From positions 1-64,000 of the forward strand of contig JAJDCQ010000039.1 of assembly GCA_029260755.1 (NCBI GenBank): 64,000 nucleotides of DNA, written 5' to 3'. Below the pieces are notes generated by a model. It did no database searches. It worked only from the letters and a program-made list of their open reading frames with translations, and was not told the origin of the DNA. Positions 1 to 64,000 of this stretch are shown here, one piece after another. The number at the start of each line of letters is the position of its first letter. The first letter of the stretch is position 1. The position numbers and the translations under genes are program-made. The DNA is from Planctomycetota bacterium. GTDB lineage: Bacteria; Planctomycetota; J058; JAJDCQ01.

Positions 1-576
1 TTCGAGGCGCCCATGCCGAAGTGGTGATCGCAACGCAACGGGAGAGGGCCGCGCGAGCGGAGCGGCCGCGATGGCCTCGCAAGACAATGGGCCACGCCGT
101 CGGTAGACGCTCGTACTCTTGCCGCGCCGCGGGCTGGCGCACGGCGAGACGCACGACGTTCAGCAGTCGGCGCCGAACGCGCCGTGGAACTGCCCCCCCC
201 CTCCATGAGCGAACCGATGACCGACCGGAGGTTACGAACCGAGTGACTCCGGAGGGGTCTCGCCACGGGAGCGTTCTTCAAAGGACCTCCCCGCGATCGA
301 AGCCCGATCTCCCAGGTCGATCCTGCCCAGCGAGAGGGGTGAAGCTGGTCCACACGCTTGGAGAGGCTCAACTCACTAGGACGGAGTAGGAGGAGGCAAG
401 GCTGCTTCGAGGCAGGGAGTTGGAGCTTAACCTCCAGGCATTAGGGCTAGCCTCAGATCGACCCGTCAAGGCCGACGCGCCACGCGGAGCCGACAGGGGC
501 TGCCGCGATCTCGAGTTTGACGCGCAGGGCGCGGCGCATTGCGACGCGCTCGGGCGGGGCGCCATCATTGGAGACG
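1..576. other. Left-edge stretch without a recognisable gene
   Basis: I see no convincing gene here. The bases at 1-27 read in frame as FEAPMPKW followed by TGA, which could be the last codons of a gene entering from the left, but eight codons cannot prove it. Open frames across 21-389 translate to Arg-rich sequence with no recognisable motif. The base composition looks slightly less GC-rich than the coding DNA downstream, and no RNA gene was recognised. The kinase at 577 begins after this stretch. Confidence 0.3.
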
Positions 577-3500
577 ATGCATCCGAGCCCCGCCTCCGAT
601 CCTCGTCGTCGCCCCGCCCCCACGCCGGCGGAGGGGGCGTCGCCCGATGACCTCGCTCTCGGCCGGAGGCTCGTGAACGAGGGACGGATCGAGGCCGCCG
701 AGCTCGCCCGTCTCCTCGCCGAGCAGCGGCGTCGGCCGGGGATGAGCCTCGGGGCGCTCCTGGCCGAGGCCGGCGTTCTCCCCCCACGAGACGCCGTCGG
801 CTCGGGCCGCGCCCGCGGTCTTCCTCGCCCGGAGGGGGCCAGGCCGACCGTCGCGGTCACGCCTGTCGAGCCGCCGCGCTCGGGCGCGGCTCCCTCGGGA
901 TCGGCCCGCTTCGGGTCTTCGCGCCGGCCGGCGTCCGCCCCGGGCGCCGGGTCGGGTCGGCTCGCTGCCGGGTCATCGGGGCGCCGCCCCGCCGGCGCAT
1001 CCTCGGGCCGGATGCCCGCGGGCGTCGAGGAGGCGCTCGCCGACCCGACCCGACGCCTCGGGCGCTACGTCGTCCTCGAGGAGCTCGGCGCCGGCGGGAT
1101 GGGCGTCGTTCACCGCGGCTTCGACCCGCAGCTCGAGCGCGAGGTCGCGATCAAGGTGCTCACCTCGGTCAGCGACGACCGCCAGCGCGTCCGCTTCGAG
1201 CGCGAGGCGATCGCCGCGGCCCGGCTTCGCCATCCGGGGATCGTCGGCGTCCACGAGGTCGGCGAGCACCTCGGGCGGCCGTTCCTCGTGATGGACCTCG
1301 TCGATGGCGCCAGCCTCGAGGAGCGGCTCACCGCCGGCGCGCTGCCGCCGCGCCGGGTCGCCGAGCTCGTCGAGGAGGCCGCTCGGGCGCTCCACCACGC
1401 CCACGCCGAGGGGATCGTCCACCGCGACGTGAAGCCGGAGAACATCCTCGTCGACGCCCGGGGCCGGGCGCTCGTCACCGACTTCGGCCTCGTCCGCGAC
1501 ATCGGCACGCCGGCGGAGGCCCTCACCGCGACCGGTCAGGTCGTCGGAACCCCCGCCTTCATGGCGCCCGAGCAAGCCGGGCACAGCCGCGGCGAGGTCA
1601 CCCCGGCGACCGACGTCTATGGCCTCGGCGGCGTCCTCTACCGAGCGCTCGTCGGGCACCCGCCTTTCCGCGACTCCGACTTCGTCGTGCTCGTGCGCAA
1701 GCTCCTCTTCGATGAGCCGCCGACGCCGCGGAGCGTGAACCCCGAGGTCCACCCGGACCTCGAGACGATCACCCTTCGCTGCCTCGAGAAGGATCCCGAG
1801 CGCCGCTACCCGAGCGCCGAGGCGCTCGCCGACGACCTCCGTCGCTTCTGCGACGGCGAGCTCATCCGGGCACGCCCCGTCGGGGGCCTCGAGCGGGCGC
1901 GCCGCTGGGCGCGCCGGCATCGCCTCGCGACCGGCGCGGCGATCGCCGCGGGCGCCGCCGCGATCGGTGGTCTCGTGGCGCTCACGGCGCTCCTCGGCGA
2001 GGTGGAGCGCCGGGTCGAGGAGGGCCAGGCGGCGGTCGTCGCCCAGGCTCGGGCGGAGGCGTGGGCCGAGGCCGAGCGGACGGCGGCGGCGTTCGCCGAC
2101 GCCCGATCCGTCGCCCTTCCCGACGGCGCCGGCCCCGAGGAGCGCCGGGCCGCGCAGGATGAGCTCCTCGCCGTCGGCCTGGATGCGGTCGCCGCCACCG
2201 CGACCCTGCGCGCGCTCGCCCTCGGCGACGCCGAGGCGCGGCGAGCCGCGTTCGAGGCGTCGATGGCCTACGGCCAGGTCGCCCTCGACGCCGAGCAGTG
2301 GAGCGTCGCGGCGAGCAGCTTCGAGCGGGCCGTCGGGCTCGCCGGCGGGAGCGACGAGGCCGGGCTCGCCCGGGCGGCGAAGGCGCGGGTCGAGACGGAG
2401 CGACGGTCCGCGGCGACCGCGCGCCGTGAAGCCGTCGCGGCGATCCTCGAGGACGCCCGCCGGGGACGCCTCGACGAGCGTCCCGACGGCTACCAGTCGG
2501 CCCTCTTCGCGCTCGTCCGGGAGGCGGACGCCCAGACGGTCGGCCAGATCGGCGACGCGCTCGACGAGGTGACCGACGAGCTGCGCGCCGTGATCCGCTC
2601 GATGTACAACGCGGCCGCCCGGCCGCGAGCCGCGGATGCCCAGGCGGGCGACGCCGAGATCGTCGGCCTCGCCGTCGCCGTCGACCGATGGCTGTCCCTC
2701 CCCCCCGGCGAGGAGCTCGACCCGGCGGCGCGCGCCGTGATCGACCGCGCGGCGCGACGCCTCGAGCGGTGGGACCGGCTCGACCGGCCGCCCGGGACGC
2801 CGGCCCCGCCGGCGCGAGTGGCCCGGATCATCGGAGCGGCTCAGGGGCGCCGCCTCGGGCGGCCGCGGGCGATCCTGGCGCGGCTCTGCTGCGAGGCGCT
2901 CGGACGGATCGGTCGGCGCGAAGGCGCCCTCGGCCCGCTGGTGCGCTACCTCGGCGTCGAGCGCGACGGGGAGCGGTCCGTCGCGGCGGGCGCCGCCCTC
3001 TGCCTCCTCGGCGGGTCCGAGGCGCGGCGCGCGGTGGTCGCGGCGATCGACTCCTTCCGCCGGATCGGCGTCTTCGTCGACCGGATCACGCCGCTCCTCG
3101 CCAGCAGCTTCGCCGACGCCGGCGAGCTGGAGCTGCAGGGGGAGACGCTCGATGCCTACCTCGACCGCGGTTGGACACGTCGGAGCGAGGGCGATCTGCC
3201 CGGCGCGCTCCGCGACTACGACCGCGCCGTCGCCCTCTGGCCGGACGCATCCGAGGCGTGGCGGCAGCGGGGGCTCACTCGACACGATGACGGCGACCTC
3301 CGGGCGGCCCTCTCCGACCTCGACCGGGCCGTCCAGCTCGAGCCGGGAATCTCGCTGAGCTGGGCGACCCGCGCCATGGTCCGGGCGGCGGGGCGCGACT
3401 GGGACGGCGCGTTCGCCGACGCGACCCGGGCGATCGACCTCGACCCCGACGACGCCTCCGCCTACGAGCTCCGCGGCAGCATCCGGCGCCGGCAGGGGGA

Positions 3501-4863
3501 CCTCGACGGGGCGATCACCGACCTGACGGCGTCGATCGAACGCGACGCCGGCTTCGCGATCGCCTGGCGCGAGCGGGCGAGCGCTCGAGCCGCCGCGGGC
3601 GACGTCGAGGGCGCGCTGGCCGACGCGGGCGGCGCGATCGATGCGGACCCGGGCGATGCGGAGAGCTGGTCGTTCCGCGGGGACCTCCGCGCGGATGCCG
3701 AGGACTTCGCCGGCGCCATCGCCGACCTCACCCACGCCGTCGAGCTCGAGCCGAGCGAGGCGACCCACTGGATCGAGCGCGGACGCGCCCGGCTCCGGAG
3801 CGGCGACGCCGGCGGCGCGATCGTCGACCTCGATCAGGCGATCGAGCTCGACCCGCAGACCCCTTCGGCGTGGGCGCGGCGGGCGGCCTGCAAGCTCGAG
3901 CTCGGCGACCTCGCGGGCGCCGTCGCCGACTACGACCGCGTCCTCGAGCTCGACCCGGGCCGGACGATGGACCGGAGCAACCGGGCCGGCGTGAAGGGGC
4001 AGCTCGGCGACGACGCCGGCGCCGCGAAGGACCTCGAGGTGTGCCTCGCCGAGGACCCGCGCAACGAGGTGATGTATCGGCTCAACCTCGGCGTCGTCCT
4101 CTACCGCCTCGGGCAGGCGCGGCGCGCGATCGACCACCTCGACCGCGTCATCGAGCGCGCCCCCGACCGAGGGCCGGCCTGGAACTACCGGGGCATCTGT
4201 CGGGCCGCCCTCGGCGACTTCGATGGCGCGATCGAGGATCTCGTCCGCTCGGTGGAGCTGCTGCCCGACGACCCGTTCACCTGGAGCAACCTCGGCCTCA
4301 TCCGCCGGGACGCGGGCGACCTCGAGGGCGCGCTCGCCGCCCTCGACCGGGCGATCGAGCTCGAGCCCAACGACGCCCACGGCTGGTTCAACCGGGCGCT
4401 CATCAAGGGCGACCTCGACGATCCGGAGGGAGCGATCGCCGACCAGACGCGCGCGATCGAGCTCGATCCGCGCATCTCGAAGGCGTGGGCCCATCGCGGG
4501 ATGGTGCGTTCCCAGCTCGACGAGTACGAGAAGGCGCTCGAGGACTGCGAGCGGGCGATCGCGATCGACCCCGAGGGCGCCGTCGACGCGTTCGAGATCA
4601 AGGGTCGGATCCTCTCGGAGCTGAAGCGGTGGAAGCCGGCGCTCGTCGCCATCGAGGAGAGCCTGAAGCGAGCGCCCGGGCGGGCGAGCTCGTTCGAGGC
4701 GCGCGGCCTGATCAAGGTCGGGCTCGGCGACCCCGAGGGGGCGATCGCGGACCTCTCCCGCTACGTCGAGCTGACCGACGATGAGAGCGACCCCGACGTC
4801 GTCGCGGCCCGCGCCGAGATCGAGAGGCTCCTGAGCCCGCCGCCACCCGACCCCGACGAGTGA
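577..4863 (+). CDS. Membrane Ser/Thr protein kinase with long C-terminal TPR array
   Basis: Eukaryotic-type (Hanks) protein kinase of about 1428 residues. The N-terminal 140 residues are low complexity (Gly/Ser/Arg/Pro). The kinase domain starts near residue 162 with a GAGGMG glycine loop, followed by the ATP-binding lysine K193 (VAIK), catalytic HRDVKPEN (D284) and DFG (D302). A hydrophobic segment at about 449-472 should be a membrane helix. A helical, partly HEAT-like region follows, and from about 856 to the end there are roughly 15 TPR units of the DLxGAxxDxxRAxELDP type. The frame is open from 517, but ATG 577 has GGAG just upstream and precedes the kinase-typical part, so I chose it. 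The stop overlaps the next start by 4 bases. It probably phosphorylates Ser/Thr in signalling, with the TPRs docking partners; targets are unknown. Confidence 0.9.
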   Translation: MHPSPASDPRRRPAPTPAEGASPDDLALGRRLVNEGRIEAAELARLLAEQRRRPGMSLGALLAEAGVLPPRDAVGSGRARGLPRPEGARPTVAVTPVEPPRSGAAPSGSARFGSSRRPASAPGAGSGRLAAGSSGRRPAGASSGRMPAGVEEALADPTRRLGRYVVLEELGAGGMGVVHRGFDPQLEREVAIKVLTSVSDDRQRVRFEREAIAAARLRHPGIVGVHEVGEHLGRPFLVMDLVDGASLEERLTAGALPPRRVAELVEEAARALHHAHAEGIVHRDVKPENILVDARGRALVTDFGLVRDIGTPAEALTATGQVVGTPAFMAPEQAGHSRGEVTPATDVYGLGGVLYRALVGHPPFRDSDFVVLVRKLLFDEPPTPRSVNPEVHPDLETITLRCLEKDPERRYPSAEALADDLRRFCDGELIRARPVGGLERARRWARRHRLATGAAIAAGAAAIGGLVALTALLGEVERRVEEGQAAVVAQARAEAWAEAERTAAAFADARSVALPDGAGPEERRAAQDELLAVGLDAVAATATLRALALGDAEARRAAFEASMAYGQVALDAEQWSVAASSFERAVGLAGGSDEAGLARAAKARVETERRSAATARREAVAAILEDARRGRLDERPDGYQSALFALVREADAQTVGQIGDALDEVTDELRAVIRSMYNAAARPRAADAQAGDAEIVGLAVAVDRWLSLPPGEELDPAARAVIDRAARRLERWDRLDRPPGTPAPPARVARIIGAAQGRRLGRPRAILARLCCEALGRIGRREGALGPLVRYLGVERDGERSVAAGAALCLLGGSEARRAVVAAIDSFRRIGVFVDRITPLLASSFADAGELELQGETLDAYLDRGWTRRSEGDLPGALRDYDRAVALWPDASEAWRQRGLTRHDDGDLRAALSDLDRAVQLEPGISLSWATRAMVRAAGRDWDGAFADATRAIDLDPDDASAYELRGSIRRRQGDLDGAITDLTASIERDAGFAIAWRERASARAAAGDVEGALADAGGAIDADPGDAESWSFRGDLRADAEDFAGAIADLTHAVELEPSEATHWIERGRARLRSGDAGGAIVDLDQAIELDPQTPSAWARRAACKLELGDLAGAVADYDRVLELDPGRTMDRSNRAGVKGQLGDDAGAAKDLEVCLAEDPRNEVMYRLNLGVVLYRLGQARRAIDHLDRVIERAPDRGPAWNYRGICRAALGDFDGAIEDLVRSVELLPDDPFTWSNLGLIRRDAGDLEGALAALDRAIELEPNDAHGWFNRALIKGDLDDPEGAIADQTRAIELDPRISKAWAHRGMVRSQLDEYEKALEDCERAIAIDPEGAVDAFEIKGRILSELKRWKPALVAIEESLKRAPGRASSFEARGLIKVGLGDPEGAIADLSRYVELTDDESDPDVVAARAEIERLLSPPPPDPDE

Positions 4864-5636
4864 TCGCCACGCGCGACATGCTCCGGTGGTTCGCCGCGTG
4901 GAACGCCCGTTGGGGGGCGCCGAACGGGGGACCCCGGCTCCCTCGAGGGCTCCGCTGGCTCGACCGAACGGTCTGGCGGAGGCGACGGCGCGGACCGTTC
5001 GCGTTTCAGACGAACTCCTCGACGCGCCAGTTCGAATACCCGTGGGCCTACGACGCCGTCGTCCGCGCCGGCGGCCCGCTCGAGATCGTCGAGATCGGCG
5101 GCGGGCTCTCGGGCCTCCAGTTCGTCCTCGCGGCCGAGGGGCATCGGGTGACCAACGTCGACCCCGGCCGCGGCTGGCGCGTCTCCGCGGATGAGCACGC
5201 CGCTCTCTGCCAGGCGTTCGCTGCCCCGGTGCGCCTCGTCACCGAGACGGTCGAACGGGCGGCGCTGCCGGACGCGAGCGCCGACGTCGTCGTGAGCGTG
5301 TCGGTGCTCGAGCACCTCGGCGACGACGAGATCGCGGCGATCGCGGCGGCGCTTCCCCGCGTGCTCCGTCCGGGTGGGCGGCTCGTCCTCACCGCCGATC
5401 TCTTCCTCGACATCGAGCCGTTCGACCGCGCGCCCCGGAATCGTTGGGGGAGGAACGTCGACCTCTGCCGGTTCCTCGCCGACTCCGGGCTCCGGCTCGT
5501 CCTCGGCGAGCGGTCCCAGCTCCACGGGTTCCCCGAGTTCGACCCCGACGGCGTCCTGGCCGCGCTGCCCCGGTTCGTGGAGAGCGAGCAGTACCCGCAT
5601 CTGGCCCAGTGCCTCGTCGCCGAACGTCGCGACTGA
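4860..5636 (+). CDS. Class I SAM-dependent methyltransferase
   Basis: A 258-residue Rossmann-type methyltransferase. Motif I is visible at about 76-85 (EIVEIGGGLSG), with an acidic residue ending strand 2 (D101) that normally contacts the ribose of SAM. The post-motif region reads DVVVSVSVLEHLGDDE, followed by LRPGGRLVLTAD, typical of the methyltransferase type 11/25 families. The GTG start overlaps the kinase stop (GTGA), implying translational coupling; an ATG at 4878 is a possible alternative start. No signal peptide or membrane helix is seen, so it should be cytoplasmic. The substrate cannot be inferred, and its coupling to a kinase gene suggests only co-expression. Confidence 0.85.
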   Translation: MIATRDMLRWFAAWNARWGAPNGGPRLPRGLRWLDRTVWRRRRRGPFAFQTNSSTRQFEYPWAYDAVVRAGGPLEIVEIGGGLSGLQFVLAAEGHRVTNVDPGRGWRVSADEHAALCQAFAAPVRLVTETVERAALPDASADVVVSVSVLEHLGDDEIAAIAAALPRVLRPGGRLVLTADLFLDIEPFDRAPRNRWGRNVDLCRFLADSGLRLVLGERSQLHGFPEFDPDGVLAALPRFVESEQYPHLAQCLVAERRD

Positions 5637-5727
5637 CCTCGCCTCGTTACCGCGGCGTTACCATCCCCGACGCGCCCTCGCCTGTGTCTCTCCTGGGAAG
5701 TGAACCCCCTCACTCAAGGAGACACCC

Positions 5728-7323
5728 ATGCGATCCCGCTCCCTTCTGATTCCGCTCACCCTCGCCCTGCTCGTCCCGGCCGCCGCGGCCCGGGCCGACG
5801 GCGACGACGAGAACCCGCACGTCTGGAGGCCGCGAACGAAGTCGGTCGCCGTGTTCAAGAACGGCCTCGGCTTCTTCATGCGCGAGGGCGAGGTGGAGCT
5901 GCGCGACGGCTGGGCCGCCGCCGACGCCGTCCCGCCGGCCACCTTCGGCACGCTCGCGATCTACAGCCACGACGAGGGCCAGGAGGTCGACGTCGTCGGC
6001 TCGGGCCCGGGCGAGATCGTCGAGTTCGACGGCGTCGATGCGGCGGACGACGACGCCACCCGCCGGCGCCGCCTCGAGGGCTACCAGAACCTCGAGGTCG
6101 AGCTCGTCTACGAGCGACACGACCGGGAGCTGCGGGCGTCGGGCGAGCTCGTCTCGGTCGGCCCCGAGTTCGCGATCCTCGAGCGCAGCGACGGAACCCA
6201 CGCGGTCCCGATCTCGGGGATCACCCGCCTTCAGCTCCTCGGCCTGCCGCTGCGCGTCCACGTGGCCGCCGACGGGAAGAAGGATTCAGCCAGGAAGAAG
6301 GCCACCCTCGGGATGGCCTATCTCCGCAAGGGCATCACCTGGATCCCGGAGTACAGCCTCAAGGTCATCGACGACGAGCACGCCGAGCTGGTCCTGCGCG
6401 GCACCGTCGTCAACGAGGCGGAGGACATCATCCACGGCCGGGTCAGCCTGGTCGTCGGCGTGCCCCACTTCGCCCACAGCAGCTATCTGAGCCCGATCGC
6501 CGTCGGGCAGACGATCCGGGCGATCGGCTCGGCCGTCGCCCCGGCGGCGCTGCGCGGCCAGATCATGAACCGGGCGGCGATCGCGAGCAACGCGTTCCAG
6601 GCCGACCAGTTCGCCCACGGCGGCGGCGGCGACGGCGGTGTCGTCGAGCAGCCGGCCGGCGGCGCCAGCGGCGACCCGAGCGCGGCGGCCGGCAACGTCC
6701 CGGTCGAGAGCAACGCGGCCGGCACCGACTACACCGTCTACACGATCGAGGACCTGACGATCCGCCGCGGCGAGAAGGCGATCGTGACCCTCTTCAAGGC
6801 GACGATCCGCTACGACCACATCTACCGCTGGACGCCGCCCGGGGCGCTCGAGCACTTCCTCGTCCTGAAGAACGACACCGACACCGCGTGGACGACCGGC
6901 CCGTGCGTCGCGATCAGCGGGAGCCACCCCCTCGGCGAGGACCTGATCCGCTACACGCCCAAGGGCGGCCGCTGCGAGTATCAGGTCACGACGGCCGTGA
7001 ACGTCGCCCACGAGGCGACCGAGCGCGAGGTCGACCGCAAGCTCAAGGCGCACTCGATCCACCGCGACCTCCACCTCGACCTCGTGACGCTCGAGGGCGA
7101 GGTGCGCCTCAAGAACTTCGAGAAGCGCCCGGTGCGCGTCGTCATCACGAAGCAGGTGGCGGGGCGGCCGACGTCCGCGACCGACGAGGGGAAGACCTCG
7201 ATCGACCCGACCCAGCTCCAGCTCACCAAGCGCCACGGCGCCGTCCGCTGGTCGATCGACGTAGGACCGGGCGAGAGCAAGGTCCTCCGCTACCGCTACG
7301 AGCGCTACGTCCCCTCGAGCTAG
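5728..7323 (+). CDS. Secreted DUF4139-like protein
   Basis: A 531-residue protein with a clear signal peptide (RSRSLLIPLTLALLVPAAAARA, cleavage after about residue 23). The body is rich in beta strands. The C-terminal half (about 330-531) resembles DUF4139/mucoidy-inhibitor-A-like proteins: a long beta region with an RRGEKA...VTLFKATIRYDHIYRW stretch, then N-V-A-H-E and an ending of the type WSIDVGPGESKVLRYRYERYV, which is characteristic of that family. There is an AGGAGA ribosome site just before ATG 5728. It stands alone; the next gene converges on it. The family assignment is inferred by eye, and its biochemical function is unknown. Confidence 0.7.
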   Translation: MRSRSLLIPLTLALLVPAAAARADGDDENPHVWRPRTKSVAVFKNGLGFFMREGEVELRDGWAAADAVPPATFGTLAIYSHDEGQEVDVVGSGPGEIVEFDGVDAADDDATRRRRLEGYQNLEVELVYERHDRELRASGELVSVGPEFAILERSDGTHAVPISGITRLQLLGLPLRVHVAADGKKDSARKKATLGMAYLRKGITWIPEYSLKVIDDEHAELVLRGTVVNEAEDIIHGRVSLVVGVPHFAHSSYLSPIAVGQTIRAIGSAVAPAALRGQIMNRAAIASNAFQADQFAHGGGGDGGVVEQPAGGASGDPSAAAGNVPVESNAAGTDYTVYTIEDLTIRRGEKAIVTLFKATIRYDHIYRWTPPGALEHFLVLKNDTDTAWTTGPCVAISGSHPLGEDLIRYTPKGGRCEYQVTTAVNVAHEATEREVDRKLKAHSIHRDLHLDLVTLEGEVRLKNFEKRPVRVVITKQVAGRPTSATDEGKTSIDPTQLQLTKRHGAVRWSIDVGPGESKVLRYRYERYVPSS

Positions 7324-7359
7324 TCCCGCATCGGGGCGATCAAGCTGGCTCAGGTGACC

Positions 7360-7630
7360 GCGGACTCACCGCCTTCGCCTTCGGCGAAGAGGATGAAACC
7401 ACGGAGACACGGAGGGCACGGAGGACTCACGGAGAGAGACGCGACCAGCTCAGCCGGGGTTGGTTGGCTTCGCCTCCGCCGAGGGGATGAATCCACGGAG
7501 GCACCGAGGCACGGAGGAGCCTCGGAGGGGATCCGGGTCTTCGACCGCTCGGCGCGCCCTCCGTGAATCCTCCGTGTTCTCTGTGCCTCCGTGGTGACAT
7601 CCTGCTCGCCGAAGGCGAGCCCGTCGGCAC
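7360..7630. repeat. CACGGAGG-type tandem/inverted repeat (family A, copy 1)
   Basis: Short degenerate tandem units of the form CACGGAGG or CACGGAGA occur at about 7399-7436 and again at 7493-7517. They are followed by the inverted form (CCTCCGTG) at 7558-7593. Both ends carry a CTTCGGCGAAG or CGCCGAAGGCG palindrome next to GAGGATGA or CATCCT. The repeat fills the gap between two convergent genes. A second copy lies at 53035-53245. In RNA the arms would form a long imperfect hairpin, so a bidirectional terminator role is possible. Confidence 0.8.
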
Positions 7631-7659
7631 CTGAACGAGCTTGATAGCCCCTATGCGGG

Positions 7660-9393
7660 TCAGTCCTCATCCTCGTCGTCCGAGCCCGCGTCGGCGTCGT
7701 CGATCCGCCGCCAGGTGATCCGGCAGTGGTGAGCGACGCCGGACGACGGGGCCCGGACGACGCGCAGCTCGAGGCGGTCGAGCTCGCGGGTGCCGGGGAC
7801 GGTCTCGATGACGCCCTCGACCTCGGATCCGTCCTCGCGCTCGCTCCGCTCGATCCGCCAGCGGTCGGCGCCGTCGGCGCGGAGCAGCGCCCGGGCGTGG
7901 TCATCGCGGACCTCGAGGGGGAACGCGCGCAGGGTGCCCTCGTGGACGTACGCCTCGATGGCGGGGATGGTCAGCTCGAGTCTTCCGGCGTCGGCGGGGT
8001 GAGCCTCGCCGCGCCGGCGGATGAGCTCCCAGGGGAACTCCTCGCCGAGCCCCGCGCGGATCGCGGTCGAGAGCGCGGCGAGGGCCGCCTCGTTCTCGGC
8101 CGCCTCGACCTTCTCGCCGAGGCTGGCCCGGACGAGCGCGTCGAGGTCGAGCGAGATGAAGCCGCGCCGTCTCACCGGAACATCCGCGAGAGTGACCGAC
8201 TCCTCGAGGGCGGGCTGCCCGTCGGATGCGACCCGGCCGACCCGCGCCGACAGCTCGGTGAAGCGGGCGTCCCAGCCGTCGTTGGCCGCGTCTCGCTCCG
8301 CGCGGACGATGCCCTCGAGGGCGACCCGGCCGGCGACGAGGTCCTCGTCGCCGTCGCCCTCGGCGGGGCGACGCGCCTCGACCTCGACGGCGACGCGGAA
8401 GCGCTTCACGATCGGCGCCCGGGCGGCCCGGAGGCGCGCGATCGCGGGGCCGCCGGCCACGCGGCGGATGACGTCGGTGCGGACGAGCCGGTTCTCGTGC
8501 TCGCCGCGGCGGAGGACGAGCCGGAGCTCGCTCCGCGCCTCGACGATGCGGGCGGCCTTGCGGTCGAACACGATCCGCCGCTCACTCTCGTGGGCGGCCC
8601 CCTCGATCGCGAACGAGGCCTGGATCCAGCGGCCGCCCTGGGGCAGGCCGTCGTGGAGGTGCTTGTCCGGCTTGAACTCGAACCCGCTCGCGAGCTTCAC
8701 GTCCACGAGGCGCGCCTCGATGGTAACGAGGCCGTCGTCGGTCTGCTCGACGATCCGGTAGCGCTCGCGCAGGTCGAGCCGGACGTAGTCGCCCTCCCAG
8801 CCCTCGCCCGGCACCATGACCCGGGTCGTGGCGATCCACTCGTGGGCGGGGCGATCGGACAGGATCCCGGCGTTCAGGAACGAGCCGTAGTCGAGGTCGA
8901 TCAGGGCGCGCTTGCGGATCGCGGCCGGCGCCTCGGGGAGGCCGCCCCAGCCGCCCGGGCCGTCCCAGGCGAGGGCGCCGGTCGGACCGACGACGCCGTT
9001 CTCGGCGAGGCCGATCCGGTCGGTCGGGATCTCCCAGCTCGCCTCCGGCGTCGCTCCGCCGAGGACGGCGCCGCTCGCCGTGAGCGACGAGCGTGCGCCG
9101 GCGATCGCGACGGTGATGGGCGAGGCGCCCTCGATCGGGTCGCCCGCGGCCACGACGAGCTCGAGGGCGAGGTCGGACCGCCAGTGCAGATCGAAGACCT
9201 GCCCGGCCGTCTTCTTCCGTCCGGGCCAGACGGTGTCGCTCTCGAGGGTGATCTCGGTCTCGTAGACCTCCTCGCGACCCGGGTCGAAGCGGTAGCGGAG
9301 GGCCGGCGCGTCGTCGTCGGCGCGGGCGCTCGCCGCGGTGAAGGCCATCGCCGCGACGATGGCCACGGCGGTGGTTCTTGCGGGCGTTCTCAT
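7660..9393 (-). CDS. Secreted hypothetical protein, paralogue of the upstream gene
   Basis: A 577-residue protein with a signal peptide (VAIVAAMAFTAASARA) and an acidic C-terminus (DADAGSDDEDED). I do not recognise a named family. It is clearly paralogous to the protein at 9390-11234. Shared stretches include a LRYRFDPGREEVYE start of the mature chain, RKRALIDLD near residue 160, VPGEGWEGDYV...LRERYR near 190-210, and a WELIRR or WEIVRR motif near 440. Its start overlaps the upstream stop by 4 bases (ATGA), so the pair is translationally coupled at the end of the ECF operon beginning near 13404. It probably acts in the periplasm or outside the cell; function unknown. Confidence 0.8.
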   Translation of the reverse strand: MRTPARTTAVAIVAAMAFTAASARADDDAPALRYRFDPGREEVYETEITLESDTVWPGRKKTAGQVFDLHWRSDLALELVVAAGDPIEGASPITVAIAGARSSLTASGAVLGGATPEASWEIPTDRIGLAENGVVGPTGALAWDGPGGWGGLPEAPAAIRKRALIDLDYGSFLNAGILSDRPAHEWIATTRVMVPGEGWEGDYVRLDLRERYRIVEQTDDGLVTIEARLVDVKLASGFEFKPDKHLHDGLPQGGRWIQASFAIEGAAHESERRIVFDRKAARIVEARSELRLVLRRGEHENRLVRTDVIRRVAGGPAIARLRAARAPIVKRFRVAVEVEARRPAEGDGDEDLVAGRVALEGIVRAERDAANDGWDARFTELSARVGRVASDGQPALEESVTLADVPVRRRGFISLDLDALVRASLGEKVEAAENEAALAALSTAIRAGLGEEFPWELIRRRGEAHPADAGRLELTIPAIEAYVHEGTLRAFPLEVRDDHARALLRADGADRWRIERSEREDGSEVEGVIETVPGTRELDRLELRVVRAPSSGVAHHCRITWRRIDDADAGSDDEDED

Positions 9394-11234
9394 CGCTTCT
9401 TCTCCTCGTCACCGTCGGCGCCTTCGGCCTCGGGATCGACGAGCCTCCACGTGGTGAGCGCCGCGTAGGCACGCCCGTCCTCGTGCTTCCAGCCGTAGGC
9501 GACCTCGAGGCGGCTCACCCGACCGGTGTCGGGGTCGTACTCGATGACCCCGCCGCCGAGCTCGCCGCGCTCCTTCTGCGCCGGGTCGAGGTCGAGCTCG
9601 ATCTTGCCGGGCACGACGATCTCGTAGCGAAGCGTCCGGGGCGCGCCGCGGAGGCCGCCGCCGACGATCGTCCGCTCGTCCGGCGCGCGCGGGACGGGGA
9701 GGCGGAGGTTCACGAGCAGACGCTGGTCGGGGTCGTCGGCGTCCGGTCGGCCCCTGCGGCCCTCGGTGTCGAGGAGCTTCTGACGGCGGACGATCTCCCA
9801 GGGGAACGAGGCGTCGGTGATCGTCGTCTCGCCGGCGTGCCCGACCATCGTGGTGAGGGCGATCGAGCGCGCGTCGCGCCCGTGGAGGCCCATCTCGACG
9901 CTGGAGTTGAAGAGGCCGCGGGCGGCGCCGACGGCGATTGGCAGCTCGAAGCCGTCCGGGAGCTCGACGTCCTGCTCGATCTGGCCGGCGTCGTCCATCC
10001 TGAACTCGTCCGGCAGCTTGCCGACCCGGGTCACCTTCGCCGAGAGGGTCGCCCAGACCGCGTCGTAGCGGGCGCGGGCGGCGTTGCGCTCGGCGCGGAC
10101 GCGGCCGCGGAGCTCGCAGCTCGAGACGACCTCCGGGTCGGCGTCGGGCTGCCCGATCGGCGGGGCGGACATCATCACCTCGCTCGTGACGTCCCAGTGG
10201 AGCACCTGCTCCGCCTCGGCGGCGCGGAGCCGGGCGATCGCGGCGTCGCCGGCGACCCGCTCGAGCGCGTCCTTTCGCTCGAGCCAGTAGTCGTGCTCGC
10301 CGTGGCGGAGGGAGAGCTTGATCCGCGAGCTCGCCTCGACGATCCGGCCGGCGGTCGCGTCGAGGACGATCGTGCGGGAGCCCTCGACGGTGCCTTCTCC
10401 GGTCGCGGCCATCGCCTGGAGGAACTTGCTCCCCATGAGGACGCCGTCGCGGACGTCGTCCTCCTCGAACGGGAAGCCCTTCGCCTTCTCGAGGCCTTCG
10501 AGCGTCGCCGTGATCATGACGATCCCATCGTCGGTCACCGACTCGACGCGGTAGCGCTCGCGGAGGGTGAGGGTGACGTAGTCGCCCTCCCATCCCTCGC
10601 CCGGCACCTGGACCGAGCTCGTCGCGACCCAGGTGCGGCCGACCGTCGCCGCGCCGCCGGGGAGGACGCCGGCATTGCCGAACGTGTCCTCGTCGAGATC
10701 GATCAGGGCGCGCTTGCGGATCGAGCGCGGCGCCTCGGGGAGGCGCGGGAACGAGCCGTCGAGCGCCTGCTGGCCGGTCTCGCGGACGGCCGCGGTCACC
10801 TTCAGGCCCGCCTGATCGGCGGGGAGCTCGTAGGCCTCCTCGAAGACCGGCTGCATCCTCGACTTCATCGCCGTGCCCTCGGCCCGGAGGGCGCTGCGAG
10901 CGCTCGCGATGATGAGCTCTACCGGCGTCGCGCCGCCGAGCGGCTCGCCCGGCCGGGCGACCAGCTCGAGCTGCAGGTCGGCGGTGTAGGCGAGGGTGCG
11001 CACCTTCCCGTCGCTCGATCGCCGCGGCGGGAAGACGACCGAGCTCGCGAGGTCGATCCGGCGCTCGTAGACCTCCTCGCGACCGGGGTCGAAGCGCAGG
11101 CGGAGCTCGGGGCCGTCGGGCTCGGGTGCGGCGGCGACCGAGGTGGCGGCGGTGAGCACGATCGCTCCCGCGATGAGCGCTCGGGGGAGCGCCGGCGATC
11201 GTCGGGTCGATCGTGGGGGTCTCGGGGCGTTCAT
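9390..11234 (-). CDS. Secreted hypothetical protein, first of a paralogous pair
   Basis: A 614-residue protein with an extended N-terminus, a signal-type hydrophobic core (LIAGAIVLTAATSVAAA), and a mature chain beginning LRLRFDPGREEVYERRI. It shares block order with the 577-residue neighbour: RKRALIDLD, VPGEGWEGDYVTLTLRERYR, a repeated VERV-type helix, and a late WEIVRRQ. The C-terminus is charged (EGADGDEEKKR). There is a GAGGAGAAG ribosome site before the ATG. It begins 45 bases after the anti-sigma gene ends, so it is probably controlled by the sigma factor at 12623-13180. No catalytic motif is visible. A duplicated secreted effector or sensor is an inference. Confidence 0.8.
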   Translation of the reverse strand: MNAPRPPRSTRRSPALPRALIAGAIVLTAATSVAAAPEPDGPELRLRFDPGREEVYERRIDLASSVVFPPRRSSDGKVRTLAYTADLQLELVARPGEPLGGATPVELIIASARSALRAEGTAMKSRMQPVFEEAYELPADQAGLKVTAAVRETGQQALDGSFPRLPEAPRSIRKRALIDLDEDTFGNAGVLPGGAATVGRTWVATSSVQVPGEGWEGDYVTLTLRERYRVESVTDDGIVMITATLEGLEKAKGFPFEEDDVRDGVLMGSKFLQAMAATGEGTVEGSRTIVLDATAGRIVEASSRIKLSLRHGEHDYWLERKDALERVAGDAAIARLRAAEAEQVLHWDVTSEVMMSAPPIGQPDADPEVVSSCELRGRVRAERNAARARYDAVWATLSAKVTRVGKLPDEFRMDDAGQIEQDVELPDGFELPIAVGAARGLFNSSVEMGLHGRDARSIALTTMVGHAGETTITDASFPWEIVRRQKLLDTEGRRGRPDADDPDQRLLVNLRLPVPRAPDERTIVGGGLRGAPRTLRYEIVVPGKIELDLDPAQKERGELGGGVIEYDPDTGRVSRLEVAYGWKHEDGRAYAALTTWRLVDPEAEGADGDEEKKR

Positions 11235-11279
11235 TCGATTCTTCTCCTCTTCGGAAGACGCGTTCGAGTCTCTAGCTAG

Positions 11280-12626
11280 CTAGTTTCCATCGAGCAGGGC
11301 GCGGGCCGTCGCGGCGACCGTCTCGTCGGGGTCGTTCGCGGCCGCTTCGAGGGTCGGTCGGCCGGCGGCGCCGCCCCATCGGGCGAGGGCGATGAGGCAG
11401 TCGGTCCGGAGCGTGCTCCCGCCGGCGCTGAGGGCGAGGGCGTCGAGGCGCTCGAGGACGCGGCGCTGGTCGGCCGGCGAGAGCGCGCCGGAGCCGAGCG
11501 CCGCGCCGAGGCCGCGGGCGCCGAGGCGCTGCTCGAGGAGGTCGCCGCGGGCGCTCACCTCGACGAGGAGCTCGACCAGCTCGGCGCGGGTGGCCGCGGG
11601 CAGCTCCTCGGCCGCGGCCAGGTCGCCGAGGACGCGGAGGACGCCGAGGCGGTCGCCGCGCCGCTCGGTGTCCTTCAGGCCGATCAGGCTCGACACCGCG
11701 TCGGCGAGGTCCTCGTCGCGGATGCCGAGCTGGAGCTGGGCGAGCGCCGCGAGGGGGAGGCCGAGGGTGGCGTCGGGGTCGTCGGCGTCGATCGCGTCGC
11801 CCGCCTCGCGGACGCCGAGGAGGAGGCGGAGGTCCGCGGCGGGCGGCACCTCGACGACCTCGGTCGGCGGAGCGTCGTCGTCGTCATCGGGGCGCGCGGC
11901 GCCCGTCTCGTCCGTCGGGTCAGCGCCCGCGCCGCCAGCGTCGCCGGCGGGCTCGCCCCGCTCGAAGCGGTCGCCGGGCTCGAGGGTCTGCTCGGGCTCT
12001 CCCGGGATCCGGAGGGTGCCGCGGCCGGCCTCGATCTCGATCGTCACGGCGCCGGTCGTCTCGTCGCGGGTGATCGTCGCGGTGGAGCCCGCCTCGAGCT
12101 CGAGCTCGCCGAGGTCGGGGAGCTCGATCGTGAGGGCGTCGTCGGCGTCGGCGACCCGGATCTGGATGCGGCCCCGCTCGATGACCACGAGCTCACGATC
12201 GAACCCGAAGCCTCGGGCGAGGACGATCCGAGCGCGAGGGGCCAGCTCGGCGGTGCTTCCGGCGCCGAGAGCCTGGGTCGCTCCGTCCGAGCCGCCCTCG
12301 ACCGTCGTGCGCGACGGGAGGGCGAACGTGCCGTAGACCATCACGAGGGTCGCTGCGGCGACGGCGACGATCCCGAGGATCGCCGGTCGGAGCCCTCGTC
12401 GGGACTGCCTCTGGATCGCCGCGTCCATCGCCGCCGTGACGAACGCCACGTCGGCCGGGTCGAGCGCCTTCCGCACGCGCCGTCCGAGGGCGCGCCAGCG
12501 GTCCGAGGTCCGCCGACACGCGACGCAGTCGCCGAGGTGGCCCTCGACGTTCGCCGTCTCGTGGGCGTCGGTCTCGCCGTCGACCCACGCCGACAGCGTC
12601 TCCTCGTCGAATCGTCCGCAGCTCAC
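11280..12626 (-). CDS. Zinc-finger anti-sigma factor with FecR-like and HEAT-like extracytoplasmic parts
   Basis: A 448-residue protein. The N-terminus is a ZAS anti-sigma domain with H-x3-C-x2-C (HLGDCVAC, residues about 29-36). One membrane helix follows (ILGIVAVAAATLVMVYG, about 80-100). Next comes a FecR-like beta region (LAPRARIVLARGFG...GRIQIRV...TIEIEAGRGTLRI), a Pro/Asp-rich linker, and a C-terminal helical domain of HEAT type (about 270-448). The frame is open further upstream, but the GTG at 12626 overlaps the sigma stop (GTGA) and starts right at the ZAS domain. Known role of the class: it holds its ECF sigma factor inactive at the membrane until a signal releases it. The outer HEAT-like part could be the sensor. 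Confidence 0.85.
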   Translation of the reverse strand: MSCGRFDEETLSAWVDGETDAHETANVEGHLGDCVACRRTSDRWRALGRRVRKALDPADVAFVTAAMDAAIQRQSRRGLRPAILGIVAVAAATLVMVYGTFALPSRTTVEGGSDGATQALGAGSTAELAPRARIVLARGFGFDRELVVIERGRIQIRVADADDALTIELPDLGELELEAGSTATITRDETTGAVTIEIEAGRGTLRIPGEPEQTLEPGDRFERGEPAGDAGGAGADPTDETGAARPDDDDDAPPTEVVEVPPAADLRLLLGVREAGDAIDADDPDATLGLPLAALAQLQLGIRDEDLADAVSSLIGLKDTERRGDRLGVLRVLGDLAAAEELPAATRAELVELLVEVSARGDLLEQRLGARGLGAALGSGALSPADQRRVLERLDALALSAGGSTLRTDCLIALARWGGAAGRPTLEAAANDPDETVAATARALLDGN

Positions 12627-13180
12627 GAGACGGGCTCCAGCTCTTGCATGAGCTTCTTGCGGGCTCGGTGGATCGAGACCTTCACGTTGGAGACGCTCAT
12701 CGAGAGCGCCTCGCCGATCTCGCGGTAGGGCAGCTCGGCATCCGTCGCCAGGAGGAACGCCGCGCGCTGCTTCTCGGGGAGCGTCGCGAGGGCGTCGCGC
12801 ACCCGGCGCGCCTCCTCGCGGAGCTCCAGGCCGTGCAGAGCCCGGTCGTCGTCGCCTCCCGCCGCCTCGGTCGCCGAGGTCGGCTCGAGCAGCTTCGGCT
12901 CGAGCTTCTTCCGGCGGATCCGCTTGCGGGCGAGGTTGGCGACGATGCCGAGCGCCCAGGTGGTGACCGAGCTCCGGCCCTCGAAGCTGCCGAGACCGCG
13001 CCAGATGGCGAGCGCTGCTTCCTGGGCCACGTCGGCGGCCTCCTCTCGATCGCCGAGCAGGCGGAGCGCGAACCGGGCGACCGGCTCGCGGACCTGCTCG
13101 TAGACCTCGTCGAAGCCGAGCGTCGCCTGGGCGGCGCGCTCGTTGAGGGCGACGACGGACGCTACGAAGCCGACGAGCAT
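12623..13180 (-). CDS. ECF-family RNA polymerase sigma factor
   Basis: 185 residues, a normal size for group 4 (ECF) sigma factors. Region 2 is seen at about 18-85 (RLLGDREEAADVAQEAALAIWRGLGSF...WALGIVANLARKRIRRKK) and region 4 at about 125-175 (LPEKQRAAFLLATDAELPYREIGEALSMSVSNVKVSIHRARKKL), the latter containing the -35-binding helix-turn-helix. I start it at ATG 13180; the frame is open further, but that sequence lacks sigma features. Its stop overlaps the anti-sigma start by 4 bases. It should direct polymerase to a small regulon, probably including its own operon (anti-sigma and two secreted paralogues). Confidence 0.92.
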   Translation of the reverse strand: MLVGFVASVVALNERAAQATLGFDEVYEQVREPVARFALRLLGDREEAADVAQEAALAIWRGLGSFEGRSSVTTWALGIVANLARKRIRRKKLEPKLLEPTSATEAAGGDDDRALHGLELREEARRVRDALATLPEKQRAAFLLATDAELPYREIGEALSMSVSNVKVSIHRARKKLMQELEPVS

Positions 13181-13404
13181 CGCGGGCTCCGGGCCGAGGA
13201 GGGGACGACGTCGACGACAGTGTAGCCGACCTCGGGGCTCGCCGGCGCGACACCCCCGGCGCCCGGCGGGCCGCCCGGCGCCGCGAGGGCGGCCAGGAGG
13301 ACGCCGAGGCGGGCGAGGGCGACCGTCAGCCCGATCGGGCCGGCCGGCGCCAGGGCGATCACGACAGACAGGACGGAGAGCACGGTGAGCAGGACGGCGG
13401 ACAT
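13162..13404 (-). CDS. Possible small membrane protein upstream of the sigma factor
   Basis: An 80-codon frame starting at ATG 13404 with GAGG about 9 bases upstream. The N-terminal half is strongly hydrophobic (VLLTVLSVLSVVIALAPAGPIGLTVALARLGVLLAALAA), giving one long or two short membrane helices; the C-terminal half is low complexity. It overlaps the sigma factor start by 19 bases. It could be a real small membrane protein of the operon or a chance frame in GC-rich DNA. No family recognised. Confidence 0.35.
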   Translation of the reverse strand: MSAVLLTVLSVLSVVIALAPAGPIGLTVALARLGVLLAALAAPGGPPGAGGVAPASPEVGYTVVDVVPSSARSPRCSSAS

Positions 13405-13510
13405 GGCTTTCGACCTCTTCTTCGACGGGTGCGACCGAGCGGCTTTCGAGGGGCGGCGTCCGTTCGGCGCCGCCTGCGCTCACCCAGGGAGTGCCGCGAG
13501 GCGCCGGGCG

Positions 13511-13539
13511 GTTACAGAGGTCGTCGAGATTCGTCGTAA
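13511..13539 (-). promoter_or_regulatory. Putative promoter of the ECF operon
   Basis: On the minus strand TTACGA (13539-13534), a 17-base spacer and TGTAAC (13516-13511) resemble a -35/-10 pair. It lies just before the sigma operon and immediately after the stop of the kinase gene. An autoregulated ECF promoter may exist nearby, but I could not identify one. Confidence 0.35.
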
Positions 13540-13541
13540 GG

Positions 13542-16500
13542 TCAGCGCTGCCAGGCGGGAACGCAGACGATCCGGACGCCCTGCTCGGGCTCGACCGCGT
13601 CCGGGGGGAGGCCGCGGCGGGCGGCCGCGCGGGCGTCGACGGTGCTCGAGCGCCACGAGCCGCCCCGGATCACCCGCTCCTCGCCGGCGCCCGGACCGCG
13701 GGGATCGATCCGCGGGTCGTCGCCGCCCGGGTAGGGCGCGAACCGGTCGGCGCACCACTCGGCGACGTTGCCGATCACGTCGAAGAGCCCGAGGGCGTCC
13801 GCCGCGAAGGTGCCGGCGTCGGCGGCGCTCGCGTGGAGATCCTCCTCGGCGACGAACTCCTTGCCGACGTCGCCGCGCCGGGCGAGGGCCGCCCGGGCCG
13901 TGCCGTCCCAGAGGTTGGCGTGCTTGGACGCCTCGCGCCCCTCGTTCGCCCAGACCCGCTCGGCGCTCCCTCCGAGGCGGGCCGCCCACTCCCACTCGGC
14001 CTCGGTCGGGAGGCGGTAGTCGTGGCCGGGGTCGGCGGCCGAGAGCTGCTCGCACAGCCAGATGGCCTTCTCGAAGCTCACCCGACCGGCCGGCTGATCG
14101 TCGCCGTCGAGCCGCTCGCCGACGAACGGGGCGGTCGCCCAGTCCGGGTCGATCCGTCGGAGCTCCGCGTTCGTCAGCTCGGTCGCGGCGAGGTAGAACG
14201 CGCGGGTCAGGATCACCTCGGCGCCGTCGGCGTCGTGCGGGCCGCTCGGCCCCTCCTCGGGCGCGCCGACCGGGAACCGGCCCGGCGGGACGAGGACGAA
14301 GCGCATCCCGCGCGCCCGGAGAAAGAGCGGCCAGGCGGCTTCCTCGGCGTGGGCGAGCTGGCTCGTCTCGGGCTTCCACCAGGTATCCTTCGGCGGCCAG
14401 AAGGCCGACCAGGTCACCGTCGTGCTCGCCCGCCCCTGGTTGCCGATCGGGTCGGTCGCGACGACCTCGACCTCGACGCGCCGGACGGGGGACGAGCCGC
14501 CGATCTCGACCTCGGCCTCGAAGCGATCGCCCGTCACCCGCGCCAGCTTCCCGGCCACCTTGACGCGGCAGCCGTCCTTGCTGACCCGCCCGCGGATCGT
14601 CGCGACGCGGGCGCGGGCGAGGAAGACGGGGTTCCCCGCGTCGAGGGTCACGACCGGGCTCTTCGCGTCGAGGACCACCCGACGGGTGATGCGCGTCTCG
14701 TTGCCGAGCGCGTCGAGGGCCGCGAAGACGACCTCGTTCTCGCCCTCGCGGAGGTGGACCTCGGCGACGAAGCGACCGTCGGGGTCCACGGGGACCTCCG
14801 CGTCGCCGACGGTGAGGAGGCGCGGGGGGTGATCATCGACGACCCGGCCGGCGAGCGAGAGCGGGCTCCCGTCGACGACCGCGCCCTCGGCGATCCCGAC
14901 GGTGAGCATCGGAGGGGTCGCGTCGCGGACGACCCGGTGATGCACCGGCTCGCGGCGTCGTCCGCGGGCGTCGACGGTGGCGAGCTCGACGTCGCGCGGA
15001 CCGTCGCGCTCCAGCGCCACGCGGACGCTCGTCCGCCCGTCGGGGCCGAGGGTCACGCGCTCGCCGTCGACGAGGACGGTCTGTCCGGCGCCGGCATCGG
15101 CGACCTCGAGCCACAGCTCGACCGCGTCGGCGGCCGTGACGTAGCCGTTCTCGGGCGCGACCACCCGGATCGGCCTGGCCTTCGCGGTCACCGTGATGGA
15201 TCGCTCGAACCGGGTCTCGCGGCCTCCCCGGTCGACGGCGACCACGATGATCGCGAGCGGTCCGGACTCCGCGGAGGCGTCGAGGCGCGCCGAGAAGCGC
15301 CCCGCCTGCGCGATCGGCGTCCTCGCCGCCATCGTTCCGTCGGCGCGCCGGAGCGAGACGCTCGCGCGCTCGAGGGTCGTCTCCTCGAGCTGTCCGACGA
15401 CGCGCACCGGCGCCGCATCGAGCACCGCCGCCTCGGTCGGCTCGATGATCGAGACCCGCGGCGGGCTGCGGTCGACGTGGACCGTCACCGTCTCGACCGG
15501 ATCGCCGAACATGGCGACGCGGATCGGGATCTGAAACGTCCCCTCGCGCTCGAGGGCGACCGTCGCGTGGAAGCGCCCGTCCTCGCGAACGCGCGCCTCG
15601 CGCGGGCCGACCCAGATCACGTCGACGCCGTCTCCGTCGACGCGTCCCCGGACGACGACGCTCTCCTCGGACGTCGTCGTGCCATCGACGGGCTCGGCGA
15701 CCGTGACCGTCACGTCGCCGGGTGCGGTCACGACGACCGCCTCGCCCGCGCCCGCGCCCGGTCCCGGATCGTCGCCGGCGGCCGCGTCGACCGATCCGGC
15801 GTCTCGCATCGCGACGGCGATCGTCGGCGCGAGGGCGACGACGACGAGGGCGAACAGGACGAGCCCGATCGCGCCGCGCTTGACCGTCTGCATCCGCATC
15901 CGGACCGCCTCTCGCTCGAGGGCGGTCTGCGCCTCCTCCGCGGCGAGCGTCTCGAGCCGGTCGTCGATCGCCTCGCGGAGCGCTCGGTCCGAGCGCCGCG
16001 CGGCCGAGCCGCTGCCGCGCGCGACCCGCGAGCCGCTGCTGCGCCCCGAGCGGCTGGCGCGGGAGACGCCGGACGGACGCCGTCGTCGCTTGCTCGAGCC
16101 CGACGACGACGCCGACGCGGCGCGCCCGCTCCCCGAGGAGCTGCGCCCGCTCCCCGACGCGGAACGTCCGCTCCCCGACGACGCGCGCTCCTCGAGGCGA
16201 AGGCGGTCCGAGTCGCTCAGCCGCATCTTGAACCGCGACGAGCCTCGCCTGGGGAAGCGGTCGCCGAGGTAGGCATCGAGCGCGTCGGCGAGCTCCGCGG
16301 CGGTCCCGAAACGATCGGCGGGGGCCTTCTGGAGGCAGCGGAGGATGACGGCCTCGATCGCCTCGGGGACGTTCGGGTCGATCTTCCGAGGCGGGACGAC
16401 CGGGTCCGCGATGACCTTGATGAGCAGCTCGACCGTCGAGGGCGCGTTGAACGGCGGTCGGCGGCACGCGCCCCAGTAGAGGACGGCGCCGAGCGACCAG

Positions 16501-17168
16501 ATGTCGGAGGCGGGGCCGATCGTCTCGCGCAGCCCCTCGGCCTGCTCTGGCGCCATGTAGAGCGGCGTCCCGAGGGTCTCGCCGACCCGGGTGAGGTTCG
16601 TCTTGTCGGCGTTCTCCCGGTCGAGGACGAGGCCGAAGTCGGTCAGGAAGGCGTCGCCGGCGCGGTCGATCAGGATGTTGCCCGGCTTGACGTCGCGGTG
16701 GACGACGCCCTGGCTGTGGGCGAAGTGGAGGGCGCGGGCCACATCGCGGCAGACGGCGCAGACCTCGTCGAACGGGAGGCGCTTCTTGAACTTGCTCGTG
16801 AGCGTCTCGCCGTCGACGATCTGCATCGCGATGAACGGCTTGCCGCCGTGCTCGCCGACGTCGTAGATGTTCACGATGCCCGGATGCGCGAGGCGAGCGG
16901 CCGAGCGCGCCTCGCGGTAGAGACGCTCGATCGAGTCCGGCGGCGTGTCCGGCTGGATGACGACGACCTTGAGGGCGACGAGCCGCGCCATGACCGTGTC
17001 CCACGCGCGGAACACGCTCCCCATCCCGCCCTTGCCCAGGGTCGTGAGGATGACGTAGCGCCCGAACCGTCTGCTCGGATTGAGCTTGGCGAGCTCGACC
17101 TCGCGCAGGAGGTCGGCTCGGGACGGAGCGGTGGAGGCGTCGGGTCCCGGAGGACCGACCTGGGCCAT
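13542..17168 (-). CDS. Ser/Thr protein kinase - Ig-like repeats - sulfatase-modifying-factor-like domain
   Basis: 1208 residues. The kinase domain runs from about 35 to 300 (GKGGMG loop, K67, HRDVKPGN with D159, DFG D177). A Ser/Gly/Arg-rich linker (about 320-385) leads to a membrane helix (about 425-448), then about five beta-rich Ig-like repeats of the DRSPPRVSI / DATPPMLTV type. The C-terminal 270 residues are an FGE/SUMF1-like domain (FVLVPPGRFPVGAPEEG, ATELTNAE, RLPTEAEWEWAARLGG, GNVAEWCADR, RGGSW). The position where formylglycine-generating enzymes carry a C-terminal active cysteine reads STVDARAAAR, so catalysis is unlikely; the domain is probably a ligand-binding module. The next paralogous gene upstream has the same order. 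The cytoplasmic kinase and outer domains form a one-protein receptor kinase. Confidence 0.9.
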   Translation of the reverse strand: MAQVGPPGPDASTAPSRADLLREVELAKLNPSRRFGRYVILTTLGKGGMGSVFRAWDTVMARLVALKVVVIQPDTPPDSIERLYREARSAARLAHPGIVNIYDVGEHGGKPFIAMQIVDGETLTSKFKKRLPFDEVCAVCRDVARALHFAHSQGVVHRDVKPGNILIDRAGDAFLTDFGLVLDRENADKTNLTRVGETLGTPLYMAPEQAEGLRETIGPASDIWSLGAVLYWGACRRPPFNAPSTVELLIKVIADPVVPPRKIDPNVPEAIEAVILRCLQKAPADRFGTAAELADALDAYLGDRFPRRGSSRFKMRLSDSDRLRLEERASSGSGRSASGSGRSSSGSGRAASASSSGSSKRRRRPSGVSRASRSGRSSGSRVARGSGSAARRSDRALREAIDDRLETLAAEEAQTALEREAVRMRMQTVKRGAIGLVLFALVVVALAPTIAVAMRDAGSVDAAAGDDPGPGAGAGEAVVVTAPGDVTVTVAEPVDGTTTSEESVVVRGRVDGDGVDVIWVGPREARVREDGRFHATVALEREGTFQIPIRVAMFGDPVETVTVHVDRSPPRVSIIEPTEAAVLDAAPVRVVGQLEETTLERASVSLRRADGTMAARTPIAQAGRFSARLDASAESGPLAIIVVAVDRGGRETRFERSITVTAKARPIRVVAPENGYVTAADAVELWLEVADAGAGQTVLVDGERVTLGPDGRTSVRVALERDGPRDVELATVDARGRRREPVHHRVVRDATPPMLTVGIAEGAVVDGSPLSLAGRVVDDHPPRLLTVGDAEVPVDPDGRFVAEVHLREGENEVVFAALDALGNETRITRRVVLDAKSPVVTLDAGNPVFLARARVATIRGRVSKDGCRVKVAGKLARVTGDRFEAEVEIGGSSPVRRVEVEVVATDPIGNQGRASTTVTWSAFWPPKDTWWKPETSQLAHAEEAAWPLFLRARGMRFVLVPPGRFPVGAPEEGPSGPHDADGAEVILTRAFYLAATELTNAELRRIDPDWATAPFVGERLDGDDQPAGRVSFEKAIWLCEQLSAADPGHDYRLPTEAEWEWAARLGGSAERVWANEGREASKHANLWDGTARAALARRGDVGKEFVAEEDLHASAADAGTFAADALGLFDVIGNVAEWCADRFAPYPGGDDPRIDPRGPGAGEERVIRGGSWRSSTVDARAAARRGLPPDAVEPEQGVRIVCVPAWQR

Positions 17169-17233
17169 GAAGTGTGCCTCGCTCGAGCGGACGGCGTCCC
17201 TCGCGTCCGCGTGAGCCCCCGCCGCGCATTGGG

Positions 17234-17262
17234 GTTATAGCGCCTGTCCGAGGCCGTCGCAA
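17234..17262 (-). promoter_or_regulatory. Promoter of the 13542-17168 kinase gene
   Basis: Minus strand TTGCGA (17262-17257), a 17-base spacer, then TATAAC (17239-17234), about 65 bases before ATG 17168. This is the best match to a housekeeping promoter in the window. Confidence 0.6.
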
Positions 17263-17354
17263 TCGACACCGCCGGACGCGGTCGCCGGGTCGGAAGGCGT
17301 CGCTCGATGGGGGGACGCCGGATCGGTGATCGGGTCAGGCTCGGGTCGTCTTCG

Positions 17355-20300
17355 TCATCGCGAGGCCCGTCGCGCGACGACGCGGAAGCCGAGGTCGTTC
17401 AGTCCTCGACCACCGGGCGCCGCCTGCTGGCGCGCGGCCGGGCGGCACTCGAAGAGGTCGCTCGACCACGAGCCGCCGCGGTGGACGCGCGAGGTGCCGG
17501 TCGCGGGGCCCTCGGGGTCGGTCGCCGCCCCGCTCGGGTAGTTCGCCTTGTAGTCGCGGCACCACTCCGAAACGTTGCCGAGGACCTCGAACAGGCCGAG
17601 CGCGTCGGCCGGCAGCGCGCCGACGGCGGCGACGACGTCGTGGCCGTCGGCGACCTCGAGCGCCGCGATCGTGGCGTCCCAGTCGATCGGTCGCCAGCTT
17701 CGCTTCGCCGTCAGGTCGCGCACGTTCGCCCGGCGGGCCACCTCGCGCGGCTGCGCCTCGAGCGGCAGGGCGCCGCCGCCGAGGCGCGCCGCGTTCTCCC
17801 ACTGCGCCTCGGTCGGCAGGTCGAAGTCGATCTCGGGCATCGAGCGCTCGAGCCAGACGCAGAAGGCGCGCGCGTCGTCCCAGCTCACCGAGGTGATCGG
17901 GTGCTTCGCCCCGTGGAGGATCTTCCCGTGCGCCTCGTTCCGGACGTGCTGGGCGCGGAACAGCCGGAACGCCTCGTTCGTCACCTCGGTCGCGCCGAGG
18001 AAGTAGGGCTCCGAGATCGTGACGGTGAACGGCGTCTCGTCGTCCCCGCGCCCCTTCTCGGTCTTCGGGCTGCCCATCGTGAACGTGCCGCCGGGGACCA
18101 GGACGAACCGCAGCCCCGTCTCGGCGTGCTCGAACCAGACCGGGAGCCGCGTCTCGGCCGACGCGTCGAGCTGCGCCTTGGTCGGTCGCCACCAGGTCTG
18201 GGCCGGGACGATCGGCTTCGCCGCCTTCGGCGGCTCCTTCGCGCGCCGCGTCCAGTGGACGACGTGGGCGAGGCGCCCCTCGTTCCCGAGCTTGTCGCGG
18301 ACGACGAGCTCGATCGCGTTCTCGCCCTCCTCCAGGGTGACGGTCGTCGCGAAGCGACCGCCCGACGAGACGTCGACCGCCGCGCCGGCGATCGTGAGCG
18401 TGCAGCCGGGGTCGGTCGTCCCGGCGAGCGCGAGGCGGCGCTTCGAAGGACCGACGACCCGGACGGGCGGCGCGTCGTCGAGGACCAGCGTCGGCGCCTT
18501 GGTGTCGCGGCGGACGGTCCGCGACGCCTCGACCTCGTTTCCGGCCGCGTCGGAGGCCCGGACGACGATCGCGGTCGCGCCGTCGCCGAGGAGCGTCACC
18601 TCGCCCTCGAAGCTCCCGTCCGGGGCGACGGGGACGCTCCGCGTGCCCGGCTGGAGCCGGACGCGGCTCGGCGGGTGGGCGTCCTCGATCCGGCCGCGGA
18701 CGGTCAGGCGCTCGGCGCGGGTGCTCATCCCGTCGGCCGGCGTCGTGATGACGATCGTCGGCGGCGTCCGGTCGATCTCGATCGTGATGACGACCGGCGG
18801 CGAGCGATGTCCGACCGCGTCCGTCGCGGCGAGGGTGACCGTCCGGGTCCCCTCCTCCCCGAGCGCGACGTCGACGGCGAAGGTCCCGGCGACCAGCGGC
18901 GCCGATGCCTCCCCGTCGACGGTGATCGCGCCCGGATGCGGATCCTCGACCCGTCCCTGGATCTGGACCTCGGTCCGGTTGGTGACGAGCGTCCGGGTGG
19001 TCACGGCGATCGCGGGCGGGCTCGCGTCGCGCACGAGCTCGATCGCGTGGGCCGCCTCGTTGCCGCCGGCGTCGCGGGCGGTCACGACGACGGACGCCCG
19101 GGCGCCGTCGGCGCTCGCCGCGTCGAAGGCGTCGATCTCCGCCGAGAACGCCCCGTCGCCGGCGACGGCGACGTCTACGCCGCCCGGGTCGATGGTGAGC
19201 GTCGCGGCGTGGGCGTCACGCACCCGGCCCGCGACGCGGTAGGGAGCGCCGGCGCGCACCGGAACCGGACCTCGGTCGGTCGGAGCGTCGAGCTCGACGA
19301 CGGGCGGGGTCCGGTCGATCGTCACCGAGATCAGCCCGAGGGCGCCCTCGCCCTCGGCGACGGAGATCGGCAGGCGGATCAGCTCGCCCTCCTCGCCCGC
19401 GACGGTGACGAGCTCGTCGAATCGCCCGTCGTCGCCGACGGCGATCCGCTCGGTTCCGGCCCAGATCTCCCGGAGGCTCGCCCCGGCGTCATCGCTCGCC
19501 TCGACCCGCCCGCTCACCCGGACCGCCGCGGCGTTGGTGACGCGTGGGCCGTCGTCGTCGAGGTGGAGGGTCGAGGCCGCGGCGATCTCCGAAGGGCTCC
19601 GCGCCTCGGCGCCGTGCTCGCGCGGACCCCGCCGCCGACCGATCCCGAAGAAGACGCCGATCGCGAGGCCGGCCACGGCGACCGCGACCACGGGGATCAG
19701 CGCCGGGGTGCGGCGCGGCGTGACGGACGAGCCGCCGAGCCGGTCGCTCTCGTTCGTGGGCGCGTGCCGGCCCGAGGAGCGGCTGCTCGTCCGCCGTCGT
19801 CGACCGGAGGCGGAGCTCGAGCCGGGCTCGCGGCGGAGCCGGCCCGATCCGGTCGACGACGCGCGGATCGCGCCCGACGAGGACGGGCGTCGCGGAAGCG
19901 CCTGGATCACGCCCGAGCTCGGCCGGAGCCCGAACGTGTCCTCGAGCGAGGTGGCGAGCTCGGCGGCGCTCGCGAAGCGATCGCGCGGATCCTTCGCGAT
20001 GGCGCGCAGGATGATCTCGTCGAGCGTGGCGGGGATCTCGCCGCGGATCGAGCTCGGCCGCGGCGGCCGGTCGGAGATCACCTTCACGAAGAGTTCGACG
20101 GTCGAGGGCGCATCGAACGGCGTCTTCCCGGTGCACGCCCAGTAGAGGACGGTGCCGAGCGAGTAGATGTCGGCCGCCGGACCTATCGTGCCCGGGACGC
20201 CGCGCGCCTGCTCTGGCGACATGTAGAGCGGCGTCCCGAGGGTCTCGCCGAGCGCGGTGAGCTTGCCCTGCTTGCCGGCATCGTCCTCGGAGCTATCCTG

Positions 20301-20840
20301 GGCGAGGCCGAAGTCGGTCAGGAACGAGCGCTCCTCGAGGTCGAGGAGGATGTTGCTCGGCTTCACGTCGCGGTGGACGACGCCCTCGCCGTGGGCGTAG
20401 TCGAGGCCGCGGGCGACGCGAGCGCAGTGAGCCGCGATCCGCTCCAGGCCGATGCCGCGCTTGACGCACTCGCGGAAGGTGATGCCCGGGATGAAGGCCA
20501 TGACGATGTAGGGCTTCCCGTCGCGCTCGCCGACGTCGTAGACGTCGACGATCGCGGGGTGATTGAGGCGCGCCGCCGCGCGCGCCTCCCGCTGGAAACG
20601 ACCGAGCACCGCCGGATCGGTGTCGGGGCGCGGGAGGAGGACCTTGAGCGCGACGAGGCGGCTCATCGACGGGTCCCAGGCGCGGTAGACCGCACCCATC
20701 CCGCCCTGGCCGAGCTCGCTCAGGATGACGTAGCGCCCGAACTTGCGTCCGGGGTTGCCGCTCGCGAGCTCCACCTCGCGGGCGAGGCCTTCGGGCACCA
20801 TCCCGGGCACGGGCGGTCGGGGCGAGGACTCGCTCGCCAT
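17355..20840 (-). CDS. Ser/Thr protein kinase - Ig-like repeats - sulfatase-modifying-factor-like domain (paralogue)
   Basis: 1161 residues, with the same architecture as the downstream neighbour. Kinase about 35-300 (GQGGMG, K66, HRDVKPSN with D158, DFG D176), Ser/Arg-rich linker, membrane helix about 384-405 (LIPVVAVAVAGLAIGVFFGIG), then five or six Ig-like units, each opening with a (D/R)xxPPxxxx(D/T) strand. From about 890 there is an FGE/SUMF1-like domain (FVLVPGGTFTMGSPKTEKG, ATEVTNEAF, PITSVSWDDARAFC, DLPTEAQWENAARLGG, GNVSEWCRDY, VHRGGSWSS, LGFRVVAR). Only one cysteine (FECRPAAR) lies in the usual two-cysteine active-site region, so formylglycine formation is doubtful. It is probably a membrane receptor kinase; ligand and targets are unknown. 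Confidence 0.9.
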   Translation of the reverse strand: MASESSPRPPVPGMVPEGLAREVELASGNPGRKFGRYVILSELGQGGMGAVYRAWDPSMSRLVALKVLLPRPDTDPAVLGRFQREARAAARLNHPAIVDVYDVGERDGKPYIVMAFIPGITFRECVKRGIGLERIAAHCARVARGLDYAHGEGVVHRDVKPSNILLDLEERSFLTDFGLAQDSSEDDAGKQGKLTALGETLGTPLYMSPEQARGVPGTIGPAADIYSLGTVLYWACTGKTPFDAPSTVELFVKVISDRPPRPSSIRGEIPATLDEIILRAIAKDPRDRFASAAELATSLEDTFGLRPSSGVIQALPRRPSSSGAIRASSTGSGRLRREPGSSSASGRRRRTSSRSSGRHAPTNESDRLGGSSVTPRRTPALIPVVAVAVAGLAIGVFFGIGRRRGPREHGAEARSPSEIAAASTLHLDDDGPRVTNAAAVRVSGRVEASDDAGASLREIWAGTERIAVGDDGRFDELVTVAGEEGELIRLPISVAEGEGALGLISVTIDRTPPVVELDAPTDRGPVPVRAGAPYRVAGRVRDAHAATLTIDPGGVDVAVAGDGAFSAEIDAFDAASADGARASVVVTARDAGGNEAAHAIELVRDASPPAIAVTTRTLVTNRTEVQIQGRVEDPHPGAITVDGEASAPLVAGTFAVDVALGEEGTRTVTLAATDAVGHRSPPVVITIEIDRTPPTIVITTPADGMSTRAERLTVRGRIEDAHPPSRVRLQPGTRSVPVAPDGSFEGEVTLLGDGATAIVVRASDAAGNEVEASRTVRRDTKAPTLVLDDAPPVRVVGPSKRRLALAGTTDPGCTLTIAGAAVDVSSGGRFATTVTLEEGENAIELVVRDKLGNEGRLAHVVHWTRRAKEPPKAAKPIVPAQTWWRPTKAQLDASAETRLPVWFEHAETGLRFVLVPGGTFTMGSPKTEKGRGDDETPFTVTISEPYFLGATEVTNEAFRLFRAQHVRNEAHGKILHGAKHPITSVSWDDARAFCVWLERSMPEIDFDLPTEAQWENAARLGGGALPLEAQPREVARRANVRDLTAKRSWRPIDWDATIAALEVADGHDVVAAVGALPADALGLFEVLGNVSEWCRDYKANYPSGAATDPEGPATGTSRVHRGGSWSSDLFECRPAARQQAAPGGRGLNDLGFRVVARRASR

Positions 20841-20895
20841 GCTCTCTCCCGGGCGGTCCGCCGGGCTCGCTCGGTCGCGGGAGGCCGCCCGTCGC

Positions 20896-20925
20896 AGGAT
20901 AGCCTCGCCGGCGCCGGGCCGGCAA
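20896..20925 (-). promoter_or_regulatory. Promoter of the 17355-20840 kinase gene
   Basis: Minus strand TTGCCG (20925-20920), an 18-base spacer, TATCCT (20901-20896), about 55 bases before ATG 20840. It fits the TANNNT -10 pattern seen repeatedly here. Confidence 0.5.
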
Positions 20926-21020
20926 ACCGCGAAGGGGAAAGGTGAAAGGGACCGGGAGTCGGCCCGAGGCTTCTGGCGTGTTCCGTGACGTCGAGCACCG
21001 ACTTGGCACGGACCGGAACC

Positions 21021-21110
21021 GTCCGCGCAATCCGCGCAATCCGCGGTTTCGTTCTTGGCGTGAGAGATGGAGTGGAACCGCGGATGACGCGGACTACGCG
21101 GATTACGAGC
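21021..21110. repeat. CCGCGGAT-type inverted repeat (family C, copy 1)
   Basis: The left arm (21023-21050) has tandem CCGCGCAAT units ending in CCGCGGTTTC. The right arm (21074-21108) is the inverted form, GGAACCGCGGATGACGCGG followed by ACTACGCGGATTACG. Related copies sit at 32085-32118 and 55155-55243. It lies between two minus-strand genes, in the 315-base gap upstream of the kinase promoter. Nothing else is recognised in that gap. Confidence 0.75.
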
Positions 21111-21155
21111 TGCGGGCTCCCGAGGTTCACTCCCGACGCGCGTGGCGAAGTCCCG

Positions 21156-22727
21156 CTACTCCCCGGCGATCTCCCCGATCGCCGCCGCCGCCGCCGCCCG
21201 CACCGCCTCGAGCTCGCCGGGACGCTCGCGGAGCGAGACGAGCTCCGGCAGGGCGGCCGCCGCGTCGCGCCCGATGTAGCCGAGGGCGTTCGCGGCGTGG
21301 GTGCGCACGGCGGGGTGGCCGTCGCCGAGGGCGGCGACGAGCGCCGGGACCGCCTCGACCGGCCAGGCGGTCAGGGCGCGGGCGGCCTCCTCGCGGACGT
21401 CGCCGTACTCGCCGAACCCCGTCTCCTCGGTCGCGCCGGTCTCGCCCATCCGGAGCGCGACGAAGAGCGCGGGGATCGCGGCGTCCGGGGGTGGCTGGAC
21501 CCGGGCGACGGCGAGCGCCGCCGCGTGGCGGACGCGCGCGTTGCGGTCGGCCAGGGCGCCGATCAGGACCTCCCCCGCGTCAGCCCGCGCCGTCTCGCCG
21601 AGGCCGCCGAGGATCCGGACGGCGCGGCGGCGGAGGGAGCCGGAGGCGTCGCTCGCGACGATCGTGACGAGCGGCCCGATGACGCCGGCGCCCATGCGCT
21701 CGAGCGCCCACTCGACCGCGTTCACGACCGCGCCGCTCTCGTCGTCGAGCGCGTCGAGCACCTTCTCGCTGACCGACGCCGCCGCCTCGCCGAGGCCGCC
21801 GATCGCGAGGGCGGCGGCGGCTCGGCGGACGGGGCTCTCGTCCTCGGTGAGCGAGGTCGCGAGGGGGTCGGCGGCGGCCGGGCCGATCTCGATGAGCGCC
21901 TTGATCATCCGATCGCGGAGGCGCTCGTCGTCGGTCTCGAGCTGCTCGATCAGGGCGTCAACGGCGCCCTCGCCGTCGGGGCCCATCTGGGCGAGGGCGA
22001 CCGCGCCGCTCCACTTGAGGCGGGTGTCGCGGTCGCGGATGGCCATGACGAGCACCTCGACGGCGGGCTTGCCGATCGCGCCCATCGCCTCGGTCGCGGC
22101 CAGGCGAACCTGCTCGTCCTCGTCGAGGAGGATCCGGGCGAGGTCGAAGAGGGCCGGCTTGGCGGCGGGGCCGAGCCCGGTCAAGGTGCGGGCGACGGCG
22201 AGCCGCGTCGGCGCTTCGGCGTCCGAGAGCGCCTTGCCGAGGGCGGCGACGGCCGGCGCGGCCTCCGCGTCGAAGCGCGCGAGGGTCGAGGCGGCGAGCG
22301 CGCGCGGGGCGCCCTGCTCCCCCTCGAGGATCGCGGCCAGGAGCGGGACGGCGTCGCGCGCGCCGACCCCGACGAGCGCCTCGGCCGCGGCGGTCGCGAC
22401 GGCGTCCTCGTCGTCGTCGAAGCAGGCGGCGAGGGCGGGCGCCGCGGTGCGCGCCCGCGGGCCGAGCCGGGCGAGATCCTGCGCGGCGCGGAGCCGGACC
22501 GCCGGATGGTCGCTCGCCAGGCCCTTGGTGAGCGTGGCGACGCGGGCGTCGTCGGCCGAGTCGTCGGCGGGGGGTGCGTCCTGGGCGGCCGCCGGGCTCG
22601 AGACCGCCGCCGAGGTGACGCCAATGATGATGATACTGACGATGCCGGCGAGGCGGGCGAGGTGGGCGAGGCGGGCGAGGTGGGCGAGGCGGACGGCTCG
22701 GGGTCGGCGGCTCGGGCGACGGATCAT
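21156..22727 (-). CDS. Exported HEAT-repeat protein
   Basis: 523 residues from the ATG at 22727; the frame is open further upstream, but that ATG directly precedes a signal-type segment (LAGIVSIIIIGVTSAAVSSPAAAQ). The rest is about 13 HEAT-type helical repeats of roughly 37 residues, each with the pattern AVPALxAxLxDxDxxVRxxAAxALxxIG. Such solenoids bind proteins; no catalytic residue is expected. The N-terminus before the signal core contains a tandem RLAHLARLAHLARLA motif encoded by an 18-base DNA repeat at 22646-22692. The gene diverges from the 23039 gene across a repeat-filled gap. Partner unknown. Confidence 0.85.
   Translation of the reverse strand: MIRRPSRRPRAVRLAHLARLAHLARLAGIVSIIIIGVTSAAVSSPAAAQDAPPADDSADDARVATLTKGLASDHPAVRLRAAQDLARLGPRARTAAPALAACFDDDEDAVATAAAEALVGVGARDAVPLLAAILEGEQGAPRALAASTLARFDAEAAPAVAALGKALSDAEAPTRLAVARTLTGLGPAAKPALFDLARILLDEDEQVRLAATEAMGAIGKPAVEVLVMAIRDRDTRLKWSGAVALAQMGPDGEGAVDALIEQLETDDERLRDRMIKALIEIGPAAADPLATSLTEDESPVRRAAAALAIGGLGEAAASVSEKVLDALDDESGAVVNAVEWALERMGAGVIGPLVTIVASDASGSLRRRAVRILGGLGETARADAGEVLIGALADRNARVRHAAALAVARVQPPPDAAIPALFVALRMGETGATEETGFGEYGDVREEAARALTAWPVEAVPALVAALGDGHPAVRTHAANALGYIGRDAAAALPELVSLRERPGELEAVRAAAAAAIGEIAGE
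22646..22692. repeat. Tandem repeat inside the HEAT gene's signal region
   Basis: About two and a half copies of an 18-base unit (GCGGGCGAGGTGGGCGAG), itself two 9-base halves. They encode repeated A-H-L-A-R-L before the hydrophobic signal core. The copy number could vary by slippage without breaking the frame. Confidence 0.8.
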
Positions 22728-22875
22728 CGGTCGATCGTTGCTCCAGCGGGGCGTCCGACGATCGGCCGGGCGCGGGCCCAACACGCTATCGCGCAGGCGT
22801 CGCGGGCGCCAGCAGGGACTCGGGAACGCCATCCTCGATCCTGCGCGGCCAGGTCATCGCCCCGTCATCGTCCGC

Positions 22876-23010
22876 TAGTGTGAATCGAGGGGTCAGGTCC
22901 AGGATTCACACCAAAGGGGCCAGGTCACACCAGAGGGGCCAGGTCCCACGGGCCGCTGCGACGGATTCGCTGGTGTGATTCCTGGACCTGACCCCTTCGA
23001 TCACACCAGA
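22876..23010. repeat. GGGGTCAGGTC-type inverted repeat (family D, copy 1)
   Basis: The left arm (about 22879-22912) runs from TGTGAATCGAGGGGTCAGG to a TCACACC end. The right arm (about 22971-23008) is its near-complete inverse, from GGTGTGATTCC through GGACCTGACCCC. Between them are two extra partial copies of GGGGCCAGGTC next to ACACCA. It lies between divergent genes. Further copies are at 32129-32195 and about 45702-45728. Such sequences are reminiscent of palindromes mobilised by REP-associated IS200-like transposases, but no transposase gene is present. Confidence 0.8.
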
Positions 23011-23026
23011 GGTGGTGAGGACTCGC

Positions 23027-23032
23027 TAGAAT
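23027..23032 (+). promoter_or_regulatory. -10 box giving a leaderless transcript
   Basis: TAGAAT ends six bases before ATG 23039, so transcription would start at the A of the start codon. No Shine-Dalgarno sequence is visible and no good -35 box is seen. Confidence 0.45.
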
Positions 23033-23038
23033 GCGGGC

Positions 23039-24610
23039 ATGTCCGACTCCTCGCGAGTTGCCCGCCGAGAGACCGCCGCAGAGTCGCGCGCCGAGCTCGG
23101 CGGCCTCCCGGAGACGGGGCGAGCCCGGCGCGGTCGGCTCCCGCTCCTCCTCGCGAGCGCGGCGGTCGGCCTCCTGGTCCTCGCGCCGCTGGTGACCACG
23201 CCGGGACGTCTCCTCGTGCTCCGGGCGGCGATCGCCGTCGGGCCGGCCGGCGTCCGTGGGTGGGCGATCGAGGCGGCGGCCTCGATGGGTCCAGAAGGGA
23301 TCCCGGTGATCGCCGACGCGTTCCGCGACGAGGAGCTCGACCTCGTCGCCCTCGAGCAGATGCTCCAGGCGCTCGGGAAGACGCTCGAGCCCGCGGACGA
23401 GAGCGCGCCGCGGCTCGCCCGTGAGCTCGCCGAGAGCGGTGGGCTCGCCTCGGGCGCCCGCGACGTCCTCCTGACCTCCCTCTCGGATGCCGTCTACGGG
23501 AAGCGGTGGATCGGGGAGCCGTTCGGCGTCGGCGACGTCGAGGTCGCGCCCGCCCTCTCCGACGAGGCGCGGGCGGAGCTCCTCGCGGCGCTCGCCCGGT
23601 TCCTCCGCGAGGAGCCCGAGCCGGCCTGGCGCGCCCGGGCGGTGGAGCTCCTCGACACGGTCGGGCCCGAGGCGGTCCCGACCCTGCTCGCCGCCTACCG
23701 CAGCGAGGAGGAGTCGGTGCGGACCGAGGCGATCGCCACGCTCCGCCGAATCGCGACCGCCGCGCACCAGCGCGAGCTCGCCGGGGAGGGTCGCCTCGGG
23801 GCGGCGATCCGCGACGCGAACCCGGAGCTGCTCTTCGTGATCGTCGACGACGTCGTGCGATGCCACGCCGGCTTCTCGAACGAGGTCGCGCCGCACGTCG
23901 CGATCGCCTGCTTCGACGGAGGACGCGCGCAGACGATCAGAGGGATCGCCTCGGTCGTCGGCCCGATGCCGTCGAACCAGAGCGGCTTTCTCCTGCCCGG
24001 ATCGGGCGAGCCGGGCGATCTCGACGCCTCGTGCGCGCGGCTCGAGCTCCCCGACGACCGTTCGCCCCGCGACGTCGCGGTCGAGGTGGCCGCCCTCCTC
24101 CGGCCGGTCCTCGAGGAGACCTTGACGGACTCCGAGGAGAGGGTGGCGTGTCTCAGCGCGCGCGCGCTCGGCCGGCTCGCCGTCCTTCTCCTCGGCCACC
24201 CGCCGGTCGAGGTGGAGACGATCGCGGCGCTGCGGGCGCGCCTCCTCGAGGTGGCGATCGGCGACCCGCGGGCGGAGGTGCGCGGTGCGGCGGCCATCGG
24301 CCTCGCCGAGCTCGCCGCGGCGACCCCCGACGGGCGCGTTCCCGCCGAGGCGTCCTCCGCGCTCATCGATGCGCTGGTGTCCGCCGGGGACGAGGTCGTC
24401 TACCGGCCGGAGGTCGCGCCGGTCGAGTCGGTGGTCCCCGAGGATGCGCTGTCCGTGGTCGTCGGGGCGCTCGAGCGGATCGGTCCGGCGGCCGGTCCGG
24501 CGGTGCGCGATCGGATCGTCGCGCTCGAGGGAGCCTCCGCGCCCGATCCGGAGCTCACCGCGGCCCTCCGACGGGTGCTCGCCGCGATCGGCGCCGACGC
24601 CTCCGACTGA
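23039..24610 (+). CDS. Membrane-anchored HEAT-like protein
   Basis: 523 residues. A charged N-terminus is followed by a single membrane helix (about 35-53, LPLLLASAAVGLLVLAPLV). The rest is alpha-helical, with HEAT-like segments at about 70-110, 170-260 and 340-520 (for example PEAVPTLLAAYRSEEESVRTEAIATLRRIA and VRGAAAIGLAELA). The middle (about 255-340) is less regular and may be a different domain. No family beyond HEAT is recognised. It probably faces the periplasm as a scaffold. It has its own leaderless-type promoter. Confidence 0.75.
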   Translation: MSDSSRVARRETAAESRAELGGLPETGRARRGRLPLLLASAAVGLLVLAPLVTTPGRLLVLRAAIAVGPAGVRGWAIEAAASMGPEGIPVIADAFRDEELDLVALEQMLQALGKTLEPADESAPRLARELAESGGLASGARDVLLTSLSDAVYGKRWIGEPFGVGDVEVAPALSDEARAELLAALARFLREEPEPAWRARAVELLDTVGPEAVPTLLAAYRSEEESVRTEAIATLRRIATAAHQRELAGEGRLGAAIRDANPELLFVIVDDVVRCHAGFSNEVAPHVAIACFDGGRAQTIRGIASVVGPMPSNQSGFLLPGSGEPGDLDASCARLELPDDRSPRDVAVEVAALLRPVLEETLTDSEERVACLSARALGRLAVLLLGHPPVEVETIAALRARLLEVAIGDPRAEVRGAAAIGLAELAAATPDGRVPAEASSALIDALVSAGDEVVYRPEVAPVESVVPEDALSVVVGALERIGPAAGPAVRDRIVALEGASAPDPELTAALRRVLAAIGADASD

Positions 24611-24931
24611 CGGGCGCTTCCCGGAGTCGGAGGGGCGTCCTGCCCCGCACGCGCGACCGCGGCGAACGCGCGTCTCCCCGAATCGGTTGATCTGGCGGGC
24701 TTTACCGTCTCGTTCGACGACGGCAAGCGAGTTGCATGACCGCTCGATCCTCTTCGAGAGAGAGGGAGCAGTCTGACCACTTCATCGCATCGTCCCCGCC
24801 GGCGGAGCCTCGCGCTCCACCGTCGCCGGGACCGGTTCGCGCCTCGCCCGCTCCGACTCCACGCCCGACGCCGCGTCGCTCCCGAGCGACGCCGGCGCGG
24901 TTCCGGTCGGCGGTGGGCGCGGGAGGTCGCC
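24611..24931 (+). other. Gap without a recognisable element
   Basis: About 320 bases between two plus-strand genes. I see no repeat, RNA or convincing small gene; the only site noted is GGGAGG just before ATG 24932, the ribosome site of the next gene. Confidence 0.5.
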
Positions 24932-27900
24932 ATGCATCATCGTCTCGGTCTCGGTCTCGGAGCCGCGGCTCTCCTCGGCGTCGCCTCGGTCGCCCTCGGG
25001 CGCTCCGCGACGCCCGCGCCCCGCGGCGACGCTTTGGTCGCGGTCGCCGACGACGCGCCGCTCGTCGTGGTCAGCCTCGCATCGCGCCACGTCGATCTCG
25101 CCGCGGTCGCGGCCGACCACGGCCTCGCGGTCGTCGGACGGATCGATGCCCTCGGCGCGGCCGTCCTCGCGCTCGCGGGGAACGACGACGCCGCCGGAGC
25201 GGTCGGCACCGTCGTGGCCGCGCTCGAGGCCGACCGCCGGGTCGCATCGGCGACCGGCGACCTCGTCCTCGAGGTGGCCGGCGACGACGGCGCTCACGAG
25301 CCGCCCGTCTTCTCCGGCGACCGGATCGACTGGCCGCGCCTCCGCGCCCGCCTCGATCGCGCCTACGGTCCGCTCCGCGAGGCGAGCTCCGGCGCCGGCG
25401 TGACGGTCGCGATCGTCGACACCGGCGTCGCGCGCGCCCACCCGGCGGTCGCGGGCTCGGTCCTCGGCGGCGTCTCGTTCCTCGATGGCACGGGCGCGCC
25501 GAGCGCGGCGCGCTTCGACGTCGACGCATCGGGGCACGGAACCGCGATGGCATCGCTCGTCGTCGCGCATCCCCGTGGCGACGGCGTCCACGAGATGGCC
25601 GGCGTCGCGCCCGGCGTCCGCCTCCTCGCGGTCCGGGTCGCCGACGACCGTGGCCTCGCGCGCCTGGCCGACGTCGCGGCCGGGATGGTCGCGTCGGCGG
25701 ACGCCGGCGCCGAGGTGATCCTGGTGAGCCTCGGGACGAGGCGCCCCGCCCGCGTCCTCGCCGACGCGGTCGCCTACGCCGAGCGCGCCGGCGCCGTCGT
25801 CGTCGCGGCGGCGGGCAACCGGAACGTCCACCTCGACCTCCACCCCGCCGCCGACCCGCGCGTCCTCTCGGTCGGCAGCGTCGGGCACGACGGCGGCCTC
25901 GCCCTGTCGACCGCGCTCGCGCCGAGCACCGACCTGCTCGCGCCCGGCGAGGGCGTCGCGGCGGCGGTCCTCCTCGGCGGCGCGACGGCCGGCCCCGACG
26001 CGGTCGCCGGCTACGGCGAGCTCTCGGGCACGAGCGCCGCCGCGGCGCGGATCGCCGGCATCGCGGCGATCGTGCGCGCGCTCGATCCTTCCCTCACCCC
26101 GGGCGGCGTCCGGGGCGTCCTCCGCGGCGCGCGCCGGCCGACGCCGCATCTCTCCGCGAACCCGGACGCGGCGCGCGTCTTCACCGCCGGCGAGGTCGAC
26201 CCGGCGGCCGTCCTCGCCGAGCTCGAGGCGCCGCGTCGCCGCGCCGTCCTGACCGATCTGCGGGTCTTTCCGGCGGCCGTCGTGCCCGGCGACCGGATCG
26301 CGGTCCGGGTCACGGCCGAGGCGCGCGGCGCGCGCGCGACGCCGGCGGGCGCGGTGACGGTCACCCTCGACGGCGAGCCGCTCGGCGAGCTCGCCGTTCC
26401 GGCGCTCGCGCCGGGCGAGGCGACGGAGCTCGTTCTGTTCACGACGTGGCCGGCGAAGCGAGCGGCGTCGGTGGGCCGGGTCGCCCTCGAGGATGGAGGG
26501 CCGAATCCCATCGCGGCTCGCCTCGCGACCCGGGTCGCCCCGGCGAAGCGCCGCGTCGTCGACCTCGCCATCGCGCGGCTGGAGGCGCACCCCACCGAGG
26601 CCGGCGCCCTCCGCATCATCGCGACCGTCGAGGGCCGCGGCGCGCTCCCGGGCGACGCCCGCCTCGCCGTTCGCCTCGGGCGCGACCGCGCCCTGCCGTC
26701 CCGGCCGCTCCCGACCCTCGCGGCCGGACAGCGCCACGCCGTGTCGATCGAGCTCGCTCCCGAGGTGGTCGCCGAGCTCCCCCGCGAGATCCTCGCCGTC
26801 CACGCCGAGCTCGTCGCGACCGACGAGTCGGCGTGGGTCGACGAGCAGCCCGCGTCGGACCGGGCGTGGATCGACGTCCTCGCCCCGCACGCCGGCGCCC
26901 TCGCGGCGAGCACGCAGTACCAGCAGAACGGCGACCTCAACGTCATCCACGACGCCCCGTGGCGGGTGGCGCCCGGCCGGCCCTACGTTCCGTTGATGGT
27001 CTACGTCGCCGAGAAGGGCGACGTCGAGCCGGCCACCTGGGTCAAGGTGAGCCGCGCCCGGATCACCGCGCGGGACGTGGCCGATCGATCGGCGCCGGGG
27101 CAGCTCGTCTACGACGACGTCCGCGGCGGACCGACGATGGCGCCGCCGGGCACCGTGATCGCCGACGACCTCGGCGACGCGGTGACCGACGCGGCCGGCA
27201 ACCCCGACCCGCGCCTGTTCCGGCACGACCGGATCGACCTGCCCGGCCGCCACAACGTCGTTCGGCTGCCACGAGCCGCCCTCGGGGTGGCCGGCGTGCC
27301 CGCCGCCGACGTGGTGAAGTTCATCACGTTCGAGACCGAGGTCGAGAATCGCCGGCGCTTCCTCGGGATCATCGCGACGACGCGGCATCAGACCTGGCGC
27401 AAGACGGTCCGCGTCCAGTTCGCGGCGCAGCCGCGCCCGCGCCTCCCCGGCGAGGCGCGGTTCTACGACGCGCACGTCCACACCATCACCGAGTGGTACT
27501 ACGAGGACACGTTCAACCCGTTCGCCCCGCGCAAGCAGGTCTGCGGTCCGATCCCGATGCTCGGCGAGTGCGCCTACGCCCTCGGGCTCATCGATGCCCC
27601 GGGGGCGGTCCGCAACACCGTCATCACGACCGATCACAACGCGGGCTACACGCCGGGCGATCAGCTGATGATCCGCCCGCCGGTCGGCCCGACCGCCGTC
27701 GCGAACAGCCACGGTCTGTCCGAGTGGGAGCGGATGGGGGAGCTCTTCGGGCTCACTCGCGGCGAAGAGGTCACCATGACCGGCCGCCCGAACCAGATCT
27801 CGCGGGTCTTCTCCTACCCGACCGGGACGCACATGCTCGCCTTCCGGGGCCAGCACACCGAGGGCGCATGGCACGGCGGGAGCGACGCGGCGCGGCTCCT

Positions 27901-29737
27901 TGGCGACGGCTCGCCGGACGTCACCGTTCGCCACACGATCCGCGACTTCGCCCAGCGAAGCCGCGCCGAGAACCGCCACGCCGCGACCTTCGCGGCCCAC
28001 CCGTTCGGCGACTGGAGCGACACCGACTTCGACCGCGGCTTCGAGATCAGCGCCGGCGAGCGGGCCGACCGGGGCGTCCACGCCGAAGGGACGGGGTTCG
28101 TCCTCAAGGGCTTCCAGTTCTGGAACGCGAAGCAGGAGCGCAAGCTCGACGCGAGCCGGATCGTGATGGAGGACATGAACCCGTGGGCGGATGCGGACTA
28201 CGCCAGCGGGCGCCCCGACTGGGATGACAACGTCTGGGTCGGGATCGAGAAGTGGCACGAGCACATCCGCGACCTGCTCGAGTACGAGCTCGTCGCCCAG
28301 CCCGGCGTCCGGTTCCCGCGCAAGGTGCTCATCGTGGCCGGCAACGACGCCCACGGAGACTTCAACTACCACGAGAGCCGCAAGGCGACGATCCTGCCGG
28401 GCGATTTCTCGGCGAACAGCCGCGCCTACGGCAAGGTGCTCACCTTCGCGACGGGTGACGGGCAGACCGCGGCCGACCCGCGCGAGCGGACGTTCGAGGG
28501 GATGCTCGACGGCAACTCGGTCATCTCCGACGGCCCGATCCTCGACGCGAGCCTCGACGCCGAGGACCGGTTCGACGCGGCGAGCCTGGTCTGGCACGAC
28601 GCGCGGAGCGAGCACGAGGACCGCGACGGGCGGATCGGCGGCGGCGGCGCGTTCGACGGGCGCGGGACGGCGCTCGTCCGGCGCGGCTCGAGCCACGTCC
28701 GCCTCGGCTACCGCTGGGTCGGAACGCCCGAGTTCGGCGGCGACGTCGCCGAGATCGCGATCTACCGGACGAGCCCCGGCGACGCGCAGCCCGGCGGGCA
28801 GAAGCCGTCGGGGAGCGACTTCGTTCCCGGACGCGGCCACCTCGCCCCCGCGGCGAACGGGCAGCCGGCGGAGGAGGCGCTCGATCCGGCCGAGGAGGGG
28901 CTCATCTCGGAGCTGTCGGCGCTCTCTCTCGGCGCGTTCACCGACGATCCCGAGACGATGGGACCCGACGCGCGGCGCTGCTACACGAACGCGATCTGGG
29001 CGGTGCCGTTCGACGCGAGCGTCGCCGTCGGAAGCGTCGCCGTCGATCCGGCGACCGGGGCCGGGTCGATCCCGCCGGGCGAGCTGACGGTCGTCCTCGA
29101 CTTCGACATGTCGCTGCAGCCCACCGCGCCCACGGTCGAGATCAAGGCGCTCGACGCCTCGGGCGCGAGTACCGACCGGACCGTCGGCCCGATCGACGTC
29201 CTGCTCCCGGCCGGCGGCAACGGCGGATTCTCGGACCGCGGCGCCGTGCGGAACGCGCGCCTGACCCTCACGAACGGGCGACCGATCCCGCTCGACCTCG
29301 TCCGCTACCCGGCGGGCTCGGACCGCGTCACGTTCGTCATCTACTTCGCGAGCCCCGCGCTCGACGCGTTCGGCAACGAGCTCAACCACCCGGCGTTCAC
29401 CTTCGACGAGGCGGGGGTCGGGACGGGCGGCGGGACGGGGACGTCCGTTCCGGGAGGCGGCAGCTCGAGTCCGGGCTCCGGGTCGGGCACAGGCACGGGC
29501 ACGGGCACGGGCACGGGCACGGGCACGGGCACGGGGAGCTCCGGCGGCAGCGCGTCGGGCGGCGCGACGACCCCGCCCGCGGCCGGAGCGGGCTCCGGAG
29601 GTGGCGGCGCCAGAGCTGGCGGAGGCGGCGGCGGTGGCGGCGGCGGGTGCATCGCCGGCGACGAGGGCGGCCGCGGCGGCCTCTCGGTTCTGATCCTCCT
29701 CGCGTTCGGCCTGCTCGTGGCGCGCCGGCGGGGCTGA
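24932..29737 (+). CDS. Secreted subtilisin-like protease fused to a PHP-like metal hydrolase domain, with Cys-type C-terminal anchor
   Basis: 1601 residues. It has a signal peptide (LGLGAAALLGVASVALG) and then a peptidase S8 domain with the full triad: D163 (IVDTG), H202 (SGHGTAMA) and S368 (SGTSAAAA). After a beta-rich middle comes a PHP/DUF3604-like region with metal-ligand motifs: DAHVHT (H848, H850), TTDHN (D901, H902), AAHPFGDW near 1024 and NDAHGDF (H1141). A Ser/Gly linker with (Gly-Thr)x8 and poly-Gly leads to C1573 in GGGCIAG, a hydrophobic stretch (LSVLILLAFGLLVA) and RRRG. This ending resembles MYXO-CTERM/Synerg-CTERM sorting tails with a cysteine. GGAGG precedes the ATG. The molecule should be surface-attached; substrates of the two catalytic parts are unknown. 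Confidence 0.85.
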   Translation: MHHRLGLGLGAAALLGVASVALGRSATPAPRGDALVAVADDAPLVVVSLASRHVDLAAVAADHGLAVVGRIDALGAAVLALAGNDDAAGAVGTVVAALEADRRVASATGDLVLEVAGDDGAHEPPVFSGDRIDWPRLRARLDRAYGPLREASSGAGVTVAIVDTGVARAHPAVAGSVLGGVSFLDGTGAPSAARFDVDASGHGTAMASLVVAHPRGDGVHEMAGVAPGVRLLAVRVADDRGLARLADVAAGMVASADAGAEVILVSLGTRRPARVLADAVAYAERAGAVVVAAAGNRNVHLDLHPAADPRVLSVGSVGHDGGLALSTALAPSTDLLAPGEGVAAAVLLGGATAGPDAVAGYGELSGTSAAAARIAGIAAIVRALDPSLTPGGVRGVLRGARRPTPHLSANPDAARVFTAGEVDPAAVLAELEAPRRRAVLTDLRVFPAAVVPGDRIAVRVTAEARGARATPAGAVTVTLDGEPLGELAVPALAPGEATELVLFTTWPAKRAASVGRVALEDGGPNPIAARLATRVAPAKRRVVDLAIARLEAHPTEAGALRIIATVEGRGALPGDARLAVRLGRDRALPSRPLPTLAAGQRHAVSIELAPEVVAELPREILAVHAELVATDESAWVDEQPASDRAWIDVLAPHAGALAASTQYQQNGDLNVIHDAPWRVAPGRPYVPLMVYVAEKGDVEPATWVKVSRARITARDVADRSAPGQLVYDDVRGGPTMAPPGTVIADDLGDAVTDAAGNPDPRLFRHDRIDLPGRHNVVRLPRAALGVAGVPAADVVKFITFETEVENRRRFLGIIATTRHQTWRKTVRVQFAAQPRPRLPGEARFYDAHVHTITEWYYEDTFNPFAPRKQVCGPIPMLGECAYALGLIDAPGAVRNTVITTDHNAGYTPGDQLMIRPPVGPTAVANSHGLSEWERMGELFGLTRGEEVTMTGRPNQISRVFSYPTGTHMLAFRGQHTEGAWHGGSDAARLLGDGSPDVTVRHTIRDFAQRSRAENRHAATFAAHPFGDWSDTDFDRGFEISAGERADRGVHAEGTGFVLKGFQFWNAKQERKLDASRIVMEDMNPWADADYASGRPDWDDNVWVGIEKWHEHIRDLLEYELVAQPGVRFPRKVLIVAGNDAHGDFNYHESRKATILPGDFSANSRAYGKVLTFATGDGQTAADPRERTFEGMLDGNSVISDGPILDASLDAEDRFDAASLVWHDARSEHEDRDGRIGGGGAFDGRGTALVRRGSSHVRLGYRWVGTPEFGGDVAEIAIYRTSPGDAQPGGQKPSGSDFVPGRGHLAPAANGQPAEEALDPAEEGLISELSALSLGAFTDDPETMGPDARRCYTNAIWAVPFDASVAVGSVAVDPATGAGSIPPGELTVVLDFDMSLQPTAPTVEIKALDASGASTDRTVGPIDVLLPAGGNGGFSDRGAVRNARLTLTNGRPIPLDLVRYPAGSDRVTFVIYFASPALDAFGNELNHPAFTFDEAGVGTGGGTGTSVPGGGSSSPGSGSGTGTGTGTGTGTGTGTGSSGGSASGGATTPPAAGAGSGGGGARAGGGGGGGGGGCIAGDEGGRGGLSVLILLAFGLLVARRRG
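29485..29532 (+). repeat. 6-base tandem repeat encoding (Gly-Thr)8
   Basis: Eight copies of GGGCAC (one reads AGGCAC) inside the protease gene, encoding a Gly-Thr linker before the C-terminal anchor. Linker length could vary in frame by slippage. Confidence 0.9.
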
Positions 29738-29781
29738 CGCTCCCGGGCGACGGTCGGTGGCGGGGCGGCCTCCGGAGCGCC

Positions 29782-29787
29782 TACGCT
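29782..29787 (+). promoter_or_regulatory. -10 box giving a leaderless transcript
   Basis: TACGCT ends six bases before ATG 29794, placing the expected start point at the initiation codon. This supports 29794 as the start of the WD40 gene. Confidence 0.45.
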
Positions 29788-29793
29788 CTGTCC

Positions 29794-32034
29794 ATGACGC
29801 CTCGTCGGATCGCCGCCGCGCTCCTCGTCCTCTCGCTCTGCCTCGGCTCGCTCTGCCTCGGCGTGGCCTTCGCCGACGGTGAGGACGGCGACCCCGCGAC
29901 GCGGAGGCGGGCGAGCGAGCTTCGCGATGGCGCCGACCGACTCGCCTCGGCGAGCCGGCACGGCGAGGCGGCCGCCGTCCTCGCGCGCAGCCTCGCCCTC
30001 GACGATTCCGACGAGGCGCGGTCGGCGCTCGCGCGCGAGCTCGCGGCGACGCCGCGCCTCGCCTGGGTCGTTCCCGGCCTCCTCCGAGGCGCCGTCGTCG
30101 CGGCCTCACCGTCGGGCGATCGGATCGCGGTCGGCGACGACGGAGGCGGCGTTCACGTCCTCGCGCTCGGCGACGACCTCGCGGCGCGTCAGACCCTCCA
30201 CGCGGCGCTCGTCCGGTCGACGGCGATCGAGGGGCTCGCCTGGTCGCCCGACGGAGCGCGCCTCGCCGTCCTCGGCGGGCGGCGGGTCGTGGTGGCGACG
30301 CCGGGCTCGGAGCTCGTCGTCGACGCGGGTCGCGTCCTGGTCGGCGCCGCGTACCCCCGGTGCATCGCCTGGAGCGAATGTGGGGAGCGGCTCGCGATCG
30401 GCGGCGACGACGGCGTCCTGCGCATCCTCTCGGCGACTGACCTCTCGGAGGTCGAGACGGCCCGCGCGCATCGGGGAGCGGTGACCGCGGTCGCGATCGC
30501 CGAGGGCGCGATCGTGACGGGCGGGTCCGACGGGTTCGTCCGCTGGCACGCCCGGCCGCTCTCGGGGGAGCCGGGCGCGAACCCGACCGGTCGCGTCCTC
30601 GGCCGCGGCGTCGGCGTGACCGCCCTGGCCGTGAGCGGCGCGCACGTCGTCGTCGGACGCCGCGACGGTGCGGTCGACGTCGTCTCCTCGACCCGGGGCG
30701 AGGCGCCGAGCGCCGGCGTGCTCCGGCACCGAGGCTCGGTGACCGGCCTCGCCGTGCTCGCGGGGCCGCGCGCGGTGAGCGCCGGGGCGGACGGCACGTT
30801 CCGGATCGTCGACCTCGAGACGGCGCGCCCCGGCCGCGCGTTCCAGGGGCACACCGGTCGACTCCGTTCGATCGCGGCGATCGGCGCGGAGCGGCACCTC
30901 GTCACGATCGGCGACGCCGGGGAGTTGCGCGTCTGGGACGTCGATGCCGGCGACGCGCGCAAGGCCGAGGTGGCGCGCGATCCCGGGCATCACGGGTCGG
31001 TTCACGCCCTCGCCATCGCGGGCGATGGCCTCGCCGCGAGCGCGTCCTCGGACGCGACGATCCGGCTGTGGGACGGCGCGACGGGCGCCGCGCGCGCGAT
31101 CTGCTGGGGCCACGAGGACACGGTCACAGCCCTCGCGTGGCATCCGGACGGCGACTGGCTGGCGTCGGCGAGCGTCGACGGAGCGGTCCGCGTCTGGGAC
31201 GTCTCGGAGGTCCGCGCGCGACCGATCGACGGCCGGGCGAGCCTCGTCCGCGCCGCGTGGGTGAAGCCGCTCGAGAAGGGCCGCCTCGCCGGGATCGCCT
31301 GGAGCGGCGACGGGAGCCGCCTCGCGGTCGCGACGGCCGACGGCCGCGCCCTCGTGATCGCGCTCGGCGCCGACCTCGAGGAACGACCGACCTCGGCCGG
31401 GGTCGCGCTGCGGCGACCGGCCTCGTCGGCGCCCGGCCGCCGCACCGACGGCGCGGTCGCGTGGGTGCGCGACCGGGTCGTGTGGCGGGCCCCGGGCGGT
31501 GAGGTCGTGATCGCGCACGCGCGCACCGGGGCGGCGCTCCGGGTGCTCGAGCCGATCCTCGGCGCGGGCGCGGACGTCGGGCAGGCGGCGATCGCGGTCG
31601 CGCCCGACGAGAGCCGGCTCGCGGTGGCCGAGGCGGGGGGCGGCGTGACCGTCCGCGAGATCGGCACCGGCGCCGTGACCGCGCGCGCCGACTCCGGCGC
31701 GGTCGTCGCGATCGCCTGGCGCGCCGACGGGACGCTCGTCACCGCCGACGCCGACGGCGCGCTGCGGCTGCGCGCCGAGGACCTCGCCGTGACGGCGGTC
31801 GTCCCCCTCGGGCGGGGCGTCGCCCGGGCCGTCGCGATCTCGCCCGACGGCGCGCGCGTCATCGCCAGCGGCGGGGCCGGCACGGTCTACTCCTTCCTGT
31901 TCGCGCCGGGGGGCGCCCCGAAGGCCGACGGCGAGGCGCTCGTCGACGCCGTCGCCGCGACGACGGGGCTCCGGGCGCAGGGCGAGGGCGCGACGATCGT
32001 CGTGCATCGCCTCCGGCGGACGCGCCGGAGGTAA
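29794..32034 (+). CDS. Exported WD40-repeat protein
   Basis: 746 residues from ATG 29794; the open frame extends to 29647 but would run into the preceding gene. It has a signal peptide (AAALLVLSLCLGSLCLGVAFA), a short helical TPR-like segment (about 35-90) and then beta-propeller repeats to the end. Clear WD units include GELRVWDVDAGD, DATIRLWDGATG and GAVRVWDVSEV with LAWHPDG/IAWSGDG strands, about 12-14 blades, enough for two propellers. No catalytic motif is seen. It is likely a periplasmic interaction platform. The last residues are basic (RLRRTRRR). It converges with 32213-32866 across two repeats. Confidence 0.85.
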   Translation: MTPRRIAAALLVLSLCLGSLCLGVAFADGEDGDPATRRRASELRDGADRLASASRHGEAAAVLARSLALDDSDEARSALARELAATPRLAWVVPGLLRGAVVAASPSGDRIAVGDDGGGVHVLALGDDLAARQTLHAALVRSTAIEGLAWSPDGARLAVLGGRRVVVATPGSELVVDAGRVLVGAAYPRCIAWSECGERLAIGGDDGVLRILSATDLSEVETARAHRGAVTAVAIAEGAIVTGGSDGFVRWHARPLSGEPGANPTGRVLGRGVGVTALAVSGAHVVVGRRDGAVDVVSSTRGEAPSAGVLRHRGSVTGLAVLAGPRAVSAGADGTFRIVDLETARPGRAFQGHTGRLRSIAAIGAERHLVTIGDAGELRVWDVDAGDARKAEVARDPGHHGSVHALAIAGDGLAASASSDATIRLWDGATGAARAICWGHEDTVTALAWHPDGDWLASASVDGAVRVWDVSEVRARPIDGRASLVRAAWVKPLEKGRLAGIAWSGDGSRLAVATADGRALVIALGADLEERPTSAGVALRRPASSAPGRRTDGAVAWVRDRVVWRAPGGEVVIAHARTGAALRVLEPILGAGADVGQAAIAVAPDESRLAVAEAGGGVTVREIGTGAVTARADSGAVVAIAWRADGTLVTADADGALRLRAEDLAVTAVVPLGRGVARAVAISPDGARVIASGGAGTVYSFLFAPGGAPKADGEALVDAVAATTGLRAQGEGATIVVHRLRRTRRR

Positions 32035-32084
32035 ACGCTCGCGAAGCCCGCGCGCCTCGGCAATGAACTCGGAAGGTTGCAACT

Positions 32085-32118
32085 CGCAATCCGCGTCATC
32101 CGCGCAATCCGCGGTTCC
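32085..32118. repeat. CCGCGGAT-type repeat half-copy (family C, copy 2)
   Basis: Tandem AATCCGCG(TC) units ending CCGCGGTTCCA. Only one arm is present, directly followed by the family D hairpin. Confidence 0.7.
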
Positions 32119-32128
32119 ACGCGAGACG

Positions 32129-32195
32129 GAAGGGGTCAGGTCTCAGATGTTCGCATTGACGCCGCTAATGCGAACATCTGAGACCTGACCCCTTC
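32129..32195. repeat. Perfect 29-bp inverted repeat (family D, copy 2)
   Basis: Arms 32129-32157 and 32167-32195 are exact reverse complements (GAAGGGGTCAGGTCTCAGAT... and its inverse) around a 9-base loop. It sits between the convergent genes ending at 32034 and 32213. It could serve as a bidirectional terminator and/or be a non-autonomous mobile palindrome. Confidence 0.9.
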
Positions 32196-32212
32196 GAGTC
32201 GAGGTCGGCCGG

Positions 32213-32866
32213 TCACCGCCCCACCGGTCGCAGCAACTCCGCGACGACGTGCGTCTCCCCGTGGCCCTCCAGCGCATCCGCCTCGAGGGCGGCGCCGAGC
32301 GCGGCGACCCACCGGTCCCATCGCCGCTCGAGGGCTCGGACGGCGCGCAGCTCCGCGTCGCTCCAGGTTCGCGGCGAACGCCCGCGGGCGCGGCGGAGCC
32401 TCACCAGCTCACCCTCGGCCCGGCTGACCGCCTCGGCGAAGGATGGGGCGAGGGGGATCCGGTCGAGCTGCCTCGCGATCTCGGGGTCGTGCAGCGATGT
32501 GGCCATTCCGCCGAGGTCGTCGTCACCCGCGATGGCGTCGAGGACGCCGCGCGCGGCCGTCCGCTTGCGCGCGTCGGCCGCCGCGGTCCGCCGCGACCAC
32601 GCTTCGAGATACAGGCGGAACGCCTCGCGGGCGCGCTCGGCCCGTCCGCGGGAGAAGGCGACGCCGTCGCTCGTCTCGTCGAGGAGCGCGCCGGCCGCGC
32701 GCGCCCGCGCGATCGCGCGACCGAGCCGGTGGCTCGTCTCGAGGACGCGCTCGGCCAGGACGTCGAAGAGGGGCCGGGCGACGCGCGCCTTCACGGCGAG
32801 GGCGAGCTCGAGGCCGGCGGCGGCCTTCTCGGTCGGGTCAAGCGTTCGGATCGTGGTCGTGATCAT
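32213..32866 (-). CDS. Hypothetical alpha-helical protein
   Basis: 217 residues from ATG 32866, which has GAGGAG about 9 bases upstream. The frame stays open further but then crosses a strong hairpin. The sequence is helical and rich in Arg, Ala and Glu, with no signal peptide, membrane helix or recognised motif (start MITTTIRTLDPTEKAAAGLELALAV is cut here to its sense: polar then amphipathic). It is probably cytoplasmic. I do not recognise a family. Confidence 0.6.
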   Translation of the reverse strand: MITTTIRTLDPTEKAAAGLELALAVKARVARPLFDVLAERVLETSHRLGRAIARARAAGALLDETSDGVAFSRGRAERAREAFRLYLEAWSRRTAAADARKRTAARGVLDAIAGDDDLGGMATSLHDPEIARQLDRIPLAPSFAEAVSRAEGELVRLRRARGRSPRTWSDAELRAVRALERRWDRWVAALGAALEADALEGHGETHVVAELLRPVGR

Positions 32867-32896
32867 CGGGTCGACTCCTCGTCGTCGTCGCGGTCG

Positions 32897-32935
32897 AAGA
32901 GAGAGACCGCGCCCGGCCACGGTGGCCGGGCGCGG
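32897..32935 (-). terminator. Hairpin plus U-rich tract before the 32866 gene
   Basis: On the minus strand a perfect 13-bp GC stem (32935-32923 with 32919-32907, 3-base loop) is followed by TCTCTCTCTT (32906-32897), about 30 bases before ATG 32866. It has the form of an intrinsic terminator. It may end transcription from the damaged glycan cluster upstream on the same strand, or act as an attenuator for the 32866 gene. The remainder of the 32867-33248 gap shows no gene. Confidence 0.5.
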
Positions 32936-33186
32936 TGGGGGGAAGGGGCTACCAAGCTGCTTCGCTCGTCCGCGGAGCGCCGAGGCTGCCACGACGACGC
33001 CTCGCGGACCGCCCCACCCGAATGCGAACGCCGCGCCGAGGCGCGTCGTTGACATAACCGCCGTCGTCGCGTGCGCGGCGCGGACGACGCGTCGTCGTGG
33101 CGCCGCCACCCTCCGCGGGCAGGGCGGGACGAACGGACGCGAGTTCGTCTCGGGGTGAGGCGGTCGCGTCATCCCGGGAGGCCTGC

Positions 33187-33192
33187 TACGCT
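33187..33192 (+). promoter_or_regulatory. Putative -10 box of the truncated methyltransferase gene
   Basis: TGCTACGCT resembles an extended -10 box. GAGGGAG before ATG 33249 then supplies a ribosome site on a leader of about 50 bases. Confidence 0.35.
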
Positions 33193-33248
33193 CGATGCGC
33201 CCGACCCCGGGCGAGCCGCGGCCCGAACCCACCCCACGAGGGAGACCG

Positions 33249-33584
33249 ATGGGGCGTCTCGCCCACGCGCTCCTCGGCAACTTCCGAGCCTACATCCTGC
33301 TCCAGCGGATGATCGGCGCCGACAAGCTCCGCCATCATTGCATCCGACGGCTCGCCCCCTCGCCGGGCGACCGGATCCTCGACGTCGGGTGTGGGCCGGC
33401 CTACTACCTCGACCGACTGCCCGAGGTCGACTACCACGGCTTCGACACGAACGCCGCCTCGATCGCCTACGCCCGCCGGCGCTTCGGCGACCGGGCGAGC
33501 TTCAGGTGCGAGGTCTTCGCGGAGCGGCGCGAGCGCCTCCTTCAGCCGCGCATGGCAGGAGGCGACGTGTCCTCCTCGTCGTAG
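33249..33584 (+). pseudogene. Truncated SAM-dependent methyltransferase
   Basis: The frame begins well (ATG 33249, GAGGGAG upstream) and encodes about 85 residues of a class I methyltransferase: a helical lead, then motif I DRILDVGCGPAYYLDRLP and the strand-2 region DYHGFDTNAASIAYARRRFGD. After RASFRCEVF, near 33510, the homology stops and the frame ends at 33584 with an unrelated Arg/Ser tail. The tail DNA reads better on the minus strand as the start of a glycosyltransferase. At 111 residues it is about half the usual length and lacks the later strands of the fold, so it is very likely inactive, produced by a rearrangement or a mis-join. Confidence 0.75.
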
Positions 33585-33637
33585 ACCGGGACGACGATGG
33601 ACAGGAGCGGCCGGCGCTCGGCGGTCGCGTCGCTCAC
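33542..33637 (-). pseudogene. Remnant of a family 2 glycosyltransferase (5' end)
   Basis: GTG 33637 overlaps the epimerase stop (GTGA) and opens a GT2 N-terminus: LLSIVVPVYDEE. Then the frame shifts: read one frame over, the DNA continues HVASCHARLKEALAPLRED, the expected next helix of a GT2 enzyme, down to about 33515. There the homology ends at the oppositely oriented methyltransferase fragment. One missing base plus loss of the remaining ~90% of the gene makes it non-functional. It is the last member of the minus-strand glycan cluster. Confidence 0.65.
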
Positions 33638-34605
33638 GGCTCGTCGTCGAGGAGCCCGGTCGGCTCCTCCTCCCAGCGACCCTCGCGCCACGCCGCGACC
33701 GAGCGGGCGAGCCCCTCGTCGAGATCGAACCGCGGGCGCCACGAGGTGGCCGCCTCGAATCGGCGGCCGTCGCCGACGATCCGCGGCGCCTCGTCGGGCC
33801 GCGCCGGCTGGGCGCCGAACCGGAGGGCCGACGCCGGACGGCCGACCGCCTCCGCCACCGCGAGGGCGACGTCGCGGACGGGGCGGGCGATGCCCGAGCA
33901 CACGTTGAAGATCCCCTCGTCGAGGCCATCGGTGCTCGCGGCGGTGAAGAGCGCGCGGACGACGTCGCCGACGTAGAGGAAGTCGCGCTCCTGATCGCCC
34001 GGCGTCAGGGGGACGTCCTCGCCGGCGGTGAGCTTCGCGAGCAGATGCGGCAGGAGCCGTCGCGGCGCCTCGCCCGGGCCGAAGACGCCGAACGGTCGCA
34101 GGACGAGGAGCGGCACGCCGAGCTGCTTCGCGAGCGGACGGCCGAGGAGCGTCGCGGCCGCCTTGGCCGCCCCGTAGAGCGAGGTCGGCGCGAGCGGCGC
34201 GTCCTCGTCGAGGGGCTCGGTCCGTTCGCCGTACTCGGCGCAGCTCCCGACGTGGATGAAGCGGGCGACCGGCCAGTCCGCCGCCGCCGCGAGGAGGTCG
34301 GCGAGGAGCGAGACGTTGCCCGCGACGAGCTGGCCCGGGTCGCGGTCGCCCTGCGCGACGCCGGAGGCGGCCAGGTGGAACACGGTCCGCGGGGCGCGCC
34401 CGGCGACCGCCTCGTGAAGGACGGCCGCCGGCTCGAACGAGGGAACCTCGACGACCCGGCACTCCGGGTGAGGCAGCAGCCGCGTGCCGCGCTCGGCGGA
34501 GCGGACGAGGCACGTCGTCTCGAGCCCGCGCGCCGCGAGGCTGCGGGCGAGCGCCCGGCCGATGAAGCCGGTCGCGCCGGTCACCAGGATCGGCTCGAGC
34601 GTCAC
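33634..34605 (-). CDS. NAD-dependent sugar-nucleotide epimerase/dehydratase
   Basis: 323 residues of the extended short-chain dehydrogenase family. It has the glycine-rich NAD motif near residue 10 ([14 protein letters not shown]), FHLAA, a Ser before the catalytic Y-x3-K ([10 protein letters not shown], near 145-155), then [10 protein letters not shown] and [13 protein letters not shown]. The GTG start at 34605 overlaps the preceding stop (GTGA). It looks intact. It should interconvert or dehydrate an NDP-sugar for surface polysaccharide. With a cytidylyltransferase/dehydratase remnant upstream, a CDP-deoxysugar route is likely, as in Salmonella rfb clusters, but the exact product is not known. 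Confidence 0.85.
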
Positions 34606-35297
34606 GACGGCGTCGACTCGCCGAGGAGGTCGCGGTACCACGCGATCGTTCGCCGGAGACCTTCCTCGAGGCCGTGGCGGGGCGACCAGCCGAGCCGCTC
34701 GCGCGCCTTGGTCGAGTCGAGGTAGAAGATCTCGCCGCTCGCCTCGTTCAGGACGACCGGCTCGAGGTCCTCGCGCGCCACCAGGCGGCGGATCTCGTCG
34801 ACGACGCGGAGCACGGTCAGGGGCTCCGCCGGGCCGAAGTTGAACGCCTCGCCCCGGACGCCGTCGCGATCGGCGGCCGCCGCGAGCTCGAGGCACGCCT
34901 CGGCGGCGTCGTCGACGTAGACGTAGTCGCGGACGAACTGGCCGTCGCTGCGGATGATCGGGCGCTCGCCGCGGAGCAGGCTGCGGATCGTGCCGGGCAC
35001 GATCCGGCTCCACTGGAGGTCGCCGGCGCCGTAGATGTTCCCGCAGCGCGCGATCGAGATCGGCAGATGGAGCGACCAGTCATTGTTGTAGAAGGAGAAG
35101 TGATGGAGGTACTCCTTGATGACCTCGATCTTGTAGCCGCCGGCGATGAGGAAGTCGCGCAGGCCGAAGTGGTCGTAGATCTTCATGATGTGCCAGAGGA
35201 TCGGCCGCCCGCCGATCTCGATCATCGGCTTCGGGCGGACCGATGTCTCCTCGGCCAGGCGTGTGCCGAGGCCTCCTGCGAGCACGACCGTCTTCAT
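34602..35297 (-). pseudogene. In-frame fusion of glucose-1-phosphate cytidylyltransferase start with CDP-glucose 4,6-dehydratase-like end
   Basis: 231 residues made of two unrelated halves. Residues 1 to about 76 are the N-terminus of an RfbF-type nucleotidyltransferase ([43 protein letters not shown]...VIKEY). From about 79 ([19 protein letters not shown]) to the end it is the C-terminal half of an RfbG-like NAD-dependent dehydratase ([50 protein letters not shown]). The junction is near 35065. The transferase lacks most of its catalytic domain and the dehydratase lacks the NAD-binding and YxxxK parts, so neither activity is expected. An in-frame deletion between adjacent rfbF and rfbG genes, or an assembly collapse, explains it. 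Confidence 0.8.
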
Positions 35298-35400
35298 GAC
35301 TCATATCTCGTCGCGGCGAAAGCGTTTCCGAGGTCGAGGATGACCGCTGCCCCGACCCCCGCTGCCGGCGCGGCGGTCGTCCGTCGGCGTCGGCGGGGGG

Positions 35401-36282
35401 TCAGCCCTCGCAGAACAGCTCGCCGAGCTCGCCCCGGACGCGCTCGACGGCGACCTCGACGTAGGCCGGGTCGAGCTCGATCCCGAGGAACGGGACGCCG
35501 AGGCGGACGGCGGCGACGGCGCTGCTACCGAGACCGCAGAACGGGTCGAGCATCAGGCGCGTCCGCTCGACGCCGTGGAGCCGCACCGCCATCTCGGGCA
35601 GCCGGCTCGGGAACGTCGCCGGGTGCGGCCGCTCCTTCGCCCGGCTCTGGATCGTCTCGTAGGGGACGAACCAGCAATTGCCGCGGCAGCGGAGGTCGCG
35701 CTTGGCCGCCTTCCACCGGGCGACGTTGCTCTTGTCCTGATACGGGACGCCGAGGGCGAGTCGGTCGACCGGCACCTTGCCGCTCCGCGTGAAGTGGAAG
35801 ACGAACTCGTGGCAGTCGTTCAGGAACCGCGGACTGTTGATCGGCTTGTAGTGGCCGACCGCGAGGGTCCGCTCGAGGCTGGCCGCGTTGCCGACGTCGC
35901 CGGGCTCGATCGCGATCGACTTGACCCAGTGGATCACGTTCTGGAGCTCGAGGACGTCGCGGAGCTGGCTCGCGACCTCGAACGGCACCCACGGGTCGGC
36001 CGGCGTGCCGCCCACGTTCAGGAAGAGCGAGCCGTCCTCGGCGAGGATCTCGCGGATCCGCTCCGCCCACGCGCCGATCCAGGCGAGGTAGTCCTCGCGC
36101 GGCGCGCGGTCGTCGTAGCGGCCGTAGCGGATTCCGAGGTTGTAGGGCGGCGAGGTGACGACCACGTCGACGCTGGCCGGCTCGAGCTCGGCGAGCAGCT
36201 CCATGCAGTCGCCCGTGCGGAGGGTGACGGGGGGGCCGTCGCCCCGGCGCCGCAGAACCACGTCGTCTTCACGCTCGGTCAC
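35401..36282 (-). CDS. Site-specific DNA methyltransferase (N4-cytosine/N6-adenine type)
   Basis: 293 residues from GTG 36282; an alternative GTG at 36312 would extend it by 10. The catalytic motif IV is near the N-terminus (VVTSPPYN, about 41-48) and the SAM motif I near the C-terminus (DPFCGLGSSAVAA from D246), followed by FLGIELDPAYVEVA. This order is that of beta-class amino-methyltransferases; TSPPY is commonest in N4-cytosine enzymes. The middle part (about 110-220) would hold the target recognition domain. No restriction endonuclease is adjacent, so it is probably an orphan methylase. A TAGCCT box at 36290-36295 (minus) lies 7 bases before GTG 36282 and favours that start. Confidence 0.88.
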   Translation of the reverse strand: MTEREDDVVLRRRGDGPPVTLRTGDCMELLAELEPASVDVVVTSPPYNLGIRYGRYDDRAPREDYLAWIGAWAERIREILAEDGSLFLNVGGTPADPWVPFEVASQLRDVLELQNVIHWVKSIAIEPGDVGNAASLERTLAVGHYKPINSPRFLNDCHEFVFHFTRSGKVPVDRLALGVPYQDKSNVARWKAAKRDLRCRGNCWFVPYETIQSRAKERPHPATFPSRLPEMAVRLHGVERTRLMLDPFCGLGSSAVAAVRLGVPFLGIELDPAYVEVAVERVRGELGELFCEG

Positions 36283-36289
36283 CGGAGCG

Positions 36290-36295
36290 AGGCTA
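36290..36295 (-). promoter_or_regulatory. -10 box of the DNA methyltransferase gene
   Basis: Minus strand TAGCCT, 7 bases before GTG 36282, so the transcript would be nearly leaderless. It faces the plus-strand promoter at 36323-36351 in an 81-base divergent gap. Confidence 0.35.
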
Positions 36296-36322
36296 TCACG
36301 GCGCCGGGGCACCCGGCCACGG

Positions 36323-36351
36323 TTGCGGCCGATGGGGCGAAGCCCTAAGCT
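36323..36351 (+). promoter_or_regulatory. Promoter of the lipoprotein-DUF748 operon
   Basis: TTGCGG (36323-36328), a 17-base spacer, TAAGCT (36346-36351), 12 bases before ATG 36364. The expected leader is only a few bases, and no Shine-Dalgarno sequence is seen. Confidence 0.5.
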
Positions 36352-36363
36352 GCGTCGCTCGCC

Positions 36364-37998
36364 ATGACACGCCGCGGCTCATCATCCCTTCCAGTCATTG
36401 CGACGCTCGCCGTCGCGCTCGTCGCCCTCGCGACCGGCTGCCCGAGCACGCCGGATCCGGCGCCGCCGGATCCGACCCCGATCGTGCCCCCGTTGCCGCC
36501 GCTCGCGGTGCGGGTGCTCCACTTCCCGGGCAGCCCGCTCTCGGGGCCGGTCGATGGGTTCGACCCGGTCGGGAAGCCGGGCGAGGACGACGCGCTCGCG
36601 GTGCTCGCCGTCGTGTGGGTGCTCGAGCATCCGGTCGACGACCGCCTGCCGGCGCTGTCGGCGTCCGCGCGGGTCGTCCTGCGGGCCGACGTCGGCCATC
36701 CGCTGGCGCAGCCCCCGCGGGCGACGCGCCACGCTCGCTACGAGGCGCTGCAGGACGCGGCCGCGATGGCCGACGCGGTGGCCGTCGGGGAGCTCGGCCC
36801 GGCGCGCGAGCTGGTCGTGCGGCGCGGCGCCCTGCTCCGCGGGACGACGGTCGCCTTCGAGATCGGCGAGCGCGAGGGCGAGGTCGACCCGACCTCGGGT
36901 GCGTCGTCCGGCGAGGGCGGGGCCTCGGATGCGCCGGCCGGCTCCGCGCTCGTCCTCGGCGACCCGAGCAAGGCGGGGCAGCGGATCACCGTCGCCGTCC
37001 ACCGCCCGGCGCACGACGTCGACGGTCGCGCGATCGGGATCGGGATCACCCTGAGCGGGCCGTCCCTGCCCGACGAGCTCCCCGCCCGCCCCGCCCACGA
37101 GGGCGACCGCGTGCGCCTCGACCCGCGGTCGGCGATCCTCGAGAGCGCGCCGCGTGAGATCGTCCTCACGCGCCCGATCGGCGACGCGAGCGGCGCCGCC
37201 GTCGCGATCCCGTCGACGTTCCCCTGCGCTCCTGACACGACGATCCTCGTCGTCGTCGGCATCGGCGTGCAGCCGCTTCCCGGCGAGCCGGGACACGAGG
37301 ACTGGGCGCCCGTCCTCGCGGACTGCCGGACGGAGCTCGTCCGGCGCGGCGCGCGCGCGACGATGCGCCGGCGCGCCGCGGAGCGCGGCACCGTCACCGA
37401 GGCGCGAATCGATCTCGGCGCCCTCGCCGCGACCGAGAGCCCGCGGCGGGCGCTCTTCGGCCTGGCCCGGTCGACCGGCGCCACCCTCGTCGAGGAGGTC
37501 GCCCTCACCGCCGGCGACGAGATCATCCGCGACGCCGCCGACCGAGTCGTGGAGGCGGTCGCGGAGCGCCCGCCAGCGTCGGACGCCGCCGCGCGCTGGA
37601 CGCTCGAGCGCGAGACGATCGCGGCGCTGGCGACCGCCTCGTCCTCCGAGGACGCCGAGCAGTCCGCGTCGGCCCGCGCGGTGTTGATTCGCCACACCGG
37701 CGGCGTCGGCCTCCGGACGGTCACCCTGACCGAGCTCCTCCTCGATGGCGACGAGGCCGCCACGAGGGGCGAGCCACCCGACCTCGGGGAGCTCCTGATC
37801 GCCGCCAACCGCGACCTGCTCGCGGACGGGTCGCCGGCCGTGCGCGTTCGCGCTCACGAGTGGCTCCTCGTCCGCGACGTGGCGACCGAAGGATTCGACC
37901 CGCTCGCCTCGCCCGAGGCCCGGCGCACCGCGCTCGCGAAGCCCGGCGCCGCCGTCGCCGCCCCGACCGACGGACCGACCGAAGGGGGCGCGCCGTGA
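36364..37998 (+). CDS. Hypothetical lipoprotein
   Basis: 544 residues. The signal sequence ends in a lipobox (VALVALATGC, Cys about 26) followed by a Pro/Asp-rich spacer, so it should be lipid-anchored in a membrane. The mature chain mixes beta-rich sequence with a late region containing RRALFGLARSTGATLVEEVALTAGDEIIRDAADRVVEAVAER. No family is recognised. The stop overlaps the start of the giant DUF748-type gene by 4 bases (GTGA), so the two proteins are coupled and may work together at the envelope. Confidence 0.75.
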   Translation: MTRRGSSSLPVIATLAVALVALATGCPSTPDPAPPDPTPIVPPLPPLAVRVLHFPGSPLSGPVDGFDPVGKPGEDDALAVLAVVWVLEHPVDDRLPALSASARVVLRADVGHPLAQPPRATRHARYEALQDAAAMADAVAVGELGPARELVVRRGALLRGTTVAFEIGEREGEVDPTSGASSGEGGASDAPAGSALVLGDPSKAGQRITVAVHRPAHDVDGRAIGIGITLSGPSLPDELPARPAHEGDRVRLDPRSAILESAPREIVLTRPIGDASGAAVAIPSTFPCAPDTTILVVVGIGVQPLPGEPGHEDWAPVLADCRTELVRRGARATMRRRAAERGTVTEARIDLGALAATESPRRALFGLARSTGATLVEEVALTAGDEIIRDAADRVVEAVAERPPASDAAARWTLERETIAALATASSSEDAEQSASARAVLIRHTGGVGLRTVTLTELLLDGDEAATRGEPPDLGELLIAANRDLLADGSPAVRVRAHEWLLVRDVATEGFDPLASPEARRTALAKPGAAVAAPTDGPTEGGAP

Positions 37999-40900
37999 GC
38001 GAGGCGAGCCCCACCGCCGTGCCCGCCGCGCCCGCCACGCCCGCCGCGCCGGTCCCGCGCCCGCGCCGTCGCTGGGGACGCAGGATCCTCCTCGGGTTCG
38101 TCGTGTCGATCCTGGTCGGCCGCGTCGCCCTCGCGATGGCGATCGGTCCGGTCGCATCGAGCGTCGCCGCCAGCCTCGGCCTCGACCTCGGCTGGGGTCG
38201 ACTCCATCTCCGGATCCTCGGCGGCTCGGTCGAGCTCGACGACCTCGTCGTCGCGCTGGCTCCCGAGGATGAGGAGACCCCGCCCGGCGCCGATGGTGCG
38301 CCGGCGTCGCCGCTCCTGAAGATCCGGCACGTCCGGGCGGACCTCGCGGTCCTGCAGCTCTTCACCGGTCGGGTGGTCGTCCGGAACGTCGAGCTCGAGG
38401 GCGTCCGCCTCGAGGTCACCCGCGCCGCCGACGGGTCGTTGCCCGCCCTCGAGCACATCCTGAAGCGCGTCGAGGCGATGGCCGAGCCCGACGTGGACTC
38501 CGACGCGTCCGACGCCGGGACGGCGAGCGACGGCGACGACGGACCGGATGACGAAGGGACCTGGCAGCAGGCGTGGGACGCCGCCCGCGACATCGTCGGG
38601 CTGCCCGTCTCGGTCGAGCGCGTCGCCGTTCGCGATGTGGCGATCGTGCTCCACGATGCGTCGGTCGACCCACCGCTCTCGCTCACCGTCGCGATCGAGG
38701 CGTCGGTCTGGGACCTGCTGACCTCGGCGGACGAGACCGGCGAGGTCGAGCTCGCCGTCTTCGCCCCGCCCGCGGTCGAGCACCTCCACGCGACCGGTCA
38801 CCTCCGGGTGGACCGCCGGAGCCGGACGGCCGGGTTCGTCGGCACGTTCGGTCTCACGGGGTTGAACCCGGCCGCGCTCGAGGGCCATCTCGGATCGATC
38901 GGGCTCGCCGCGACCGGAGAGCGGGTCGACGCACGCGGCCGGCTCGAGCTGACGGCGCGGCCAGAGCTCTCGGCGCAGTACGGCCTGTCGGGCGAGCTCA
39001 CCGTCAACGACCTGACCCTCCGCACGGGCGGGACCGAGACGGCCGCCCTCGAGCTCTTCCGCGTCGTCGTCCGGGCGCTCCGGCGGACCGGTATCGATGT
39101 CGACCGCGTCGACGTCGACGGCGCCCGCGTGGCCGCGTCGCGCGACGCCGAGGGAGGCATCCGGTTCGCCGGCATCCGCGTGCCACCGTCCTCCGAGGAC
39201 GACGAGCGGTCGACCCAGGACGTCGGAGCCGACGACGCTGGGGCCGAAGACGGTGCCGAAGACGGTGGAGGCGACCCCGGCCACGATGAGCCGGTCGAGG
39301 ACGAGGCGCCCGGCGCGCTCACCCTCGGACCGGAGGCGACCGGCGCGCGCGTCCGGCTGCGCTGCGACCGGGTGACGGTCCGGCGGGTGGAGGCGCGCTT
39401 CGTCGACGCGGCCGCCGACCCGGACGGCCCGCCGGTGGAGCTCGCCGTCCGCGTCCCCGAGATGCGGGTGCTCGACCTCCACTTCGATCCCGAGCGGGTC
39501 GACGCGCCGCTCGAGCTCGACGCGCTCGTCGAGCTGCCCGGCGTCATCGAGTCGATCGCGATCGAGGGGAGCGCGGTCCCGTTCGCGCCGCGCCGCACCC
39601 TCACCGGGAAGGTCCGGGCCGGCGGGATCACCGCGGCGCGCCTGGCGCCGTATCTCCGGGCCGCGGGCCTCGATCCGGAGCTGACCGACGGCCGGGCCGA
39701 GCTCGGCCTGACCGCGGCGGCCTGGGCCGAGGACGGCGCGCTCGTCGCCGAGACGCGCCTCGAGGACGTCGCGTTCGCCGACGGCGAGCTGCACCACGTC
39801 GGCGTCGGCCGGGTCACGGTCGGCGGCGTGCGCCTCGATCCCGAGGCCGGCCTCCTCTCGGTCGGCTCGATCGAGGTGAACGCGCCGCGGGCGCGGCTGC
39901 ACCGGGACGCCTCCGGCGTCCTCCACGCGTTCGGGATCGCCGTCGTCGGCACCGACGACGAGGAGGAGCCGGCCGACGAGGAGGCGGAAGCCCCGCCGGC
40001 TGACTCGGCGGATGCGGAATCGGAGGCGCCGCCGGCCCTGCGGCGGATCGAGCTCGAGAGCCTCGTCGTCCGGAACGCCCGGATCGCGATCGAGGACGAG
40101 GCGGTCGGCGAGGAGCCGCTCCGCCTCGCGGTCGAGGGGATCCGGGTCAACGTGCGGGACCTCATCGTGCCCCTCGAGGGGGAGGCCCCCGAGCCGGCGC
40201 CCCTCTCGATTCGCGCGACGATTCCCGGGATCGCCGGTCAGATCACCGCGCGAGGTCAGCTCGTGGCGGCGCCGGCCAACCCGAGCGTCGAGCTCGCGGT
40301 CGACGTCACCGGCGTCACGGTCGAGGCGCTCACGCCGTACCTCGCCCCCCTCGGCATCGAGCCCGACCTCGAGGACGGACGCTTCGCGTTGCGGCTCTCC
40401 GCGCAGGCGCGCGTCGGCGAGGACGACGAGCTCCACGCGGGGCTGAGCATCCCGACGCTTCGCTTCACCGACGGCGAGCAGGAGCTCGCCGCGCTCGAGG
40501 GGCTCGTCGTCGACGACGTCGCCGTCGGCGCGGACGACGAGGGCGTCTCGATCGGCGTCGGCCGGGTGACGCTCGCGCGCGCCGCGCTGCCGGTCTGGCG
40601 GATCGACGGAGACGAGGTCCGCGCCCTCGGGTTCCGGGTCTCGCCGCCCGAGGAGTCGGCCAGCGATGCGACGGAGGCTGCCGAGGACGGCGACGCCTCC
40701 GGGCCCGGTGCCGGTCGCGGTGCCGACCGCGATGGCGACGGGGCGCCGGCGGGCGGGCCGGACTTCGAGGCGCTCGGCGCCCTGCCGAAGCTGCACGTCG
40801 GGAGGCTCGCCGTCGAGACCGTCGAGCTCACGTTCACCGACGCGACGTTCGAAGAGCCGGTCGTCCTGCCGTTCGCGATGAGCGCGTCGCTCGACGCGCT

Positions 40901-43900
40901 CACGATCGGGCCGGCGCCGAGGGACGGCCCGCCTGCGAGCTCGACGTTCCGCGCGACGATGGCCGCCGGCGACCTCATCGAAGCCGCCACCGTCGAGGGC
41001 GAGCTCTCGATCGCGACCCACCTCGGCTTCGGCCTCGCCGGGAGCGTCCGCGCGACGACGAAGGCGACCGGCGTCGATGCGAAGACGCTCGCGCCCTACC
41101 TCGCCCTCGCCGGCGTCGAGCCGACGCTCGAGAACGGCGTCGTCGAGGGGGGCGTCCGCCTCGACGCGGCGCTGATGGGCTCCTCGATCCGGGTCGACCT
41201 CGGCCTCGACGATGCGGTCGTCCGGGACGGCGAGCACGAGCTGCTCGGGCTCACCCGGGCGACCCTCGAGGACGTCTCGGTCGCATCGGATCGGATCGCC
41301 GTCGGGGCCGTGACCGTGACCGCGCCCCGGATCGCGGTGGCGCGGACGGCCGACGGCGGGATCGAGGCGATCGGGATCCGGCTGCCGCCAGAGGCGCCGC
41401 CCGAGGCGGAGGCGGCCAGGGTCCGGCTCCCCGTGCCGGTGCTCCCGTTCGGGCCGTGGCCGCCGCCGCCGTGGCCCGAGCCGGATGCGGGCGTGGTCGG
41501 CGACGACTGGGCGGACCCGGAGCTGGCGGCGGGGTCGGGCGTCGACTCCGACGCGGAGCCGGCCGCGTTGCCCGTCCTCGCGCTCGGGCGGCTGGCGATC
41601 GAGGCCGCCGAGCTGACGTGGCAGGACGAAGGGGTTGGCCCGCCGTTTCGCGCCACGGTGCGGGCCGCGCTCACGATCACCGACCTCGAGGTCGGCCCCG
41701 AGGAGGGACCGCCCGCGTCGATCGTGGCGGTCGTGACGAGCCCCGGCCTGATCGGCGAGGCGCGCCTCGAGGGCCAGATCGCGGGCCACCTCGAGGGCGG
41801 CACCGCTCTGCTGACCGCGGACGTCCGGGGGATCCGGGGCGAGGCGCTCGCCCCCTACCTACCGTCCGGCACGCGCGTCACCCTGGTCGACGGACGCGCC
41901 GGCGCCCGGATCGCGGCGGCGGCGCGGGAGCTGGCGACCGGCGACTGGACGGCCGCGGTCGACGTGCGCCAGATCGCGCTCCGCGACGGCGACGGCCCGC
42001 CGCTCGCGTCGATCGACCGCGCGGGCGTCCTCGTCGCGAGGATCGATCCGACCGGCGCGGCCGTCGAGATCGATCGGGTCTACGTTCACGGCATCCGCGC
42101 CGAGGCCGAGCGCCGGACCGATGGCGCGATCCTCGCGGGCGGCCTCGCCCTCGGTCCGGGCGTCACCCCCGGCGCCCCCTCGTCCCTCGTGGCGGGCGGC
42201 CTGACCCTCGTCGCGCAACGGCCGCCGGCGGCGCCGCCGCCGCCGACCCCCGCGGAGGTCGAGGCGGCGACGAAGCGTCGCGCCATCGGCGACGGCGGGC
42301 TGCCGCTCGTGACCCTCCGGAAGCTCGAGGTCACCGCGCCGCGGATCGCCGTCCACGACCGGACGCGCGCGCCGATCGAGATCCGGGGCTTCGTCCTCCG
42401 GAACCGGGTGCCGTTCGAGATGCTGGGCGAGGCGCCGGCCGAGCACCCCGCGTTCGAGCTCGACGCGAGCCTCGAGATCGCCCCGATCGCGAGCTCCGTC
42501 ACCTTCCGGGTCCGTGCCGCCCCGTTCGCCCTCGACCCCGAGGTCACCGTCGACGTCGACACCCGCGGGATCCGCGCGGCGGGGATCGCGGCCGCCCTCC
42601 CCGAGCTCGAGCCGATCCTCGACGGTCGCGGGCTCGCGGACGGTCGCTTCGTCGCGCAGCTCCACGCGAGGCTCCGCGCCGACCGCCGGAGCAGCCTCGA
42701 CTTCGACCTCTCGCGCGGGTTCGGCGCCGAGGTGCGGATCGAGAAGGTCGCCCTGCGCGAGGCGGGCTCGGAGACGATCCTCGCGGGGGTCGACTCGGTC
42801 GACGTGGACCTCGCGCGGATGGATCCGGCGAGCGGGCTCATCCACATCCGGAGCATCGAGATCGAACGTCCGATCGCCCGGGTGCGGTGGGACGAGGCGA
42901 GCGGCCTCGTCGCGGCCGGGCTCGGGATCCGCACGCCCGAGCCCGAGCCCGAGCCGGCCGAGGACGCCCCGGACGAAGCCTCCGACGTGGCGCCCGACGA
43001 GGCGGCCGACGACGCCGCGGAGGTGCCTCCGCCGGAGCCCGAGCTCGAGCCCGCCGAGGACGCGGGCGCGCCGCCCGAGCTGCGGATCGACCGGATCTCG
43101 ATCGACGGGATCGACGTCGAGGTCGTCGACGCGCGGGCCGATCCGCCGTTCCGCCTTCCGGTCACCGGCCTCGAGATGAGCGTCCGGAACCTGAGCACGA
43201 TCGGGCTGTTCGCGGGACAGCCGGTCAGCTTCGACATGCTCGTCACCGCCGGCGACGTCGACCTGCCCAGGCGCGGCGGCGACGACTCGCTGATTCCGGG
43301 GACGGCGCTCCTCGCCGACGCCGTCGGGGCGATCGCGGGCGGGGAGGACGACGGCGAGGAGCTCGAGGCGCGGCCCGCGTTCGCCGAGATCGGGATGGTC
43401 GGCCGGATCGCGCTCGGGCCGACGCCCGATGGCGAGCTCACCTTCGGCCTCGTCGACTTCGACCTGAGCAACCTCCGGGGCATGCACAAGGTGACCGGCG
43501 TGACGATCCGCGACGGCCTCCTCGGCGTCTCGGCCGAGGCGCGCTTCGATCACGACGGGTCGCTCGAGACCTCGACCGAGGTGGTCCTGACCGACCTCTC
43601 GATGAAGGACAGCGACGAGGGGGCGATCGCCGACGCCCTCGGCCTCTCGGTCCCGCTCGACGCGGCGATCTTCGTGATCCGCGACGAGAACGGGACGATG
43701 AAGGTGCCATTCGACCTCACCCTGCCGTCGGAGGGGCTGTCGATGTCGCGGCTCACCGCCGCGGCCCTCAAGACGGTCGGCAGCGTCGTCGGTCGCGCGA
43801 TCGCTCGGTCGCCTCTGCGCGTCCTCGGCGGCGTGACCGACGTCGCCAAGGGGGTCGGCTCGTTCGTCCCCGGCAGCGAGGTGCTCTTCGGTGACGGGGG

Positions 43901-44528
43901 CGAGGAGACCGGCCCCGCGCTGGCTCGGCTCTCGTTCGCGGCCGGCAGCTCGATCCCGCTCCCGGATGCGGCGGCGCGCGACCGCCTCGCCGCGCTCGTC
44001 GCCGCGCTGGCCAACGATGACGACCTCGTCCTGATCGTCCGGCACGAGCTCGGTCGAGGCGACATCGAGGTCGCCAACCTCCTGGCGAACCCCGACGACG
44101 ACGACGCGCGGGCCGTCGCCGCGGGGCTGAGCGCTCGCCGGGCGACGCTGCTGCGCCGCCGGGCCGACATCGCCGCGACGGCCCGGACGACGATGCTGAC
44201 CGGCGACGACGCGGCGGTGGAGCGCGCGTGCGAGGCGCTCCGCGCTCACGACGCCGCGATCGGGCGGCTCGAGGAGCGGCTCGACGTCGTCTACGGGCTG
44301 CTCGCCGCCGGCGCCGAGCGCCGCGCCGACCGCCGCACGCGGGGGAGCGCGACCGGCCTGGCCAGGGCGCGGATGGACGCGGTGAGCGAGATCCTCGTCG
44401 AGCGCGGCCTCGATCCGAGCGCGCTCGAGGGCCGGGTCCGCCTGAGCCGGGCCCGCGCCCGGGGGGCGAGCGACTCCGAGACCGGCGTGATCGTCGTCGA
44501 GCCGGCGAAGCGGAAGACGCCCGGTTGA
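37995..44528 (+). CDS. Giant AsmA/DUF748-type envelope protein
   Basis: 2177 residues from GTG 37995. The N-terminus is a Pro/Ala-rich tail, then one membrane helix (RILLGFVVSILVGRVALAMAIG, about 30-52). The long periplasmic part has at least six similar units, each with a motif like APRIAVARTADGGIEAIGI (also RVAASRDAEGGIRFAGI and ARLHRDASGVLHAFGI) followed by an acidic linker, a DAxxxxPxxL strand and an (L/A)xPYLxxxGxxPxLxDGR element. The C-terminal 230 residues (RLSFAAGSSIPLPDAAARDRLAALVAAL, then coiled-coil-like helices) match the usual end of DUF748 proteins. AsmA-like repeats form lipid-carrying beta-grooves between membranes, so a role in lipid transport or outer membrane integrity is likely. 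Most DUF748 proteins are shorter. Confidence 0.75.
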   Translation: MSEASPTAVPAAPATPAAPVPRPRRRWGRRILLGFVVSILVGRVALAMAIGPVASSVAASLGLDLGWGRLHLRILGGSVELDDLVVALAPEDEETPPGADGAPASPLLKIRHVRADLAVLQLFTGRVVVRNVELEGVRLEVTRAADGSLPALEHILKRVEAMAEPDVDSDASDAGTASDGDDGPDDEGTWQQAWDAARDIVGLPVSVERVAVRDVAIVLHDASVDPPLSLTVAIEASVWDLLTSADETGEVELAVFAPPAVEHLHATGHLRVDRRSRTAGFVGTFGLTGLNPAALEGHLGSIGLAATGERVDARGRLELTARPELSAQYGLSGELTVNDLTLRTGGTETAALELFRVVVRALRRTGIDVDRVDVDGARVAASRDAEGGIRFAGIRVPPSSEDDERSTQDVGADDAGAEDGAEDGGGDPGHDEPVEDEAPGALTLGPEATGARVRLRCDRVTVRRVEARFVDAAADPDGPPVELAVRVPEMRVLDLHFDPERVDAPLELDALVELPGVIESIAIEGSAVPFAPRRTLTGKVRAGGITAARLAPYLRAAGLDPELTDGRAELGLTAAAWAEDGALVAETRLEDVAFADGELHHVGVGRVTVGGVRLDPEAGLLSVGSIEVNAPRARLHRDASGVLHAFGIAVVGTDDEEEPADEEAEAPPADSADAESEAPPALRRIELESLVVRNARIAIEDEAVGEEPLRLAVEGIRVNVRDLIVPLEGEAPEPAPLSIRATIPGIAGQITARGQLVAAPANPSVELAVDVTGVTVEALTPYLAPLGIEPDLEDGRFALRLSAQARVGEDDELHAGLSIPTLRFTDGEQELAALEGLVVDDVAVGADDEGVSIGVGRVTLARAALPVWRIDGDEVRALGFRVSPPEESASDATEAAEDGDASGPGAGRGADRDGDGAPAGGPDFEALGALPKLHVGRLAVETVELTFTDATFEEPVVLPFAMSASLDALTIGPAPRDGPPASSTFRATMAAGDLIEAATVEGELSIATHLGFGLAGSVRATTKATGVDAKTLAPYLALAGVEPTLENGVVEGGVRLDAALMGSSIRVDLGLDDAVVRDGEHELLGLTRATLEDVSVASDRIAVGAVTVTAPRIAVARTADGGIEAIGIRLPPEAPPEAEAARVRLPVPVLPFGPWPPPPWPEPDAGVVGDDWADPELAAGSGVDSDAEPAALPVLALGRLAIEAAELTWQDEGVGPPFRATVRAALTITDLEVGPEEGPPASIVAVVTSPGLIGEARLEGQIAGHLEGGTALLTADVRGIRGEALAPYLPSGTRVTLVDGRAGARIAAAARELATGDWTAAVDVRQIALRDGDGPPLASIDRAGVLVARIDPTGAAVEIDRVYVHGIRAEAERRTDGAILAGGLALGPGVTPGAPSSLVAGGLTLVAQRPPAAPPPPTPAEVEAATKRRAIGDGGLPLVTLRKLEVTAPRIAVHDRTRAPIEIRGFVLRNRVPFEMLGEAPAEHPAFELDASLEIAPIASSVTFRVRAAPFALDPEVTVDVDTRGIRAAGIAAALPELEPILDGRGLADGRFVAQLHARLRADRRSSLDFDLSRGFGAEVRIEKVALREAGSETILAGVDSVDVDLARMDPASGLIHIRSIEIERPIARVRWDEASGLVAAGLGIRTPEPEPEPAEDAPDEASDVAPDEAADDAAEVPPPEPELEPAEDAGAPPELRIDRISIDGIDVEVVDARADPPFRLPVTGLEMSVRNLSTIGLFAGQPVSFDMLVTAGDVDLPRRGGDDSLIPGTALLADAVGAIAGGEDDGEELEARPAFAEIGMVGRIALGPTPDGELTFGLVDFDLSNLRGMHKVTGVTIRDGLLGVSAEARFDHDGSLETSTEVVLTDLSMKDSDEGAIADALGLSVPLDAAIFVIRDENGTMKVPFDLTLPSEGLSMSRLTAAALKTVGSVVGRAIARSPLRVLGGVTDVAKGVGSFVPGSEVLFGDGGEETGPALARLSFAAGSSIPLPDAAARDRLAALVAALANDDDLVLIVRHELGRGDIEVANLLANPDDDDARAVAAGLSARRATLLRRRADIAATARTTMLTGDDAAVERACEALRAHDAAIGRLEERLDVVYGLLAAGAERRADRRTRGSATGLARARMDAVSEILVERGLDPSALEGRVRLSRARARGASDSETGVIVVEPAKRKTPG

Positions 44529-44606
44529 TTTCCTCCTAAGAGATCTCGCTCGGCTGCGACCTTGATTCGGGGACGAATTCCCAGGCCAAGCAGGGGAGAT
44601 CCGACG

Positions 44607-45680
44607 ATGAACCGCCGACCCACCATCCACCGAACCGCCATCCTCGCCATCGCGCTCGCCGGCGTCGGGCTCGCCTGCGCGGCCGCCTCGGCGCGAGGCG
44701 GCGAGGGCGCCCGCCGCGGCGACGCCGTCCCGGCCGGCAAGGCCGACCAGCTCGTCATCGCGCTCCACGCCACCGGGGTCGCGGTGATCGATGAGGCGGC
44801 CTCGATCCGCCGGGTCGAGAAGCTCATCGATCGTCTCGAGCTGAACCCGCCGAACATCGGCGCCGACTTCGCCGGGCTGCTCCAGTTCCGCCGGGACGGC
44901 GAGGTGATCGCGACCACCTCTTTCGTCGGCCGGATCGCGTTGCCGCGGAGCGATCGGCACCGGGCGTTCTTCGCCGAGCTCGACCGGCTGCTCGCCAAGC
45001 ACGGGGCGGACGCCGCCGGGCTCATCGATCAGCTCGAGAACGAGGACGACCAGATCCGCTACGCGGCGTCGAACGCGCTTCGATCCGTTCCCCGGGACGA
45101 GGTCGGCGCCGTCATCGCGGCGGCCGCGACGCTCCCACGGGCTGAGGTCCGGGCGAGCCTCTGCACCGCCCTCGGCGACCTCGCGAAGGCGCACGGCGAC
45201 CGCGACGGCTCGATCGTAGAGGCGCTCCGCCGCGCGGCCCGCGAGGACGACTCCGAGGTCAAGGACAGCGCCCTGAAGGCGCTCCTCGTCTTCGGCCGTG
45301 ACGCCGAGGACGCGCACCTCCATGCTCTGAGCAACCCCGACCCCGAGGTCCAGGAGACGGCCGCCTACTGCCTCTCCACGCTCGGAACGAAGGTGCCCGC
45401 GAAGCTGGTCGCCCCGCTCCTCGGCCAGAAGGACCGCAACTACCACTTCCACGCGATCGAGGCGCTGAAGACGACCGACGACCCCGAGGCCGCGCCGCTG
45501 CTGCTCGAGGTGGTGAAGGACGGGGACGACTACCACCACCGCCACAGCGCGGGGCAGATCCTGAACCGGCTGCTCGGAACGAGCGTCGACCTCGCCCCGT
45601 TCCGGACCGGCGGCACCTACGACCGGACCCGCCACGCCGCCGCCATCGCCACCTGGACCAAGGCCCTCCAGAACCGCTAG
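44607..45680 (+). CDS. Exported HEAT-repeat protein
   Basis: 357 residues from ATG 44607, which has AGGGGAG upstream. It has a signal peptide (AILAIALAGVGLACAAASA), possibly with a cysteine lipobox-like site (LACAA). An N-terminal alpha/beta segment (about 45-130) is followed by six or seven HEAT/armadillo-like repeats (about 140-330: LENEDDQIRYAASNALRSV, DDSEVKDSALKALLVFG, NPDPEVQETAAYCLSTLG). It is a probable periplasmic scaffold. It follows the DUF748 gene by 78 bases and may be co-transcribed. Confidence 0.8.
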   Translation: MNRRPTIHRTAILAIALAGVGLACAAASARGGEGARRGDAVPAGKADQLVIALHATGVAVIDEAASIRRVEKLIDRLELNPPNIGADFAGLLQFRRDGEVIATTSFVGRIALPRSDRHRAFFAELDRLLAKHGADAAGLIDQLENEDDQIRYAASNALRSVPRDEVGAVIAAAATLPRAEVRASLCTALGDLAKAHGDRDGSIVEALRRAAREDDSEVKDSALKALLVFGRDAEDAHLHALSNPDPEVQETAAYCLSTLGTKVPAKLVAPLLGQKDRNYHFHAIEALKTTDDPEAAPLLLEVVKDGDDYHHRHSAGQILNRLLGTSVDLAPFRTGGTYDRTRHAAAIATWTKALQNR

Positions 45681-45701
45681 CCCCATCCACCTTTACAAAC
45701 G

Positions 45702-45728
45702 AGGGGTCAGGTCCAGTATTTTGATGGT
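45702..45728. repeat. GGGGTCAGGTC-type half repeat (family D, copy 3)
   Basis: A single arm (GAGGGGTCAGGTCCAGTATT...) without its inverted partner, in the gap before the second ECF sigma operon. Confidence 0.65.
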
Positions 45729-45804
45729 TTCCTCGACCCGGCCTCTTCGCGCGCTCGGGCGCCCCCGACGACGGGGCGCCCGTCGCCCGTTGTCACTTTC
45801 TCCC

Positions 45805-45810
45805 TAAGAT
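45805..45810 (+). promoter_or_regulatory. -10 box of the sigma factor / macroglobulin operon
   Basis: CCCTAAGAT matches the recurrent TANNNT box. The -35 region is weak. The leader would be about 64 bases. Confidence 0.4.
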
Positions 45811-45880
45811 CTCGGCCGCCGCGGCGACATCTCCATCGGAAGACGAGGGAGGCGAGCCGAGCCGGCCCGGGGCGCGAGCC

Positions 45881-46474
45881 ATGGACCCAGCCAGCGAGCA
45901 GCCCGAACTCGTTCGACGCGCCCGTGACGGCGACGTCGCCTCGTTCGAGGCGCTCGTCCGGGCGCACGAGCGCAGGATCTTCTGCGCGGCCTATCTGGTC
46001 ACCGGCGACCATCACGCCGCCGAGGACCTGGCGCAGGAGGTGTTCATGCGGGCGCACGCGTCTCTGAAGAGTCTCGAGGACGTCCACCGCTTCAGCGCGT
46101 GGCTCTCCTCGATCGCGCACAACACCCGGACCGACTGGGTGCGGCGTCGAGTCGCCCGGCCGAACGGCCACGCGAAGCCGCTCCCCGACGGCGGCGACGC
46201 CGACCCCGCGGCCCGCGGGAAGTCGCCGTCGGAGCGCCTCGCCACCGGCGAGGCGCGCGGCGCCGTCGCCTCGGCCGTCACCGACCTCCCCGACGGGCTC
46301 CGCCACGTCGTCGTCCTTCGCTACGTCGAGGGGCTCTCCTACGTCCAGATCGCGGGGATGCTCGACATCTCGCCGTCGTCGGTCGGCGAGCGCTTGCACC
46401 GGGCCCGCAAGAAGCTCTCCGAGGCGCTGGCCGGCCTGGCCGCGGACTCGGGTCGGATCGGAGGTGCGGCGTGA
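45881..46474 (+). CDS. ECF-family RNA polymerase sigma factor
   Basis: 197 residues. Region 2 lies at about 22-95 (FEALVRAHERRIFCAAYLVTGDHHAAEDLAQEVFMRAHASL...FSAWLSSIAHNTRTDWVRRR) and region 4 at about 130-185 (LPDGLRHVVVLRYVEGLSYVQIAGMLDISPSSVGERLHRARKKL). It is a typical ECF sigma factor that would recruit polymerase to a small set of promoters. Its stop overlaps the next start by 4 bases (GTGA). That next protein begins with an anti-sigma zinc finger, so it is the predicted regulator, and the regulon probably includes this operon. Confidence 0.93.
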   Translation: MDPASEQPELVRRARDGDVASFEALVRAHERRIFCAAYLVTGDHHAAEDLAQEVFMRAHASLKSLEDVHRFSAWLSSIAHNTRTDWVRRRVARPNGHAKPLPDGGDADPAARGKSPSERLATGEARGAVASAVTDLPDGLRHVVVLRYVEGLSYVQIAGMLDISPSSVGERLHRARKKLSEALAGLAADSGRIGGAA

Positions 46475-49400
46475 GCGCGACCATCTGCGAACGGACCGAG
46501 GAGCTGCTCAGCCGCGGCATCGACGGCGAGCTCTCGTGGGAAGATCAGAAGGCGGTCGAGGGGCACCTGCCGGGCTGCGAGCGGTGCCGCCAGACCAAGG
46601 CGCGGCTCGCGCGGACCGACCGCGTCCTGCGCGGCGTCCTCGAGGGGCTCGTGCCCGACGAGGGCTTCGCCGCGCGGACCGCGGCGGCGGCCGCCGCCCG
46701 GGGGGCGCCCGGCGGCGCGCCGGCGCCGGCGGTCGTTCCCGCGCGCCGCGGTGGCGTGAAGCGCTGGGCTCGACGGATCGCGATCGTCGCGGCGGTGCTC
46801 GCCGTCACGGTCGTCTCCTACTTCGGCATCCGCGAGTGGTCGCTCCGTCGCGCCGGGTCGCACTCGCCGACCGACCTCGTGTTCGCGTCGCCCGACCGCC
46901 TCGGGCCGGGCCTCGCCGCGCAGCTCCGGGTGCTCGTGCGCGACGCGTTCACCCTCGAGGGCGTCGCCTACGCCGAGGTGCGGGTCGACCTCGAGGATCG
47001 CGACGGCGAGGTCGTCGAGACGCTCGCCGAGGGGCAGACCGACACCGACGGGACGATCGTCGCCGACCTCTCGATCCCCGAGTCGGTGCCGGACGGGCGC
47101 TACACCCTCGTCGTGCGGAGCGCCGACGCCTCGGGCGAGGAGATCGTCCGCAGCAGCGTGCGGGTGGCGCGGCCCGTCCGCGTCCTCGTCACGAGCGACA
47201 AGCCGACCTACCAGCCGGGCCAGACGATTCACATCCGGGCGCTCGCGCTCCGCGCGACCGACCTCGCCCCGCGGGCCGGCCGCGAGGTCGTCTTCGAGGT
47301 CGAGGACGGCAAGGGCAACAAGGTCTTCCGCCGCGCGGAGACCGCGAGCGACTTCGGCGTCGCGAGCGCGGATCTCGAGCTCGCCGATGAGATCAACGAG
47401 GGGCGCTGGGTGCTCCGCGCCACCGTCGACGGCGTCTCGAGCGAGCGGACCGTCGAGGTCGAGCGCTACGTCCTGCCGAAGTTCGGCGTCGAGGTCGGGA
47501 CGACCCGCGGCTGGGCGCTCGTCGGCGAGACGGTCCGCGCCGAGATCGCCGCCCGCTACTTCTTCGGCAAGGCGGTCGCCGGCGGACGCTACGAGGCGCG
47601 CCTCGAGGCGTGGAGCGTCGACGGGTTCCGTCCGGTCGCGACGGCCACCGGACGGCTCGACGCCGCCGGCCGGAGCAGCTGCGAGCTGCCGGTCCCCGAG
47701 GTGCTCCACGGCATCCCGCTCGAGGATGGCCGGGCGCTGGCCCGCCTCGTCGTCGACGTCGTCGATGGGGCCGACCACCGCGAGTCGGCGGGCAAGAGCT
47801 TCCCGGTGGCGAAGGAGCCGCTCGTCATCGAGCTCATCGCCGACGGCACGGCCGCCCGCGGGCGCGACAACGGCTTCTTCGTCCTGACGAGCTACCCCGA
47901 CGGGACGCCGGCGGAGACGACCGGGACGGTCACCGGGACGCACGCGCCGGCCGAGGTCGCCTTCGAGACCTCGCCGCTCGGCGTGGCCGAGATTCGCTAC
48001 CCGATCGACGCCGCCTCGGATCTCCTCACCCTCTCGCTCGACGTGACGGCGCGCGACGCCGGCGGCGCGAGCGGCCAGGCTCGGTTCTGGGATCGCGAGC
48101 TGGTGCGGTGGAGCGAGGCGCTCGTCCTTCGGCTCGACGCCGCCGTCTACCGGGCGGGCGGCACCGTCTCGGCCGACGTCGTCGCCGGCGGGCCCGGGTC
48201 GGTCTACCTCGACCTCGTCCGCGACGGAACGACCCTCTTCACGACGCGGGTCGACGCCGATGCGAACGGCCGCGCCCGGTTCGACTTCGACCTGCCCGAC
48301 GACGTCTTCGGCACCCTCGGCGCCCGGGCGTGGCGCGTCCTCGCCGACGGGACGGTCGTGCGCCGCGTCCGGCCGGTCGTCGTCGCGCCGCCCGATGCGC
48401 TGGAGATCGAGCTCGACCTCGACCGGGACACCTACCGCCCCGGCGACGAGGCGACCCTCGATGTGACCGTCCGCGACCGCGACGGCGCGCCGCGGGCGGC
48501 GAGCGTGACGATCGCCGCCGTCGACGAGGCGGTCTTCGCGCGCACCGACAGCAAGCCCGGCCTCGAGCGGGTCTTCTTCGCCCTCGAGGAGGCGCTCCGC
48601 GAGCCGAAGTGGCAGATCAAGACGGCGCCGCCGATCACGCCGGCCGACCTCGTCCGGGCGGAGCGTCCGGGCGCGCTCGTGGGTTCGAGGTGGGGCGCGA
48701 CGCCCGAGGACGCGGACGCGTGGGTCCAGACGGCCGCGCGGGCCGCCCTTGCATCGCTCGCGGGCGAGATCAGCAGCGCCGAGAACGTGAACCTCCGCCG
48801 GAGCTATCCGAACAAGCTCGACGAGGCGCGCGACGCGCGACGGGATCGTCGACGCTCGTTCCACAAGTTCGAGAGGGTCGTCCTGGGCATCGCCGGCATC
48901 GTCGTCGCGATCGCGGTGTTGCTCGTGCCGTGGTTGCTGGTCGGGCTGGCGGCGCTCCGCGCCCGGCGCGGCGAGCGGGCGTTCTCGCTCCCGGCCGGGC
49001 TCGGCGCGCTCGGCGTGATGTTGCAGTGCTGCCTCCTCGGGTCGTTGCTGAGAGGGGGAGGGACGCTGGCAGGGACGTACAACATGGCCAACGACCGTGT
49101 CTTCGGTGGCGGCGCCGAGTGGGAGACCGGCGGCGAGGGCAGCGACTCGGGCGGCGGCGACGCCGGGCCCGGCGACAAGAGCGAGCACCTCGACGGCCCC
49201 GGCGGCGTCCGCGTCCGCGAGGACTTCCCCGAGACGCTCCTCTGGAAGCCCGCGGTGATCACCGACGACGATGGACGGGCGCGCCTCACCATCCCCCTCG
49301 CCGACTCGATCACGACCTGGCGCGTCTCGGCGCAGGCGGTGAGCCGGCGCGGCGAGCTCGGCGCGACGGTCGGTGGCATCCGCGTCTTCCAGGACTTCTT

Positions 49401-51372
49401 CGTCGACGTCGACGCGCCGGTCGCGCTGATCCGTGGCGACGTCGTCGAGGTGCCGGTCGCGGTTTACAACTACCTGAAGGAGCCCCAGACGGTCACCCTC
49501 ACGGTCGACGCGGGCGACGGCCTCGAGCTCGCCGGCCCCGGCGGCGGCGAGATCACCGTCGAGCTCGGCCCCGAGGACGTTCGCGCCGTCCGCATCCCGG
49601 TGCGGGCCACCGCCCTCGGCGCCGTCCCGATGACCGTCCACGCGAAGGGCTCGGCCGGCGCCGCCGACGCGATCCGCCGGCGGATCCGGGTCGAGCCCGA
49701 CGGCAAGCCGTTCCCGATCGCGGCGAGCGTCCCGCTGTCGGCGAGCGGGCAGAGCCGGACGATCGAGATCCCGGACGCCGCCGTCTCCGACGCGAGCGTC
49801 CTGGTCGCCCGCGTCTACGCGAGCGGGTTCGCCGAGGTCGTCGGCGGAATGGAGGGGCTCATCAAGGTCCCCTATGGCTGATTCGAGCAGACGACGTCCG
49901 TCACCTATCCGAACGTGCTCGCACTTCGGTATCTCAGGGAGACGGACGCGGCGACGCCGGAGGCGTCGCTCCAGTTCGAGCGGAACATCGCACTCGGTTA
50001 TCAGCGGCTCCTCACGTTCGAGGTCGACGGCGGCGGCTTCGACTGGTACGGCAAGGCGCCCGCGAACGTCCTCCTCACCGCCTACGGCCTCCTCCAGTTC
50101 GCCGACATGGCGACCGTCTGGCCGCAGGTCGAGCGGGCCGTGCTCCGGCGGAGCCGCGACTGGCTCGTGAGCCAGCAGGGCAGCGACGGGTCCTGGACCG
50201 ACCCGCGCTACGGCGGCGGGGCCGCGCGCGACGTCGCGACGACGGCGCTCGTCCTGCGCGCCCTCGCCGCGACCGGCCCGAGCGTGGACGGCGGCGGGCG
50301 GCCTCCGCAGCGCGTCGCGGACGCCCTCCGGCGGGCGCGGGCACTCCTCGTCGGCCGCGCGCCCGACGCGGACGACCCCTACGTCCTGTCGATGGCGGCG
50401 CTCGCGATCGCGGGGATGGATGGCGACGACGTGTTCGCGAGGCGGCTCGCCGAGAAGGCCTCGAGCCTCGGCGGCGAGGCTCCGGCCGATCCCGAGCATC
50501 TCGTCTGGGCGCCGGCCGGCCAGACCCTGTTCCATGGCTCCGGCCTGGCGGGCCAGCTCGAGACGACCGCGCTGACCGTCCGGGCGCTCCTCGCCACGAG
50601 GACCGAGAAGGGCCGGGCGGAGCGGGGGCTGCGGTTCATCGCCGCCAACCGCGACGAGCGTGGGTCGTGGCACTCGACCCAGGCGACCGTCCTCGCGATC
50701 CAGGCGCTCCTGCAGGGCCGGGGCGCGGGCGGCCTCGACGCCGACGCCAGCGTCGAGGTCCGGATCGGCGGGCGCCTCGTCGAGACGATCGCGCTCGATC
50801 CCGCGAACGCGGACGTCATCCGCCAGGTCGACCTCTCGCAGCACGTCGGTCCCGGCGCGAGCCAGGTCGACCTGGCGCTGGTCGGGCCGGGCGCCGCGGC
50901 GGGCGGCGGAGTGACGGTGCAGCTCGCCGGCCGCTACTACCTGCCCTGGGCGCAGGCGATCGCCGCGAGCGACCGCGAGCGCGCACCGATGACGGTCGCG
51001 GTCGCCTACGACCGGACGACGCTGGCGCAGGACGACTTCGTCGACTGCCACATCGAGATCGAGTACCTCGCGCCCGACCCGACGTTCATGGTGATCGTCG
51101 ACGTCGGCATCCCGCCCGGCTTCGCCGTCGACCGGGGCTCGCTCGCCGAGCTCGTCGGCAGCGGCGCGGTCGACCGGTTCGAGACGACCGGGCGGCAGGT
51201 GATCCTCTACCTCGGCGACATGCGTCGAGGGCGGCCGGTGACGCTCACCTACGCGCTCCGGGCGGTCTACCCGGTGCGGGCGAAGGCGCCCGGCGCGGTC
51301 GCCTACGAGTACTACACGCCGGAGCGGCGCGCCGAGGCGCCGCCCGTCGACATGGAGGTGACCGAACGATGA
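46471..51372 (+). CDS. Alpha-2-macroglobulin family protein with N-terminal anti-sigma zinc finger and TGA (selenocysteine) at the thioester cysteine
   Basis: Read through TGA 49879-49881 the protein has 1633 residues. Residues 1-55 form a ZAS zinc finger (H32, C36, C39). Membrane helix 1 is at about 101-121. MG-type domains follow (LVTSDKPTYQPGQTIHIRAL near 239), then helices 2 and 3 (about 802-826 and 835-860), a Gly/Asp-rich stretch, and the macroglobulin core (TTWRVSAQAVS near 948; FFVDVDAPVALIRGDVVEVPVAVYNYL). The thioester site reads P-Y-G-(TGA)-F-E-Q-T-T-S-V-T-Y-P-N; family members have Cys there, cross-linked to the Gln three residues later (Q1140). Downstream is a normal thioester/complement-like helical domain (LGYQRLLTFEVDGGGFDWYGKAP...DGSW) and receptor-binding-like C-terminus. 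Position 1137 is therefore probably selenocysteine. Without readthrough the product ends at 1136, before the trap chemistry. Confidence 0.85.
49879..49881 (+). other. In-frame TGA recoded as selenocysteine
   Basis: The codon for the thioester residue (residue 1137) is TGA. Homology continues directly on both sides in the same frame and no further stop occurs before 51370. The standard code is in use here, as many genes end in TGA, so general TGA reassignment is not an explanation. Selenocysteine insertion is the simplest reading; a base-calling error or a nonsense mutation is possible. Confidence 0.75.
49884..49929 (+). promoter_or_regulatory. Candidate bacterial SECIS hairpin region
   Basis: Immediately after the TGA two alternative hairpins can form. 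One pairs CGAGCA (49884-49889) with TGCTCG (49916-49921), with a small inner GACG/CGTC stem. The other pairs CCGAA (49909-49913) with TTCGG (49925-49929), extended by GT/AC past a bulged C, leaving an apical loop GCTCGC that starts with G about 35 bases from the TGA. Bacterial SECIS elements sit at this distance with a G at the loop start. No folding was computed. Confidence 0.4.
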
Positions 51373-51971
51373 GAACCCACGCGGCGATGACGATCACGGC
51401 CGCGGCGATCGCCCTCACCGGGGCGACCGCTGGCTGCGAGTCGCAGGACACGATGGCCCGCGAGGAGCAGGGCGGCGCCGCCGGATCGGGCGAGGGCGCG
51501 GCGCTCGCCCGGGAGGCGCTCGAGCCCGAGACCGACCGCGTCCGGAAGCTCCTCGGCGAGGGCTTCATCGGAGCGCTCGACGCGCCCGACCGGCTCGAGG
51601 TCTACCGGATCGGGCTGGACGGGCCGGCGGGCGCCGAGAAGATCGGCGAGTGGGACGTCCTGGGCCGGGGGATCGACCCCGACGACGCGTGGCGGACGAC
51701 GCTGCGCGAGATCCTGTACGCCGACGACAGCTGGGTGTGGGACATGGCGAAGGGGTGCGACCCGATCCCGGGCGTCGCGGTGCGGGTCGTCGCAGGGGGT
51801 GAGATGTGGCACGTGGCGATCTGCTTCGACTGCGACATCCTCTACATCATCGACCCCGACGGGACGGTGCGGGGCGAGGACTTCGATCCGGTGAGGTCGG
51901 GGCTGGTGAAGCTGAGCAAGACGGCTCTTCCCGATGATGCGGTGATCCAGGGCCTGAAGGCGAGCGGCTAG
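51369..51971 (+). CDS. Hypothetical lipoprotein of the macroglobulin operon
   Basis: 200 residues. ATG 51369 overlaps the macroglobulin stop (ATGA). The signal sequence ends in a lipobox (ALTGATAGC, Cys about 23) and is followed by an acidic spacer. The globular part (about 50-195) contains a C-x2-C pair in AICFDCDILYI, preceded by KGCDPIPGVAVRV; the family is not recognised. Translational coupling suggests that this membrane-anchored protein acts with the macroglobulin, for example as a partner or a reductant-sensitive accessory, but that is inference. Confidence 0.75.
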   Translation: MRTHAAMTITAAAIALTGATAGCESQDTMAREEQGGAAGSGEGAALAREALEPETDRVRKLLGEGFIGALDAPDRLEVYRIGLDGPAGAEKIGEWDVLGRGIDPDDAWRTTLREILYADDSWVWDMAKGCDPIPGVAVRVVAGGEMWHVAICFDCDILYIIDPDGTVRGEDFDPVRSGLVKLSKTALPDDAVIQGLKASG

Positions 51972-51992
51972 CCTCTCCACCCAACGACGAAC

Positions 51993-52086
51993 CTCACGCA
52001 AAGGCGCAAAGACGCAAAGGGGTCTTGCTCTGATCCGAGCTCTGGCTCAGACGAAGCCCCTTTGCGTCTTTGCGCCTTTGCGTGAG
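51993..52086. repeat. CGCAAAG-type perfect inverted repeat (family B, copy 1)
   Basis: Arms 51993-52022 and 52057-52086 are exact 30-bp reverse complements: CTCACGCAAAGGCGCAAAGA and so on, a tandem of GCAAAG(GC/AC) units. The loop is 34 bases. It follows the stop of the macroglobulin operon by 21 bases and could terminate it. A related copy is at 59896-59989. Confidence 0.9.
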
Positions 52087-52152
52087 ATTCAACCCCGTTC
52101 ACCCGTTCGACGACCGCGGCAATCGAGCCTGGACCCCGGCCCCCTCGTTCTC

Positions 52153-52158
52153 TAGGCT
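52153..52158 (+). promoter_or_regulatory. -10 box of the pyroglutamyl-peptidase-like gene
   Basis: CTAGGCT fits the TANNNT pattern. A strong ribosome site (GGAGGAGAG) precedes ATG 52188, so this transcript is leadered. Confidence 0.4.
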
Positions 52159-52187
52159 CGGCGCGTGTCTTCCGGGAGGAGAGAGCC

Positions 52188-53018
52188 ATGCGCCGTTCCA
52201 TCGTCGTCGCCCTCGTCGTCGGCCTCTGCGCGATGACCGTCCCGTCATCTCGCGCCTCCGCTGGCGATCCCGAGCCCCGGGAGCGGACCGTCCTCGTCAC
52301 CGGGTTCGGCGCGTTCGGCGGCTTCGACGCGAACCCGAGCTGGCTCGCCGTGAAGCGCCTCGAGGGCGAGACGGTCGGCGGGGCGCGGGTGGTGGTGGCG
52401 AAGCTGCCGGTGATCTGGGATGAGGCGGCCGTGAAGCTCGCGGCGCTCGTCGCGGAGCACGAGCCCGCCGTCGTCGTCTGCTTCGGCGTCGCCGGCGGGA
52501 CCGACGCCTTCCGGCTCGAGCGGACGGCTCGCAACGAGAACCGGAACGGCCCCGACAACGATGGGACACGGCTGCGCGGCGCGGACATCGATGAGGCGCC
52601 CGCGACCTATCCGAGCGGGCTGCCGCTCGAGGCGATCGCCGAGGCGCTCCGCGACGCGGACATCCCGGTGCGCTGGAGCGAGGACGCCGGCGGCTACCTC
52701 TGCAATCAGCTCTTCTTCCGGGTGCGCCACCTCACCGTGACCGGCGAGGCGGGCCCGAGCCCGGCCGCGCGACGCGGCGAGGGGCCGGCCGAGGACGCGG
52801 CGCCGCTCGCCGACCCGACGCCCTCGCGCGCGATCCCGCTTCCGCGGCGCCCGGGCTGGAGCGGCTTCATCCACGTCCCGGCGATCGGCGAGCGCGACTC
52901 GCGGCGCAAGCCGGGGCTCAGCCTGGATGAGCTCGCCCGCGGCGTGCGCGTCGTCGTCGAGACGGCGGTCGCGCACGCGGGCAGCGAGCCGCTCGAGCGT
53001 CCGGGCGCCTGGTACTAG
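52188..53018 (+). CDS. Exported pyroglutamyl-peptidase I-like cysteine peptidase (C15)
   Basis: 276 residues. The core matches pyrrolidone-carboxylate peptidases, which remove N-terminal pyroglutamate: VLVTGFGAFGGFDANPSW at the start, E111 in DAFRLERTARNEN, C172 in AGGYLCNQLFF and H229 in GWSGFIHVP, so the Glu-Cys-His catalytic set is intact. Two points are unusual. A signal peptide (IVVALVVGLCAMTVPSSRASA) predicts export, whereas known C15 enzymes are cytoplasmic. A Pro/Ala-rich insertion of about 33 residues also lies between the catalytic Cys and His. It stands alone under its own promoter, next to repeats. Confidence 0.85.
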   Translation: MRRSIVVALVVGLCAMTVPSSRASAGDPEPRERTVLVTGFGAFGGFDANPSWLAVKRLEGETVGGARVVVAKLPVIWDEAAVKLAALVAEHEPAVVVCFGVAGGTDAFRLERTARNENRNGPDNDGTRLRGADIDEAPATYPSGLPLEAIAEALRDADIPVRWSEDAGGYLCNQLFFRVRHLTVTGEAGPSPAARRGEGPAEDAAPLADPTPSRAIPLPRRPGWSGFIHVPAIGERDSRRKPGLSLDELARGVRVVVETAVAHAGSEPLERPGAWY

Positions 53019-53034
53019 GCTCTTCCGCGCGATC

Positions 53035-53245
53035 ACGCGTCGTCGCTTCGCGACGAGGATGGAACCACGGAGGCACGGAGGCACGGAGCAGCTTCGGGTG
53101 CGCCAGATCTTCGTCGAAGAGAACGGACGAACGGACGAACGGACGGAAGGGCCAGCCAGCCCGGAACGGGCTACTCGCGTTTCTCCGTGGATCCTCCGTG
53201 ACTCCGTGCCTCCGTGGTTTCATCCTCTTCGCCGGAGGCGAAGCG
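53035..53245. repeat. CACGGAGG-type inverted repeat (family A, copy 2)
   Basis: The left arm (about 53036-53088) has CTTCGCGACGAGGATGGAAC then tandem CACGGAGG units. The right arm (about 53187-53240) has CCTCCGTG units then GTTTCATCCTCTTCGCCGGAG. The same flank and core occur at 7360-7630. It separates two convergent genes. Confidence 0.85.
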
Positions 53246-53267
53246 AGCCGCCTCCGACTCCTACGAG

Positions 53268-54419
53268 CTATGCGTCGCTCTCGGGCATCGGCCGACCCGG
53301 CCGCACGGCGTCGAGGTCGATCGGCGCGTCGCGGCCAGCCACGAGCGCGGCGACCGCGGCGGCGGTCACCGCTGCGAGCAGGATGCCGTTCCGGAAGTGG
53401 CCGGTCGCGGCGATCAGCCCCGCGACGCCCGGCACCGGTCCGATGAACGGCAGCCGGTCCGGCGTGGCCGGGCGCAGGCCCGCGTAGGCGCGCGCGAAGA
53501 CCGCCCGGCCGAGGCTCGGGACGAGCTCGCCGGCGCGGCGGGCGAGCTCGCCGACGGTCTCGGTCGTCACCCGCTTGTCGAAGCCGACCCGCTCGACGGT
53601 CGAGCCGACGAGGACGCGTCCGTCGGGGCGCGGGATGACGTAGCGCTGGTCCTCGCCCATCACCATCGCGGCGAGGGGGCGCGCGACCGGCTCGGTCTCG
53701 ACGACGATCATCTGGCCGCGGGCGGGTTCGACCGGCAGGGGGTCGGTGCCGGGCAGGGCGCGGCTGAGCGCCCCGCTCCAGGCGCCGGCCGCGAGGATGA
53801 CGTGGTCGGCCTCGATGCGAAGGTCGCGCGCGGTCACGCCGCGGCAGACACCGTCGCGGACGTCGAACGCCTCGACGCTCGCCGACTCGTGGATGCGCGC
53901 GCCGCGCCGGGCGGCCGCGATCGCGAGGGCTCGGGTGACGCGCGTGTTCCGGACCTGGGCGATCCCCGGGAGATAGAGCGCGCCCTCGATCCGCGGGTTC
54001 TCGAGGCCCACCCGATCGCGGAGCCCGGCGCCGTCGAGCAGCTCCGCCGGCGTGTCGTGCTCGGCGAACCAGCTCGCCTGCCGGCGCAGCTCATCGAGCC
54101 CGCCCTCGCTCCCCCGCTCGACGACCGAGACGAGGCCGCCCTCGCGGTAGCCCGAGTCGACGCCGGTCTCCTCGAGGAGCGCGGCGCACAGGGCCGGCCA
54201 GCGGGCGAGGCTGGCCGACGCGAGGTGGGCGAGGGCGGGCGGGTAGGTCCAGGGATGGACGGGCGAGAGGATGCCGCCGGCGGCCCACGAGGCCTCGCGC
54301 CCGACCCGTCCCCGCTCGAGGACGATCACGGCCCGCCCGTCGCCGGCGAGCTCACGGGCGATCGCGAGGCCGATGATTCCGCCCCCGATGACGACGACGT
54401 CGGCCTTCTCCGTGGGCAT
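53268..54419 (-). CDS. thiO: Glycine oxidase (ThiO)-like FAD-dependent amine oxidase
   Basis: 383 residues from ATG 54419, preceded by GGAGGAG. It belongs to the DAO family: FAD-binding VVVIGGGIIGLAIARELA near the N-terminus, ERGRVGREASWAAGGILSP (the ThiO-type ASWAAGG signature), HVILAAGAWSG in the middle, and RPATPDRLPFIGPVPG...TGHFRNGILLAAVTA at the end, typical of ThiO. The known reaction oxidises glycine to iminoacetate for the thiazole of thiamine. No thiamine genes are next to it in this window, so a related D-amino acid or sarcosine oxidase role stays possible. Probably cytoplasmic or membrane-peripheral. Confidence 0.85.
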   Translation of the reverse strand: MPTEKADVVVIGGGIIGLAIARELAGDGRAVIVLERGRVGREASWAAGGILSPVHPWTYPPALAHLASASLARWPALCAALLEETGVDSGYREGGLVSVVERGSEGGLDELRRQASWFAEHDTPAELLDGAGLRDRVGLENPRIEGALYLPGIAQVRNTRVTRALAIAAARRGARIHESASVEAFDVRDGVCRGVTARDLRIEADHVILAAGAWSGALSRALPGTDPLPVEPARGQMIVVETEPVARPLAAMVMGEDQRYVIPRPDGRVLVGSTVERVGFDKRVTTETVGELARRAGELVPSLGRAVFARAYAGLRPATPDRLPFIGPVPGVAGLIAATGHFRNGILLAAVTAAAVAALVAGRDAPIDLDAVRPGRPMPESDA

Positions 54420-54546
54420 CGACTCCTCCGCAGCCCCGTTCCGAACCCTCGTGGCCCCACCGACGTGTGGGGCGGGCGGCCAGTATAGCCCTCGCCTTCC
54501 GGCCCGAGAACGCCGGGAGGCCGGTCGCCCCGCGCGAAGCCGGATC

Positions 54547-54575
54547 TTGCGTGCCCCGCCGGAGCGGCCTAAGAT
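54547..54575 (+). promoter_or_regulatory. Promoter of the small lipoprotein gene
   Basis: TTGCGT (54547-54552), a 17-base spacer, TAAGAT (54570-54575), about 20 bases before ATG 54597. Confidence 0.5.
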
Positions 54576-54596
54576 GCGATCTGACACACCCTTCGA

Positions 54597-55058
54597 ATGG
54601 AGCCCGCCGTGATCCAGCGCCTCGCCGTCGTCGCCGCCGTCGTCGCCCTCACCCTCACCGCCGGCGCCTGCCACACCCAGCACCCGCGCCGCGAGGGTCC
54701 GCCCGAGGGCCAGCTCGTCGCCGAGGAGACGCCCGAGGAGGGCGGTCCGGGGCCACGGATCATCCGCGATCTCGGGGACGGCCAGGCGATCGTCAACTTC
54801 TACGTGACCGGCTTCACCGAGTCCGACGGCGGCCCCCGCCTCGTCCGCCAGAAGCTCGAGGACACCCCGGGGATCGCGATCGCGATCTACGACGCTGGCG
54901 AAGGAGCGTGGCGCGTCCGCTACCAGAAGAGCCGCTACACCATCGAGGCGCTCGCGGCGAAGTTCCAGGAGATCGCCTGGGAGCAGCTCCGGGACGAGGT
55001 CGAGGTCCACTTCATGGAGGACCCCGACTCGCGGAGCGACCCGAACCCCCCGCGGTAG
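54597..55058 (+). CDS. Small hypothetical lipoprotein-like protein
   Basis: 153 residues from ATG 54597; GTG 54609, with GGAG 6 bases upstream, is an equally good start. The N-terminus is a hydrophobic signal (LAVVAAVVALTLTAGAC) with a cysteine at about 25 that may be lipidated, although AGAC is not a perfect lipobox. The mature part has a Pro/Glu-rich spacer and an alpha/beta domain (IIRDLGDGQAIVNFYVTGF, RYQKSRYTIEALAAKFQEIAWEQL). No family recognised. It lies alone, converging with the next gene. Confidence 0.7.
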   Translation: MEPAVIQRLAVVAAVVALTLTAGACHTQHPRREGPPEGQLVAEETPEEGGPGPRIIRDLGDGQAIVNFYVTGFTESDGGPRLVRQKLEDTPGIAIAIYDAGEGAWRVRYQKSRYTIEALAAKFQEIAWEQLRDEVEVHFMEDPDSRSDPNPPR

Positions 55059-55154
55059 TCGGGCCTTCGCCGTTCTGTTCCAGGAACGACGAGTCTCACG
55101 CAGAGAATGGGATGAGGAGCACCGCGACGCGTCGGCAATGGCTCGGCGACGCCC

Positions 55155-55342
55155 GAGTCAATCCGTGAAATCCGCGAAATCCGCGGTTCCACTCTCTCGA
55201 GCGCTGAAACGAACGAGAACCGCGGACTGTTGGATTGACTGGACTGCGCGCGGCAGGCGGGCGCCCAGTCCATTGCCCACGCCCCACGCTCCCGTTCCAC
55301 GAACGACAAGTCTCACGCAAGAGCGCAGAGACGCGGGTTGAG
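55155..55342. repeat. CCGCGGAT-type inverted repeat (family C, copy 3) with a family B remnant
   Basis: The left arm 55155-55191 (AATCCGTGAAATCCGCG units ending CCGCGGTTCC) is matched by GAACCGCGGACTGTTGGATTG at about 55216-55236. Then AGTCTCACGCAAGAGCGCAG at about 55309-55328 looks like a degraded family B arm. These fill the gap between convergent genes. Confidence 0.65.
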
Positions 55343-55349
55343 CGAGACG

Positions 55350-56471
55350 TCAGTCCGCCCGCGGGGCCAGCGCCTCGGTCACCGTCGCCATGATCGGCTT
55401 CAGGTCCCGCCCCTCGCGGTTCGCCAGGATCGCCACCGCGAAGCCGCGATCCGGGTAGCGGTGGAGCAGGGCGCACGCGCCGATGCTCCCGCCCGAGTGC
55501 CCGACGAGGCGCCATCGCTCCCCGCGTCCGGCGACCTCGCGTCGAGCGACGACCCAGCCCAGCCCGAACCGGATCTCGCTTCCGTCGGCGAGCCGATGGC
55601 GCGTGAGCATCGTCTCGATCGTCTCGGGTCGGAGGAGCCTTCCGCGGGCGTGGGCAATGTGGAACCGGGCGAGGTCCTCGACGGTGGAGGTGATTCCTCC
55701 GCCGGCGTACTTGTTCGAGAGGTCGACGTAGGGCGCGTTGATGAGCTTTCCGTCCCCGTCGACCCGGTAGTGGCCCGCCCGCCCCGTCTGGACGGTCGCC
55801 TTGTCCTCGAGGGCGGTCGCGTTCATCCACGCCGGCGCGTAGACCCGCCGGCGCATGTACTCGCCGATCGGCTCGCCTGACGCCCGCTCGACCACGTTCG
55901 CGACGACGTTGAAGCCGAACGTCGAGTAGCTGAACTTGCTCCCCGGCTCGAACAGGAGCGGGTCGTCCTTCCAGATCTCGAGCGGACCGATCAGGTCCTC
56001 GTAGCGTCGCGCGCTCAGGAATTCCGACGGGTCGCCGTAGTGACGGATCCCGGAGGTGTGGGTGAGCAGGTGCCGGACCCGGATCGGCCAGCGCTTCTCG
56101 GGGAGCTCGGGGACGAACTTCCGGACGTCGTCGTCGAGGTCGACGAGCCCCCGCTCGTGGAGCTGCATGAGCGCCGTCGCCACGACCGGCTTGCTGATGC
56201 TCCCGATCCGGTAGACGGTCGATCCGGTCGCGCGCACCCCGCTCTCGAGGTCGGCGACGCCGAAGCCCTCGGACCAGACGAGCTGGTCGTCGACGACGAC
56301 GGCGATGCTCAGGCCGGGGATCTCCTGCCTCTTCCGCTCCGTCTCGACGGCCTCGCGCACGGGGGCGAGGCGACGGTCGTCGGCGACCTGGGCGTTCGCG
56401 CTCTGCGGACCGACGGTGAGGGCGACGATCGAGAAGGCGAGCACGAGGACGGGAGGCGGGATCGAGCGCAT
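55350..56471 (-). CDS. Exported class C beta-lactamase-like serine hydrolase
   Basis: 373 residues with a signal peptide (VLVLAFSIVALTVGPQSANA). The fold is that of the beta-lactamase/penicillin-binding-protein class C family: S91-I-S-K94 (catalytic Ser and Lys), Y182-S-T in the place of Y-x-N, LLTHTSGI at about 135-142, GGGITSTVEDLARF, and HSGGSIG near 325 for the H/K-x-G motif. Members hydrolyse peptides, D-amino acid bonds or esters and are often not true lactamases. It acts in the periplasm or outside. A 246-base divergent gap separates it from the metalloprotease gene. Confidence 0.85.
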   Translation of the reverse strand: MRSIPPPVLVLAFSIVALTVGPQSANAQVADDRRLAPVREAVETERKRQEIPGLSIAVVVDDQLVWSEGFGVADLESGVRATGSTVYRIGSISKPVVATALMQLHERGLVDLDDDVRKFVPELPEKRWPIRVRHLLTHTSGIRHYGDPSEFLSARRYEDLIGPLEIWKDDPLLFEPGSKFSYSTFGFNVVANVVERASGEPIGEYMRRRVYAPAWMNATALEDKATVQTGRAGHYRVDGDGKLINAPYVDLSNKYAGGGITSTVEDLARFHIAHARGRLLRPETIETMLTRHRLADGSEIRFGLGWVVARREVAGRGERWRLVGHSGGSIGACALLHRYPDRGFAVAILANREGRDLKPIMATVTEALAPRAD

Positions 56472-56717
56472 GGTCGGGGCTCTCCTGGCGGGCGGGGGCT
56501 TGGGTCGAGCTTGCCCAAGGGCCCACGTCGATGCCAGCGGGAGCGGACACGCGAGCGGGGCGAGATGTCCCAGGCTCGCCGACGAGTCGTCGCAGGATGC
56601 CCCGCCTCGATGCGGTTGCGGTCGTTGAAGTATCGATATTGGAGTCTCTTACATCGCTTCGTGTCTCGGCACGGCTCTTGAGTAGGGACCCCCAGGAAGA
56701 GAGGGGAGAACGACTCG

Positions 56718-59700
56718 ATGAGCCTCACGAAGCTCCGCACCCATGGCTGGTTCTTGCTCCCGATCATCGTCGGCCTGGCCACCCTCCCGTTGATGTCCGG
56801 GGACTCGACGGCCCCGAGCGAACGGGCCGCCGTGGTCGATGCGGCTCTGCCCGACGGGATCGGCGGTCCTCCGGCGCTCGGCGCCGTGACCCCCGACGAG
56901 GCGAGCGACGCCGCCGGCGTCGACCCGATCCCGCCGATGCCCGCGACGACGATCTCGCGCGATCCCCTCGCGGGGCGTCACCTCGGACCGACCCTCGATC
57001 GTCTGGTCGCGGCGCGCGCGCTCGAGGGCTCGGTCGCCGGCCCGGTGAACGTGCGGTGGGATGTCGGCACCGGCCTCCCGGAGCGGATCCGGTTCGCCGA
57101 AGGCGTCGCGTTGACCCGGATCGAGCCGGTCTCGGCCGCCCGGGAGCTCCTCGACCGCGTCGCGCCGCTCTACGACGGCGCGGTCGCCACGCTCGAGCAC
57201 CGCGGGACGACCCGCGCCGGTTCGCTCATCGTCGTCCGCTTCCGCCAGGAGATCGACGGGACGCCGGTGGTCGGCGCGAACGTGGTCGTCACGATCCACG
57301 CGAGCGCCGACGGTCGCCTGTCCGGCCGCACCGTCGCCGGGCGGGTTCACGCCGGTCTCCCCGACCGCGCGCCGCCCGTCCCCGCGCCGGTCCCCGACCC
57401 GGAGTCGTCCGTGCCTCCGCACGGCCTGCGCCCGGCCGCCGACTCCGAGCCGAGCGCCGTCGTGTGGATCCGGCCCGACGGGACCCTCGTCGGCGGGTGG
57501 CGCTTCGATCGCTGGCGCGACGGCTACCCCGAGCGCGTCGTGCAGGGCGCCGACGGGGCGGTGCTCCACCGCGTGCCCCTCTGGGCGGGGGGACACGCAC
57601 AGGCCTTCGTCTACCCGACGAACGAGGGCGCCGGGCGCCGCGCCTGGCAGCCGCTCCGCGACCTCTTCGTCCAGACGCCCCGCGGGACCGTCGTCACCGA
57701 CGGGTCCGGTCGTTTCCCCGGCCGGACCGCCCGCCTCGCGATCGGCCTCCGCGGGCCCTACGAGCGAGTCGTCGTGAACGGCGCCGCGGAGCACGCCTCC
57801 ACGACGACGGGCGCCCTCGAGCTCGACTATGCGACGGCCGATCCGCGGTTCGACGAGGCCAACGTCTTCCATCACCTCGTCGCGACCCGCCGCTGGCTCG
57901 CGCGGCACGCGGACCTCGTCGGGGACGCCCTCGACGAGCGCGGGCTCGCGATCGTGCGGCAGGGTGACTTCGCCAACGCCAACCAGATGTCCTGGCCCGC
58001 CTCGCTCGACGGAGAAGACTACGACTACGTCGTTCGCTTCGGAGTGCATCCGAACACGCTCTACTCCCGGTTCGGAACGACGGTCTCGCACGAGCGCGCC
58101 CACGCCGTCCTGTCCTCCCTCGGCGTCCGGTACGAGGGCGAGACTCCGATGGGAGTCCACGAGGGGTGGAGCGACTACATCGCCGCGGCGCGCACCGGTC
58201 TGGCGAGGCTGTCCTCCCGGGACCTCAGCGTCGTGAAGATCTGGCCCCAGGACGCAGACGGGGGCGAGGCGCACGCGGTCGGCTGGATCTTCGCCGGAGC
58301 GCTGTGGGATCTCCGCAGCATGGCGGGTGCCGAGTCGGTCGATCGCATCGCCCTGGCCGCGATCCCCGCGCTGGCCGGCGCGAGAGCCCCGATCGATGTC
58401 CGGGACGCCGTCCTCGACGCGGATGGACGTCTCTTCGGCGGACGCCACGCCGATGCGATCCGCGAGGCCTTCGTTCGCCACGGCATCGGTGACGACGAGG
58501 TCGGCTCGCCTCCTCGCCTGATCCTGGAGGAGACCTGGTGGGTGAAGCCCGGCGAGGAGGTCGAGCAGCTCGTCTACGCGTACGACCCCGACGGCGATGC
58601 GGTCGAGATCGGCTTCGATCGCGTCCCCGACTTCTTGACCCACGCGCCGATCCTCGGGACGAAGAACGAGGGCGTGAGCGCTCGGATGGCGCCGGGCGCC
58701 GCCGACGCCGGCTGGCACCAGCTCGTCATCACCGCTCAGGACGCCACCGGGCGGACCTCGTCGACCCTCGTCTCCATCGTCGTGGGTGACCACGATGCCG
58801 TGGCCGTCTCCCTCGCCGAGGCGACCGTCCGGATCGACCCCGGTCAGAGCAAGATCTTCTCGTGGGACGAGCTCGTGGCCTCCTCGGTGCGCGACCGGAT
58901 GCGCGAGAAGAAGGTGCTGAGCAACCGGATCATGGACGCGTCCGAGATCGACGCTCGGATCTCCCGCGACGGCCTCTTCGTCCGCGCCGCGCCCGAGCAG
59001 CGCGGCCGGTTTCGGGTCCGCATCGAGCACCATCTCGAGGGGCGCTGGTCACCCACGAGCGAGACGATCGTCACCGTCGAGGTGGGCGAGGGTCCGTTCA
59101 TCGAGCTCCGGCGCTTCGGGACGGACATCCTCTACCAGAAGAGCGAGCTCGCCGAGGTCGCCCTCGCCGTGCCAGCCGACGGGACGCTCGAGCTGGTCGC
59201 GAGCCTCGCCGAGGGCAGCGAGGAGGCGATGCTCTCGGTCGACCTCGGGCCAGGCGTCGATGTCGACGATGGGCGCTTCTCGTTCACGAAGCTCGCCTCG
59301 GAGCTCGCCACCAAGGTCGCCCGGCGCTTCAACCGCCAGGCGCCCCTCGATCTCGATGTCGCGCCCGGCGCTCTCAAGCTGACGTTCGACGGATCGAAGC
59401 TCGACCCGCTCGTCCGCCACGTCGTCACCATCCGCGCCCAGGAGGGCGACCGGGTGACGACCCGCGAGGTCGCCGTCGTCGTCCTGCCGAAGGTGAACCT
59501 CGTGCCGACCATCGAGGCGCAGACGACCGTCCGCCTGATCGGCGGCGGCGGCGTCGCCGACATCGTCGTGACCGACCCCGACCTCGACGAGCTGACGCTC
59601 CAGTGGCTCGACCTCCCCGGCGGCAGGGTCGACCTGAAGATCCTCGAGAGCGTGCCGGGGCTCATCCGCGCCCGCGCGACGTTCTACGGCGGGGAGCCGT

Positions 59701-59855
59701 TCGAGGCGGCCCTCTTCGTCACCGATGCGGGCGGCAACGCGACCTCGCATGTCTTCGATTTGGTCGGGCTCGATGGGAAGGGCGTCGATCGCTCCGGGGA
59801 TCGTGGGCCTCGGTCGAGCCTGGGCTTGATCGATGCGCTCCGAGGCGGGGACTAG
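56718..59855 (+). CDS. Exported M4/M36-like zinc metalloprotease with C-terminal Ig-like domains
   Basis: 1045 residues from ATG 56718 (GAGGGGAG upstream). A signal segment (WFLLPIIVGLATLPLMSG) is followed by an FTP/PepSY-like propeptide (about 95-230). The catalytic region carries HERAH (H458, E459, H462) and the third ligand motif HEGWSDY (E482, D486), as in gluzincins of families M4 and M36. From about 600 to the end there are beta-rich Ig/cadherin-like domains (YAYDPDGDAVEIGFDRVP, VSIVVGDHDAVAVSLAEA, VTDPDLDELTLQWLDLPGG). It should be secreted, with the propeptide as inhibitor and chaperone. Substrates unknown. Confidence 0.85.
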   Translation: MSLTKLRTHGWFLLPIIVGLATLPLMSGDSTAPSERAAVVDAALPDGIGGPPALGAVTPDEASDAAGVDPIPPMPATTISRDPLAGRHLGPTLDRLVAARALEGSVAGPVNVRWDVGTGLPERIRFAEGVALTRIEPVSAARELLDRVAPLYDGAVATLEHRGTTRAGSLIVVRFRQEIDGTPVVGANVVVTIHASADGRLSGRTVAGRVHAGLPDRAPPVPAPVPDPESSVPPHGLRPAADSEPSAVVWIRPDGTLVGGWRFDRWRDGYPERVVQGADGAVLHRVPLWAGGHAQAFVYPTNEGAGRRAWQPLRDLFVQTPRGTVVTDGSGRFPGRTARLAIGLRGPYERVVVNGAAEHASTTTGALELDYATADPRFDEANVFHHLVATRRWLARHADLVGDALDERGLAIVRQGDFANANQMSWPASLDGEDYDYVVRFGVHPNTLYSRFGTTVSHERAHAVLSSLGVRYEGETPMGVHEGWSDYIAAARTGLARLSSRDLSVVKIWPQDADGGEAHAVGWIFAGALWDLRSMAGAESVDRIALAAIPALAGARAPIDVRDAVLDADGRLFGGRHADAIREAFVRHGIGDDEVGSPPRLILEETWWVKPGEEVEQLVYAYDPDGDAVEIGFDRVPDFLTHAPILGTKNEGVSARMAPGAADAGWHQLVITAQDATGRTSSTLVSIVVGDHDAVAVSLAEATVRIDPGQSKIFSWDELVASSVRDRMREKKVLSNRIMDASEIDARISRDGLFVRAAPEQRGRFRVRIEHHLEGRWSPTSETIVTVEVGEGPFIELRRFGTDILYQKSELAEVALAVPADGTLELVASLAEGSEEAMLSVDLGPGVDVDDGRFSFTKLASELATKVARRFNRQAPLDLDVAPGALKLTFDGSKLDPLVRHVVTIRAQEGDRVTTREVAVVVLPKVNLVPTIEAQTTVRLIGGGGVADIVVTDPDLDELTLQWLDLPGGRVDLKILESVPGLIRARATFYGGEPFEAALFVTDAGGNATSHVFDLVGLDGKGVDRSGDRGPRSSLGLIDALRGGD

Positions 59856-59895
59856 CGCGCGCAAAGGCGCCGAGTCGGCTTCGCCGACGATTTTT

Positions 59896-59989
59896 CTCAC
59901 GCAAAGACGCAAAGGCGCCAAGGAGCTCCACCCGATCCGGAGCTCGGCTCGGAGCAACGACCCTTTGCGTCTTTGCGCCTTTGCGTGAG
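59896..59989. repeat. CGCAAAG-type inverted repeat (family B, copy 2)
   Basis: The left arm 59896-59923 (CTCACGCAAAGACGCAAAGG ...) and right arm 59962-59989 (CCTTTGCGTCTTTGCGCCTT ...) are imperfect inverses. An extra CGCAAAGGCGCC fragment lies just upstream. It separates convergent genes. Confidence 0.85.
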
Positions 59990-60032
59990 CTCTCTTCCGT
60001 CTGTTCCAGGAACGAGGAGCTGGCCCGGGGTC

Positions 60033-63000
60033 TCAGTCCGCGTCGAGCTGGAACACCAGGATCCGGCCGCGGCTCGTCCCGACCCAGAGGGTCAGCTCGT
60101 CGGTCGAGAGGCGGAGCCCGGTCACCTGGTAGCCGGCCTCCGAGAGGTCGATCGCGTCGAACGCCTCGCCGCTTCGCGCGTCGAAGAGCTCGATCCGCGT
60201 TCCGGCCGACGCGGCGATCCGGGTGAGGCCGACGGCGATCCGACAGGGCAGGCCCGCCGGCGGCGGCGTCCCGCGGGCGACCAGGCGGTCGGCCAGCTCG
60301 CCGGCCTCGTCGATCGTGCCGATCCGCACCGTCCCGTCGTCCTCGAGCAGGCCGACGCTCGCTCCGTCCGAGCCCGCCGCGAGCGCGCGGGCGCGGGCGG
60401 GTCGCGGACGGGAGGTTGCCTCGTCCCCGGCGCGGGTCGCGAGCTCCCACCCGTCTCGCGCGAGCGTGACGAGGCGGCCGTCGCGGAGGAAGGCGACGCC
60501 CGAGGTCACGGCGCCGGTGGGCTCGAGGACGGCGGCGCCGGTCGACTCGGACCACGCGACGAGGCGGCCGGCGTCGGAGACGGAGACGACGGTCTCGCCG
60601 TCGGGCGAGGTGACGATCGTGCGCGCGTAGGCGGGAACGCGGCGCCCGCGCGTTCGCTCGACGCTCTCGCCCGCGTGGGCGCCGTGGAGCACGGTGGCCT
60701 CGCGCGAGCCAGGGTCGACGCGGACGATCTGGCCGCTCTCGTCGCCGACGAGGGGGACGCCGCCCGGGCCGAGGGCGAACGCGGTCAGGCCACGCCCCAG
60801 GCCGAGCCCCTCGGGGCGGTCCGGCCCTCGCCACGCGACGACCGTCCGGCGCCCGCCCGACCAGAGGGTGCCGTCGCCGGTCACCGAGAGGCCGACGACC
60901 GGTCCGACGTGGCCGATCGACGGCGAGCGGGGCAGCTCGCGCCTCGTATCGAGCTGCCAGCGTCGAACGGTTCCGTCGTTCCCGGCGGTGATGGCGATCG
61001 ACCCCTCGGCGCTCATCGTCACCGCCTGGACCCACGTCCGATGGCCTTCCAGGCGCGCGACGGGCACCCCCGGACGGGTGAGGTCCCAGAGAAAGACCGG
61101 CCCGACGAAGCTGCCGGTCACCACGCGATCTCCGAGGATGGCGACCCCCCGGGTGCTCTGGCCGTCGCCGTCGAGGACGGTCGGCGTCGCGCCGGCGACG
61201 GTGCTCCACACCCGCGCGAGGCGGTCGCCGACCGGTCGGCCCGGCTCGCGATGCGGACCGGTGACGACGCGCGTCCCGTCGGTCGACATGGCGAGCTCGT
61301 GGACCGCCGCCGCGGTGCGCCCGGACCAGCTCGGCGCGGTGGGGGGGCGTTCGCCCTCGACGTCCCAGACGTGGAGCGCGCCGTCCCGCAGGCCGACCGA
61401 GGCGACGCGGGTGCCGTCGCCCGAGATCGCCAGCCCGGCGACGCGCTCGCCGTCGGCGTCGAAGCGGTGGACCAGGGTGAGCCGAACCCCGTCGTCGGCG
61501 AGGTCCCAGACGGCGACCTCGCCTCCGGCGGCGCTCACGACGCGGCGGCCGTCGGCGGCGATGTCGAGCCCGCTGACGATCGTCTCGTGCGCATCGACGC
61601 GGCTCTCCTCGCCCGACCCGAGGTCGTGAATGCGGAGGGAGCCGTCGGCGGTCCCGAGGATCACCCGCCGCCCGTCGGGGTCGATCACGCCGGCGAGGAT
61701 GTGGTCGTCGAAGTGGCGATGGAAGAGCTCCCGACCGCCGGGCGCCTCCCAGACGACCGCCTCCCCGAGCCAGGCCGTCGCGAGCACGCGGTCGGCCGTG
61801 CGCGAGACCGACACCGACGAGGCCATCCCGTTCACGAGCCACCCGTTCTGGCCGAGGATCCGGACGAGGCGGGTCCTCTTCGTCTCGATGAAGAACGGGG
61901 CGCCCCGCGGGTAGCCGAGGGGGAGGTCCCGCCAGTCGACGACCGGCGTGTGACGCGCTGGGGGATTCGGCGTTTCGGCGATCGCGGCGGTCGAGCCCGA
62001 CGTCGACGCGGCCGGGCCGGCGGCGCGCGGCGCGGCGCCGCGGGTGAAGGCGATCACGGAGACCGCGACGATCGCCACGAGGCCGAGGATCGCGCCGGCG
62101 ACCGCGACCGGGCTTCGTGACGGCGGCGCGTCGGGGGGCGGCGCCCGCCCCCTCGCCGGCGACGGCGAGGGCCGCGGCCGGGGCGAGCGCGGCGACGCGG
62201 GCGCGCCGGTCGCCGCGACGAACGCCGGCGGCGGCTCGGTCGGCGTGACCCGCGAGAGCTCGACCGGCGGCGGAGCGGGGCCGAGGCGCGTCCCGGCGAG
62301 GACCGTCTCGATGTCGGCGATCGCCTCGGTCGGGGTGGCGTACCGCTGCTCGCGATCGCGGGCGGCGAGACGCTGCACCACCTTGACGAAGCTCTCCGAG
62401 AGCTCGGGGACGAGCGTCCGCGGGTCGGGGAGCTCCTCGTTGATCTTCTTCGCGAGCAGGGCGACCGGCGTCCTGGCCTGGAAGGGACGCGTCGCCGTCG
62501 ACAGCTCGAAGAGCATCGTCCCGAGCGCGTAGAGGTCGGTCCGGATGTCGACGTCGTCGGCGTTCGCCTGCTCGGGCGACATGTAGTGGGGCGTCCCGAT
62601 GACGACGCCGGTCGAGGTGAGGCCGGTCGTGTCGGCGATCGACTCCCGCTTCACCAGGCCGAGGTCGGCCAGCTTGGGGACGCCCTCGGCCGTCACCAGG
62701 ATGTTCGCCGGCTTCACGTCGCGGTGGACGATCCCCTTGGCGTGGGCGTGCTCGAGCGCCCGGGCGACGGCGAGGGCGATCTCGAGGACGCGCCGCTCGG
62801 GCTGCCGGCCGTCGCGCTTGAGCATCACCTCGAGGTCGTCGCCCTCGATCAGCTCGAAGGCCGCGTAGGGGAGCTCCGTCTCGGCGTCGACGCCGGTGTC
62901 GATGATCCGGACGACGTTCGGGTGCTGGAGGGCCGCGGCCGCCTTCGCCTCCCGGAGGAAGCGCTCGGAGAAGACGCGGTCCGCCGCGCGCTCGGCCGAG

Positions 63001-63227
63001 AGGACCTTGAGGGCGACGACCCGCTCGAGGCCGGCCTGGCGGGCCCGGTAGACCTCACCCATCCCGCCCCGGCCAATGAAGTCGAGGATCTCGAACCCGC
63101 CGATCGCCCGCGGCAGGATCTGGGTCGCCTCGAGCTCCCCGAGCGCGTCGGGCGGCAGATCCTGGCGGAGGTCGCGCGCGGGGAGGTCGACCGTGTCCTG
63201 CTCGTCCCTCGGCGGCGGGTGATCCAT
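60033..63227 (-). CDS. Membrane Ser/Thr protein kinase with WD40 beta-propeller
   Basis: 1064 residues from ATG 63227. The kinase domain is about 43-310: GRGGMGEVYRA loop, K74 (VALK), HRDVKPAN with D170, DLG (D188) instead of DFG, and GTPHYMSPEQA. A Pro/Arg-rich linker and a membrane helix (about 372-396, VAGAILGLVAIVAVSVIAF) lead to WD40-type repeats from about 460 to the end (GRVLATAWLGEAVVWEAPGG, GSLRIHDLGSGE, VRRWQLDTRREL), enough for two propellers. The cytoplasmic kinase with an outer propeller suggests a receptor kinase. It lies 46 bases after the diguanylate cyclase gene and is probably co-transcribed. Confidence 0.9.
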   Translation of the reverse strand: MDHPPPRDEQDTVDLPARDLRQDLPPDALGELEATQILPRAIGGFEILDFIGRGGMGEVYRARQAGLERVVALKVLSAERAADRVFSERFLREAKAAAALQHPNVVRIIDTGVDAETELPYAAFELIEGDDLEVMLKRDGRQPERRVLEIALAVARALEHAHAKGIVHRDVKPANILVTAEGVPKLADLGLVKRESIADTTGLTSTGVVIGTPHYMSPEQANADDVDIRTDLYALGTMLFELSTATRPFQARTPVALLAKKINEELPDPRTLVPELSESFVKVVQRLAARDREQRYATPTEAIADIETVLAGTRLGPAPPPVELSRVTPTEPPPAFVAATGAPASPRSPRPRPSPSPARGRAPPPDAPPSRSPVAVAGAILGLVAIVAVSVIAFTRGAAPRAAGPAASTSGSTAAIAETPNPPARHTPVVDWRDLPLGYPRGAPFFIETKRTRLVRILGQNGWLVNGMASSVSVSRTADRVLATAWLGEAVVWEAPGGRELFHRHFDDHILAGVIDPDGRRVILGTADGSLRIHDLGSGEESRVDAHETIVSGLDIAADGRRVVSAAGGEVAVWDLADDGVRLTLVHRFDADGERVAGLAISGDGTRVASVGLRDGALHVWDVEGERPPTAPSWSGRTAAAVHELAMSTDGTRVVTGPHREPGRPVGDRLARVWSTVAGATPTVLDGDGQSTRGVAILGDRVVTGSFVGPVFLWDLTRPGVPVARLEGHRTWVQAVTMSAEGSIAITAGNDGTVRRWQLDTRRELPRSPSIGHVGPVVGLSVTGDGTLWSGGRRTVVAWRGPDRPEGLGLGRGLTAFALGPGGVPLVGDESGQIVRVDPGSREATVLHGAHAGESVERTRGRRVPAYARTIVTSPDGETVVSVSDAGRLVAWSESTGAAVLEPTGAVTSGVAFLRDGRLVTLARDGWELATRAGDEATSRPRPARARALAAGSDGASVGLLEDDGTVRIGTIDEAGELADRLVARGTPPPAGLPCRIAVGLTRIAASAGTRIELFDARSGEAFDAIDLSEAGYQVTGLRLSTDELTLWVGTSRGRILVFQLDAD

Positions 63228-63273
63228 GGCGACGGAGGTTCCGCGGGGAGGCGACGGGAGGGAGGGCCGGCGG

Positions 63274-64000
63274 TCAGGCGCCCGGATCGGTCCCGAAGGC
63301 GCCGGTCTCATCGACGTCGACGCCGACGATCGACGCGCCGGAGCTGCTGATCGAGCTGCTCGGCGGCTCGAATCGGCCGTCCTCGTCCCAGACCTCGACC
63401 CGGTTCCGACCGCCGCGCTTGGCGCGGAAGCAGGCCTTGTCGGCCTTCTTGATCAGCTCCTCGCGGCCGTCGAGCGCGCCGAGGAACGCCACGCCGATCG
63501 ACGCGGTCTTGCGCACGATGGGGCTGTCGCCGTTGTTCGCGTCGCCCGCGAAGCTGACCGCGAGCTTGATCTTCTCGTTCGCGAGCGCCCTTCGGATGCG
63601 CTCGGCGATCTTGAAGGCGCGGCCCTTGTCGGTGTTGGGCAGGATGACGCTGAACTCCTCGCCGCCGTAGCGAGCGACGGTGTCGTCGGGCCGGACCGCC
63701 TTCTTCAGGAGCATGCCGACCTTCTTCAAGACGATGTCGCCGGCCTGGTGGCCGTAGGTGTCGTTGGTGTGCTTGAAGTGGTCGAGGTCGAGCATCAGAA
63801 GGGCGAGCGGCTCCTTCCGGCTACGGGCCTGGCGGATCGAGTCGTCGAGGCGCTGGTAGAAGTGGCGCCGCACGAACACCCGGGTGAGGGTGTCGACGGT
63901 CGCTCGCTCGTAGAGGTCGGCGTTGGAGAGCGCGATGCCGGTCTGACTGGCGAGGATGGAGAGCACCTCGACGTCGTTGCCGGAGAACGCGCCCGAGTCG
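63274..64000 (-). CDS. GAF-GGDEF diguanylate cyclase, 5' end beyond the window
   Basis: The right window edge cuts the gene; 242 codons are visible. They begin in the end of a GAF domain (GNDVEVLSILASQTGIALSNADLYE) and continue into a full GGDEF domain: LTRVFVRRHFYQRLDDSI, MLDLDHFKHTNDTYGHQAGD, and active site YGGEEF with a canonical RxxD inhibitory site (RPDD) five residues before it. It should make cyclic di-GMP from two GTP and be product-inhibited. The tail after the domain is Ser/Asp-rich. It probably heads the operon with the kinase-WD40 gene. Confidence 0.92.
   Translation of the reverse strand, partial: DSGAFSGNDVEVLSILASQTGIALSNADLYERATVDTLTRVFVRRHFYQRLDDSIRQARSRKEPLALLMLDLDHFKHTNDTYGHQAGDIVLKKVGMLLKKAVRPDDTVARYGGEEFSVILPNTDKGRAFKIAERIRRALANEKIKLAVSFAGDANNGDSPIVRKTASIGVAFLGALDGREELIKKADKACFRAKRGGRNRVEVWDEDGRFEPPSSSISSSGASIVGVDVDETGAFGTDPGA

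Follow-up and report, generated by a model that had tools for sequence, protein, structure and literature searches.

Analysis of an alpha-2-macroglobulin gene in the window, a stretch of 64,000 nucleotides from a Planctomycetota bacterium (assembly GCA_029260755.1, contig JAJDCQ010000039.1, positions 1 to 64,000), revealed an in-frame TGA in place of the codon for the thioester cysteine, and it can be held with good confidence that this UGA is very likely decoded as selenocysteine (Sec) by the machinery of the genome and that Sec would likely form an internal selenoester with Gln1140 instead of the thioester. The gene (46471..51372, plus strand; supported by the open reading frame, Pfam and PDB sequence matches) has a GTG start and, with the TGA counted as a Sec codon, comprises 1633 codons. 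It proved to be a member of a selenoprotein family that recurs under the names of several phyla and is regarded here as a new selenoprotein form of an established protein family.

The reading frame is open for 1136 codons from the GTG at 46471 to the predicted Sec codon 1137 (49879..49881, plus strand), and for 496 codons beyond it (497 including the stop at 51370-51372, which is itself a TGA). The context of the site in frame is V-P-Y-G-[TGA]-F-E-Q-T-T-S. Regarding domain organization (all on the plus strand), Pfam matches upstream of the TGA are, in order, an anti-sigma type zinc finger zf-HC2 (residues 6-40, 46486..46590, 38.6 bits), MG2 (residues 238-321, 47182..47433, 97.5 bits), MG3, BRD and A2M (PF00207, residues 922-1011, 49234..49503, 83.1 bits); the thioester domain TED (PF07678, residues 1123-1413, 49837..50709, 107.7 bits) spans the TGA, and the receptor-binding domain A2M_recep (PF07677, residues 1539-1622, 51085..51336) lies past it. 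Hydropathy computation places a hydrophobic segment, a likely membrane anchor, at residues 102-120 (46774..46830). The initial annotation had described an in-frame TGA within P-Y-G-TGA-F-E-Q-T-T-S with family homology on both sides, and this description stands: domains are found on each side, and the part past the TGA, where decay was looked for, on its own still matches TED (91.5 bits) and A2M_recep (56.7 bits). Among NCBIfam models there was no match above its cut-off, and no macroglobulin model gave a match.

The assignment of the TGA to the position of the thioester cysteine was likewise borne out by alignment, as the codon pairs with the thioester cysteine of complement C4-A (PDB sequence) and, in an alignment of 57 rows, cysteine is invariant at this column across the 56 homologues. 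The Glu and Gln of the C-x-E-Q motif are kept in the window gene, the Gln being the CAG codon of Gln1140 (49888..49890, plus strand), the predicted (seleno)ester partner, which is invariant in all 57 rows. In a structure model, used for the fold only, the modelled TED matches C3, C5, A2ML1 and TEP1. The protein database entry for the window gene (P0003) stops at residue 1136; ordinary gene prediction splits members of this probable selenoprotein family in two.

The TGA at this codon is not confined to the window gene. At the level of the order (10 genomes), a genome of another family (G008) also has a TGA at the site (E-P-C-G-U-F-E-Q-T-S-S). A survey of 392 genomes of the phylum with a 200-residue TED query (E-value of 1e-15 or better, the best candidates up to eight per genome, rows counted by hand) gave at least 109 homologous genes among the matches listed, in 73 of the 392 genomes. 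Exactly one in-frame stop, always TGA, was present in 34 of the 109 listed genes (25 genomes), while the other 75 were free of stops, and neither TAA nor TAG was found in frame in any of the 109. In all 34 genes the TGA is the thioester codon, followed by F-E-Q, M-E-Q or, once, C-E-Q.

A motif scan with TGA at the site, carried out on a genome collection with one genome per species (84,980 species), returned 49 stretches, 41 of which match a profile trained on cysteine homologues alone; these 41 genes belong to 34 named genomes. The titles of the carriers include Planctomycetota (with Gemmatales, Ca. Kuenenia and Ca. Uabimicrobium), Chloroflexi/Anaerolineae, Ca. Riflebacteria and Deltaproteobacteria, as well as one Bacillota, one proteobacterium and one unnamed bacterium; since the carriers are nearly all metagenome-assembled genomes (MAGs), any single taxon title may reflect a binning error. 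One carrier, Candidatus Uabimicrobium amorphum, is a complete genome (NZ_AP019860.1, gene L088). The remaining eight motif matches (L057, L059, L064, L068, L069, L074, L094 and L096) were rejected as chance, being short or unrelated frames with no profile match; the frame of L059 holds nothing macroglobulin-like. SelA was detected in two of the eight genomes with chance matches, and in the genome of L059 there was no SelA and neither tRNA-Sec nor SelB above the cut-off.

The phylum survey and the motif scan overlap, and merging them gave 55 distinct TGA sites and 42 cysteine sites (38 TGC, 4 TGT), after exclusion of eight rows whose G-x-x-E-Q, a stray occurrence within the matched segment that is not the thioester site, holds a different codon. 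Past the TGA the frame closes at 435-508 codons in all 44 of the 55 genes where the stop is visible. Short upstream frames were seen in four genes, two of which (L095 and L109) look frameshifted; the other two, L138 and L141 (genome G020), have apparent short lipoprotein starts only about 300 codons before the TGA, so that the N-terminal half is missing or encoded elsewhere. A further gene beyond the 55, L140, has a TGA at position 1133 in the context G-U-C-E-Q, with a cysteine codon directly after the TGA.

It could be argued that the window gene carries a nonsense mutation, and is a pseudogene, or that its codon is really TGC or TGT and was misread, as the genome is a draft assembly of 276 contigs in which a cysteine paralogue with TGT at the site is also encoded. 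This explanation is highly improbable given the identical TGA in the 34 listed genes of the survey and in the 41 genes of the motif scan, whose 34 named genomes include a complete one, the lack of TAA or TAG at the site among the listed homologues, and the closure of the frame within the same narrow range in every gene with a visible stop. The recurrence at one codon together with the absence of TAA and TAG led to rejection of nonsense mutation, sequencing error and a change of the code alike, and the view of the initial annotation that a chance nonsense change at precisely this codon is improbable is upheld by the 34 of 34 TGAs that fall on it among the 109 listed homologues.

The distribution of the two forms was examined in a quick maximum-likelihood tree of 141 TED regions, 54 of them with TGA. 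The TGA label requires nine changes on this tree, at least four of them forced by well-supported branches. The window gene falls in a group (SH-aLRT 98) whose 13 rows include Planctomycetota and Riflebacteria and all have TGA. As a stop codon is kept over such distances beside cysteine relatives, the pattern fits an exchange of Sec and Cys rather than decay. The paralogue in the same genome (L030, contig C175 of G000; 47% identity over 380 query residues) differs from the window gene in having TGT at the site (P-S-G-C-F-E-Q-T-S-S), and is placed among the cysteine rows of the tree.

Regarding the machinery for Sec insertion, which the initial annotation had proposed to look for, the source genome (12.26 Mb, 276 contigs, 87.7% complete) encodes all components sought: a tRNA-Sec (69.4 bits, above the cut-off; anticodon TCA according to ARAGORN), SelA (541 bits), SelB (335 bits) and SelD (343 bits), the last with one in-frame TGA of its own (S-G-G-U-A-G-K-L). 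SelA is present in 245 of the 392 genomes of the phylum. It occurs in 23 of the 25 genomes that carry TGA macroglobulin genes, more often than in the remaining 367 (P = 0.001); the difference from genomes with only cysteine macroglobulins (37 of 48) is not significant (P = 0.20). The two TGA genomes without a SelA match, G008 (67% complete) and G128 (59%), both have SelB above the cut-off. Similarly, SelA was detected in 31 of the 34 named genomes with TGA genes from the motif scan and SelB in the other three, two of which also have a tRNA-Sec above the cut-off. SelB was looked for in the source genome and in seven genome handles, of which G128 and G393 are apparently one genome, having the same places. 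SelA or SelB is therefore present in every genome with a TGA macroglobulin examined, and the complete genome of Candidatus Uabimicrobium amorphum has SelA, SelB and tRNA-Sec.

DNA alone does not tell which residue is inserted, and the UGA could in principle specify another amino acid, through suppression or a changed code, or act as a deliberate stop giving two products. Such a reading is the least probable of those considered, as the same gene terminates with TGA, none of the 34 genes has an in-frame TGA anywhere but at the thioester codon, and a tRNA-Sec with anticodon TCA and SelB are encoded in the genome. On these sequence grounds, insertion of Sec at codon 1137 is very likely.

The common bacterial SECIS rule (PMC13188914) requires a loop, located 16-37 nt past the UGA, that is 3-9 nt long and has G in the first two positions. 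Folding was assessed against synonymous codons drawn from each gene's own usage. In the 60 nt past the codon the mean z was -1.50 in the 55 TGA genes and -0.45 in the 42 cysteine genes (P = 6e-4), and the SECIS rule was matched in 33 of the 55 TGA genes (13.2 expected) versus seven of the 42 cysteine genes (7.5 expected). For stretches of 24 codons, a length chosen once the 23-24 codon result of the window gene was known, the mean z in TGA genes was -1.35 directly past the TGA, -0.46 before it, and +0.24 and +0.02 further on; the corresponding values for cysteine genes were -0.37 past the site, -0.34 before, and -0.50 and -0.51 further on. The cysteine genes are also slightly over-structured relative to codon usage (-0.45 over 60 nt, -0.37 over 24 codons). 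As a set, the TGA genes have extra RNA structure right after the TGA.

RNAalifold gave no common structure over all 55 TGA genes. One hairpin of 6 bp was found in 9 of 9 thinned genes comprising those with Chloroflexi, Bacillota and Deltaproteobacteria titles and near rows (at most four with resampled codons), the groups used in this test following the tree and the hairpin of group B being already known when the groups were named. Three Riflebacteria genes also have this hairpin, and three genes from the phylum of the window have it with different letters. Its loop, which is GGU, GUC, GUU or GGC, starts 17 nt past the UGA. All six pairs are formed in 21 of the 55 TGA genes; since these 21 were chosen for six pairs, their complete pairing is by choice, and the evidence in them is covariation. 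In the 21 genes (19 distinct), three pairs change on both sides, in 16 cells in all, and the covariation score is 0.413, compared with at most 0.094 with slid partners; weaker measures were reached by 24 of 500 shuffles (pair changes on both sides) and 58 of 500 (further pair types). The SelD of the window's genome has a hairpin of equal geometry (17 nt, 6 bp, loop GUC), which is the best fold of its first 36 to 48 nt and part of the 54-nt fold, longer stretches folding otherwise. In group C, 6 of 11 thinned genes have a different stem of longer range (at most four under the null). Group A, to which the window gene belongs, has a weak common helix, seen with stem lengths of 5 and 6 in 4 of 9 thinned genes and with a length of 7 in 3 of 9 (P = 0.35, 0.04 and 0.03); the corresponding P values for the leftover group D were 0.38, 0.04 and 0.21.

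In the window mRNA itself, the 60 nt past the TGA hold no match to the SECIS rule (z +0.38), the 17-nt hairpin forms only three of its six pairs, Rfam detected no SECIS within 49700-50100, and dinucleotide shuffles fold as well as the 52 nt that begin at the TGA (z 0.08). The candidate SECIS of the gene is a long hairpin in the 23 codons past the TGA (49892..49950, plus strand, -27.0 kcal/mol), which lies outside the common rule; its z is -2.87 against synonymous codons of the gene, for a length picked among 12, and as low a value occurs in 4 of 390 segments of the macroglobulin gene. Third-base G+C over 23 codons reaches the minimum of the gene (0.74 versus 0.955) in the stretch holding the TGA, with the TGA counted, the next lowest value elsewhere being 0.78. 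The long hairpin and the dip in third-base G+C are suggestive only as a trace of a SECIS.

In C3 and macroglobulins, C-x-E-Q holds a thioester between its Cys and Gln; once the bait has been cleaved, this bond is exposed and acylates the attacker. ECAM of E. coli is a bacterial example (PMC3328433). In the window gene, SelB together with a SECIS in the macroglobulin mRNA would insert Sec, and Sec1137 and Gln1140 would condense as Cys and Gln do; with Gln1140 retained, the product at the site would be a selenoester. Cleavage of the bait region or another conformational change would then expose the selenoester, which could acylate the attacking protease or another nucleophile. Synthesis of the full-length protein would need selenium, and would otherwise end at residue 1136. 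According to PMC7232547, model selenoesters react with amines faster than thioesters, about six-fold for one aryl pair, and more activated ones undergo more hydrolysis, so that a quicker but less stable trap is predicted.

Alternatively, Sec may be inserted and remain a free selenol, serving redox chemistry or metal binding and forming no selenoester; catalogued selenoproteins are, according to PMC13188914, mostly thought to be redox proteins. A free selenol is unlikely, as the partner Gln and the preceding Glu are kept behind all 34 TGAs, no U-x-x-C pattern is present at the site, and the TED around the site is modelled with a fold matching C3, C5, A2ML1 and TEP1. The selenoester between Sec1137 and Gln1140 is the reading we infer.

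The window gene shares its MG, A2M, TED and receptor-binding domains with the thioester alpha-2-macroglobulin/C3 superfamily (A2M, A2ML1, C3, C4 and TEP1; ECAM/YfhM), but differs in the TGA at the thioester codon and in its extra zinc finger and membrane segments. With catalogued prokaryotic selenoproteins (FdhA, SelD, Prx, GrdA and others) it has in common the UGA at a Cys position, the Cys homologues, the Sec machinery and, in its relatives, SECIS-like hairpins; unlike them, it has a macroglobulin fold and not that of an oxidoreductase. The thioester of C3, C4 and alpha-2-macroglobulin is a classic reactive bond of innate immunity. If confirmed, a selenoester in its place would be a natural bond of a new kind. 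The natural exchange of Sec for Cys at the thioester atom would make it possible to compare the two bonds directly within the same fold, and a Sec macroglobulin would extend the roles of selenocysteine past redox catalysis.

Macroglobulins and thioester proteins are absent from the full tables of 87 (PMC9312934) and 119 (PMC13188914) selenoprotein families, and the words 'macroglobulin' and 'thioester' are absent from the main texts of both and of the deep-Sep paper (PMC12013277). A literature search found no paper on a Sec macroglobulin, the families of Haft and Tolstoy (2025) being represented by a review table and the planctomycete selenoproteins of PMC4807772 by passages of its text. The candidate selenoproteins from groundwater MAGs of Deng et al. 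(2026) could include this family, because many of the carriers are groundwater MAGs.

It is fairly probable that selenium-armed macroglobulins are widespread in bacteria, with the Sec-Gln selenoester as a covalent trap, a use of Sec outside redox chemistry which has arisen or been lost several times in different phyla, and that members with a zinc finger, encoded next to ECF sigma factors, may convey protease attack to transcription. In the window, a gene for an ECF sigma factor (45881-46474) overlaps the start of the macroglobulin gene, which together with the zinc finger and the hydrophobic segment suggests a membrane-anchored sensor form; the ECF sigma factor and the zf-HC2 macroglobulin are a possible protease-sensing pair of sigma factor and anti-sigma-macroglobulin. 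Upstream of the sigma factor gene lies a HEAT-repeat protein (44562-45680), and a DUF748 (AsmA-like) protein of 2222 residues is encoded at 37860-44528 on the plus strand. A pair of hydrophobic segments at residues 810-856 (48898-49038) lies inside the expected bait region (about residues 690-909), and 14 of 16 checked cysteine homologues, the exceptions being P0004 and P0009, have two to eight hydrophobic segments at roughly the bait position.
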